DNA from: Cloeon dipterum
Lineage: Eukaryota; Arthropoda; Insecta; Ephemeroptera; Baetidae
Direction of reading: 5' to 3'
Assembly: GCF_949628265.1 (NCBI RefSeq)
Contig: NC_088789.1
Coordinates: 16,980,886-17,044,885 of the forward strand
DNA length: 64,000 nucleotides
Below the pieces are notes generated by a model. The model ran no database searches, was not told the origin of the DNA, and saw only the letters and a list, made by a program, of their open reading frames with translations. Made by a program: the position numbers and the translations under genes. Below, one piece after another: positions 1 to 64,000 of this stretch (the first letter of the stretch is position 1; every line of letters begins with the position of its first letter).

Positions 1-3000
1 GCTCAAAGTCGCCGATACCAATAACGTGCAGAGTTTGAAGACTCACGGAGTTCCAGATGCGGACGTGAGGCTGCAAATGCGTCCAGAAATGTTGAATTTT
101 TGGGAGATAAATAATTCATTAATGAAGCAGAACATTGTTAACTGATTTGGAAATATATTACCGACAAGATCGAAAGTCTTTTACGTTAAAAACGTATAAA
201 AAACTGAAGAGGTAAAGCTGAACACAAATAACTTTGCATGTTAATTACAAAACGATGCAACAAATTTAATGAACAAGCTGGGATTTGGTTAGTCAAAGCA
301 GTTTGTGCGTGTGAGTGCGGTTAATTAGCAGCGGTAAAATCGGTAGAGTCGTCTGTTCGCAACACAGGGCCAGCAACACAATGATTGCGGAACACACAGA
401 GCGCTTCGACATACCCAGTAGTCTGCCTCTGGCGCAGTAATGTCCGGGGGCGGATTCAACCTCCAAGACTGGGGGGTGAAAATACATTCGCTTTTTTAAC
501 TGAGGTTTAAGTGGCGGTGCTGTGCAGGAAGCTGATCGTTTTGTACAACGAAGCACTCCCCCCACAACTTCAGTTTGAGATTAATCTGTTCTCACTACGC
601 TACTCTACTTTGATGCTGCGTATTTGTCGTAAAAAATAATCAACTCACCCTGCCATCTTTTCTGTCGTGGCCTGCCGTCTGGCCGCTGGCGACGAGCAAC
701 TTGTTAGGGTGGATGGCCAAACTGTAAAAATTCCACATTAATTGTTGTCAAGCCATAGGCATTTTAATAAGACGAGAAAAATTCCGAACCCGCCCATTTG
801 ACGAGTTAACAAGCGTGTCTTCACCTACCTTTTCACGTCGTCCGTGTGTCCCAGGTAGTGCCGCTGGGACTGCTCGTCAATGTTGAGCAGCACGACGGCG
901 GCCGCGATGAAGTACACCACTTCGCCCGTGGGCAGCATAAACACGTTGGAACGGCAGTCGCGGCCCCTGTAGCCATATCTGTGCACGGCCAGCTAAGGAA
1001 AATAATCGCATTTGCCCAAAAAGCTAATTTTAATAACAGACTCCGCGTTTGGCACACGAGATTATGGGTATTTTCGCGGAAAAGGATACACCCATTCGAG
1101 TTTGAGGCGTTGCTGCGGCGCCGTGGCCACCTTGGTGATCTCGAACGAGGGGGCCACGTCCGAGGGTGCGTGCAGGATGACGGGACGGCCGCGGAGGAAC
1201 ATGCGCACGTAGCCATCCTCCTCGTTGTAAATCGCGTCGCGCACGCTAATTGACGAGAAATGGTTTTAAATTGGGCACTCATCGCAGCAGCTGGCGTAAT
1301 GAGTGATAATTCGAGTGTGAAAGGCACAAATGGGAATGGCAAAGGCGGGCTCGTTTTCTGATTAAAATTTATGGCTTTCGTTTAAAATGGTTTATCATCA
1401 CGCGTGAAATTAATTAACTTCACGTGACTCTCGCTAATCACCGAGGTTTTGAATTAACACGATAAAATTTAATAGTACAACAGCCGGCTTGCGGAAAAAA
1501 GAGGGCGTGAAAAGAGCCGTCCAATTTTTCAAACTGCGGCATCCCAAATCCATCTCTTTCCACCTCCATTCCGTGAAATATGCTTCTTTTAGGGAGTGTG
1601 CGCATTTTGTCGAGAGTGTTAACAACAATTTGGCTTTAACAATGCGAGGGCAGCCTTGGCCTTTGATATTAATGCCGTATACGGCGCGGCCGTGAGGAGA
1701 AGTGCCCACTTGCGTGCCTCCGACACGCATCTTATGCGGGCGGCGGACAAATAATAATTATGAAACTGTTTAGATTTAAATCTGTAGAATGCAAATAAAG
1801 AGATTAGCACGCACAGAAGCAGCTTCTGCAAGTCAGCCGTGTTTGAACGAGCGCAGTTTGTTTGCAGTGCAAATTGTGCAAATTATATGTACTAGCGTTT
1901 TGTGCTGAGCGGTGCGAGACAAATGGGGAAGAGATCACAAAAGAGACAGACGATTCACATTTGTGCAGTAAAGAGTAATAATAAGGAGGATGTGAAATTT
2001 AGACTTTTTCTGAGCTTCCAACCCGGATTATGAAATTTAAAAAGAACTTACACCTTGGAAAAACGCATATTTTTGTCTTTAGAAATCCTGATCTGTTCAA
2101 AAATATATTTCGATCGGTTTTTGTAGGTCGAAATGTGCATTTCCTTTGGGAAAAAATATTGTTCTGATAACTAATGCTTAAATGGTTGAAAAATCCCACT
2201 ATGATTTCTTTGTTTCAAAATAAGATATAAAAATTGAACAAATTTTTCTCCAGTTTTAGTGGAGTTACTTGTCTTTACGAAAAAATAAATAAAAAAGAAT
2301 CTAGATAAATCCAGACGAAATGGGTTGCAAAAATATCTTTATGCACAAAAATCCAGAAAAATCACGTCTAAAATTCACAGCCTTTTAGATAGAAATAAAT
2401 GAAGATGTAACTGAAAAAGTGACGAGTGTCATTAATCATACCCATGCTTGTAAGTGTTGTTGTGATTGTACTGTTGTGGATTGGCTGGCTTCATGTACAG
2501 GTTAAACAAGGACTTGGTCGCTAATCTACAGACCATAAAAAATTTATGGAAACATACAAAACGTGCTCGAATTCTTACAAGTTATAGGGAATGCAGTTAA
2601 TATCAATACACGTAAATTAAGTTTAGGTAAACACAGAAAGCTCTAACAAAAAGACAGCATTATTTTTAAAATGTATAACATGTATGACAGTTCAATTAAA
2701 AACGATTTTTTTTTTTAAATTAGCATGTCTCAAACATGAGTTAAAATCAAATTTTAAAACCTGGAAAAATAGACAAAAATTTATGGCAAAATCAGGGACT
2801 CGGGAGGCCGCGTCTGACCTGGAGGCGGCAGCCATCGGACTGTGCGGCGAGGTGAGCGGCGAGCAAGCACTGCTTCCGTTGAAGTCGCCCGTTGAACTCC
2901 AGCGCTTGGCTAGGCTGAGGCTGGAGAGGGCGGCCGCGCGGTGGCCCGGAGACTGCGGCGTGGGGGTCGGGCCCGATGAGCGCGAAGGGGGCGCCGGCGA

Positions 3001-6000
3001 CGCACTCTGCTGCGGCGTGTGCGTGGGCGACGGCGACGGAGAACCGCCGCCGGACGCTGAGGACGGCGAGTCCGAGTGCAGAGAGCCGGTGCTCTGGTAG
3101 TGGACGGCGCGCCGCTGCGGCAGCTGCGACGGCAACCGCATGCCCGGCTGCGGACGCAGACGCGGCCCTGGGCTCTCCTTCGGGCCGCTCACAGACACTG
3201 AAATGTCACAGGGACCGTTCATGACAAATGAGCTAGTACTGGAGAATCTGTTTCAGAGCAAGCAATAAATATTAAAAATATTTAACACTGTCGAAGTCAA
3301 TTTATGCTGTTGTTCAGTCATTATAGTCCTTTTTCAGTATCCTAATTTACAAACTGTCACTTATATTTAATTTATGTAATGACGACTGCCTAATGTGTTA
3401 TGTTTGTGCGTGTTAAATTCAAAAAATAATAAATGAGACAACTTTTCATCAAGAATAAAAATTAAAAATGTAAACATGTAATTTTTAAAGTATATTTTTT
3501 CAGTTTTTAGGGTCGTTCGAGTTAATTTTTAGTCAAAGATAAGGAGTATAAGGATCTTGGTAAAAATTTTCTCTGTATCTAGGCCCTATTTCATGGAAAA
3601 CGCTATTGAGAAAAATCCTACTTTTTACATTAGTGGGTTTGAAGGGTACTTGAATTTAATGTTTGAAATTTTTGGGATTTTGAAAACGTGTAAAAGCGCC
3701 AAATTTTAGTTTGAATTTTAGATTCAAAGTGATTTTATTGCGGATCAGCGGAGCAACTTTGCTCCACACCTCCCCACATTTTATTGAACCATAAATGAGC
3801 TGATTTTTCTAGGCCTTTTAATTAAGTAAAATTGGCAAAGAAGTTTAATTTAAATTCATCGAGTGCAAAAACTATACTGCACCAAAACTACAATTTACAC
3901 ATAAATATTTATAAATAACTGGTTTAGGGCAAAAAAATATTTCTTAAAATACAAATAAACAATTATTGCATCTATTTAATTACAAGACAAAATATTTTTA
4001 CGCAAAAATGTTAAAATACTGTGTTGGTATTTTTTTCCAGATATGTCTACTCCCTGTAAAAAATGAAACAAAAACTGTTTGGCAAACTCCGTGAGATAAG
4101 CATAAGTAACGCAATTCATGCCTTTCACCGAGCATGTACATATTTTGGGTCATGCACGTACAGTACCCTTCGTTTGCCGTGATAACACGGCTTTTGCACA
4201 TAACTTGTTTACAACAACTAACTCATTGTGCCATCCTACCTCTGACTGGTCCATTTCTGGCCGCGCCGGTCTGCACCTGGGGCTGCAATCGAAAGGGTAG
4301 GCTGCCGCCGGCGGAGGCCAGCTGGCCCTCGAGCAAGTTGACGCGACGCAGCACGTCGGCCAGCGTTGATCGCAGGCACACGATCTCGTCAGTCTGCGTC
4401 AGCGCCTTCTGCTCCAGAGCGGCCACCCTCTCTCGCAGAGACTCGTTGTCAGCCTCCATCATCTCATCTGCGAAAAAAAGGAACAAAATTTTACTTCTTG
4501 TTGTGTTTTCCTCGTATCGGCGGCGAGGCAAGCCGCAAATAAGCCTCTCTGCATGATAATAATTGCTGTTTCTTCTTTCAAGTATGACAGCAGCTTTTCA
4601 AACATCTAGGTGTGTGCATTTAATTAGTTCAAACAGTGCCGTTGAAACGAGGTATTGTAATTATCAGTTTAGGAGAGGAAAAACGGACATGACCTCATTG
4701 TAGATGTTTATTTCGTTCGAGCTCAACTAGTTTAGGGCCTGTTTTACGAGAGAGCTAGAGAGCTACAAATACCTTAAAAAGTAAAAAATAGGGCAACGCC
4801 AGATAAGATACATATACAGCCCCTTTTCATCAGTTTGCTTGAAATAGCGTAGGAATTTCATTTGTTACAGAGCCCAATGAGGTTGGGCAGCCTATTCTCA
4901 CGACACGACTTGTCGAAAATCGGCGGAAACCTTTAAAACCGATACTTTAATGGTTTTTGGTGTGAATCCGACCTGTGACAATCAGTGAAGGAATCTGTTC
5001 TCTGATATATTGGACTTAAATCGAGACAGCAGCCAGAGGAAGCGACAAAGCCTGTATAGACAGCATTTGTGTCGCTTGTGCTGGCTGTCGCGGTGGCGCT
5101 TTTGTCTCGATATTATTCTGCTAGCGCTAATCAAAGAGCCAATCCGAGAACCACTCTCTTCTTTGATTGGTCGCCGTCGTTCTTGGTGCAGACCAAAAAT
5201 CGCTAAATTAATGTTTTTTTACGTATTCGACGAATTTCAGCACGTCGTGTCGAATTGTCGATCAATCGATTTGGCTGCCTAACCTAATTTAATCTTTTTG
5301 GGAATCGATTGGCACGGTCAAATATGAAATCCTAGAGAAACGTTAACAAGGTCTGAATGAGTAGGATTGAATGAAAATTATAATAGGCTGGGAATTGGGC
5401 GTGAAAACATTGTGATTATCGGCATCAGGTCTAAAATTATGTGAGCGAACGCCTAGAGCCTATCGAGACATCAATCACCGCCGTGTTCATCCCACATAAT
5501 GGAGATTAAGTTCACGTCCCATTCATTCAGCCGCTCGCAAATTGCTCGGAAGAAGTAGGCAAGTTTGTTGTTTTGATTGATAGGTTTAATATGCGTGCCG
5601 CGGAACAGGAGGTTGTGTCCGTGCAGTGCGAGCACGTCTCGCGAATTAATCGCTCATTGGTAGGCTTATTTTCAGCGCAGCGCGAGGGTGCAAGCCTTTA
5701 AAACAGAAATAAACACCTAAACAAGCAGGCACGCGAGCATCTTGCCACTTATTCTGATCGATTTTGCGCCGCGATTCCAGGTTTCCCTTCGACCAGGCCG
5801 CTTTTGGTCAGTGAGTGATTGAGCTGTGGAAATTACGCCTATTATAAATGTGTGTTGCGTCGAGTTTAATTAGCGGCGTTCCATCCGAATGCTTCGACTC
5901 AGCAGATTTGTTGCGTTTCTTACTAATAGAAATAAAATTTCACAACAAAGGTTTAGCAAATTAGAAGGCTTTTACTTTTTTAGAAAATATAACGTTAATA

Positions 6001-9000
6001 TACCGAGTCCTCTCAATTACAAATTAAAAAAGGTGGTTGAAGATTTGAAGTGAGTTTTTGTTTTAAAATGGGTTGATACACAACACACGAGCATCAAATT
6101 GTTAGTTAGAATTATGCTGAAATGTCTGCAATAAACAAATAAGAACAAGTAACAGTTAAATTTAAGGTTTTTCTAAATTTGTCAAAAATTAAACAGTTTG
6201 TCAATGATTTGTCGTTTCATTTCGATTCCTCGTCTCGTCACAATCTATACAACGGTGTGCAAATTATGAGCTAAATTATGTTCTGACGAAATAAATCACG
6301 ATTTCGCAATAAGGAGACAGTGCTCAGCGCATTAACATGCAAACTTCGGAGTCGATTTTCTCAGAAATTTAAAAGGCAAAACCTGAGAGAACATTTAAAG
6401 TAAAGGTAAAATTACTTTTCATAAATTTGCAGTTCATATCCATTTCACACAGAATAATGAAAAAATACACAAATAGGCGCTCATCCTACAGTGCAGAGAA
6501 TAAGGGCCATAATATTTTTCTCGTAACAGGATGGGAAGCAGCTGTTTAGGACCTCCACGCCTCATCAGCAGCAAAAAACCAACACTGCAGCACACTGCAG
6601 AGGATTTTGCATCGACGCAGCCATGGAAAACGATTGAATGCTGAGTGGGACAAAAGAGACAAAAATGCCCCACTCTCTTACGAAATTTACAAGCCCAAAA
6701 TATTATCTATTTTTCAAAATCGAAAGAGAAAAATCCTGACTATCGAATGAAAATTATTATTCGGTGTCTCCCTTGTAAAGGTCACAGCATAGTAATCCGA
6801 TCAAAGTGGACTTTGGTGGCAAATTGCCATGAATGAATTGAAATTTAATTTTAACTTTTTACCCTGGACCTTCGTGCGTGATATATCATTGAACTTTATT
6901 GAAACATATTGGCCCATATTACCGGTGTCTGTCACGACGGCGAAAATCAATAAGCCGGTGGAAGTAATAGACACGCTATTAGTTACAATTACTGGGCGAA
7001 CAATGGTTTTTTTCCTTCGCTGCGGTGGCCACAGAGTCAACCTCCGCCGACCTCACTAGTCAGAAAATTTAACGAGGCACAAAAACGCCATAATTGCAAA
7101 CTCATTCTTTCGTTCTCTTGCACACACGTCAGCCATCAGCCACAATTGCATTTACCCACAGCTCTTTAATTATAAAGAATCAAAAGTGCAAAAACAAACA
7201 GCAATCCGTGTGTTGCGGCAGAACAAAAACAAGTTAACACTACACTATTCCCAACGAGGGAATAAAATTAATCAAAAGCCTCTCAGATGAGAAAAAAATT
7301 TGAATCAAACTAATAAAATTAGTTTTAATGAGTGCAAAACTAATTTGAAGCACTCTCGCCGCTCGGCGTCAGCTGATTTCTGCTGATTAGCATGCCGATC
7401 GAGCGGCGTGCGTTGGCGAATGGACGGACACTCGAGATATACTCACTCCAGGCCTCTTCGACGGCGGCCATGGTGTGGTCCCTGGACTTGACCGGGTCCA
7501 TGTCATCTAGCGGCCACGGCCGCTTCACGGGCCATTCACGGCAGCTGACGCCGTTGTTTTATCGACTGGCCTCGAGCGAGCAGAGCAGACGGGAAGCAGC
7601 CCCGCAAATCGGCAGCGATAACACCCCCTCGCAGTCAGCTGAGTGCGCATCTCGACATTTGGTGCATGCGTGCTCGCAGCTGGCGGGACGCGGCGCGGCT
7701 GAAAAACGCGACAGCCGCCGCGGCAAACGCACACAAACTGACTTATTGTTTCCCCTTCACGCTCGGCTCGGCCAGAGCAATTCCTGCGACGCTGCTGCTG
7801 CTGATGGGTGCTATAATAATTGCACAAATAAGTACAAAGGTGACCCTCGCTTAGCCAATCGCCGCTGATGGGAAAATGCAAAATAGTCTCTGATATTATA
7901 TAGGAAATGACGGAGCTCCAGCAGTTATGCAAATTCTGCGCTCGACAGTAACCGCTGCTTGCAGTTAGGAATGCCAATGATTGGGCATTTAAACACAAGA
8001 ATGTGGTTATCATGCGTATGAACCGTTTTGGAGACAAAAAACGCGATGCAGCAATCAATCCGGCAAAAATTCGATATATTATTTGTGTGTCTAAAAAATT
8101 ATAAGACTGTTACGGCTATAGAAGCTTTCTTCCAAATTTATCCAGGATTTTTTGATGGAGCGCCTTATTCTTTCTTCACAAACACACGTTCTAGAGAGAA
8201 GTTTGTCAGAATTTTCCAGCGACCCTGATTTGACCCTTGGCACACCTGAAGGGAACTCGGTAAAGAGGTTGTGATCTCATCAGGGCGTTTAGCGAGCACC
8301 CTGGTAGCTTCCAAAAGGATAGAGTTGCACATATTAAATTCTGAAAGCGCGTGACTTGGCCGTTCCAACGGTGTGCAATTCTATGGCGTCGTTAAAAAGT
8401 GGCTATATATACGCATGAATTTAAGAATATCGATCCTCGAGGGCTACCCTGAAGCCAGGGTTCGACTTATTACTGGTTCTGATGGTCATATAATATGTCT
8501 GACCCAAAGTATGTTCCAAGGAAAAAATCGACCGATTGTAAAATTTTTATTTAGTAACTGCCTGAACTCGAAAAATAAAAATGCCCTTTTAAACCTTTGA
8601 ACCGCCGCATCTCAAAAACTACCTAATTTCTCCATCCCATTTTTTAAAGGAACGTTATGCACACTAGGCGTAACATTTTGTCCCATACTGCGAAAAAGTC
8701 TGCAGATTCCTTACTTGTGAAAAGAAGAATTTGAAAAATTACTTGAATTTGGATTTTCAAATGAAAAAATTTTGACTAGATAAAAGTTGTGTTACATCTA
8801 ATTAAGGCATAACTCAGTGCAAAGGTTGTGGTTCATTAAAATCCGAAATATTCATGATTTTGTGAACTCCACCCGGCCCATTTTTTTTTTAAATTTCACC
8901 CTGATTTTCCGAAAGGTACCTTAAATTTTTTCACAACACCTGGTGATTACGACACCTCACAAACATATCAAAAAATTAAAATTAAGAAACGACAAACATT

Positions 9001-10889
9001 GAAAATTCCAGACCATCTTCAATATCTCCTAGAAACGCCCGAACTCAGCTGCATATTTTGTCCCCAAAACTCGCCTGATGAATTCCAGTAAAAAACGTAC
9101 CTAAATTTCACAGCCCTAGTGAGCTAACTCTGTTGTCTACATTGATTGACACTTCTTTAGACTGCATCAATTTTTTATATTGCTGAGTGTCACAGTTAAT
9201 TTCATTGAAAGGAAAAGGCGCTAGTAAACAAACCCATTCTAGGAAAGTGATCGGCTTTCAAAATAAATCCTCTCCTGGAACGCAGCAGCGTATAAGACGA
9301 CAATGGGTTTGATTTTCTCTCATCGATACAAAATAGCCGTTCACAATCGGCGGGCGGCCCTTTGTCTCGCTCGCTCGCTCACGCGGATTACCATATGCGC
9401 AGCTAATACCAAACTTAGCCAGCATTTTTATGGTTGCCTAATCCGAACCTGTTGAGTCAGAACGGTCAAATCGGCAGCGCAGCTGTTCCTTGGCTGCTCG
9501 CTCCTGCAACCTTCCTTTTAATTCGCACGTCGTGACTTTGTAATCGGGCAGTGGAGATAATAACGTCCGTTCGCGAGTGACCAGGTCTAATTTTGCTGCG
9601 ATTTGGCAGGCCGACAAGTCGCACATTTTTGTCAGTCAGCAGGAGAAAGCAAGCGGCCGGAGGTCACGAGTGCGAGTTCATTATTGCCATAAGCCGCCGC
9701 TGATTGTGAGAGAGACCACGTATGCGTTCTCGCGGTGCCTCGCATTTGCCAACAAACACTTTGTTTTCTAGCTTTCAATCCAATAACAAGTGTCTTTCAT
9801 TTTTTTTTCACATTGCAACGACGCGGATTCAGAGGTCTGCTGAGTGGCGGCGGAGTTAATGTATTCGCTTCAGTGGTTTTACGGCCTGTTTTTTACATTA
9901 AGTCCATTCAAGTTGGGCTGGAATTGCCGACACAATTCATGCAAATTCATTGACAAAACGGTGGGCACTAATGTTCTTAACCAGGAGGCCGTGAATAAAA
10001 CAGCTTAATTTATCGCCGCACAATAGAACGCGGGGGCTGGGCGTGCCCAGCGTTCAGGATTAAATGTGATATTTCGTTATTTTTCACTCCAATTGAAAAA
10101 AAATATGCAGCAGACTACAGTTGTGTCACCACAATAAAGTAGCGTCGGGAATTGGCATTCGCTGCCGATAAGGATCCGCGCTTGAAGCGGCTAAGCTAGA
10201 AAACTAGATAAGATAACAAAGTTTACTGCTGCCTTCCAGGGGAAGTCAAAACACTCATGTTCGCGCCATTTGGACAAACAGGCGAGACAATACCATTATT
10301 TGCAATGCACCAATCATCCCTGTTCCGCTTAGTCAGCATCTAATTGCCGAGTCAAGATAAAAAATGTGGAATTTTAAAATATAGACGATTTGTCGAGATG
10401 AAAAAGAAGTTCAGCACAACGATCGAAATAAAAGAACATTCGAGACTTTCCTTGTTAAAAAGCTCTTATTTTTATTGAATATCATTGACACACATTTCTA
10501 GCGTTTTAAATTTCGTTTGTTGATCACAAGTGTTGCAACATATTTATCGTAAGTTAAAAAATTGAAATGTATATGACAGCCTCGTTAATTTCACAGCGAT
10601 AAAAATCTTAATTTTTAATACTCCATCCTGAGAAAACTTGAAATTACCAAAAAAAACCTAACGACTTAATTGTTTTAGATGAATAATGACAATTTGAGAG
10701 GCCCTTTTAAAGACATATTTTCTCTCTCATTATTTTGCTATAAAATTTTTGCATTTACGTTGAATAATTCCCCACCAAAAACCACACGATTTAATTGGCG
10801 TACTCACCAAATTCAACTGACGAGGTCGCTGATGGAGATGAGGGACCTGCATCGTCCCCTTTAATCCTCATTGCAGCTCCTTGGATCAT
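1..10889 (-). CDS. EML: EMAP-like microtubule-associated protein (EML family), 5' part, runs off the left edge
   Basis: Minus-strand exons, in transcript order: 10909-10808 (in-frame ATG at 10889), 4467-4240, 3197-2819, 1245-1090, 978-829, 721-649 and 70-1 (cut by the window). All junctions are GT-AG and phase is kept throughout, giving about 379 residues. The product reads as a short acidic/Ser start, a coiled coil with the family-like motif STLADVLRRVNLLEGQ, a Ser/Pro-rich basic linker, then the HELP region (motifs LKLEWVYGYRGRDCRSN, GEVVYFIAAAVVLLN, QRHYLGHTDDVK) and the first WD-repeat strands (LAIHPNKLLVASGQ, PHVRIWNSVSLQTLHVIG). EML proteins bind microtubules: the coiled coil trimerises and HELP folds with tandem beta-propellers. 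The remaining WD repeats should lie left of base 1. The family assignment is secure. The start codon is inferred, because an acceptor precedes this exon and a leader exon lies upstream. Confidence 0.9.
4881..5285. repeat. 405-bp TIR element (MITE-like), family 1
   Basis: The left end reads GGTTGGGCAGCC and the right end is its inverse, GGCTGCCTAACC. The similarity continues inward with CGACACGAC...GAAAATCGG on the left and the matching inverted block near 5230-5265. No coding capacity is seen. A partial copy lies at 59214, so this looks like a non-autonomous DNA transposon sitting in an EML intron. No clear target-site duplication was found. Confidence 0.6.
6255..6385. repeat. Dispersed repeat family 3, copy A
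   Basis: Shares GTGTGCAAATTATG, AAATAAATCACGATT, CATGCAAACTT and GTCGATTTTCTCAGAAATTTAA in the same order with 25305-25400. AT-rich, noncoding, in an EML intron. Confidence 0.45.
6588..6697. repeat. Dispersed repeat family 2, copy A
   Basis: Shares with 59535 and 61741 the ordered blocks TGCAGAGGATTTTGC, GGAAAACGATTGA, AAAAGAGACAAAAATG and AAATTTACAAGCCC. It has no visible termini or coding frame and lies within an EML intron. Confidence 0.5.
7447..7501 (-). CDS. EML: Alternative first coding exon of the EML gene
   Basis: On the minus strand an ATG at 7501 in a good context (G at -3, G at +4) opens a short reading frame, MDPVKSRDHTMAAVEEAW. It ends at 7447 one base before a strong donor, GTGAGTAT. 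A second ATG at 7471 has an even better context (ACCATGG). The exon ends in phase 1, which is the phase needed by the coiled-coil exon at 4467-4240, giving a junction ...EEAWNEMMEADNES. It is therefore probably an alternative N-terminus driven by its own promoter (7.5-8.0 kb), replacing the exon at 10909-10808. Vertebrate EML genes are known to have alternative N-termini. Splice logic supports this exon; no transcript was seen. Confidence 0.55.
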
Positions 10890-11160
10890 AAGTTCGATAT
10901 GTTCATATTCTGCAAACAAAAAAGCATAATTTTGACGAGTTTTGTCGAGAGTTAAAAATAAAACTCCACTGCAACTAACACTTCATGTACATATATTAAT
11001 TGTATTGGTATTACGACCAAAGGGAATGAGATACGATTATATTATTAACTCTTGAATTGAGTTTCTTGTGGCGAAAAAACATGTGAAACGACAACACCCG
11101 ACCATGACCTCGAAAAGCTAAAATTAACTATTCAGGGTAGAAAAAAACTAAAAATTACGA

Positions 11161-11235
11161 TTTTTCAACTTTGACTAAGATTTTCTCAAAATAAAGAAGA
11201 AAGCATAACACCTTTTTTGTAAAAAGTTGTTGCCA
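11161..11235. repeat. Dispersed repeat family 4, copy A
   Basis: Block TTTTTCAACTTTGACTAAGA, TTTCTCAAAATAA, GAAGAAAGCATAACACC has an ordered counterpart at 20972-21035 (TTTTTCCAACTTTGACCGCG, ATCTCAAGAAGGACG, AAAAACATAGCAC). Noncoding. Confidence 0.35.
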
Positions 11236-13344
11236 CGCAAATGGGCCACATTTGGGCTATTTTCGACTTTTGAAATTTTATGCGCCAACGTATGCCAGAT
11301 TTTTTTTTTGCTAATTTGACCTAATTTTTTGTGACCTTGAAAATTGACCTAAGAGATTGGTCACCAAGTGCAATATGTTTGGCGTCAAATTTAGAACATT
11401 TTTGACACCAATTTCATGATCTTCCTCAAAAGTTATTCTTATGAAAAAAGCGCCTTTTCAAAAAACGACACACTTAAAGCCACTGTAAAAAGTGAATTTT
11501 AGCCCAATATTTTAGGGTGCGAGATAGCAACCTATCCAGTAAATTTCGTCAAAATCTGAGGACCCGTATTAATAGAGTGTCGACAGTGTTAATTTTCAAA
11601 CCTGGAGTAATTATTGCAGTTGTATATCACGTTTTATTGGCACAATAACAATCCAAGTTAATTGAAACACGCCTTTGAATTTTCTTCCGGCTCTTTAGCG
11701 CTTTTCATTCATCACGTTTATTCTCTTAAAAATAGAAAAGTTATTAATGGCCGGGCGCACTGGCTTCTGTTGTCAAGGCGGTATTAAAAATAAAACAAAC
11801 TTCGTTTCTCGAGGTGGATTGACGGACGTTTGGTGGGCGCAGCATCGCACAGGAAGGGCGGAATGAGAAACAAAGCATCACAAGCGTGACTTTGCCTCGC
11901 AGCGGCGAATAAATGCACGACGAGGACGGATAGATTAATTTCAGGGAGCGCCGTTTTCAGAGCAGATCTCATTTCACTTAAACCAACGATAGTGATGACA
12001 AAAATTTGCATTCATGCATGGCGGAACAGGTTGGAACCCAAGACTATTGCAGACGCCGAAATTATTGTTCGCGAATGGATGGGATTTGTTGATGAGATAA
12101 GGAATAAGGGACTTTATCAGATTACGTCTATAAAGCCGATTAAAATTTAAGTATAGCAACACTGGTGCTTGTTATGGCAATTCCAATTAAAGCGTAAATA
12201 GATTTTGAAGATGGCCGGGCCTGTCAGTCATATTAATCAGGAAGGGTGATATTCACAGAAGATTAAAATGTTTATGTTAACTTCTTAATTTACTTTATAT
12301 TTTGTGAATATTGACGACGCTCACGATAATCCGGAACTATCCTAATATTTGGAAAGAATTTATACAACAGGAAAACAATTCAAGGTCCAGTTTTTTTAAA
12401 TTTCTCGGTACTTCTGCGTCTCATATCATTTCTCTCGCTGTTTTCTGTGTCTCGCGAGGAATATTCTCGTTGAGTCATGATTTTCGGTAGGGATTGACAG
12501 CGCTTGCCCCTTAAAATAATGCAAAAAATACTTCAACTGGGTCAAATTTTTTATAAATAACATTAATATTAGTTAAAAATATAGCTTATGGATTTATCCA
12601 GTATCAGTCCACTCAAAGATTGCTTCGCGCTTTTTATTTTTTTTCTGATTAGATGATCATTGATTTAATTTGCTGTCAGATCAGGGTCCCACGCAATCAG
12701 CTCAAACTTATATTACCTGAAATGGACTGAATTTCCTTGCATGAGTTGTTAATTCAAATTTCCATTATAATGATGATGGTTACCGTCCTATTAAAGAAAC
12801 TTGTTGAAGACAACAAGTACAACAATAGTGTGGGTAGCAAATTGCAGAAGGCGCACTGCATTAATATTTTTTAAATAAGGCAGGCTCCGTAGCGCTCTGA
12901 TGAATCATAAGAAAACTAGTATTTTCGAAATCAAAGTTTACTCTTGCTCTCTTCGAAAAATTATCACTTTAAATAGACTAGATTTGTGGGGGTTGACTAA
13001 AACGTTTCAATGTTTCAAAAACCGGCAGGCTAGCAGCACATCCTCTCGTAGGCAGATCAGGAATTCCAGCGTCACACTCAAGCGAATTAAAAATGCACAC
13101 ACACGTTATTCGCCTGCGAGGAGCGGATTGTGTGCCGTGCATCCCGTCGCAATTACAATCGCCGCGGGCGCGAGGCGCCGTCCTTGGCTTATAAGAGCAC
13201 ACACTCACACATCACAATTTGAGCAGTAGGCCAAAATTGTCGCCTGCCGGGCCATAAAAGCGGGTGCAATTACGCACTGACTCCACACAATACTGCAATA
13301 ATATTAATTCGCTCGTAATGACGCGAGCGGCGAGCGGCACTGAC

Positions 13345-13584
13345 CTGTTGTTGACGAGAGCTAGACGCACTGCACTGCTTTGAGGGGAAGCTGCCTGGCA
13401 CCTGGCACCTGACGCCGCTGAAATGGCCTCCGCAGGGTGGCTTGGGCGTCTGCGGCCGCGGGTTTCGCAAGGCCACGTCCACTGATTCGGACGCTGTCTG
13501 ACCTACCTGGCGAGACAAACACGCCAGCTCGCTCGCTGTCTCCGCGGTGTTGACTCGCGACTCGCGAACTCGCCGACAGAGCAT
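13345..13584 (-). other. EML: Probable 5' leader exon / promoter region of the EML gene
   Basis: A GC-rich, CpG-rich stretch ends on the minus strand at 13345 with a strong donor (CAACAG then GTCAGTGCC). It contains an open frame, but that frame would exit in phase 0, whereas the next EML exon (10909) needs phase 1. It is therefore better read as untranslated leader, with translation starting at 10889. The 5' limit is not visible; 13,584 is only the upstream limit of the open stretch. Confidence 0.45.
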
Positions 13585-13872
13585 AGGACGGCGGCGGCAG
13601 CAGCAGCGGTGCCTACCTACCTGTTTTCGCTCCCCCTCCCCTACGCCCCCACCAGCTGCTTTGCGGCCAAGGCCAATTTTTGTTTGATAACACTCGAATG
13701 CAGCACGCAGGGGGCATCCTTATCCTTAGAATTAAATACACTTTTACAGCGGCAGTCGTGCTTCTTGGTTCTTGGGAAGCGCCGCGATTATTCTCTTTTT
13801 TGGCGTTTTTTTCTTTTAACTGGTGGAATGCGAGTGGAAAGTAAAAATGAAACAACGCCTGTCGTCAGGTGA

Positions 13873-16800
13873 CGATGGCTATTTTGGTTTTTGGCTGCGT
13901 CCTGTTTCATTGTCTGCACTAGAGTTTGTTCTTGGAAGCAATGCTTTCATTAACATACATCAATGAAGTACACGTGACAGGCATCAATCATTAAACAATA
14001 TATTTAGTGTATTAAGTCACAGAAGGATGCGCAATAATATTTTTTCAAGGATGTTCAGGAATGACGATTTTTTTTGATCAAACACGTCATATTTATAAGA
14101 AGCAGTAGAAAAGTAACAATTTTCAGGGAAATGTTTATTAATAAACTAGACAGTCATGATAGCCGAAAAATCAGGCCATGGAAATATCGATAAATTGTTT
14201 ATGTACTGTTAAATTTTATAAAAAAATTATTGATAAACACTCAAAATCACTTAGAAGGCTGCTGAATCATCTTGTTGTGTTAGTGGAGCTTGGCTATATT
14301 TAACAATAAAATCAGAAATAACTGCAGCGAAAAACTAAAATTTTCCATAATTTATTCATCCGTGTTGGCATTAATAATTCCTTTACCAACTTTTTTGCGT
14401 TACACGTTTTAATGAGATCGAAAGTCAGAGTTACTTTTCACATTTTAAATTTTAAACTTAAAACGTCACAGTAATTTTTTGCATTAATACTTCACTTCAT
14501 AATGAGGCACTAGTACTGGGCGCAGTAGCGCCTACTAAACAAATTTTTATTTTCCAAGAAAATTTCACATTTAAATTAGAAACATATATTATTTTGGAAA
14601 AATGACAGTTTTGAACATATATGAGCGTTTAAGTTAGTTCCAAAAGGAAAAAGAGAACTGCGAAATCCTAATTGAACAGAGAAACTAAAGAATTTAAAGT
14701 GGATTGGTTTATTGAGCAGTAAGAATTTTCCCCTTCACGGCGTAAAGGATATTTTTCCACCTTCATTGCTGTCAGCAATGTAGGTGACTATATACTATGG
14801 TTAAAAGCCTTGTCCTAAACTGTTTCTAGTAGCAGTAATATTTCCCACATAGCTTAAAGTAAATTTAAAAAATAAAAATACAATAAAAATGAATTACATT
14901 ATTCCTGCGCTAGATAGAAACATTAGAAACTGATATTTTGGAATAAATTTGTTGTATGAAAGTGGATTTTCTTTTTGAATTTCAAAACTCGAAAATACGA
15001 TTGTTTTTCACGTTAGCAAATATTGTCAAATCCAAATCTCTGGTTCATACCATCAGAATTGAAAAATTGCACACCGTTAGACTCATCTCGACCTATACCC
15101 TGGCCAGCTGAAGAGTTTAGGGAATGCTTGTCCCTATAGCCCTTCCAACCCCGCTGCTATAATTTTAATGAAAATATGCTCAATTTTCCATGCTTCCTCA
15201 GAGCTTCAAAAATATTTTGAAGTATCCAAAACTTTTTATACAAACAACCAGATGTGCGCGTCGTATTAGGTTCTTTGAAATGCATAGTTTCCTTGCTTCC
15301 ATGTTAACAATGAAAATGAGTAACGCCCCGCTGTCCTAAATATATTTGTTTGGATATGACAATGTATGGGGCAAAATAGCTCTGAAGAACCATATAATAA
15401 AGAAAACTTTGAAACTAAATATAATAGATCTTTCTTTAAGGGATGCTCCCTGAGAAACTGTCGTTTGACTTTTTCTCACGGTCTTTTGACATTTTCAAAA
15501 TAAATAATTTCCTTCTGGCCGACCAATTTGTGCTATTTTATTTATAAATCTGGTCGCCCCGGTTGTTCATTATTCACTGCACAAATTGAGTTTGGATTCT
15601 CCTCGTTGCCTTCTAATCAACTTAATTATAATTACCTATCCATTCCACTAGTAATTGCGAAAATTTATTTTATACTTATGCTAAAATAGCATAGGGATAT
15701 ATTACAAACCCCATATTCTGTATTTAAATATTAAAACAGTAAAATACTTAAGTTAAATGCAGCCTTATAAATTATTGTTTTACTTTTTTAAGGGGGTTGG
15801 TGATTGTGGAAAGCACCCTTAAAACCCTTCGGCTGGTCTTGGGAGGTCAAGACGAGTTCAACGGTGTTCAGTTTATTGCAATTCTGTTGGTTAGAAGGTG
15901 GTTGGAGTTGACATGATTTTTCCAAAACAGAAAAAAATCGAAAAAACTTTCTAATTTCCAAAATATCTATTTTAAACTCAAATTTAAAGTTTTTACCTTG
16001 ATCTAGGACTTTGAATTAGGTGATAGTTCCATCAGACTCGGCGAGAGGAATCCAAAATTTATATTTTTTTAAATTGGACCAGGGGAAGATAAAATACTGA
16101 GGTCTCAAAGTTTTCCAAAACTGCCCCGTAAAATCCGTAAAAATTAATATTTATGACGCATTCTGCAAGACTGATTTCTGCTATAAATTTCATGAGTTTG
16201 CTAGGCCTCATGAAAATTTAACACTCCAATCCGTCACATTTTATCTAAATATTCAAAATAGTTATTCATCGTTGGCGATTATTTAGAAAGCAAAAAAGAG
16301 CAAGTATTTTTATTATTTGCGTGGTAATCCGGTGCGGACAGCACGGCCGACCGTAAATTACAATTGGGCCGAAAATAATGCGATCGAGTAGGCGTCACTG
16401 GTCAAGGTGGACGCGCGCAGATTTTCTTTTCAGATGCTCCACTCGGCACTTTTAAATCTGGTCCATTTTCCTTATATATATATATCCGGAGCTGCGTTGG
16501 CAAATCTTGAAGGACCCGGTGCCATTTTTGTTTCCATTATTTATAAAGGACGTTGGAGACATAAACGTCGGCACGGGTAATGGCCCGGACCGCTAGACAT
16601 AAATTCTGATAATTGACAATCGAGTGCGCGCGTCTACATATTTGGAACGCGCGGAGAGAGTCAAGTGCGTTAAAAGTCGACTCATTTTCGTTGAATTGCA
16701 TAAGCAATCAGGAGGTGAAATTATTCCAGTTTGAGCGCCTTGCTTTTCTTAATTAGTGCCGCGCACGGATTAGCATGAAACGCGTGGTGCAGTTTGAAGG

Positions 16801-16980
16801 AAATTAATGAAGCCGATCATACCAAACGCACGCATTTTGACGCATACCAGCGGGGAGATTGTTTAGCCAAAGGGTTGTACAGTTCGTTGTCTCATCCGTC
16901 CACACCGAAGAAGCTTTATGAGAGGAATAGTGGGTCAGGAAAAGTGGGCTGGAAAGAGAGAGCCGGCACAGCTGAGATGC
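13873..16980. other. AT-rich intergenic stretch between EML and the first secreted-protein gene
   Basis: No convincing exon on either strand. It holds one member of repeat family 5 (15234), a short inverted repeat around 14760 (CATTGCTG/CAGCAATG), and a TATATATATA run near 16478 too far upstream to place as a TATA box. The last 100 bases before 17,069 contain stacked CAGT motifs (17008-17018) that could serve as the arthropod initiator for the next gene. Confidence 0.6.
15234..15348. repeat. Dispersed repeat family 5, copy A
   Basis: Blocks TATACAAACAACCAGATGTG, GTATTAGGTTCTTTGAAAT, TTCCATGTTAACAATG, AATGAGTAACGCCCCGCTGTC and CTAAATATA recur in the same order at 23131-23258. Lies in the intergenic stretch between EML and the first secreted-protein gene. 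Confidence 0.55.
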
Positions 16981-17068
16981 TCCTCCTTGCGCGAGTTTCG
17001 TTTAGACAGTCAGTCAGTCGGGTAAGCAGACGAAGTGAGGTTGTGCGAGCGCACTAAACTTGCCAAAC

Positions 17069-20000
17069 ATGACGGACCCTACGGATGTCAGGTGAGTTGC
17101 ACTTAATTACAGGATATTAGTCAGTTTTATCAAAAGAGAGTACCAAAAAATATGTGAGTTGCAGTTCGTGAGCAGTTTTTTAATTCAAATTTATTGGCTT
17201 GATAAACGGATATAAATTTGGGGCCTAATAATTAAGCTTTTTTATTCTTATGTTAAATATTGTGAAAAAGGGAAAAATCTGAATCGCTCAAGCCTGTTGA
17301 AATCGTTCACGCTATAGAGATGAGTGGTTTATGCCCTAGAGCAATCGTTCAGAAAGTCGGTGAACCCGAAGACCCCCAAGATTTCCAAATTTAAAATGTG
17401 TAATGATTTTCAGACCAGCCAGTAATTTCTGTGCGGCCTGGACGCACGTGCTCTTTCAGCTCGTTGTAGTGGAAAAGATAAACTTAGTTTGTCTATATGC
17501 ATTTGCAAATAATTTGCTAGAAAAGATCCTCCTCACTTAGCTTTAAGCGCGAACATTTGACACATTTTCGTTCACACGTTGATATGTTTATTTGGATAAT
17601 TTTTTAAAATTAAATAACGCTAAAATCCTATAGAAAAATTCATGGAATTCCTTTAAACCCTTTTCCAGGTAAAATTTGACAATCAGCTGCACATACCGTT
17701 ATGAAACTTTCCAAACCCTTTCTTGCACGTGAACAAAACGAAAATATTTAAAAGCCGGCAACAAAACGTTCTCAAACGGTAGTTTCGTGAAATTTATGAA
17801 TGAAAAGTGTTACAATTGTGACTGAAATTCGTGTCGGCGTGAGTTTGATGAGAAAGGGAAACAACGCACATAACAACGACGAGATCGAGTCGCACCTGGA
17901 AGAGCGTTCTTGCACATACGTTTTTTCACGGTGTCTCATCACCTTCTTTTCTGCCGACCCACTGTATATCGATAATGAGAGTATCCCTATAAAACTTTCT
18001 CTGGCCTTCAGCCAAACGCGCTGAGAGTTCCTCTACACACATGCTGCTCGCTCAGCAGCAGCTGCTATATGCTGGAAATCAAATTTTCTCTTCTCTTTTG
18101 TGGTATGAAAGCAGAGCATAGAGGAAATTAATAAAAAAAACTCATTTCTTTTAATGTGTGAGAATGTGCTGTTGCAAGAACATAATGTAATGTAATACAT
18201 TCCAAAATAGAACAATAATTATTATTATTTCCATTGTTCTGCGGCTGGCGGTTTGTTCCCCTCACAATCAATTCGTGAAATTGTATAGACTTCCATATCA
18301 GAAAAAATGGATTGCCGGAATTCATATTGCTCAATTTGCAAGGTTCAGACCGAAAACCGCCAAAGCAATGGTTTTTACATTGCACATCTTGTCGAATTCT
18401 CAATAGGGTTATCCGGCTGCTGAAACTAATTCAACCCCCAGGAATCGATTGGAACGGTCAAAAATTTAATCCCCGGGCTACTTTTAAGAGCGTTATTTAG
18501 CTGGTTAAAAGATAATTTACTTCATGGAAAAAAACGTGATTGGTTTATCATCCGTAAATATAGAATTTCCCAATTGGGTTAAAATCGGCAGAGCTAATGA
18601 GAGAGCAGAGGCGAACGAAAATCTGTGTCGCTTACGAATGTACACTTAACACGCGCGGCAGTCGCCTCTTCCTTTTCGGTCTAGAAATCGGAGAGGCAAA
18701 GCGAATAACGAATGGTTTCGCAGCACGCCTCGATTTTCCCTCTTGTTTTGTTTTCTTTACTCTCGGTTAATCCGATTCACCGAGCACCGCGGCGACGAAT
18801 TTGGATGGAAATCAGACTCACTCCAGTTTTACTTTCTTGTGCGCTTTCCGTGCAGCACTCTTGTCATCGCGGCCGGGCCATGGATGGATGACACGCACTA
18901 TTAATAGCGCCGCGTCAGGCGCGCAAATTATTTCTCTATGCCCTTGTTACCGCGAGTTCTGTGACCGCGTTAATTTTGAATATCACTCCCGCGAGTGAGG
19001 AAAAGGATTTGTTTACCTTTGCCACCGAAAGAGTAACTTTCTCGAACTCTGCAGCCGGCCGGCCGGTCGCGCGCTCATTAAAAAGGAATAAATGAAATCG
19101 ACGCCATGAGTGAGGAAGGTGTGGGCGCCCTTTGAACCTTTCATACATATCCGATTTACTTTCTCAGCGCTTTTGCATCGAACGAATTCTAATAGAGCTG
19201 CAACCGCATAGGTCAGATACTGCAGCGAGCAGAAAATGTGTGTTAGGAGGAAGTGGATGTATAGGCCAAAGCACGGATTATCAATTATCATCAGCAGCCG
19301 TGCCGCTCCAACAATATTTATTTCCTGCTCTTGCCCTTCAAAAGCAGAGCGTGATTATGGAAGTCAAACGATCATCTACGCATTTTCCGCTTCTCAATTA
19401 CTAAAAGGAGCATGAAAAGTGGTTTAGCTGGTGCGTTGAAAGTAAAACGTCTCGGAATTCCAATCTATGTGTTTATCATATTGGTCGTTAATTATGAAAG
19501 GAAAGTGGATGCACCTGCTATGTCTCGTTAGCGACGACTCATTGACGCATATTTTCTTCTCATTCACATTCTAGCTGTAAAAAAGTGCATCAAATTGAAA
19601 TACCCTATCTCGTTGGTTTCAGGTTTAAGAAAATAATAGGAGTGGTAATTGTGCTCTTTACGGTTGCTGCTGCGTCCAACACGGAACAGCCCAAAGAGGA
19701 TAAGGCCTTATCTGCGGCCGCACTGACCATCGCAAGGGCCCTGCAGCAGGAAGTTAAGGTCCCCAAACTTTTGACCAGTGAGTTCCTTTCGATTTAAGAA
19801 AAAAACCTTCAAAGTATAAATATTTCCCTCGTGGTTCAGTTTTGATTTGTTTATGAGGAGGGCGGCTTCTAGTACAGGTCAACCATTGCAGGGGTGACAA
19901 AAAATTAGCATGTTTTTGGCATATTTTAAAAACTAAAGTGTGAAAGGAGCCTAGATTTCTTGAATATAGACAGAGAGGGCTTTTTATTAATCTAATTTTT

Positions 20001-23000
20001 ATTGATTCTAATTAAAATAGAGTTATTACGAATTAATAATCAACTGCGTTTATTTTTTATGTGAAAATTACTAACTTAAATAAAAACAGTTGCTGAGAAC
20101 GGTGAGGAGACGGAGGAGTACAAACTGCATGGCGCCACCCTGGTGGTGAAGCGCTCGAGAGCGCCGGAATCGTTTAAAAAGGAGGCCGTGCCGAAACCGG
20201 TCCAAGTGACCTCGCGACTGCTCAATATCAAGGACGAGGCGAGCGCCGCCGCGAGCAGCCGGTCTGGCCGCCAGATGACCATCGACTCTGATGGCATCCC
20301 CGTGATCACGGGTGTGCGCGTGCCGGATGACGAGCATGACCGCACGCACACCTACCGCAACGCGCGCGTCATCAAGAACATGTTGGTGCCCTACGACGCC
20401 CCTCAGCAGCAACAGCAGCAGCAGCAGCGCCGTGCGCGCAAGACCAGCGACCTGGACGCCAACGCCATCAGGCCGACGGTGCTGGACCAGGGACCAACGG
20501 CCGTGAGAGCCCCCATCCTGCAGTACGCTCACCCAGAACTCGGCGCCCAGCAGGTTACGTTCATGGCCCGCGAAGCTGACGTCGCTAAACAGGTGGACCA
20601 GGCGCCTGTTTACTTCGCTAAGGATAATCCTCAGGTAAAATTAGAGCAAATTTCAAGCAGAAGAAGAGAGCAGAAAAACGAGATTAAATTTAGCATGAAG
20701 ATCAATATTATTTGTAAAAATGAACTCCAGATTTGAGTTCCTGGTGACTGAGAAAACTTCTGAATCAACCTCAAAAACGCCAAATTTTGTTTTAGTTTAA
20801 TTAGCTTAAAAGCTCACACTCGGGGCTTTTGAGGGGAAATGCAGATCTCCATCACCATTTACCACCTAGATTAAGCATAAAATAATTGCAATGAATCTAG
20901 CTGAGATAAAATTTGACTTAAAATTGGGGAAATTTACTCGAACCATCAACTTGCCTGGCAAAAATTTCACGTTTTTCCAACTTTGACCGCGATTATCTCA
21001 AGAAGGACGAAAAACATAGCACATTTTTCTATTTTAATATTAAAAGACGCAAATTTTTGATATCTCAAATTTAAAAATTTTTGTTCTCCGATATGAGGAA
21101 ATTTTTTAAAATATTAACTCGAAATGTTGTGAGCTTGAACCGTAGTAAAGTTGTTGGGCATAATCAGTTGGACATTTTGATCAAGAATATTTTAATCTCT
21201 ACAAAAACTTAAGTTTTCCATAAAGTTCCTTTCCAAAATATTGTTGTTTTACTCCTCACAGAATTTTTCACGATATTTTTAATTAATCTTTTCAACCCTT
21301 TATTTTAGGACATCCACAACGACCACAGCCCCTACTCGTACGAACCAGCCTACGAAGCCGCCAAGCCGTACGACCTGCCCAAATTCGCGGCCAACAAGGC
21401 TCCGAAGAAGACTCTGCCCTACCAGTTCAACGATGACGGCCTGGACGTGTACAAGTACCGCTACAAGAACAAGGGCTACAAGTACGTGCCAGAGCAGAGC
21501 AGCGGAAGCTACGCGACCTACTATTCTCCTGTGGACGACTCGCGACCTTTCTGGCTGCGCTTCGGCGACCTGATCCGCGACAACGTGCAGACCGGCTACA
21601 TAAGGATGACCGAGTTTGCGCGTCCAATGGTCGAGCCGATCATGTCCGCCACGCAGTCCATCGGTGCCAACCTCGGCTTCCCTGGCAAACGGGCCCAGGA
21701 GAAGGTTGGAGTCGCTGCACCCCTGCTCGCTGGACCCGTTGCGTTCGCCCCCGCCATCGGACTCGTGGCCGGCGGTGCCGCCCTTGGACTCGGAGCCGCT
21801 GCCATCTCTAGGATGCTCGAGACCACACAGGTCGATTATGGAAAAAGCAGGTCGAGGAGATCGCTCGTCACTGGAGGGTCGCCTCTCATCAACTTCCAGG
21901 TAATTTTATTTTCATGCATTCTTAAAAAGCAAATTTTTTTCGAAAAAAATAGGCAATTGCACATTATCTCTATCATAAAAGCCCTTTATTGAAAGATAGA
22001 GTTCATTTTTATCAATAAAAAAATGTTTAATAACAATTTAATCAATTTTTTACCATAAAATTGCGTCAACTGTTAAATTCAGGGGGCATTTAAAAGATTT
22101 TAAACATATCTTACATTTTTTTTATTTTTTTTCATTAAATGCAACCCACAGGGAAATTAATTTAAATGAAATGAATTTTATTGTATCTTCTATTAGGTTT
22201 TGTCGTTTAAAAACACGCGCATGTGTGACAAATTACGAATGATACCCAATTTTGGAAATTACAGAACCGTAACAGCAATGAAGAAGATGTCATGTTCTCC
22301 AACATGGTTAACGCCATGCAGGGACAGCAGCCGGACAGCTTCCTTGCTCAACTCTCAAAATACGGCCACAACAGCTGGAGCGAAGACACGCCGTGCGCCA
22401 AGCGCATTTTCTGCGATGTCATGACGCAACAGTCAGGCGACTCGATCATCCTCATGGAGAAGAAAATGGGCACATTCCTATCCTTGTGAGTTGAATACAT
22501 TAATACGACTTTTGATTTCATCTGAAGTATTCCATCCTTTTCTAAAATGTGCATGTGAGAAATGCGCGTGCTGGCTCTTCTCGCGAGCGAGAGGTGAAAG
22601 CCCTCTCTCAAAACAGGCTAATCCCGTCGCGCGCACTTTCACATTCATTGCCATTTATTTAGCCGGCAGATTCCTAAGCTGCGTGCGTGCAACCTGTTGA
22701 ATTTTTAGCAAAGTACTCACTCAACTCTCTATCGTAGAAACTTAAATATAAGAGGATTTTTGGAGGGGATCGATGGTTTAACTCTTCCCTTTTCTAATTA
22801 AATTAAACAGTGACTCATAGTTGCCTCCTCTAGCTTGGTAGCAAAATTAAATTCAAATTATGAAAATTAAATTAGCAAATCATTTATTTGAGTAATTTGC
22901 ATATATTTTTAATTACTCAAAAGGCATTGGCCAAATAAAATAGGAATTTAATTTTTTCAATGAAATTAATATCATGTGACACCATTTTTTTTACCAAAAC

Positions 23001-23742
23001 TAGAGAAATTCCTTTAGTAAATCACTTTTGCCATTCTGCTACCGATAAGTGGAAACCCGATTTTTTGGCGTCTACTTGTAGCTGAAGAGTTAGCTTATGG
23101 TCATAAATCTACATTGGGGTAATTGTTGTTTATACAAACAACCAAATATGCGCATCGGATTTGGTTCTTTTGAAATTTACAGCTGGAAGTTTTTGCATTT
23201 ATTTCCATGTTAACAATACACAATGAGTAAGAATCCCGCTGTCGTAAATATAATGTAGCTTTCTTATGGAGATGCGGGATATTACATACCACCCAAAATT
23301 ATAATAGGATTGAAAAACAATTTTTGGGAAAAATGTGTTTGGCAACTTTTTTAAGTCCTCTTGTCTCTCTTTAAGGTCATAAACGAAAACCAAGCCTTGC
23401 CGAAACGTGCATATGTTTTGCTGTGCCAAACTTTATTCTTCACATTATGTATATTTCTTAAACCTTTACTATAGCTAGAATTTAATAAACTCGTGATTTT
23501 TCCAGTTCCAGTTTCAAACATCCATTTCAAGTCTATGAGATCTAAAATACTGATATTGTTTCAGTGTCAACCCGAGCGTGGCGCGAATGCTTTCGAACCA
23601 CATGAACGACGTGATGGACGCCGTCCGGAGGCAGGACTGCTCTCAATTCACCTGCGAGGCTGAATCGAGAAGGCGACGTATGGGCGTCGGCGTGAGCGAG
23701 TTTGCCTTCCAGCCCAGGGCAGCGGTTGCAGGCCCCAGATAA
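17069..23742 (+). CDS. Secreted protein of unknown function with C-terminal cysteine module (paralog 1, 570 aa)
   Basis: Six exons, all GT-AG and in phase: 17069-17091, 19623-19777, 20090-20634, 21309-21899, 22265-22485 and 23565-23742. The start ATG sits in a 23-base first coding exon. A hydrophobic signal sequence (KKIIGVVIVLFTVAAAS) occupies about residues 10-26. Then come a basic/charged region with a Q8 run, a Tyr/Lys-rich segment, a Gly/Ala-rich hydrophobic stretch (AFAPAIGLVAGGAALGLGAAA), a dibasic site RSRR near residue 423, and a module CAKRIFC...CSQFTC followed by a second basic run RRRR. The last two exons match those of the gene at 26177 in cysteine spacing and intron phase. I do not recognise a named family. 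Secretion or membrane insertion followed by proprotein cleavage is inferred from sequence only. Confidence 0.85.
20404..20427 (+). repeat. CAG/CAA run coding for eight glutamines
   Basis: In-frame tract of CAG codons with one CAA inside the third coding exon of the 570-residue secreted protein. A likely length-variable site between individuals. Confidence 0.85.
20972..21035. repeat. Dispersed repeat family 4, copy B
   Basis: Counterpart of the 11161 copy, lying in the third intron of the 570-residue secreted-protein gene. Similarity is moderate and the ends are undefined. Confidence 0.35.
23131..23258. repeat. Dispersed repeat family 5, copy B
   Basis: Same ordered blocks as 15234-15348 (TATACAAACAACCAAATATG, GGATTTGGTTCTTTTGAAAT, TTCCATGTTAACAATA, AATGAGTAAGAATCCCGCTG). 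It lies in the last intron of the 570-residue secreted-protein gene. Confidence 0.55.
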
Positions 23743-24190
23743 AGAAAATATGTGTATCGAAAGAGTCAGTGCACGAGCGCATGAAACGCACCTTGCGAAG
23801 GATTGCGTTATGAATGTAAACCGCCGTCCCGTCGAGGGGAAAATTCGAAAAATTCCAGCTGCTGCACAACTACAATTATTATTGTTACTTAAAAATGTTT
23901 TGGAAAAACTATTCAAACCATCAGGTACACATCTACATGTGCATTTATAGAGGAAAGTTACAGATCACGATATTTATACTATGTAAACTATAATGAACCC
24001 AGAACAGTTTAAAATAAGCATTTTCTTGAGGTGCCAAGCGTTATGCTCATAAGCAAACAGGAACTGGAAAAGTGTGATTGAGTTTTACTATCACAAACGT
24101 GGGCTAATGTATTTGTATGAATCGAGTGAGTGTTTTTTATTGTTAAGTTTGTACATAATAGCTACCCAACATCTACTCTGAACAATTTTT

Positions 24191-24196
24191 AATAAA
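24191..24196 (+). terminator. Poly(A) signal candidate for the 570-aa secreted-protein gene
   Basis: AATAAA about 450 bases after the stop codon, followed by a T/G-containing stretch. Position is plausible; no transcript end was seen. Confidence 0.4.
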
Positions 24197-24199
24197 ATT

Positions 24200-25890
24200 T
24201 TATAAGATGTGGAGAGATCCGAGTGTTTTATTACAAAAAATTTAACCCCGTTCGCGGGATAAACTTGTCTACACACCATATTATATAAAATGATATTTCA
24301 GCTAAAAAATAATTTTTGCTGCATAGGGAACTGATTGTGAGAAAAAATTAATCAGTACTGAAAAATAATTTTTAATATTGGGGATATTGGAAAAATCTAC
24401 TAAAAATTTCCAGTTTTGAAGGTTCAATTTCTGAGAAAATCGGCTCCAAAGTTTTGATGCAAATCAAGCTACGAGCACTGCCTCCTTGTTGTAAAATTGT
24501 AAAATCACGATTTATTTTGCTAGGAGGGAAATTTAGCACGCATACTTTGCACATCTTTGGATAAATTGCGACAAGAGGAATCGAAATCAAGCAAAAATAT
24601 TAATGACAGTACTCTTTTTTTTAAAAAAAAAATCGGGTATTTCTGAAATTGAACTATTGTACTTGGTCCTGATTTATTTCACACTGTTAAGATTATTAAT
24701 TAATAAACTAATTGTTTTGCAAAACACAATTATTATTGTTATTTCCAATCCAAGACAAATTGTTAATATTTTTTTCCAATTTCAAAAGAAGAAGTTTGTG
24801 TTTTAACCAATTTCCAGGTGGTCAAAAGTTATGCACCGTCTACCATCACACCTTTTTATTACTCGGAGTCTTTTGAGCCAAGCGTTTTTTTGCTTGCTCA
24901 AAACAGAAGGTGAACCAAATAGGCATTTTTTGATATTTCACTGTCAGCCAGCCGCCACATTGCGCGCCGTGCCACAGGGAAATTTTTAGATCGCGTGGAT
25001 AGCCTCTCATCGCATGGAGATAATTAATTACTGCTGCGCCTGCCACGCCAGCTGCCGGTTAAAGAGTTAAAAAATTGCCAATCCTTTCCTAAAAATGAAA
25101 AATGGCACTGAAAAACTTCACTTAAAAATACTCGCAAATTATAGGTGCGCCGAGTGATTTGTAGCAAAAACGTTTGTGTTCTCTGGTTCGTGCCAATTTC
25201 AAATTATATTTTGGTGAGTGGTGTAGCTGTGAGGGATCATCCTCCTTTATCGGAAACTGCTTGGAGACGATTTTCTTGGAAATTTACATCAAAAATCCAA
25301 CAGTGTGCGAATTATGGGGTAGATTTCACTTTAGGCAAAATAAATCGTGATTACTAATGCATGCACACTTTAGAGCCGATTTTCTCAGAAATTTAATCGG
25401 CATCCTGGGGAAATTTTAGCTATTTCCCAATTTTCACAGAATATTTAGGATAAAAATTTTCTTTCAGAGTTTTTCACTACTAATATCCACATTAATAAAA
25501 TAATTTCCCCTCATGCAGTAATGTGAGTGTGAGACGTACGCCTGCTTGAGCAAATTTTTGCATAATCCCAATTCACATTATGCACGTGTTAAGAAATGAA
25601 AGTGTTCATGACGCGAAAAGGAAGTTTGAAGATGCTCTCGCACAATGCATTCAGCAAAAATTGGACATTGTGACATGCGGCAGATAAAACAATAGCTCGA
25701 ATGCGACATTATTTGCGCACGCAAAACCGTTCCGTGAGTGCATGCGTTGCTCCAAAGAGTGCCGGAGACAAGTCTAAAACTTTTGCTTTTTTGCGTGTCC
25801 TCACAATGGACGCATTGTTGCAAGGACGTGAGGCGCGACCGGCTGAGTCTTTAAAGTGACTCGCGCCCTCCTCAACGTCTACAGTGCTGT
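24200..25890. other. Intergenic stretch between the two paralogous secreted-protein genes
   Basis: AT-rich with no convincing exon. It carries repeat family 3 copy B (25305-25400). The final 40 bases hold TTAAAG at 25851 and a TCAGAC initiator-like site near 25892 that may start the next gene. Confidence 0.5.
25305..25400. repeat. Dispersed repeat family 3, copy B
   Basis: Shares GTGTGCGAATTATG, AAATAAATCGTGATTA, CATGCACACTTT and GCCGATTTTCTCAGAAATTTAA in the same order with copy A at 6255. It lies between the two paralogous secreted-protein genes. Confidence 0.45.
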
Positions 25891-25891
25891 C

Positions 25892-25934
25892 TCAGACTCC
25901 GTTCGCGACTGTCGCGGCTGCCATACACCAAAAG
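25892..25934 (+). other. Probable 5' leader exon of paralog 2
   Basis: A TCAGAC initiator-like start about 40 bases after TTAAAG, ending at a strong donor (CAAAAG then GTGAGT). The next exon begins at 26175, two bases before the ATG. The 5' limit is an estimate. Confidence 0.45.
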
Positions 25935-26176
25935 GTGAGTTTTTTTTAATATCTTGATGAATGTGAAAATTCCTGGAAGATTATTTTAAACACGTATGGA
26001 AGTGACAGGAGTAAAGTGGATCTCCATTAATAGCTATTTTTAACCAACATTTTTTATGAATAAAATTAATTACCGTAGAGCTCTTGAAATAAGTTTTATT
26101 TAACTTGGTTTATACTTATTCTAAGCAGACTCTATTAATTTAAAAAAAAATAACAAAAATTTTACTCACAATAGTG

Positions 26177-27004
26177 ATGGCGCGGGCTCTTGGACAGAGC
26201 GTGTTGGCGGTGGTGCTCGGCTATTTGGTGGTTGTTGGCGCTACTCATCAAAATGACGTGGAGCCGGCACGAGATGGGAAGCAGATTGACCTGCATGGGT
26301 CTCCCACAACAATGATCGCCAATATGGCCAGGGAACTGATCACCAAGTCGTACTCTAACAGCCAGGTGATAACACTGCAGATTTAAATTTTGCTTCAAAC
26401 TTAATTTATGCAAGGTTTCCTTGTTAATTTAAGAATTCAGTTCCCTTCACATTTAACAGGAAAATAAATTTGGAACAATCGAAATTTCAGGTGCTGAGCT
26501 TGAACCTGAGCAATGTGCTCATCTTGTTGCTGATCAAGGCAGTGCTTTTCGCAATCAGCCAGTATAGTACGGGTGGGCGGCCGTTCGGAGGCCTGCTGGG
26601 CCGCTCGGGCCCCTACATGCCGCCCATCGACTCGCAGCCGCGCACCCTCGACCGGTCCGACGCGTACGGCGCCGAGCGCGAAACCCTGCTGGTGCTCAGC
26701 TACCTGCGAGGGGAGGCCTTCGGCAACTACGAGTGCCTCAACATGGTGGCCTGCGAGGACCCTGACGGCAAGGCGCCCAGGTACCTCGAGGCTGCGCGCA
26801 TGCTGCTCAAGGGGGCAAGGGTTATAAGCCCGTAAGTCCCAATTTTTTATTCTTAAAGTTTTTTTTAATTTAATTGTGATTTTCTGCAGAATTATGCCGG
26901 TGAGTCCACGTTACGAAGGCATTGTCGAGGGTTTGGAGAAGGCGGTAAAACACGGAGCTGCAGGTGGCAACTGCAACCATTACAAATGCGACTTGCAGAA
27001 TTAA
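26177..27004 (+). CDS. Small secreted/membrane protein of unknown function, paralog 2 (214 aa)
   Basis: Three coding exons: 26177-26365, 26491-26831 and 26890-27004, phases 0 and 2, all GT-AG. Residues 1-25 form a signal peptide (MARALGQSVLAVVLGYLVVVG, then ATHQ). A second hydrophobic stretch (LSNVLILLLIKAVLFAISQY) lies at about residues 68-88. It is followed by a Gly/Pro/Arg-rich link, the motif ETLLVLSYLRGEAFGNYEC and the module CLNMVAC...CNHYKC ending at the C-terminus. Cysteine spacing (C-x5-C and C-x4-C), distances to the intron, and the phase-0/phase-2 intron pair are the same as in the last exons of the gene at 17069. Function is unknown. The second hydrophobic stretch could anchor it in a membrane. 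Confidence 0.88.
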
Positions 27005-27072
27005 ACGCGCGCATCAAAATATTTAATTTATTTTATATAAATGTATGAGCGTTTTTTGTATTGACCTTGTAC

Positions 27073-27078
27073 AATAAA
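27073..27078 (+). terminator. Poly(A) signal candidate of paralog 2
   Basis: AATAAA (overlapping AATAAATAAA) 70 bases after the stop codon at 27004. Confidence 0.6.
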
Positions 27079-27708
27079 TAAAAATTATCGGGCCATTTTA
27101 TATAAATTTTACTGATGATTCTTAATTTATTATAGATTATATTGGATGGTTTTAAGCATTTAAGGAGTAAAGTGGAGAATAAATAAAAATTAAGTAGCAT
27201 AAATTATGTTCACTTGTTGATCATGCCATGACAGTTAGAAGCTCAGAAAAAAATATTCAACAGCCTAAAATTCGCAGCCCAATAGACATTTTCGTCTGTC
27301 GCCGATTAAGGATTTTAATTAGCATGTGCAGAAGATCATCTCATATTTCTCTATTGAATGAACGTGAAAGCGTAGCAAGAAGAGTAGTAGTCTGCCAGAG
27401 CAGTGGGGGTCAGAGCACATGATTCCCCTCCCTTCCTTTTTATACACCAGCTCACCGCCCACCAGCCGGCGAAAGCAAAACACAACAAAACGTTGATGTG
27501 CGTGTGCTTGCTTACGGCCCATGTGCTTTTATCATTCCTACCTTTTCTACTCAAGAAAATTGAAGGTTCAGGGAACTGCAAAGCTATTAAGCATCTATAT
27601 TACTTGATTGAAAAGGATGTCTACAGTTTGCTGCAAATAAGACTGAATAAGACCATCCTCCCCGGTGTCTGTTAGTTTCCCACGGAGCAAGAAAATTTGG
27701 ACGCGAAA

Positions 27709-31938
<4,230 letters not shown>

Positions 31939-31965
31939 TATTGTAATCTAACATTTAGATTTTTG

Positions 31966-31971
31966 AATAAA
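31966..31971 (+). terminator. Xpd: XPD poly(A) signal
   Basis: AATAAA 28 bases after the XPD stop codon, followed by T-rich sequence. Confidence 0.65.
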
Positions 31972-32235
31972 ATTTCATTAAAATAATTAAATTAATTGTT
32001 ATATTTTTATTTCAATTTACAATAGAGTGAGTTCAGGAACTATTTTAAACACTATTGATGGAAAATTGCCATTATGTTTTTCACATTAGTTGTTGAATAC
32101 AAATAGGCTTAAGCTTATGGGAAAAATAGTTATTCCCCGGTAATTGAAACACTCGTCATAATGCAGGATATCTCGGTCGTTAGTTAAGATATCGGGGTGA
32201 CATATCCGCCTTTCTGTGTAGCTTATTAACTTAAC

Positions 32236-32353
32236 GTTGAAAAAAATTAAAACCAGGCTTCATCCTCGCTTTTTTTTAATTTCGTCGTTTTAATTCTCGG
32301 CCAGTTTCAACGTCGGACGACGAGGATGAAGCCTGGTTTTATTTTTTCTCAAC
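32236..32353. repeat. Near-perfect 118-bp hairpin / foldback element
   Basis: Arms 32236-32268 and 32321-32353 are inverted copies matching at 31 of 33 positions; the inner 20 (AAAACCAGGCTTCATCCTCG) are perfect. The loop is 52 bases. No coding frame. It lies about 265 bases past the XPD poly(A) signal. It could be a small MITE, a structured RNA or a recent inverted duplication. Confidence 0.8.
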
Positions 32354-35300
32354 ATGAAAACAACCTCGAGTGGTCGCCTATTTCAAAATGTATTAACTTA
32401 CCTTAAAGATTTTGTTAGGTCACTAAATTAAGGTTAAAATTTTTCAATATATTGTGCAATTGAGTACCTATTTTTCATATTATGTACAAATTTTGCTCAT
32501 TAACGACACCTTGGAAATTTTTTGAATGGTACATTGCGTCATTTATGATAAAATTTTGGTCGCAAACATCGGAGCATGTGCTCGAACATTAGCAGCAAAC
32601 TAATATCTTTACTCCTTATATAGTTATAAAAATAATAATAAGGAGAATTCATCCTCTGAAAAGCAATGTGATTGCAAAGATCAACTTCCAAATTTGTTAA
32701 TGAAATTGTTCAATTTGTATGCAATATTGCGTGATAAATTTAAAAAAAATTTGGGTTCATGAAGCGCTAACAGATTACTGTAACTTGTGCAACCTAAACT
32801 GATTCGGGGGGTGACTCGTGTGTGGAGAAATGAATTCAGAGGGTACAGTTGTTGTTGTTTAAAGCTCCTCTCTTGCTGTAAAATATTATACTCTTTAGTG
32901 CGGGTGACATTTCGTAAATCTGGTGAAACTGGCCTTGGAAAAACAGAGCCTCTTATTTGTTTTGTATGTTCAGCACAGCAGGTCTTCAAGTCAGGGGTGA
33001 ATGAAACGGGGGAGGGAAATGCTTGGAGAAAACAAAATATGGCGAGCCCGCGATCGCTCATACAAGCTTGCTCAAATAATTTTCGTTTTCAACATTTATA
33101 GTTTATGAACAAACAATGATAATATTTAGGATTGTTTAATGAGCATTCGACTTTGTACACCGCGCTTGGTACGCCAACAAATTAAAACTGTCATTTAATT
33201 TTGATTCCCTTTTTATGCGGTTTATCAATCAGTTTGTTCTATATTGAGAAGAGACGAATATTATACTGAATGCCTCGGGCGGGGTGCAGCAAGTGCGCTG
33301 CCTTTAGTTGTTGCAATGAACTTGCCGCTGGCTCATCGCTTTCCTGCACCTCCAAATATTTCTTTGTATCGCAAGAAGCAACAGAAGAGCTGTCAATGAA
33401 AATTTATGGCGTAATTGTTTCGGGATGGGAGCGAGAGTTGGTCAGCAGCACCGCACTTCTCTCTACCATTAGTCGCCCACGTGCTTCAAGACGGATTAGA
33501 CGTGTGATATTCGGTGTTTACGTCTGAAATTTAATTATTAATTATTCAGAAAATGACCGGAGGAACCTGTCGACTTCGTGTTGTAAAGGTGAGAGCATTT
33601 TATTATCTTTGATGGGATAAAATTAGCCTCAAGAATTAGATCAATATTTTTCCTATCAATCTCTCTTTGTTTTATAGTGACTAACATTACTCTGTTAAAT
33701 ATTTAATAAAATATTTGAAAAGTGGTCAGGACGGAAGCCTCCGAGCAATATTACTGTAACATATAACTGAATGTATCGACGTCGTGGCGCTCAGGGTGCA
33801 CGAGGGGGAGGAAAGTTATAACAGTCGAGGAGAGACTGCAGAAGAGAAGAGACGAAGTCGAACCACCAGCGCAAGCAGTCGAGCCCTCTCTCTCCCTCCT
33901 CGCAGCCCTGAGCAGCCGAAATGTAGCAGACCGACACGCAATAAACATTACGTAAGGTAATACTGCTCTGTTTTCCTTTCCCTGCTCGCACCCCCTTAGC
34001 CCAAATGAGGCATTCCCGAGAGACATACAGCGCACCCAATACCTCCGGAGTCCGAGAGCCCACGACGAATTAATTCATAAGCACACGTGGAAGTCGAAAC
34101 CCCCGGTTTCCAGGGCCCTGGCGGCCGAGGGACCCGCGAGAGCTCGCCCTCCTTTCGCGTGCGGCGCGGCCGCGTGTTCCTCAGACAAAAATGTATGTTT
34201 TTTTAAATTGCTTCATGGAAGTGCTACTTTAAAAAATTTCATATTGGTTATATTTTTGGCAGCATATAGATTGCTTTCTCACTGGAGCCATAATTAGTTG
34301 TTGTAAAATCGCCATGAAATTTTCATGCGGTGTGTATGAGGGTATGCCAATTAAAATGCAAGTATGACCCACCGCTTGCGACTTTTTCTGCTTCTAAAAT
34401 GTGAAATACGATGATAAACTTACTAGGGTGGCAGTTCATTTAAGTCTCAATCAACTTCGTTTTATTTTCATCTGGGCGGGTTGTTCATATTTCGGTCATA
34501 CCACCTCTAAACAACCCCTTTGCAACCCCAACCTATAAACAAGACAGAAATTCAACTTCCTCAAGACGATTTTTGTGTGTGTGGGTTTTGTAAACACAAA
34601 ACAGATTTTACTCGATACTAGTTATTGACTTAGAATTCCTGGAAAATAAGTTAATTAATTTATCTTTCTTGGCTATGTGGAATTTACAGTTATTGATAGT
34701 TCATTTCAGTTGGGAGGGGGGTAAAAAGGAATACAATCAACAAAAATTTTGATCAACATCTTTCCTCTACACTACACTTTAAAATAAAAACAAACTATTG
34801 CGGGACTGTGAAATATCCCTGTCAGGCCTCTCACAAAAGCTCGTTTTATTTATCATTTTATTTTATTTCCAAACTCTAAACCAAGAAATATGAAAGACTG
34901 CATTTTTATGTTGTGAAATGGGGCGGATTAAATTCGCTGAAACTGGTCCGTCAAATAAATAACTCTGAAATTAATGAGGTTTTATAAAGTTTTATTCGAA
35001 TATAATATCATCAACCTCTCAATAATGCAACCAACTTCAAATGAAAAATATTTCTCAAAGAACATAAAAACGATTAAACTAGCTGCTTATCAATTCCATG
35101 TTAAAAGTGCTCGGAAACAGGAAATGATTATAATACACCCAGTTGCGACAGTGTGTGTATTATAAAAGATGTACATTTTCAAAACGAGAGCTTGTGTGAG
35201 TGTGTGTGTGTATTAAACAAACGTCCGGGCGCACAGTCTAGCGAGCGCAGAGCATCACATTCGTCGCGGGAGGCGTTTTGGCGCTCGAGTGTCGCCTGCT

Positions 35301-35440
35301 TGGGGGTTATCTATAACAAAACCTGGCTGAGCCATGTGCTTCTTAATTATTATTACGAGAGCAGTGTGCCAGCCAAGTTGAAAGCAGTTTGACGTGTGCG
35401 AGAAGTGAAACAAATTTTGGTTTATTTTTCAAATCCAAAT
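32354..35440. other. Intergenic stretch between XPD and the receptor phosphatase
   Basis: Mostly AT-rich without a supported gene. A CpG-rich island of about 400 bases lies at 33,780-34,190. A GT-dinucleotide tract occurs near 35,195. A short AG/GT-bounded open block at 33549-33589 is too short to assign. The right part probably carries the phosphatase promoter. Confidence 0.5.
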
Positions 35441-35449
35441 TTATACTTC

Positions 35450-35598
35450 TACAAGGAAAAGTTCAGCGGGGAAGTGGCGTGAGGCCCACAGTGATAAGCC
35501 GCGCTGACCACAATCGTGCATTTATTCCTGGTTCATACATTCGAGTGTACACTTGGGCCGATTTCTAGCCTCAACCACTCACGCTTCATCTGCACTAT
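35450..35598 (+). other. Probable 5' leader exon of the receptor phosphatase gene
   Basis: Sequence ends at a strong donor (GCACTAT then GTGAGTCTTT) at 35598. The first coding exon of the phosphatase begins after an acceptor at 36089, so an upstream leader is required and this is the best candidate. Its 5' limit is not visible. Confidence 0.4.
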
Positions 35599-36097
35599 GT
35601 GAGTCTTTAATTTTATTTCAATTAAGCTATTCAAATTTCGGTTGAAAACAATGTGACCATGTCACTATAGTCACTCATTACGGAGTTTTCTCAAGATTGA
35701 TTCGTTGTGCTCTTTATCACTTAATCAAACATTTTTTGCATTTATATCAAAGACATTGTTTGATTTTAATTCGAGTGCAAATACTATGAGAGATTATGCG
35801 CGTAGGCGATTTGCGTTGGTGATAATGAAGAGGTTTGAGTGGTTTTGAGTTTTAGAGAAATGTTTACCTATCAAATTTTGTGATTAAGTTATGCGTCTCG
35901 TCGAGTCAGTTGGGAATATTTTATCTTGGGTTACATTTTTTGTAGACCCTATACGGCACAAGAAGCACCAGTCAAATTTTTCTCTTCTATATTTAATTAT
36001 TTAAATAGGAAAAAATACGTTTTGTTAAAATCATGCAAGGGTTTATATCGCTGCGTATTTTTTTGAACAAGTTCCGCGTATGTTTCTAGGTGTGGCA

Positions 36098-39000
36098 ATG
36101 TGTAAAATGAAGCTGAGGGAGGTTGCATTGGTTCTTTTTCTTCTTGTGCTAATCCAAGGAGGAGTGAGTAGCAAAAAAATGCGCAAAAGTATTATAATAT
36201 AATTTTAAATAATTTTAGAAAGGGAACAATGTGTCAACGGAGGCTAACGCTGATAAATCCATAGAAGGTGAGAGGGATATATTTTATTATAACATTTCCC
36301 CTATGATACCAAGCTACACAATTTACAGGCAAAAATAATGGACCAAAAGCTTTGGATAAATCAAATGATTCTTTGAGCTCAAATCTATCCAGTTCAGATC
36401 CTACTGAAGAAGCCCCTGTGACAACACCAGCAACGAAAAACACATCGCTTGCATCAAAAGTCACTCAACCAGTCTCTACCAGCCAGTGGTCAACTTCTTC
36501 AACAACACTGGGAGTTAGACAGCCAGCAGGTACAGTATCTTACTCCTCAATACATTGATTTTGATGTGATTTTCAATTTTATAGGAGTAACGACAGGAAA
36601 TGAGCAAACTTCGGCCAGTAGCTTTGCTCCTATAAATGGACCCCCGACTACCCAACAAATCAATGCGTCAACATCTGCATTTCCATCAACGATCACTCTA
36701 ACAACAATTGTAATGGGAAGCACGTCAAAACCTAGAGCGGTCATGACAAAGCAAAGTTCTGCTCCTTCAAATGGACCCTTGTCTACCAACAAATCTATTG
36801 TGTCATCAACAACCCCGATTCCATCAACAAGTACTCTAATTACGGCTACAGAAGAAGTCTCTTCAACACTAATTACATCCCAAGATGAAAACTCAAAAAT
36901 TGAGGAAAATACTGCTTCTATCAGATCTGAGAGCCAAACATCAACGGAAAACACTGACAGTAGCGCATCTGGCGCTGGAATTCCCTCCACCGACTCCAGC
37001 AAAGAGCCAGCTTCTCCCGACATCACAGAAACCCGACCAACAAGTAAGATTATTATGTTAAGCCTTCTCTCCATGCACAATACTTCCAAAGAAGCGGTTA
37101 TACTGATTACAGTTTTCCAATGGTTATTTACAGGCACCAAAGAAAACACTAAGTTCAGTACGGCCACAACTGCTGATGAAAAACCGCGAAGCTCTACACT
37201 TTTGACTGAATCCATGACTCCAGGTGAACTTCTACCCTCACCGCAAGCCGTTAATGCAGACGACTTATCTGCAACAACTAACAAGGCGGCCAAATCTGAT
37301 CCAACGACAACTGACAGGACTTCCGCAAGATCCACCCAAAAAAATAATGCAAATGGTAAATAGGGGATTTTTTCATTTTAGCTCCTCTTTCCTTGATGTT
37401 AAAATTCGCTTAAAGCGGTAGAAATCTCTGATGCAACAATTTGTTTATTGTGGCATTATTACCAGCACGCACAACATCAAAAAGTTTGATTGCAAATAGT
37501 TGTGTATTGGGTTGATTCAATTTTTAATTTAATATTTTAGATGCTGCCTCAACTGAGAAGACAAGTACAGTCGGGACCAACAATGGCGAAATAAATGGAA
37601 GTTCTGCCCGACCAGCACAGACCACAGAGAAATCCTCTACAGCAAGCGAAGATGAGACAAGTAACATTATTTAGCACTCCTCCAGTTCCATCAGAATTAT
37701 AGTCTTTATAAGCCAAAATGTTGGTGCCCAATCGTAATTTTGAACTCATTTTGTGTTATTATTGATTAGACGAGCAAATTACCAAGCCGTTGGCTTGCAT
37801 CGTTTATTACGTGATTTGCGTGCACTCGCACTGTGAGAATCCGAGCGATGTTTGGGGGATCGAGTGCGGGCTGACTTGCGCCTAAATTAGATTCTCTTTT
37901 GCATTGCAATGATGATTCCGTTCAATTTGGGAGGGTTACGAAATTGCTGGTTCGCACCTTCCCAGCATACGTGAATTAATTTCATGGGACGAATACAGTA
38001 TCTAGCGTTTCAATAAAAGACCCAATTGCGGGGAAGTCACTGGTCCTTTTCTGGACACTGGGCTTCCTCCAATGAGTCTTGTGCGCCCTGGTTATTCGTT
38101 CGCAATGTTATTGGGACGCGGAGCTTTCGCGAGTTGTTCGCTATCATTTCTCAAGAGATAAACCGATCAAAAAAAATCTGCATACAAATTGTGGTCCCGA
38201 TAAAAGCTACTGTTCTTATGCTATCATTTATTTTAACAGTAAGAATGTTGGATCCACGACCGACTACCAGTGATGGATATGCATCCTCTCTATCCACGAA
38301 TTCAATTGATACAAGTACTGACAACGCTCCAACAACGACAGCCGTTTTCGGAGATAGTAAGATTATTGCTTTGGTCACTTAACCAGTAAAAATTACTGAA
38401 TTTTTTTGACAGCCACTGAAAACAACACAACATGCGTTTCCAAGTTGGTTCAAAACTTGAACACATCTAGTGAAACATGGAAGATTATAGTAAGCTGGGA
38501 ATCACCATGCAAAGGGAAAGAGTACACATTTTCGGTAAAATCTTGGTTTATCAAAATCATCAAATTATTTTTAAGCAACCGAACTACTTAGATCACTAAG
38601 AATGAGACTTGCTTAAATCCTGCTGACCCGCAAACCAAAAATACAAACGAAACGAGCATGATCTTCGACACTGGTTTGAGGGGCGATTGCAATTACACGT
38701 TCAGTGTGGCCGCTCGTCTCTTGAATGATGCGACCAATGATGCAATGATTGTTACATCAGAATCAACGAGTCTAAGAAGTAAAAAACATGGTTATAAAGA
38801 AGCGATTTATTTTCTTTGTCACTGTTCTTTTAGAACATAATGCTGAATTAAAAGTGGAGAAAATAAAAGCAGAATGCAGATGGAATCTTTCATGGATTCC
38901 AGAATCCGAAGAGGTTGCTGACATAGAAATAATATCCATGACCAAGACTAAAAAAATAAACGTAGGTTTCAATGTATATAATGAAACATAATTTCATATC

Positions 39001-42000
39001 ACATGAAATGGATGCTGACAGGCGACTTCTGGAACGGCAACAGTGGAGTACGCAGACCTCCAACTCAAGGAGCGAGCAATTATAAAACTTAGCTTTACCA
39101 ACAACAAGTCAGTAACAATACCTGTCGGTGAATCAGAAATCTATGATAACGGTAAGTACAACATCCTCGCATTACTTATCTTGAATCATTTTTGTGATGT
39201 TTGTTATAAACAGGAACCAGTGCAGTGCGAAATCTCAAATTTAACGATTCAAAAAATTTACTGTCGTGGGAAAAACCAGAAACTATTTGTGGCTCAGTGA
39301 AAAATTACGAAGTATGTATCCAAAGAGTAAGATTAGTATGTATTCTAAAACATTTTTCTAGGTTAAAATCAATGGTAATAAAACCTATAACACCAAAGAA
39401 GGCTCGCTAGAGTTTCGTGTGGATGAGAACGTAATAGAGATCCAGGAAAATGCGACAGCAGTGGTCACACCTCTTGACAGTAGCGACAAAGCTGGCGAGC
39501 CAGCAGAAGTAAATTTTACCAAAAAGGACGACAGTAAGTAGTGAACTGTGGTTTTTATTTTGCGACCAAACTAAAATACCATTAAATCAACAGTTCCGCC
39601 AGAGCCCTCCGATAGTGCTCAAGCAAATATAACTGGATCCGCTGACGCGTCAAAACCGTCAAGACAAGTGGTTATTAGCTGGCCTAAAAATCTCTTTGGA
39701 TCGAAAGAAATTGTTCGATGGGAAGTACTGATACAAAACAGCTCGGTTGCAGACAGCGAAGCTGAGACAGGGGGATATGAAGTTAATGCAAAAAAGCCAC
39801 TCAAATGGATTGAATTTACCCAGGGCCAAAAAGGGTTTTACAGGCCTACAAAAGACGACTGGAAGCCTAAAGAAGAAGGTGTGTGTAAAATAATGCAGAG
39901 GATTTTTGAAATTAAAATATTTGCTACAGGAGGGAAATATTTCCTGGTGGTGGGCACTGAGGAGTGCAATAATGAAAAAGACTACTGCAACGGACTTCTC
40001 AACCCAAACACAAAATACACATACAAAATCAGGGGCTTCAGCAAAATTGGTTTCAGGGACTCACGTGCACTGTCTGTTGAAACAGGAGAGTACACGGGGG
40101 TGGCGAGCCAAATTGTAGTTTCCATTTTGTTCATCGCCATAGCTGGAGTGGTAATGTTTGGATTGTACTACACCAGGAGGAATCATCCAAGATGGTAAAA
40201 AGCATAAATTGTTTAACACGATAATTCACTGAGCAATCTGTCCAGCATACAAAAAGCCATGATATATCTCAGACCCCTGAGACAGTCTCGGGATCCAATT
40301 TTGGAAATGCAAGAAAAGAGACCACTTGTCAGCAAAGCCATTCCGAAGGATGAGTTTTCCAAATACTTGGAAGAGTTGTTGAATATTGATGAAAACGAGG
40401 AGACAAACGAGCTCGCCGAGCAGTTCAAACAACTCGCTCTGCTAAGCCCACCCCCGCCTTCGACGCATCCTGAAAACTATTCGGCGGCGATGATCCAGTA
40501 TAACAAGCACAAAAATCGATACATCAACATTTTGCCATGCAAGACTTGAATTTTCGGCAGAATAAACTGTATTCTAACTGCAACTTATTTTAGATGACAG
40601 CACGCGCGTTGTGCTCAAGCAGATCAGCCCCAATGACCCGGAATCGGACTACATCAACGCATCATACGTGAAAGTAGGACAATTTTAAAATTATAATAAG
40701 CAGATTTTAACTATTTTCAAAATCAAGGGTTTCAGCGGTGAAACGGAGTATATTGCTTGCCAAGGCCCACGTGCCGACACGGCCGAGGATTTTTGGCGGA
40801 TGGTTTTCGAAAAAGACGTCTGCGTAATAGCCATGGTCACCCACTTGGAGGAGAAGGGAAAAGTAAGTGGCTACTGAATAGCACTGTATGACTAGATATT
40901 TTTGTAAAACCACTGCAATTTCCAGGAAAAGTGCCACAAATACTTTCCAGACATGAGAGAGACGATTCGATACGAAATGGTAGCAGTCAAGTGTGTTTTG
41001 CAAGCGGATTTTCCTGTCTTTACCAGAAGAACCTTTTTGGTCCAAGAGACCAACGTAAGTTTTTGTAAATTAATAGCAAAGATCTGTTAATGCCAACCTT
41101 AATCGATAGGGAGTTCTCTTGAAAACCGTGATCCACCTCCACTTCAAAGAGTGGCCTGACTTTGGATGTCCTGAAACGACCGATTTGCTCTTGAATTATA
41201 CCAAAAACGTGAGAGAGGCCGCGAATGAGCATAAGGGAGGGTTAATGCTGGTGCACTGCAGGTGAGTAACGACTTAAACGTAATTAGTTTGATCTAAATA
41301 AAAAGTAATCTCTCTCCCGAAAATTATTTTTTTGACAGATTCAATGCGATAGATAAAAATAAATTTGAATTGTGAGCACGGGTAGCAAGTTAGTTGGAGA
41401 ATATTTTTGATACAATTTGATGGTGGTGCTGCCCTAGTGTGGACCCTGTTGGACACTGTATATGAGGGCACAATATGTTTAAGGCCATCAGAAATTCCAA
41501 ACTGGACTAATTTTAAATGTATCTTGCTCAATTATTATTACTCAATTTCTGAAAGTTTGGAAAGCGCCAAAAATGTCTGGGGATGGTTGAAAATATTTTT
41601 AATTTTGGATAAGAGTCATTTAAATTTGTAATTCCCCGACCTGAGAGAAAATAGAAGATTTTTGCACCTCTAAAAAAAGATTTTTTCAACTTATATTTTT
41701 TACATTATTCTCGAACGATATATTATTATGCATCATTCCCGCTCGAACGGGTGAGCTTTTTATTATTCGCTTTCGTTAAAATTAATTAAACTAGCCTGTT
41801 TCGAGCTAGTAAGATAAAAATTTGTACACTTTTAATGATCATTAAAACTAATTTAAAATCTGCAGTGCTGGGGTTGGCCGCACCGGAACTCTAATAGCGC
41901 TAGACATACTGCTCCAACAGATCAGAGTGAGCACCTCATTCAACATTTTCGACACCATTTTGCAAATGCGATACCACCGAATTAACATGGTGCAAACTGA

Positions 42001-42766
42001 GGTAAGATTAGAGTATGATTGATGAATATTTAAAAAGTTGGAATAATTAAACCACAGGCGCAGTACAAGTTCATTCACGAGTGTGTGCGGGACGCAATCG
42101 AAGAGGAGAAGAAAAATGGTAAAGAATCAAATTGCCAGTAAATTTGGAATTCTGATTCTGGATTTTTTAGGACAATGGTTTGCAATTGGAAATGGCGGAG
42201 CAAACAAACAAGACCCAATCTACCAGAACTTAAACAAAGAAAAATCTGTGAGCATCATAACAGAGATCAATGAAATCGACGACGAGGTGGACTCCGAGAT
42301 CGAGAAAAGCGCAGAGGGGAATTCGACTGAGGGTACACAGGACCAAATTTACCAAAACGTGAACAAAGAAAGGCCCCGTAGCATTAAAATAGAGGTAAAT
42401 GAAGTGAAGGACAAGGTTGCCGTCGGTGTCGATTTTTCGTCTGACTTTGGTCAACAAAAGCCTACTGACATTGATTTAATAAAAAATCATGCTAAAGACG
42501 AGGTGGCCACCGTAATTGAGAAAAGCGCGGAACAGAATTCTCCTGGGGAAAATCAAGATCCAATTTATCTGAACGTGAGTCAAGAAAAGCCTCCTGAAAG
42601 CCAGGAATCTAAGAACGACGGGAGTGGGGAAAAACCCACTCAACCCATCATTCCAGTTTTGCATTTGGCAAATGCTGCAGAAGCAACCAATGAGAATGTA
42701 GAAATGACAGAAGAAATCGTGCCTTTAGTTGAACAGTCAGAAACTCTAGAGGTCACAAAATTGTGA
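36098..42766 (+). CDS. CD45-like receptor tyrosine phosphatase: mucin-like stalk, FN3-like domains, TM, one PTP domain, pYxN tail (~1,421 aa)
   Basis: Twenty-two in-phase exons: 36098-36163, 36219-36267, 36329-36529, 36585-37043, 37134-37355, 37541-37660, 38240-38356, 38413-38534, 38592-38778, 38834-38961, 39022-39151, 39214-39311, 39362-39533, 39594-40194, 40234-40538, 40594-40673, 40728-40862, 40926-41054, 41110-41261, 41866-42001, 42058-42118 and 42171-42766. Residues 1-22 are a signal peptide. Residues ~25-410 are Ser/Thr-rich and mucin-like. Residues ~411-860 hold Cys-containing, N-glycan-rich FN3-like domains. The TM segment is ~864-883 (IVVSILFIAIAGVVMFGLYY). The PTP domain has the KNRYINILPY loop, WPD with Asp ~1124, HCSAGVGRTG with the catalytic Cys ~1157, and the Q-loop Gln (QTEAQYKF), so it should be active. 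The tail repeats QDPIYQNL, QDQIYQNV and QDPIYLNV. One intron is GC-AG. It would dephosphorylate tyrosines at the inner membrane face. Orthology to a named insect R-PTP is not clear. Confidence 0.92.
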
Positions 42767-43022
42767 CTTGACTTTATATAAGACTTACTTAAATTATTTA
42801 CCATGTCAATTGTTTTTAAAAGTCCAAACATTCCAGACGGAAATTTCAAAAAGATAGTTATAATCTGAGCGAAGAGCTCCATGCCAAATATTTAGCTCCA
42901 CTATGTATTTATCGATTTGTACATATTTAAATTATTGTTGAGTATTCATTTGTTAATTAATTGTAGCCAGGTTTTCTGGGGGAACAATCAAATATACTAA
43001 ATAACCCGATATTGCTTCTAAC

Positions 43023-43105
43023 AATAAACTTAATACCATATATTTTTAGCAGTTGTTCGCGCAATGTTATGAGTTGAACTGGATAAATAAATTTAAAAAA
43101 ATAAA
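43023..43105 (+). terminator. Poly(A) signal cluster of the receptor phosphatase
   Basis: AATAAA at 43023, 43086 and 43100 on the plus strand, 257-334 bases after the stop codon. The last two are close to the 3' end of the opposite-strand CYTH gene. Confidence 0.45.
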
Positions 43106-43130
43106 GTGACCTTCATTATTATTTCGTACC

Positions 43131-43136
43131 TTTATT
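43131..43136 (-). terminator. Poly(A) signal of the CYTH-domain gene
   Basis: TTTATT on the plus strand is AATAAA on the minus strand, 17 bases after the CYTH stop codon. The CYTH and phosphatase transcripts end tail to tail and may overlap by a few tens of bases. Confidence 0.55.
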
Positions 43137-43153
43137 GCGTAAAAAAATCAATC

Positions 43154-43990
43154 TTAAAGATCCTTTTCTAACAAGTCAGCATAAGCAACATCTAAAAGGT
43201 CAGATTCAGCAATATTCAACTTTGCCATCAAACTTTGAGCGATTTCATTTCCTTCTTCGACAGTTTGATCTTCTCGCAATCCAACCTTCAAAACGTATAC
43301 ATAAAATTAAAATCGTGACCTTAAATCAGCACTTTAAAGTACAAAGAGACCATTAAAACTGTTAGAAAATTTACCTCCAGTTCCATGAAATTTCCCAGGC
43401 CCTTGACCTCGTCAACGTGGATCCTGGTTTGGTCAACCATGAAAAGATGTCTTTTCTTCTGGACAACCAGTCTCTCACCCAAGGAAGCCGCCAAGACGGC
43501 ACGTAGCTCACTTCCGGATGAGCCGACTGAACTCTTTTTGTAGGTGCTTAGCTTGGGTCCTTTGGTGTCCGGTCGGTCGTAATATATCAGCCAAGCTTCT
43601 TTGTTGCCTCCGATTTCCTGAGATATCAAGGAAAATATAATTAATACATATGAACGACCAGTGTAACACACATTATCATAATACATATATCTATTCTATA
43701 TATTTATGTATCTATTATGTATGTATGTACATACATAATTTCTCCCGGCTTTAAGGCTAAATTTCATTTTTTGACTTTCATGGATTGCTGTGTAGTTTAA
43801 TTTTGCACAATAGGGTTAAATTAAACTTGCCTACCTCATCACGAAGTTTTAACCTGCCATTTTTCGATGGGAAAAAGACATCAACTTGATTCAAGATTTC
43901 CTCCGCTTTGCCGCCGCTGACTGATTTTGCACGAGTCAACAGGTCCTCAAGATCGTGAACTCGAGCTTTGATTTCAACATTTCGTTCCAT
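43154..43990 (-). CDS. Small CYTH-domain protein (CyaB/ThTPase-type phosphohydrolase fold, 176 aa)
   Basis: Three minus-strand exons: 43990-43835, 43617-43375 and 43285-43154, all phase 0 and GT-AG, 176 residues. The N-terminus RNVEIKARV corresponds to the family's first strand and its ExExK signature, but with Asn where the first Glu normally stands. Later family-like pieces are FPSKNGRLKLRDE, AWLIYYDRPDTKGPK, KKRHLFMVDQTRIHVDEVKG and LGNFMELEV, alternating charged beta strands of the triphosphate tunnel. CYTH enzymes hydrolyse or cyclise triphosphates (thiamine triphosphate, inorganic triphosphate, ATP) with metal ions. The substrate here cannot be told. It is shorter than human ThTPase (230) and near the length of CyaB proteins. 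Its 5' end is about 0.6 kb from the leader of the UBF-like gene, on the opposite strand. Confidence 0.85.
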
Positions 43991-44600
43991 TTTTAAATGA
44001 CAGCTTAGATGGCTGTTGGAATGCAAAATGTTTAAAAGAAAAAGACTGGGATTTGGTTGAAATGGTAATGATAATTTATAGAATTGGATTTTCCTTTGCA
44101 AAAACCCGCATAGAAATTTTGTTTGTTTGTTTATGTTTTCGTTCGTTCTACGAAGCACCAACATGATAAAGAGAAAATCACCGTAAAAATAAAAGGGTTT
44201 CTCCTCTCTGCGTAAAATTGAGTGCATCATACGCATTAAATTAAAAATAAAAATTTATTTTCTCAATCTTAATTCCCTTGAAAATAAATTTTGGCTTAAC
44301 ATTGCTGCAGAAATAATTTACGTGGTTGGCAAAATTGTCAGTAAAATATTTACCGGTGAAGAAATTACGACCATAACTTAATAATGAATTACTCAATTTC
44401 AGAGTTCAAACGTTTACCCGGATAGCTAGATGAAAAATAAAGACATTCTCTTTAGAAAAGTATTTAAAACTTCTGAAAAACATGAATCACAAACGGAAAC
44501 ACAAAGTAAATTTTTTGCAAGTGCTTTGAAAAAATAACCGGTTAATATAGCGCTACCGATAATTTTAACTTAGTGCGCGGCACGCCGGCAGTGAGAATGT
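43991..44600. promoter_or_regulatory. Possible shared (divergent) promoter region of the CYTH and UBF-like genes
   Basis: About 600 bases separate the CYTH start on the minus strand from the GC-rich start region of the UBF-like leader on the plus strand. No TATA box was recognised. The head-to-head layout suggests a bidirectional promoter, but this is inferred from geometry alone. Confidence 0.35.
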
Positions 44601-44684
44601 TGTTTGGCTCGGATCGGCTCTGAGGCTTTACAGTGCACGCGAGTAAGGTTTTTGAAGATTTGGACGCCAAGAAACTCTACACTG
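44600..44684 (+). other. Probable 5' leader exon of the UBF-like gene
   Basis: A donor GTAAATCC follows AAACTCTACACTG at 44684, with another possible donor (GTAAGG) near 44644. The UBF-like coding exon begins after an acceptor at 46631, so a leader exon upstream is needed. The 5' limit is estimated. Confidence 0.4.
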
Positions 44685-45442
44685 GTAAATCCTAGCATAT
44701 TTTTTCATTTACCTTAATCGTTACAATTTAATGAAAAATGCCTATGCCCGAATTTTATTCCGTATTGGCTTTAAATCGGCAAAATGCATGCTGGGAGCTA
44801 GTTGCTGAACCGAGAGCGAACAATATGGCCGCTCTCCGCTGTCGCTTAAGCGATGGCCGACAACCGGGTTTGCGTGAGGCGCCCTTCTGTACGATTTCTT
44901 TAATTTTGGTCTCTCTGCGCCCTCCGCCAACCTTTACCCTCCTACTGATTTCGCCCTTCAGAGCGTAGATGCAATGAGTAAAGGTTCTGTAGCGGCATAT
45001 GCGTTATCAGCGGCGAAAAACGGGTTTCGTCAACGAGTCGCACGTAGGCGATCGCCGTCAACGACCCCGCCGCTGAGAGCTCGCCGGGCTGACGGTAGGG
45101 CGGCGGCCGACAGTGGCAGACGCGCATCATTCCCGCCGCCTCGACCGCACTTGCAACCGTTCCGATGGGATGCCACTTTTTGATACGATGTCGCCGTCTA
45201 GCGCCGTTTTCATTAGAGCCATGGACAGCCTGGACTCAAATGATCTTTTAATCAATATGCCTGTTATTAAATTTTAAAAGAATTGGGCTTGATCCAATTA
45301 CCAATCTCAATGTTTACCGTTGTGATATAATTATCAAAGATGGTATTGATCAAGTTTGATTTGTTTTTTAACTCCTCATAACTTAAAATTCTAAATTCAT
45401 TAACTTTAAACCAGCTGCGGTCTGAAGGAAAGAGTGAAGGTC

Positions 45443-45787
45443 TCAGCCGCGTAATTTTTGGCGGCGGATGGCTGAACCGGCTTCAGCCGAAATTTGGCCC
45501 GATGGTTTTTGCTAGCGGCCGGCCTGGTGCAACTGAATAAATTTTAAAAGTGAGCAAGCGAAGTTTGATAGTGCTTGACGACCAGAGACCGGCAAATTTT
45601 GGGTCACGTAACCAGCCGCTGTGAGTTTGGCCATTATGGTGCACCTGGCATCGTTAAATTACTATCGAAAAGTGCCGGAAAAATAATTGGGCTCCTGCCC
45701 TTTGGCTTAAAAAAAATCCAGCCGCCGTCGGACCAAAATTCGGCCGCAGCCGGTTCAGCCAGCCGCCGCCTAAAATTACGCGGCTGA
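45443..45787. mobile_element. 345-bp GC-rich foldback/MITE-like element
   Basis: Arms of about 63 bases, 45443-45505 and 45725-45787, are inverted copies at roughly 85-90% identity. They share TCAGCCGCGTAATTTT, GGCGGCGG and TGGCTGAACCGGCT in one orientation. The interior has no coding frame. It sits in the first intron (or leader region) of the UBF-like gene. No target-site duplication was recognised. Confidence 0.65.
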
Positions 45788-46154
45788 TTGTGAGACATCT
45801 AGTCGATTTTTGCCTACTTTTTGACTGCCTGCCGATGTAGCTTGGCCAAAGTCACGGCGGCTAATGGCTGATCACGTGGTCCAATATTTGCTGGCGGCTA
45901 GCTGACAATGAGACCTCATCGTTTTTTATTCTGAAGGGATTTGTGAACGGGGAAAAGTGATGACACTTTGATAGAGTGAGACACTAGACTTATATTTCTT
46001 CAGCAAGTCATGAACTGTAATCATTCTTTCTCTTTAGCCTTTCATTTTCTGAGCAGCACAATTAATATATAATCCTTCGCCACTTTCACCAGCCTAGAAG
46101 GCGTTTAATTAAGATCAATTAAAATATTTTGATGGTTAAATAGAGGCAATTTTA

Positions 46155-46335
46155 AGTGGAGGCTGGCTGGGCAAGCTTCAGACGAATTTTGGCTTGGCGG
46201 CGGCTTAGCATTTTTGCTGGCGGCTCTCGCGGCTAACAAAATTTCAAAAGTTTAGTTTTATAGTGCTTAACGGCTCAAAGGGGCGGCTGGTGGCTGACCC
46301 AGAATTAGCCGGCTGGCGCAGTGAGGCTGGTTGAG
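46155..46335. repeat. Diverged relative of the 45.4-kb foldback element
   Basis: Shares GGCGGC-rich ends and an interior block (TTTAGTTTTATAGTGCTTAACGG here, GTTTGATAGTGCTTGACG at 45565) with the element at 45443. A further GGCGGCTAGCTGAC-type fragment lies near 45,890. Together they form a small cluster of this family. Confidence 0.45.
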
Positions 46336-46633
46336 ATCTCTAAAGATAATTCTTTAATTTCTCGCGTGTTTTACGAATGTAAAAAAGAAGAAAACTTGTT
46401 CCATCTTTAGAGTCAAATACCATAGAAAAAAATAATAATTATATATTTTTTGGTCCAGACATTTCAAATTATTTTTCAACTATATTTGCCTGGCACGTGC
46501 CAATGCATCGAAACACTCATTCAAAATAAGTTTAGTTTTGGTAATCGTCAGTAACAGTAATTCATTGCTTAAAATATATTTTTGTATGCCGCACGAAAAA
46601 TATGAAGTTTAGAAGAGTAAAATTTTTGCAGCA

Positions 46634-49600
46634 ATGGGGAGAAGCAAAAAGAGAACAGCAACTGAGAGTGACAACGAAGCTCCTCCAGTCCAGTCGTCAG
46701 AAGATGAGCTGCCAGTGACCAAGAAGGCTAAGACCAAGTCAACTAAAAAGGAAAAAGTCGCTGTCAAGCCAGTTGAGGAGGACCTGGAGGAAGAAGAATT
46801 GGAGGAAGTGGAAGACTTTGGTATTATTTTGAACGCAAACGACCAAATCGATACTTATGATAAAATTCAGATGATGATGACGGCAAGGGTTGGACGCAAG
46901 CAGACCTCTTGAAGCTATTCAGTCGAATGGAAGTGCACATACCTGAGAGGGACAAGAGCAAGTTTGAAAGCTGCGCTGCGAAACTAGACTGGAATGATGT
47001 GAGCTGAAATACCTGAGGTAAAAATTACAATTTAAAACGATTTTTTGCAGATTGCCTTCGACAATTTCTCGGCGGCTGACTGCAAATTGAAGTGGGCGGC
47101 CGTGTCCCTTCGGCTGAGGCGCTATCGCCTGCTGAAGGAGCTGTTGGATGATGCCAAAGAATGGGTGTACAAGCCCTGGACCAACTTTTACAGGAGTCAG
47201 AAGACAAACCGGCATCCAAAAATGCCCAAGAGACCTCTGTCAACCTACATGCTCTTTTATATGGAGAAGAAAGACAAGGTTGCTAAAGAAAGGCCCAATA
47301 TTGAAATGGTATTTTAATCAAATTAGTTTATTTTTAAAATAATCAAGGTTTTTAATATTTTTAGACGCAACTCTCGAAGATCATAGCTGAAATGTACAAA
47401 GTCCTGCCCGAAAAGCAGAAAAAGAAATATGTTGACAAGGCTCAGGTGCAGAGGGAAGAGTACACGCGGAAAATGGAGCAATTCTAGTGAGATCAGAATT
47501 GAGTGTCTGTAGCTATCAATCAAACCCTGTGGTCTAATTGCAGTGAAGAGTTCCCAGAGCTGAAACCAACCAAGACGAAAAGGACCAAGTCTGCCAAGGA
47601 ATACCCAGGGCCGCGCAAACCTTCCACCCCAATCACGCACTATTTGAAGGATAAGATGGAAAAGCACAGCAATGAACCGGAGAGTGAGCGCCAGAAACTG
47701 AATGATCAGTACAAACTAGCGTGGAAGGAACTTAGTGACAAAAAGAGGATCCACTGGATAAAAATGGCCTTGGAGGACGAAGAGAGATATAAAGTAAGTT
47801 TAATTTCATAACTTCAACCGCAGAACTCGTGACATTGTTGATGATAGATGGAGCTTGCCCAGTTCAAAGATGCAAATCCAGGCTTTGCGGATCAGCTTCA
47901 TAAGTCTGTGCTAAATAAGGAAGAACGGGCGTTGTACGAAAAGTCTATAGGAAAGCCAGAGAAGCCTCCCAACTCAGGCTACAGCCTCTTCTCAAGAATC
48001 ATGCTCAGCAGTGAAGAAATTAAAAATATCAACCATAAGGATAGGATGACTCAAATTTCGTCCATGTGGAAAAACCTGTCTCCCAAAGACAAGCGGAAGT
48101 ACCATGACAAAGTGCAGCAGGTTGGTTGCTTTTTAAAGTTAATAGAAAAGGCAACGCCACAGTCCTTCCACCCCTAACAAATTTTTTCCCATTAAAACAT
48201 CCACTTTTGTGATCTAAACATGAACCACCAGGCAAATTTTTTCTATTTAGCATTGCTTTCAATTTACAACCATTAGAATATTTTTTGAATACTTAAAAAT
48301 CAATTTTAAAATCAGATTTTAGTTGAATTATGAATTTTGGTGTAAAGATTCTTCTTGACAAGTCTACTAGATTGGTGGGTAATTTTTACTTTTTGGAAAC
48401 ACATTTTTACATTGGCCCTATTAAATGTTATAAAAATTACTAATAATTGACCCTAACAACATTATTAAATTCTAAGAACTGATAAATATTTGCTGAAAGT
48501 AAATTAAAAAAAAATTTAGATAGTTGAATTCTTTAACTCTTAAAAATTACTACTTGCAGATTTTTTATTTTGAAATATTTCAATCTGTTGGCAAGTTGTC
48601 AGCTTTTTTCTGAGCGAGCATACGAAAATTTTAAAAAATTCGTAAAATTTACTTATCGATTTGTCTCGTCAAGGAGAGTGCACCATACTGTGATTGGATT
48701 AAACCATTTTGTATTTTAAAAATAATATGGAAATCTACATAGACGTATGTCCATAGTACACCTTTGGTGCTATAATCATTTCACTTGGTGGTCATTTTCT
48801 TCTAATTTCACGGAAGTCTTCTATTTAACCGTTAGAAAATTTAAGTTAAATAAAAAATAATAATAATTTGTTGTTGCATTATAGATGCTAGAGCAGTACA
48901 AGATGGACTTCGCCACTTACCTAGAGACTCTCACCCCTGAACAGAAGGAAGAAGCACTGCGGAAGGCAGGCACTCGTCGCAAGGCTGATGTCTTGTCAGG
49001 CAAGAAAAAGAAAATTGTTGACAAGCCCAAGAAGGCGGCGGCACACAACTCAGACGATGATGACGACGATGAGGATGATCCAGTGAGGACTTCCAAGTCA
49101 TCTTCAAGCTATCCTGTAGAGGAGAAAGTTGAGCTTTTCAAGGGAGAGCCAGAAGCACCTCCACCGTAAGTGAACGTGTCTTTGTATTTCACGGATGTCA
49201 TGGGACCACTTTTGAGCACATTTTCAGATTTCCAAAGTCCAGAGTTAAACTCCAAACTTTAAATTAGAAACCAAACTGACCAACTCCAAGTTTTCCAAAA
49301 TTGTCCTATAATATAAATATTTTGTCCAACTTTTTTATGCAATCACCTAGCAAAGACTAATAATTATTCTTGTTGAGTTTGCTTGATCTCGTGCCACTTT
49401 TGTCCTCAATCTTGTGACATTTCGTCATTTTCCAATAATTGGCTCATGCTTTCACATTCACAGCTCTGCATTCAAGCTATTCCAAAATGAATTTCTGGTC
49501 AGTGCTAAGAAAATTCCAGAAGCCAATCGCGTCAAAGATTCGCACGCTTTTTGGAACCAGATGACTGAAACTGATAGGTCCAAGTGGCGCAAAAAGTTGC

Positions 49601-49986
49601 AGGACGCCAAGACCAAATACATCAGCAAATACGAAAACTTTTTGAAGGTACAACTAGTCGTCTTTCAAGCGATATCCATTAAAGCATTTTAATTTTCAGA
49701 GTCTTACCCAAGAGCAGTTGAAGGAGTACTCTATCATGAAGACTAATGCTAAGAAAATTAAGGCTGAAGCTAAAAGCGATGGCGAGGAAGACGAAGAAGA
49801 TGATCATGACAATGACGAGGATGACGATAGCGATGTAAGCAAAGCGTGAATCACTCGAAAAGCGTTAAATTAATAACCGGTATTTAGTCTTCCAAGGAGT
49901 CATCGTCGTCGTCCTCCTCCTCTTCCTCTTCAGACAACAGTGGCTCAGAAGACGAGGACGGCAGTTCTTCCAGCGATGAGGACTAG
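46634..49986 (+). CDS. UBTF: UBF/UBTF-like nucleolar transcription factor with several HMG boxes (638 aa)
   Basis: Ten in-phase coding exons: 46634-46820, 46871-46998, 47051-47308, 47365-47486, 47544-47793, 47848-48120, 48885-49165, 49464-49647, 49700-49834 and 49888-49986, 638 residues (human UBF1 764). An N-terminal Lys/Glu-rich region is followed by a UBF-type segment (GWTQADLLKLF, LDWNDIAFDNFSAADCKLKW, like WSQEDMLTLLE and DWEKVAFKDFS in UBF). Then come HMG boxes at about residues 160-238 (MPKRPLSTYMLFYMEKK), 250-325 (PRKPSTPITHYLKDKM), 345-425 (KPPNSGYSLFSRIML) and 490-565 (SAFKLFQNEFLV), and an acidic Asp/Glu/Ser tail from ~580, another UBF hallmark. UBF bends rDNA and supports RNA polymerase I initiation. 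The first intron inside the coding region is only 50 bases; without removing it the frame would run into a stop. Confidence 0.9.
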
Positions 49987-50378
49987 AATAGTTTTATATT
50001 CAGGAACAAAGCATGCTGCCAATGAAGATAAGCCTGTTGAATTCTTACAGTATAACAGACAGTGGTCAGACACGGTCTCCTTCGGCGCACTACCATTTTG
50101 ATAAATAATTACTGCGATTGTTTCTCAATAGGTTGTATTCGAAATAGTGCATTTATTGATTGATTTTGGAAATCTGTGTGAGGACCTCTGACGCCGAGAT
50201 AAAATATGAGGCAAGCTCTGTAAGCTTGCCGTTGCATTTGTGGAGATCTGACCACTGAATCACAAGTTTAATTTTTAACTTCCCGGACGGGTACAAAATT
50301 CATCAAAACACGCATTTTTTTATTTTAATCATACGTCATACTTCATTATAATATGCAATCCGTTTACCTAGTGAAGGA

Positions 50379-50384
50379 AATAAA
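50379..50384 (+). terminator. UBTF: Poly(A) signal candidate of the UBF-like gene
   Basis: AATAAA about 390 bases after the stop codon. An earlier, weaker AATAAT near 50103 is another option. Confidence 0.35.
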
Positions 50385-50639
50385 GTATGATCTTTATAAA
50401 ATTTTGTGAAATATTATATTTGAACACCACTTCCCTCAACGCCCGGAAACACAGTTCTGTTGGTAGATTTAATGATTTTGGATCATTTGACACTAATGCT
50501 CTCCTCTTTTGTATGGTTCTAAGATCAACTGGAAACGCTAAAAAAATTGAAAATATTTCAAAAGCATGGAGTAGTAGGAAACTAATGAGACTTCGAACGG
50601 TGTATTAAGAAAGAAACATCAGTTGAAGATTAGAAAATG

Positions 50640-53340
50640 AGAATTAAATCACGACCTCTCTTGTATGCTTTTCATATTTGCTAAATGCAGGCCATCTTAA
50701 CAGAGAAATTATTTTATATTATTATATATAACCAGCCGATAATTTATCTATATTGGCTGGACTGGAAATTTTTGTAAAAAATATTTTCTTTTAAATTTTA
50801 AAGATAATTGCAGTTTTGCGTTTGAGATATAATAAAATGCCTCCAATCAGAGAGTCAGAAGTTGAATGAACGTCAGTGTGTATATATAATGATTGTGTTG
50901 TAGGACGCAGTGTGTTGCATAACTCGCAGTTGCCAGTGGGATAGACGACGATCACGCAATATTAAGAATGATTTTGAGAGATTGCTTATATTGTTATTGG
51001 ATCGCATATTCAGAGGGCGGACGGACTAGCTAATTTCCCTGGGGAGCCCAGATTTTGGGAAATAAATAGGGAAAGAGACCGCTTTTTGGTAAAGATCGAC
51101 AATCCAGCGGTATGGCTTTTAGCACCTAGAAGGCTTATATATCAACACAGCCCTTCCGGAATACAATTCTATAGCAGTGCTAGCTGTTCGTATTGTTTTT
51201 TGTTCATATGTACGCAATATCCACAAAGCTGTGGCGGTCGAAGCAGAAAGGTCGCACGCAGGAACGTGCGGCGCTTGCATAATAATAATATAATAGTACA
51301 TATGACTGTATTGTATATTATTATACGTTTGACCAAAAGCTGTCCGACGAATCATGTTGGCGTATATTACAACAACGCACAATACGATTTCCCTACTCTT
51401 TGATACGAATTGCGAGAATGGTCAGCAGGCGCAGAAATTAATTTTGCGAAAGACTAGCTCTGGTGATTAAAATCGATTTTCCCCCTCTTAATGAGCAAAA
51501 TGCTCCTCTGCGCCAAGTGAAAATGTCAGCTCTTTTTAGGGAACAAACACCTGACACGCTTCACAGTAGTTAATTGGTTTGCTGAAACAAGGTGATGCAA
51601 TTATAAAAAGCGGCCGACTCAGGCAGATGTCCGTCCCTTGTGATAAAAGATGTACAAGCAATTTTTTTGCAGGCTCGCGTGGTACTAAAAATGCAGATTG
51701 GACAGATTTTTGCGGCAAACGGTTTGCTCCTTTCCTTTTCACAAACAATATTTTCGCCTTATTCGCACTTCTATATGACGAAGGTTAGACCGCATTCAAC
51801 CAATTAAGAGGGATATTTATAGGCCAAAACAATCTATTTCAGATATTTTTTTTTCAATTTAATCAATAAAAATCCTTTTTGAGCTCGATTCCAGGAAAGT
51901 AAAATTATGGTTCTGATATAGAGGCCTCTGAGGAGTCTGAAGATCTTGGTGTAATTTTTTACTGATTTGGCCAACCCTACTTTCCCACATATAATGCGAG
52001 TTGTACGGGCACTTTTTTAAAATTTAGAGTTTTCTCCATATCGGTTCTAATTGGTCATTGGGTAAAAAATAAGACATCATTGAGCTAGTGTTGTCATATT
52101 AAACAACTTTACTGTTGACCTCAAAGCGGCAGGTCAATGGTCAAAGTCACTTAATATTGAACTTTCAAAATGGAACTGAAATTTGAAAATAACTTTTTTG
52201 TTTGTCACCCTGAAACTACTAAAAGTACATCATAGAATGTGAAAACAGTATGCAAATTTGGTAAATACGCCTCTTGGAAACCGAGATTTAGTTGTCTGTC
52301 CTATAGGTTAGTTTTGAAAAGAATGTGAAACAATAATATTGTCAAAATTCTCATCACTGCCTAATGTTTTGCCTACCTATATTATTACCAACTCAGGAAA
52401 TTAAAATAAAATTAAATGCCTAAATAAATATTTCTCGTTGCACTGTCAGCTAAAATTATTTGCAACACAGGAAATTTGCTTGTTTCCAAGATCTTTCAAC
52501 GTTGCTGGCGTAATGTAAAATTTACAATCAATTGAATCTGCTTTTATGTTCACATATTATATTAGATACAAAATTGCTGTGTGCATCTGTAGAAGGGAGC
52601 GAGAATTTTGTTTTTAGATCATAATATACAAAGTAATCAGTTGGGTCTAGTTTATATACCGAAGGCATTAAACTTTTCATTATTTAATCGACTGACATAC
52701 ATTTTTTTAAATTATTGCGATTTAAAACTTTCTAGAGTTAAAAGTTGTCACAGCGCTTCAATGCCGAATTAATCAATTGGTGAGAAATATCAAGAAGTTG
52801 AATAATTTTGTAGCTGCGCGTGTAAGAATTTGACTTTCGAATTCACTATAAAATTTTACTTTGGATCAGATTTTTTATTTAAGTCCTCACATCTTCATAT
52901 TTAGTAAAAATTGATGCGACTATGAAATTTCATCCCTTTTTCCTCGATCTGCTTTGTTTCAGGAAAGAAAAAGGCGTTTGTTCGTAGAAATTTTGTTCAT
53001 TTTTCTTTGAAGTGTGTGTGTGTGTGTGTTTCGTGTCGTCCCTTCCCTTTGATCAATATCTGTATTGTAGTGGAATGCCGCGCGCTTCACCGATTTGATT
53101 ATGCAACTTGCAGCAACACGAAATCCGCCTGCCTGCCTCCTCCCGCTCCTCGGGGACGGTCCCATTGGAGATCGGAATTTAATTTTAGAAGTGTCGCTCT
53201 TGAGAAGTAGAATCAAATCTGAACAAAAGACTCGCGTGGATAAAAATAAAACTGCGCCAACCGAGATAGTTGAATCACAATTTTCTTACTTTGGCGCAGT
53301 GTCGTGCGGTCCGCTGGTTCCGCAAAGAGCCGAGGACAAT
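50640..53340. other. AT-rich intergenic stretch
   Basis: No supported exon on either strand. It contains a GT tract at about 53012-53029 and AT-rich sequence of the kind seen in other introns of the window. Confidence 0.5.
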
Positions 53341-53360
53341 CCCGCAATTTACGGCCTTTT

Positions 53361-53642
53361 TATAAAAAAGGGCGAAGAGAGAGAAAGAGTGAAAAGCTCT
53401 CGAATCTGTCGTTAATTGGTACAAATGCGGGACGGGTCCGCGGCGATTCAGAAGAAACACACGGTGGCGGAGGCGACGGTGGGCAGAGGGAAGCAGCGCA
53501 GAGGGTGCACCTCCCCGCAGCCTCCCTCTCGCTCATTTCTCAGGCTGTGGCGGCGAACCAGTCGGCCGCTTTCACAGGCAGGGATCACATCTGCGCGCGT
53601 CCACGGCTCGCTCTAGCTCTTGACGGACGACCAGCGCGCTAG
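53361..53642 (+). promoter_or_regulatory. TATA box plus probable noncoding first exon of an unassigned plus-strand gene
   Basis: TATAAAAAA at 53361 is followed by a GC-rich exon-like stretch ending at a strong donor (CGCGCTAG then GTGAGTTG) at 53642. The open frame across it closes with TAG exactly at the donor, so the exon reads as 5' leader. No matching coding exon was found downstream on this strand before the next promoter candidate at 58.9 kb. Confidence 0.45.
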
Positions 53643-56600
53643 GTGAGTTGATTGCACTCTTTTGTACGCAACTAACTCCTAATTAATTTGGACCCGCGCT
53701 CCTTCCATCTATATTACACCAAGCTTTGGTTTCGGCTAAAAGAGCACTTTTCAACAGACAGCAGCCTTTTTTCACCCCAGTCTCCCCTGAGAGATCTGCC
53801 TTTCATGTAACACACTTTGAACCGCTTTCAGGCTGCACGTTTGCCGAACCACCCACTCTGTCAAAGTTGCAACCCGCAAAAAAGGCCGCTGGGTAATAGG
53901 GTTAAAACTGTTTTTGACTTGCCGGCAAGTTTTGATTATTATCACCCTCTCGCCACACTGTTGCTGAGCTGAAGAATTTTTGCCACGATTTGTTTTCTTT
54001 TTCAAGGAGTGCGCGCAACATTAGTGCCAGTTGCCAGTGCCGGTGTTACATCTTTTCTTTTCACTGCTCTCGTAAAAAGTAATGACGGCCCGTGCTGGCA
54101 TGAAATTATAGGTCAGTGTTTTGCAGTGCGTTTTAGACAAAGGCAGCGAGCTCTCGCGTTCAAATTAAAACCGTACGTGAATGCATTAGGCCGAGTTTTG
54201 TTTTCCCCGATGAATGGTTGGCAGACAGATGTACATATGTGTGTGTGCCTCAATTTCAACGATTACTTTCCAGGGAATAATCCAGTTGAAACTCGCAACC
54301 AACGCGCGTTTTACGCATATATTGAAAATTCCCTGCTGACGAAATGCCAGTTTTCTCTGGAAGGAAAAATATGGCAATTTTCCTTAATTAAACATGTATT
54401 TAATTAGGTTCTGCGAGTGGGTGTATAATTTTTAATATGCGCAGTTTGCTCCACATCTTTAGCAGAAATGCTTTTGTTTCACAAAAGTGTTGTGATATTA
54501 AGTGGTCGATTATTTTTGCTGATTTTCCTATCACCATGGGACCACCAAATGAGCCTTACTTTATTCAAATCATATTAAAGTGGATGTTTACTGCTAAATT
54601 ATGAAAAATATTTTTGCTATTACCACAAATGAGCCTATATCCAGGAGAGGTGCATAGTCCTGGCTAGCATCTTGATTATTTTAATATTAATTATAGTTAT
54701 TTATATTTTTTTTACTAAAAAACACTGTTGAGAACACCTCGACTTTCCCACTTTTGTGGGTTTACGGGCACTTATTGGATATCGAGTTTTTCAATATACT
54801 AGAGTTATCTCAAATCTTATCAAATTGTTCGGAAAATAAAAATTTGTACACCGTTGTACTAGTCTCGTCAAGGGAAAACACTTTCCAGTAAACCTCAAAG
54901 GTCAATAGAACTAAAATTGAATTTTTGTAATAATGAACTCAAAAAATAAAATTTATTGAAATTTTTAATTTTGATTGAGCTGACATGTAGAGCGCAAAAA
55001 AGAGGCAATTTAAGTCAAAATCTGGAATGGCATTTTCCCATGATTTTTAATTCAAAAATATAAAAAAATTGTTTTTTCTGGGTTTTTAAGAAAAGTTTTC
55101 ACACCCAAATCTCAGCTTCTAACTGCCAGATTTTCAAAAACCACTCACTGTTAAACTATTCTCTGCCTCCCCTAGACAGCCAAAGTAGTCCTATAAGGCT
55201 GCCAACTCCTCAATCCCCTTTTTGCACCCTAAAATACGTATAATTTCACAACTTTTAGATGCTTATTGCTTCTCACTGCTAAAGGAATAAATTTATAATG
55301 ATTTAATTTTCCTCCTCTATCGGTGAAATTTATAAAAATTTTGAACATTTCTTATATAATTAAAATAAAAGTAAAAATTAGTAAGATTGTCTGGGATGAA
55401 ATAAAAGTTGGCTTCTGGAAATGAAACTTTTCTTGAATATAATATCCGTATCATAGCTTTGAACTTCGTATATAGGAATGGTAATTTCTGTCTGAAGCAG
55501 TCTAAATTCAACCATTCTGCTTGAAAATAATAGTCTAAATTATTCTAAATCTTTTTTTATATGAAAGTGTAAAATTCCCCCCTCGACCAAATTTGTTTGT
55601 CAAAGCGCGTAGAAAACTAGGATGATGTGCATTACGCGACTCTTTGCGCCTGTTGCATACGTATTCGTACATACATGCATACATTTGGAGAGCGCGGCTG
55701 CGTGTGTGTGTGTGTGCATGACGGCAACAGAATTATTTGCGAGCTCGCAGAGAGAAATGGCCAGCCGCAAATAAACAAGCAACAACCCTCTTTTTTCCTG
55801 CTCTTTTGGTGTTCAGCTCACGTCAGAGATGTGTCTTCCGCCGCGAACCCCGTCCCTATGGAAAGTACCCCCGGGGTAAAAAGCTCGTATATTACTGCGC
55901 CGGCGGACGCGAGGAAAGAGTTTACGTTCGCACGGCGGCTATTATATCATCGCTTTGCTCGGATCGACCGGCTTCCGAAATGAATCAATTCAATGCCTTT
56001 CGTGTTGGAAAAGAGAAGATGCATTGCGAAAGCCTGTGTTGTTCTCCTGCCTGCCCTCTCGTCATTATCGTCATTTTGGTGTTTGACTCTCCGGTGTTGT
56101 TGCTAACTAATTGTAAGTGGGCCTGTTAGTGTCATGAATAACAATTATGCAAATGCAATCAGAGCACCCTTTGTGCAGAGTGCGCGGAGGCTATACTAAA
56201 TTAATAATGCCTTTAAAGCTGTTGCCCGCAATGTGCCGCACTCTCTCACACTCACACTCACATGGTGGAGATAGTAAAGCGTCATATAGGAGCATTCATT
56301 CATAATACATATCTGGAGCCCCTGCAGTGGGGAAATCAACACGTGTGCCGCTACATTTTGACACATAAATTCCAATTTTCCACATTTTCCGTGCTGCTGA
56401 TGGAAATCAACTGGCCACATTTCCAAATCCGCGCACAGGACTGGGAATAGATGGTTTTTGGGGAAATAAACTGGCAAACTATTTTTTCGACTTTTTCGAG
56501 TGGAACTTAAATTATTGCTCGTGAGATGGTTTTCGACTGGTTCTCAGTCGATTTAGATTTTTTTATCATACTCTTTAAAGTCCAGTCCAGAAGAGAACCA

Positions 56601-58900
56601 GCTCGTATTCCTGTCCCTGCACCGGGATCTTTTATTGAAACGCTAGACTTTCGCCCCCGTGAAATTCATTTATGCATGCTGTAAAGGTGCAAACTAGCAA
56701 GTAGTGAGTCGGACTTCCAAAAGTAATCCTCCCAAATACGAATGGACTCGTCATTATAATGCAAGAGAGTCGAATGTAAGTGCATAAATATATGGAGCCC
56801 TCAAACTTCACTCGGATTTAAAAATTCAAGTGCATATGCGAAGCAACAATACGAGCCAAACGGCTAAGTATGTTTAAAGTAGTGTTATTTTCTTACCAAT
56901 AGTATGGCTAAACATTTTTAGGTTTTAATTTTTTAACAGGTGAAACTATCAAATGATTTTCCAGTTTTTGAACATATTTCGACCCTGCTGCAAAATTGGA
57001 ACGAGTAGCAAAAATATGATATTATTTTATTTATTTTCCTCACACTTTGTTTTGAGAATTGTAGCATTTTCTGAACACTTTTTTGGTTAATGTTTTTCTG
57101 GTGCGTTTGGACATAATTGTTGCATTACATTGAAAACCTAGTGGGTCTTTAAAAAGTCCGGACTGGAAAACCGATCAAACCCGAATTATTGATCTCAAAT
57201 TAACCCGATATAGTACTAACCAAAGTTTAAGTAGGAGTTTTTTCACGATTTTGAAATGGTTTTAAAGGATACCAATGAGGTTCAAATGGCATTTTAATAT
57301 TATGCAAAGCGATTCGTGCTCATTTTATGGGCCATTGGTGATTGGAGGCTCAGAAAAAAGAGAACCTCTCTAAATTCTAACCTCTGCAATTCTAATTTTA
57401 ATGAGAATTTCATACGAAAGAAAGTGCTGAAAAAGGAAACGACAATTTGCTTTCGTTAGTTCATGATGTTGATACCAATTTCTAATATGCACGTAGCATT
57501 TCTGGCAGTGTAATTTGCAGCTAACTTTCAGTATCATTAAGAGCTCGCACGAGTCAAGCCTCAAGGGGCTGCAGCAAATTTCTGCTTTGCACTGAAAATT
57601 GCTTCTGAAGTGCACTAGGGGGAAAATTAAGGGCCAAGAGTCTGCTGGATGTGTATGTTCATTCATCAAAGAGAAGTCCAAAGGTTGTGCTGTCAACTAT
57701 GGATATTCAAATCATTTTTTTATCTCTCTTCGCCAAATATTTCCGTCGGATGTGTATTTTGATGATATAAAAATGTATTGATTGTGTGATTTTTCAAGCT
57801 TGAAAGAACTCTAAAATGTGGAAGAAGAGCAAAAAATTAACAAAGGGCCACAGTAAATTATTATTTGTCAAGTTCTGAAACGAAACGGAAACAAGATTTC
57901 CTTTTTGATTAAAAATTGAATTAAGTCTGCTCCTCTGAAGTTTAACTCACCTCGCCATCTTTTCTCATTTATATTTTGAGATTTGTTATTCTCTCCGTTG
58001 TTTGCTCTTTGCTAAATTAATTGAAATCGCTCATCACTCTGTCAAAGACACGAATTTTGAATTTCGTCTTACGCTCAAGTGCTCTCCTCTTCATTAGACG
58101 CAAAATCTCCACCCAGCAAATTATCGGTCGTGCATGATCAAAACAAAAACATGCGCCTTGGCGTCAAATGTAGGAATAATTCAAACTTGATTATAAAACA
58201 AAGTAAGCGTGCAAAATGGTTGAATAATATTTATTTATTCAGACCGAATTCTCGTTAATTGCGATGTAACCCCTTGTTACCATGCTGCTCACAACAGCTC
58301 TCGAGTATTTATTTATATAAACGAAGGAGCCAGTGGCAGAATTAATTAGCATGTAACAAAACCCATTTCACCCTGTAGATCGACGCGCAGGGGCTCTTGC
58401 TAATTAGAGAGTCCGTTTGCTGCGGCCGAACTTCCTGGATTTGCAGCGAGCGTTTTGGCTGTCAGACAAATCGCCCCCTCAATTTATTCACATGCCTCGT
58501 CTCGTAAAAATTTTCCCTCATTAGACTCGCTTCCTTCATTTTCAGCGAATTTCTAAGCAAAACGCCCGCCAATTAAACCGCCGGCCAAATCATTTTCTCC
58601 CTCTTGGCAGCTGCGCTGGTTGTAAATTATTATTTTGCAGCCGAGTGCTCAATATTTGCGCTCTGCACGTTGGCAATAGCAGCAAATCACGTTGCAATAT
58701 CACAATATCAGTCGCGTTGGTGCAATTAAAAAGCGATTATGAATTCGCTACGCGCATAGGGCAGACGACCTTGGCTGCGCCGGCATTATTCGTCAGTGCG
58801 CGCGGATGTCATTAATTGCCGGTGAAATTTACAAATTGATCTCATCGGCTATTAGTTTAATCGTGTTTGGCAACTGTTAATAAAATTAAGTGCTCTTAAT
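53643..58900. other. Long noncoding stretch, possibly first intron of an unassigned gene
   Basis: No exon that keeps phase with neighbours was found. It contains a GT tract at 55702-55716 and AT-rich low-complexity sequence. If the 53.6-kb leader belongs to a gene extending past the right edge, this is its first intron. Confidence 0.45.
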
Positions 58901-58901
58901 C

Positions 58902-58909
58902 TATAAAAG
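58902..58909 (+). promoter_or_regulatory. Strong TATA box (TATAAAAG)
   Basis: TATAAAAGGCGC at 58902, 69 bases before an ATG that opens a short exon ending at a GTGAGT donor. Spacing allows a start site about 30 bases downstream and a leader of about 40 bases. Confidence 0.6.
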
Positions 58910-58970
58910 GCGCTGACCCCTTTCCACGAACGCTAAAGTCTCCTCGATCGCTCGCTGCAGGCCGATCTTT

Positions 58971-59021
58971 ATGACTGCCAGCGGACGAAAATGCCACTCT
59001 AGCATGAGGAAGACACATGAC
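58971..59021 (+). CDS. First coding exon of an unassigned gene (17 codons, rest not found in window)
   Basis: ATG at 58971 opens MTASGRKCHSSMRKTHD and runs in phase 0 into a donor GTGAGTGCG at 59021, just after a TATA box. No downstream exon on the plus strand could be joined with confidence up to 64,000, so the rest probably lies beyond the window. It may be an alternative start of the same gene as the 53.6-kb leader. Function unknown. Confidence 0.45.
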
Positions 59022-59213
59022 GTGAGTGCGCGCGTTCAGCCCAAACAATTTTCCACCCTTCGTAAAAACAAGATTGGAAATATCAAATTTCTGAAAATCA
59101 AATTATAAAATCGGCTTTTAAAATTTTGGATTTGAAGCAACAGAGTAAAGTTTAAGTTCACACTGGAATTTTATTTTTCTCAGTGCTAATAAATTCCTGA
59201 AGGTATAGAATTA

Positions 59214-59395
59214 GGTTAGGCAGCCGAATAACTTGACGTGCCGAAAATCGTTGGAAAGGTTAAAACCGATACTTTTGGCAGTTTTTGGTCTGAATCTATT
59301 AAAATGTAACAAAACAACAAAAGTGTCACAGGCGACCAATCAGGGAAGGGACCGGTTCTCGGATTTGCGCTTACCTCTGGCCTAAGATCGAGACC
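59214..59395. repeat. Partial copy of TIR element family 1
   Basis: It begins GGTTAGGCAGCC and follows the 4881 copy for about 100 bases with shared blocks such as CCGAAAATCG, TTAAAACCGATACTTT and GGTTTTTGGT/AGTTTTTGGTCTGAATC. It then diverges, and the right end with the inverted terminus was not found, so the copy is truncated or heavily diverged. Confidence 0.55.
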
Positions 59396-59534
59396 GTAGA
59401 TGAATATTATAACAAGTAAAATTCTTAATACAAAAAACAGCTAAAATTTCGGATGAGCAGCAAAAGAGAAAAATATATTTCTAGTATTAGACAGCAGCTG
59501 AATAATTGACACTCATCACACGCAAAACAAAATC

Positions 59535-59705
59535 CACACAATTTGCAGAGGATTTAACCTGATTGCATCCGTTGGAAACGATTGACAGCTGCGAATGCAA
59601 TCGAAAAGAGGACAAGTAGGGACGAATTCCATGAATGTCATCGCCACACTCACCCTCCCTGCTGCGACAAAAATCCTCTCGCACAACTTCACAAGCTCCA
59701 AATTG
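59535..59705. repeat. Dispersed repeat family 2, copy B
   Basis: Ordered shared blocks TTTGCAGAGGATTTAAC, CCGTTGGAAACGATTGA, GACGAATTCCATGAATGTC, CACCCTCCCTGC and TTCACAAGCTCC match copies at 6588 and 61741. It lies downstream of the tetraspanin 3' end. Confidence 0.55.
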
Positions 59706-60168
59706 CATCCATTTTTGAAGCTTTTTATAACTAAGGGGGGAATTCTTCTTTTTAAACACTGAAAACTGAAAAGGAAAGTTACATGTGAATTTTTCTGTCG
59801 GAAAGAAAAAATTTCATTTGTCACAAAATCCGTTTTGATTGGGCAACCTTACAGGTGCGGTACAGATTTTTCGTTATTTAAAAAGTTATTTAGGCAGCAG
59901 GGTTTCGCCAAATTTCCTTTTTGATCATTTTTAGATTGTGTTTAGCCAGGAGTGCAATTTATCGTTTCAAACAGTCGGTGTTTCAGAATCCCCTACAGTT
60001 TATTCTGTGGCTTTAAAATTTGTTTTGATGAGTCTTTATAGGGCTCAAAACAGTGGCGGTACGATAAGAGGAAGTGGATTTTCTTCTTCGAAATATGCGA
60101 GGAAAGTCAAGCCTTAATGTAGTTTTTTTATTTTCTTACAATAACATTTTTATTTAAACTTAAAATGT

Positions 60169-60174
60169 TTTATT
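60169..60174 (-). terminator. Poly(A) signal of the tetraspanin gene
   Basis: AATAAA on the minus strand (TTTATT on plus) about 58 bases after the tetraspanin stop codon. Confidence 0.6.
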
Positions 60175-60231
60175 GATTTTATTAGTCGTTTGCTCTCACC
60201 ATTTTTATTATAAATTGTTAAATAAATACCA

Positions 60232-61189
60232 TCAAAAACGTATATATTCATTGACATCTTGGCGCAACTCTTTATATGCGAATACACAGAGGATGAGCTG
60301 CAAAATTACCAGATGTTTTGTGGTCAATGCACATAGAAGAAAATCACAAGATCTAACCTGTAGGAACGTTATTGCAGCGGAGAATCCAGCTAACACTGCA
60401 TTGACCAAAAAAGAGAAGTAGAACTCAGCAACAGATAAACAGCCGTCTTTATAGGCATTTTGCGTCGAGCAGTTTCCATCCACACAGCACGAATCTGGAT
60501 AATTAGTTCCCCATTCCGCTGGGCCAAAAAACCCACAACAATGAAGCTATTTGATTTTTTTCATTAATTGAATGCAATTAATGTGTACATTTATTTACCC
60601 TTTCTTGCATGTCATCCCACATCCGTTGCACGTTTGGCTCAGAAGGGTCGTAAAGATTTCTCAGTCTTTTGAGAAGATCAAATGCATCAGATAAAACGTC
60701 GGTAGATAAAGCCGCTTTGAAACCCACAACTTGCAAAATACTGTTCGCACAAGCCGCAACAATGAACTGGAAATTTAATGGCAGAATCAAACCATGTCCT
60801 ATTTAATATTTACAGTGTTTGACACTCACCACAAGAAATATCTTTTTGTTATTTTTGACGAAGCCTGCTGCACCGATAGCAGAGCAAATAATCGCAAAAA
60901 CACCGGAAGTCATCAAGAGGATCATAATTTCTGGCAGATTCTGCGTTTTTTTAAATTTGCATAAAAATGATATGAGAATAGTAATAATTATAACACATTA
61001 CTTTAAGTGGTAAGAAAATATCCAGGGATCTAGTTCCATAAACCACTGCTGTGATGCGTATATCAATAATCGCAAATGCCTTGATAAAAAGTTTTCAAAA
61101 TATTTAAATTAATTTTAGCAATTAAGTAATATACTTACAAACAATATAGTGCAGAGAGCAACAGCTATTGCTTTATCTGAACGATCCAT
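60232..61189 (-). CDS. Tetraspanin (220 aa)
   Basis: Six minus-strand exons: 61189-61139, 61079-61002, 60940-60830, 60766-60599, 60546-60358 and 60297-60232, all phase 0 and GT-AG, 220 residues. Four hydrophobic segments: TM1 in about 8-35, TM2 about 46-70 (IMILLMTSGVFAIICSAIGAAG), TM3 about 77-97, TM4 about 172-205. TM2 and TM3 are joined by the short cytoplasmic loop KNNKK. The large extracellular loop has the tetraspanin signature CCG at 139-141, then a PDSCC motif and two more cysteines (DGNC, KDGC), six in all. Tetraspanins organise membrane microdomains with integrins and other receptors. The fifth exon was placed by recovering the CCG motif: the acceptor at 60547 keeps phase, while a nearer AG (after GGCCC) does not. 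Confidence 0.93.
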
Positions 61190-64000
61190 TTTTGCGTACA
61201 AATATGAAAATGAGTTCCCTCTTGTGCCTCGGCGAAGATCACATGGCTCTTTTCTGTTCTTTGCTCAAAGTGCGTTTTGTTATTAATGAATTACGTCGAT
61301 CAATACTTGGTTGATTCATCAGAGCATTTTTGAAGCGAGATAGTTATAAGAGAAAGATAAGGATTTGCTCGTTTATCCGGTTTATCCCTAGCTTCATTTT
61401 AGTTAGCTCCTGCGTTAATCTGACGTCACATATCACCTGACTACTGTATAGATAATGAAATTTATATCGAGCAGAGGATTGCGGCTATTGAAATGTAATC
61501 TTATTGCCTCAAGATAAAGGCTTCATGATTCACTCGAGCATTGAAAGGAAAGTTTAGATTGGAACATGCTGAACATAAAAATTTTCATAGCTCGAAAACT
61601 GTTTTACCCTTTTGCATTTAGGTCGAAAAAGGGAATTCGTCCAAGAAATTCCTATGAACATTGTCACATTTAAACATAAAGTCAGATTCTTGAATCCATT
61701 CACCCTTGACAGCTACCGCATGCTGTATTAATAAAATATCCACACTGCAGCAATTTTGCAGAGGATTTTGCTTCGCCGTTAGTTGGAAACGATTGACTGC
61801 TCAATGGAATCAAAGAGAGAAACAAGAGACGAATTTCATGAATGTCGCCAGCTCTCCCTCCATGCAAAAATTCACAAGCCCCACGGATTACATCCAAATT
61901 TTGAGAAGGATTTCAAAGGAGAGCAATCCTGCTTGCTACATCGCGCAATTAGTTTTGAAGGTAACTGGAGCCCAATCAGAGCGATCGAGGACTTTGAAAA
62001 TCAAAACTTGAGCAGGAGTAAGTGTATACATTAGCACTGAACACCTTATAATGACGAGGGCGAGCTCCCAATAGGACGGAAAATCAAATCAAGTGTTCGA
62101 GCGAGTTTGCAAAGCCTTGATTCAACGTTTGCTAAGCACGAGAGCGAATTCATCCTTGATCGAATTGCGTAGTCTCGACGCAAACGTAGACACGATCGCT
62201 CGTTGGGGACGGGGCCGTTCTTGCGCTCGCTCCTTATTCGATCTCCAAATTTCATTATTCAGCACCAAAGCAGCAAAAGTTGGGAATTATCGTGCCGACT
62301 GGGGGAGGCCGTCAATTGCCCCTTAAGCCCCTTAAGGGCAACGGCACAGAAACCGCTCTGGAAAATAGCACCGGCTAATTGACGGCGCGCGTTGTGTTTA
62401 TTGTCAGCCAGTATTAGCGCACGGATTAATTGCACTTGCTGCATTTGAAAAGCCGACAATGCGCTGTCATTAGTCTCCTCCGTCCAAGGAGATTAGTTGA
62501 TCTTTTATTCTAATTTTCCAGAGCAATTAAGCACTTACACATGATAGTCAATAAGTTAACAAAAAATAAATAAATAGCTCTAAAATTTATGACTGCTTTG
62601 TACAGACATCAAAATTGATACAAACCACAATCAAAGTCAAGATTAAACTATTTTTCTCTAAAAATTGATAATGCATATATATGAAGCATGTTTTCGCGGA
62701 TGCTACTTGTTGACGACCTCGATGAGCGCGGCAACACTACAATTCTTCTCAACGTGCGATCTAACCAACAGCAGAGGCAAATTTTCCTCTTTATTCGGAG
62801 AGCAGAGCGTGCTCGCAAATAACATATTAAGAATTTTGAACCTATTTTCTCGGCAATTGCCAGCTTACTTTAGGATTCCTCGCAATCTCCGTCGCTCGCC
62901 AATTCGAGCCATCTTAAGTTTTGAACTTCGGCGATCTTCTTTCCGCTACGACAGGTCTCCTCGACCTGGATCTGGGATCATCTCTTATGGCGCTCTTTAA
63001 TGATTTCAATCAAATAATTCTTTCACAGCAATATGGGTGAAGGTAATGCTATGAATTGTCAGTTGTTACGCCAGATAAAACTAAAGTTACAGAATATTTT
63101 TTTAATGTGTAGCTACTTTCAAAAGAATTTCAAATTTATAGCCCAAGAGATATTTTGGCACATCAGGGTGTTTCCTAAAGGGTTAAAATACATATATTTT
63201 GAAAGCTCTTGTCGAGGGACGGGTGGTGATTTCTTTTGAAATCTTGTTCTTCGCCTCTGACGAAACTCTCCTCCAACATTTTATAAGCACAAAATTTCAT
63301 ATTATTTTCGACGCTGTTTCAAAGAGAGAGAAACTGCTTCCTTTTATCACAATAAATCTAGAACGTCAAAATTCCGTGTACCCACTTTTTCCCTATCAAA
63401 AGAATTAAAAGGGAAAAGTAGCATGAAACATTTTCCTATGACTTTGAATCTGTAAAAAATGTATACAAAATTTTACTTTGTGTAGAGTTAATATCAGGAC
63501 GGATAGCTATTAGTGGACATTTTTATTTGCTATCATGTTGTTTGTATTTGCTAATTTTGCTGCGCGGATGTGTAGGTCAGAGCTGCTCTACAGAGCAGCT
63601 AAGTAAAGGTCACTTTGAAAATTAATCGATATTTTCCTTTATCAACGCTGATTGGTAGAAAGAGTTTGATCGTATATAATTTGTAACTTACATTTGCAGG
63701 AAAACTAATATGCTTTGAATTGAAGATTACGAGAGAGAAATTTTACTCCGCTGGAAAATCTCATTAGCTGAGAATAGCAGAGACGTGCCGATTTCTAGCT
63801 CTGCGTGCAGCGTGTTGGCTTTCACAAAGCAGCAAAGCTGTGATGTTCGAATTTCACCGAATCGGTGTTAATCCACGCTTTTTAGCTAATTAAGTGGGTT
63901 TTGATTGTCAAAGCAGCGCCTGGGTCATAATTCTGGGATTTCTTGGGCTGAAAGTTGCCATGGCAGCATTTCATGATTGTATATGGAACCAGTGGCAGAT
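61190..64000. other. Noncoding stretch upstream of the tetraspanin to the right edge
   Basis: No exon is supported on either strand. It holds repeat family 2 copy C (61741-61885). The first 200 bases should contain the tetraspanin promoter, but no TATA box was recognised. If the exon at 58971 continues to the right, this is also part of its intron. Confidence 0.5.
61741..61885. repeat. Dispersed repeat family 2, copy C
   Basis: Ordered blocks TTTTGCAGAGGATTTTGC, GTTGGAAACGATTGACTGC, GACGAATTTCATGAATGTCG, CTCTCCCTCC and TTCACAAGCCCC match copy B closely. It lies upstream of the tetraspanin start. Copies B and C therefore flank that gene. Confidence 0.55.

Follow-up and report, generated by a model that had tools for sequence, protein, structure and literature searches.

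Gene model and domain layout

The window, the whole 64,000-nucleotide stretch of Cloeon dipterum DNA analysed here, lies on contig C4 of a genome that was searched over 190 Mb in 10 contigs. On its plus strand, at 36098-42766, a gene model of 22 exons encodes a protein of 1421 residues with no internal stops (Table 1). The model joins consensus splice sites across a three-frame reading; 20 of the 21 introns are GT-AG and one is GC-AG, and all phases agree. For exon 15 a start at 40246 is likelier than one at 40234, as this replaces a 39-bp intron with one of 51 bp and uses a better CAG acceptor while leaving the reading frame unchanged. The protein would then contain about 1417 residues.

The encoded protein begins with a signal peptide, the core of which has a Kyte-Doolittle hydrophobicity of 1.84 over 19 residues. 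This is followed by a mucin-like N-terminus, Cys-containing FN3-like domains open to N-glycosylation, one transmembrane segment (TM) and a PTP domain, the layout that an earlier sequence-only reading had described for 36098-42766 and that the gene model reproduces. The stalk and PTP exons appear to form one mRNA in the model, since the splice phases fit, a single signal-peptide-like segment is present and stops are absent. A spliced alignment also recovers the PTP exons of the window; its query was the model itself, hence it is no independent test.

Table 1. Features of the receptor phosphatase gene model, in window coordinates.
Feature	Position	Strand	Basis or remark
Exon 1, start codon and signal peptide (aa 1-22)	36098..36163	+	ATG, GTGAGT donor
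Exon 2 (aa 23-38)	36219..36267	+	
Exons 3-7, Ser/Thr-rich mucin-like stalk	36329..38356	+	Composition, phases
Stalk exons 3, 4, 5, 6, 7	36329-36529, 36585-37043, 37134-37355, 37541-37660, 38240-38356	+	
Dispersed repeat within intron 6	37781..38177	.	Genome matches
Exons 8-9, FN3-like domain 1 (aa 412-514, 4 Cys), intron pattern 1:0:1	38413..38778	+	PF00041
Exons 10-11, putative FN3-like domain 2, intron pattern 1:0:1	38834..39151	+	Position and intron phases only
Exons 12-13, putative FN3-like domain 3, intron pattern 1:0:1	39214..39533	+	PF00041 below cut-off
Exon 14, long juxtamembrane domain (R3 type, PTP_tm) and TM; phase 1 start, phase 2 end	39594..40194	+	
Exons 15-21, cytoplasmic linker and single PTP domain	40246..42118 (alternative start 40234)	+	Catalytic motifs
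Exon 22, C-terminal tail with three YxN motifs, stop codon	42171..42766	+	

The mucin-like stalk

The stalk spans aa 23-411 (389 residues) and consists of 36.5% Ser and Thr and 7% Pro, with no Cys. Its Ser/Thr content is even, at 34-42% in each 100-residue window over aa 51-400, and O-glycosylation of this region is predicted from its composition. The window has 63 stop-to-stop frames with a length of 100 residues or above, and the one that carries stalk exons 4-5 shows the highest Ser/Thr content (31% over 313 residues), the runner-up reaching 26%. A Pfam search with the stalk returned zero matches.

Most of the stalk is encoded by exons 3-7, which together supply 373 codons. Each of these exons runs from phase 1 to phase 1, and therefore single exons could be skipped without loss of frame. 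Exons 6 and 7 are separated by intron 6, at 579 bp the longest of the ectodomain part, and this length is partly due to a dispersed repeat lying within it. Of 1041 first-look candidates for this repeat 40 were scored, and the 42 matches listed comprise the window itself, two short pieces and 39 other copies at 69-81% identity.

FN3-like domains and the juxtamembrane domain

Between the stalk and the membrane, aa 412-862 comprise four putative FN3-like domains, in which there are 9 Cys and 16 N-glycosylation sequons. The first three differ in how well they are recognised. Domain 1 narrowly passes the Pfam fn3 model PF00041 (25.2 bits, cut-off 25.0), domain 3 scores 17.3 bits, under the 25.0 cut-off, and domain 2 gave no match to Pfam fn3. 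Extracellular fibronectin repeats, an R3 feature, are thus recognised in one of the three fn3-type domains, while domains 2 and 3 are putative and rest mostly on intron phase. Searches of the genome for paralogues of domain 1 (E up to 1) returned the gene itself only, as did those for aa 516-850 (E up to 0.01), barring matches reaching in from the TM/PTP side. Searching the PDB with the sequence of aa 412-859, which covers the FN3-like region but not the stalk, gave two chance-level matches, with E values of 0.55 and 0.86.

The fourth domain is encoded by exon 14. By itself it scores 32.8-33.0 bits on PF18861 (PTP_tm; cut-off 26.3), and within the whole protein 27.9 bits. This family model is described as the TM-proximal domain of PTPRJ. 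Across the whole genome PTP_tm matches two places at E up to 10, the window gene and a Ptp10D-like gene, the latter with 25.1 bits and below the 26.3 cut-off. Aligned over 43 residues, the juxtamembrane domains of these two genes share 40% identity (E 7e-8). Structure prediction of exon 14 from the single sequence was of low confidence, with a mean pLDDT of 36.7. A long juxtamembrane FN3 domain is an R3 character in the available text of one survey (PMC5336234). Hydrophobic windows at aa 856-885 mark a single TM.

The PTP domain and its class

A single PTP domain, which the sequence-only reading had named as a difference from CD45, follows at aa 981-1213 (PF00102, 252.8 bits), with the tail and the stop codon after it. 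Its catalytic motifs are intact (KNRY, WPDFG, HCSAGVGRTGT, QTEAQY), so that the lone cytoplasmic domain carries the WPD and HCX5R expected of an R3 receptor, and it may well be an active phosphatase. Compared with single-domain PDB chains the domain scores best with PTPRB (227.3 bits), followed by 3i36 (206.8; a near-copy of PTPRJ) and a PTPRD chain (203.5). It is 45.6% identical to PTPRB, 42.1% to PTPRJ, 41.1% to CD45 D1 and 40.0% to the Ptp10D-like domain. A domain of another class in the same genome (C5:27.05 Mb) is 42.9% identical and hence as close as PTPRJ.

The sequence-only reading had proposed placing the domain in a phylogeny of all receptor PTP classes. Such trees were built from spliced PTP placements, 46 of which were obtained from 38 overlapping loci (one locus gave none), a subset of the 164 PTP matches in the genome. 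The full tree of 40 rows comprises the window domain, 29 placements and 10 reference domains. It omits domains seen repeatedly or only in part, three members of a cluster that are near-duplicates, a pair of degenerate domains at C1:27.3 Mb and, for two loci, the second domain. A reduced tree of 26 rows was made by removing six D2 domains and eight divergent rows.

In the 40-row tree the window PTP forms a clade with two paralogues from its own genome (support 100/100), a trio that falls outside the clade of PTPRB, PTPRJ and two 10D sequences (98/98). The trio adjoins this R3 clade in the best trees, with 72/0 in the full and 76/93.8 in the reduced tree, which is not firm support. Moving the window domain into R3 while its paralogues stay outside gives a borderline result (AU p 0.053). 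In the full tree CD45 D1 pairs with PTPRA D1 (94/91, narrowly missing a star); the reduced tree does not resolve the position of CD45 D1. A constraint uniting the window domain with CD45 is rejected (AU p 8.8e-5). Conversely, uniting the whole trio with CD45 D1 is not rejected (AU p 0.108 in the full and 0.106 in the reduced tree), nor is uniting it with CD45 and PTPRA D1 (AU p 0.274); the union of trio and CD45 D1 is absent from the best trees.

Paralogues in the same genome

The two closest relatives of the window PTP lie at C2:26733000-26740500 and C3:12333000-12342700 and are 46.4% and 48.4% identical to it, respectively. Both have a single PTP domain in which WPD is replaced, by WTS on C2 and WSD on C3. 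Both also have 135- and 136-base exons placed as in the window gene, a placement that is common to C4 receptors too. Frame reading upstream of their PTP domains, in which no splice model was used, finds Ig-like segments with Ig_2/Ig_3 just below the Pfam cut-off. The first of these segments look by eye like fasciclin 3, which we presume them to resemble. No mucin stalk was seen upstream of either PTP domain by frame reading, and no YxN occurs between the PTP domain and the first stop, with a further spliced exon being possible.

The mucin stalk and YxN tail therefore seem not to be common to the nearest catalytic kin, as the paralogues have Ig-like segments and no YxN before the first stop, and the genome gives no other tail-like match at E up to 0.01. 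Either the PTP module was joined to different ectodomains or the lineage swapped its ectodomain. By its own terms the sequence-only reading would fall if the PTP domain nested firmly within a known insect class in which the stalk is universal. The two nearest PTP kin, with Ig-like segments upstream and no stalk seen there by frame reading, do not present such a case.

The C-terminal tail

The tail of 199 residues contains three tyrosines, all of which lie in YxN motifs: IYQNL (Y1241), IYQNV (Y1284) and IYLNV (Y1356), numbered in the 1421-residue model. The motifs sit in diverged tandem repeats, which the sequence-only reading does not mention. Between repeats, two hand-aligned pairs of 27 and 31 codons give pN of 0.20 and 0.20 against pS of 0.73 and 0.61, counts that come from short pairs with synonymous sites near saturation. 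As pN is well below pS, the tail is very likely coding and under constraint. A genome search for tail-like sequence elsewhere (E up to 0.01) found none, barring matches reaching in from the TM/PTP side, and a Pfam search gave two chance-level matches only (E 1 and 2.3).

YxN in the C-terminal tail is a further R3 feature, and three such motifs are present here as candidate phosphorylation sites. Phosphorylated YxN is the consensus of the Grb2/Drk SH2 domain. YxN motifs are predicted in vertebrate PTPRJ, H, O and B and, in the available text of the survey, in neither PTPRQ nor the fly receptors (PMC5336234). Phosphorylation of YxN is reported in mammalian R3 receptors and is described as favouring their binding to Src-family kinases (excerpts of PMC5336234 and PMC3676743); complexes with Grb2 are reportedly the subject of work cited in PMC3676743. 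Grb2 binds a phosphorylated tail tyrosine of PTPRA, according to work cited in the accessible part of PMC7959691.

Relationship to known receptor phosphatases

The explanation that we favour, as a probable one, is an R3-like single-domain receptor phosphatase of the PTPRJ, PTPRB and Ptp10D group, distinct from the Ptp10D-like gene and with a convergently acquired CD45-like mucin rod. The protein resembles PTPRJ and PTPRB in combining FN3 domains, a juxtamembrane domain, a single PTP and a YxN tail (as described in the available text of PMC5336234). It differs from them in its long Cys-free mucin-like stalk, its few FN3 domains, its three YxN repeats and a PTP that falls outside their clade. 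PTPRJ also has a short Ser/Thr-rich N-terminus.

The Ptp10D-like gene lies on C2 at about 19.856-19.859 Mb and is likely the Ptp10D orthologue, judging from its best PDB match to Drosophila 10D (485.1 bits; the next, a two-domain chain, has 444.6). Drosophila 10D has a long FN3 ectodomain. Both the Ptp10D-like gene and Drosophila Ptp10D share the R3-type juxtamembrane domain, WPD and the P-loop with the window gene. However, no YxN is found in the roughly 20 residues read past the PTP of the Ptp10D-like gene, whereas the window tail has three, and for Drosophila 10D the excerpted text of PMC5336234 reports none.

The main rival, which we regard as unlikely, is orthology of the window gene with Ptp52F, a fast-evolving fly receptor whose occurrence would in that case extend beyond flies. 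By description only, Ptp52F has a long juxtamembrane FN3 domain and a single divergent PTP that is no nearer to R3 than to other classes, and the window protein fits this account (PMC5336234, in part). However, the same text reports Ptp52F-like sequences in flies alone and predicts no YxN for Ptp52F, whereas the window protein has YxN.

CD45 kinship had been suggested by the sequence-only reading, which held that the order of domains is what defines CD45 and offered a convergent or ancient origin. The CD45 ectodomain is described as a mucin-like region, a Cys-containing first domain and then FN3 domains (PMC10815196, accessible part). The window protein likewise has a mucin-like N-terminal region (389 residues), a Cys-containing domain (4 Cys in domain 1) within four FN3-like units of putative fold, and one TM. 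Thus the claim stands for the ectodomain only and does not extend to the membrane-proximal domain, the lone PTP or the tail, all of which have R3 character. CD45, a vertebrate protein of white blood cells, also has variable exons, which the five frame-neutral stalk exons recall. That the gene is a true arthropod CD45 (R1), or an R1/R4 member, which has lost its second PTP domain is nonetheless improbable, even with the trio constraints above left standing. CD45 has two tandem PTP domains, whereas a single PF00102 stretch is found here; the full tree pairs its D1 with PTPRA D1; and the union of window domain and CD45 alone is rejected. As the membrane-proximal domain, the single enzyme domain and the tail point to R3, the CD45 likeness is probably convergent, and of the two origins offered this is the better, ancient kinship being unsupported.

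A joining artefact, in which a mucin gene is followed by a separate receptor phosphatase gene, has the long, repeat-bearing intron 6 in its favour but is very improbable, as the model has one signal-peptide-like segment and no in-frame stops, the junctions at domain borders are all phase 1 from exon 2 to exon 14, and the Ser/Thr-rich run carries on in exon 7 past the long intron.

Proposed function and significance

Under the R3-like reading, a short FN3 part of about four domains would have been lengthened by the mucin-like stalk to give a CD45-like ectodomain. The glycosylated rod may act as a spacer that keeps the phosphatase from tight cell contacts, or may offer it to lectin-like ligands. 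A role in size exclusion is described for CD45 and for the R3 member CD148, and one in lectin binding for CD45 (PMC10815196, in part). Dephosphorylation of its substrates, which might be receptor kinases or Src-family kinases, would take place where there is room for the rod; in flies and worms, R3 receptors reportedly restrain EGFR (PMC4259406, in part). Once phosphorylated, the YxN tyrosines of the tail could dock the SH2 domains of Drk/Grb2 or of Src-family kinases and so hold the enzyme in receptor complexes.

A bolder and more tentative proposal is that the trio represents an undescribed arthropod class, a single PTP lineage with differing ectodomains. One member would independently have become CD45-like, with a rod adjustable by splicing, an active phosphatase and a triple Grb2/Drk-docking tail, the last of which CD45 lacks. 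To our knowledge the known Drosophila receptor phosphatases have no such mucin stalk. The literature covered, which lay largely outside subscription journals and genome annotations, yielded no account of an insect receptor that is CD45-like or that is of R3 type with a mucin stalk.

In the available text of the R3 survey, protostomes have one R3 type besides fly Ptp52F, and a protostome YxN tail is found only in an annelid (PMC5336234). A second R3 type, if confirmed, would widen this picture and not overturn it, since the arthropods of the survey are flies. If the stalk is expressed and spliced, the gene would show the size-exclusion plan of CD45 in an invertebrate, realised there with another phosphatase lineage. 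If true, the idea that the size and glycosylation of the ectodomain, and not lineage, set phosphatase segregation would become testable outside vertebrates.

Paralogues and gene clusters

The two paralogues nearest to the window gene by PTP domain each encode a single such domain. They carry WTS or WSD in place of the catalytic WPD motif, and their products are perhaps weak or inactive phosphatases. By eye, their first Ig segments resemble fasciclin 3.

Features of the window phosphatase gene and related loci in the C. dipterum genome (G000; C2–C4, contigs)
Feature	Position	Remarks
Dispersed repeat copy	window 37781-38177	within intron 6 of receptor phosphatase gene
GC-AG intron of receptor phosphatase gene	window 40539-40593	just within PTP domain, at ILP|Y
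Single-PTP gene L050	G000:C2:26733000-26740500	Ig-like segments upstream
Single-PTP gene L056/L062	G000:C3:12333000-12342700	Ig-like segments upstream
Receptor phosphatase clusters, L040-L047 and L049	G000:C4 ~0.60, 1.01-1.17, 2.54, 18.96, 29.2-30.1 Mb	

Within the window gene model, the GC-AG intron has the sole non-GT donor. Elsewhere in the window, exons at 27846-31475 (+) resemble an XPD/ERCC2 helicase and a protein start at 43781-44254 (-) resembles a CYTH-domain (thiamine-triphosphatase-like) enzyme, both by eye.

The C4 cluster phosphatases included in the PTP-domain trees (n=8) form one clade, at 100/98 in the 40-row tree and 99/97 in the 26-row tree. By eye, some cluster members show EGF-like repeats together with FN3-like segments N-terminal to a TM, and also an additional PTP domain that is divergent. 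To our knowledge, the number of receptor phosphatases in the C4 clusters represents an expansion unusual among arthropods.
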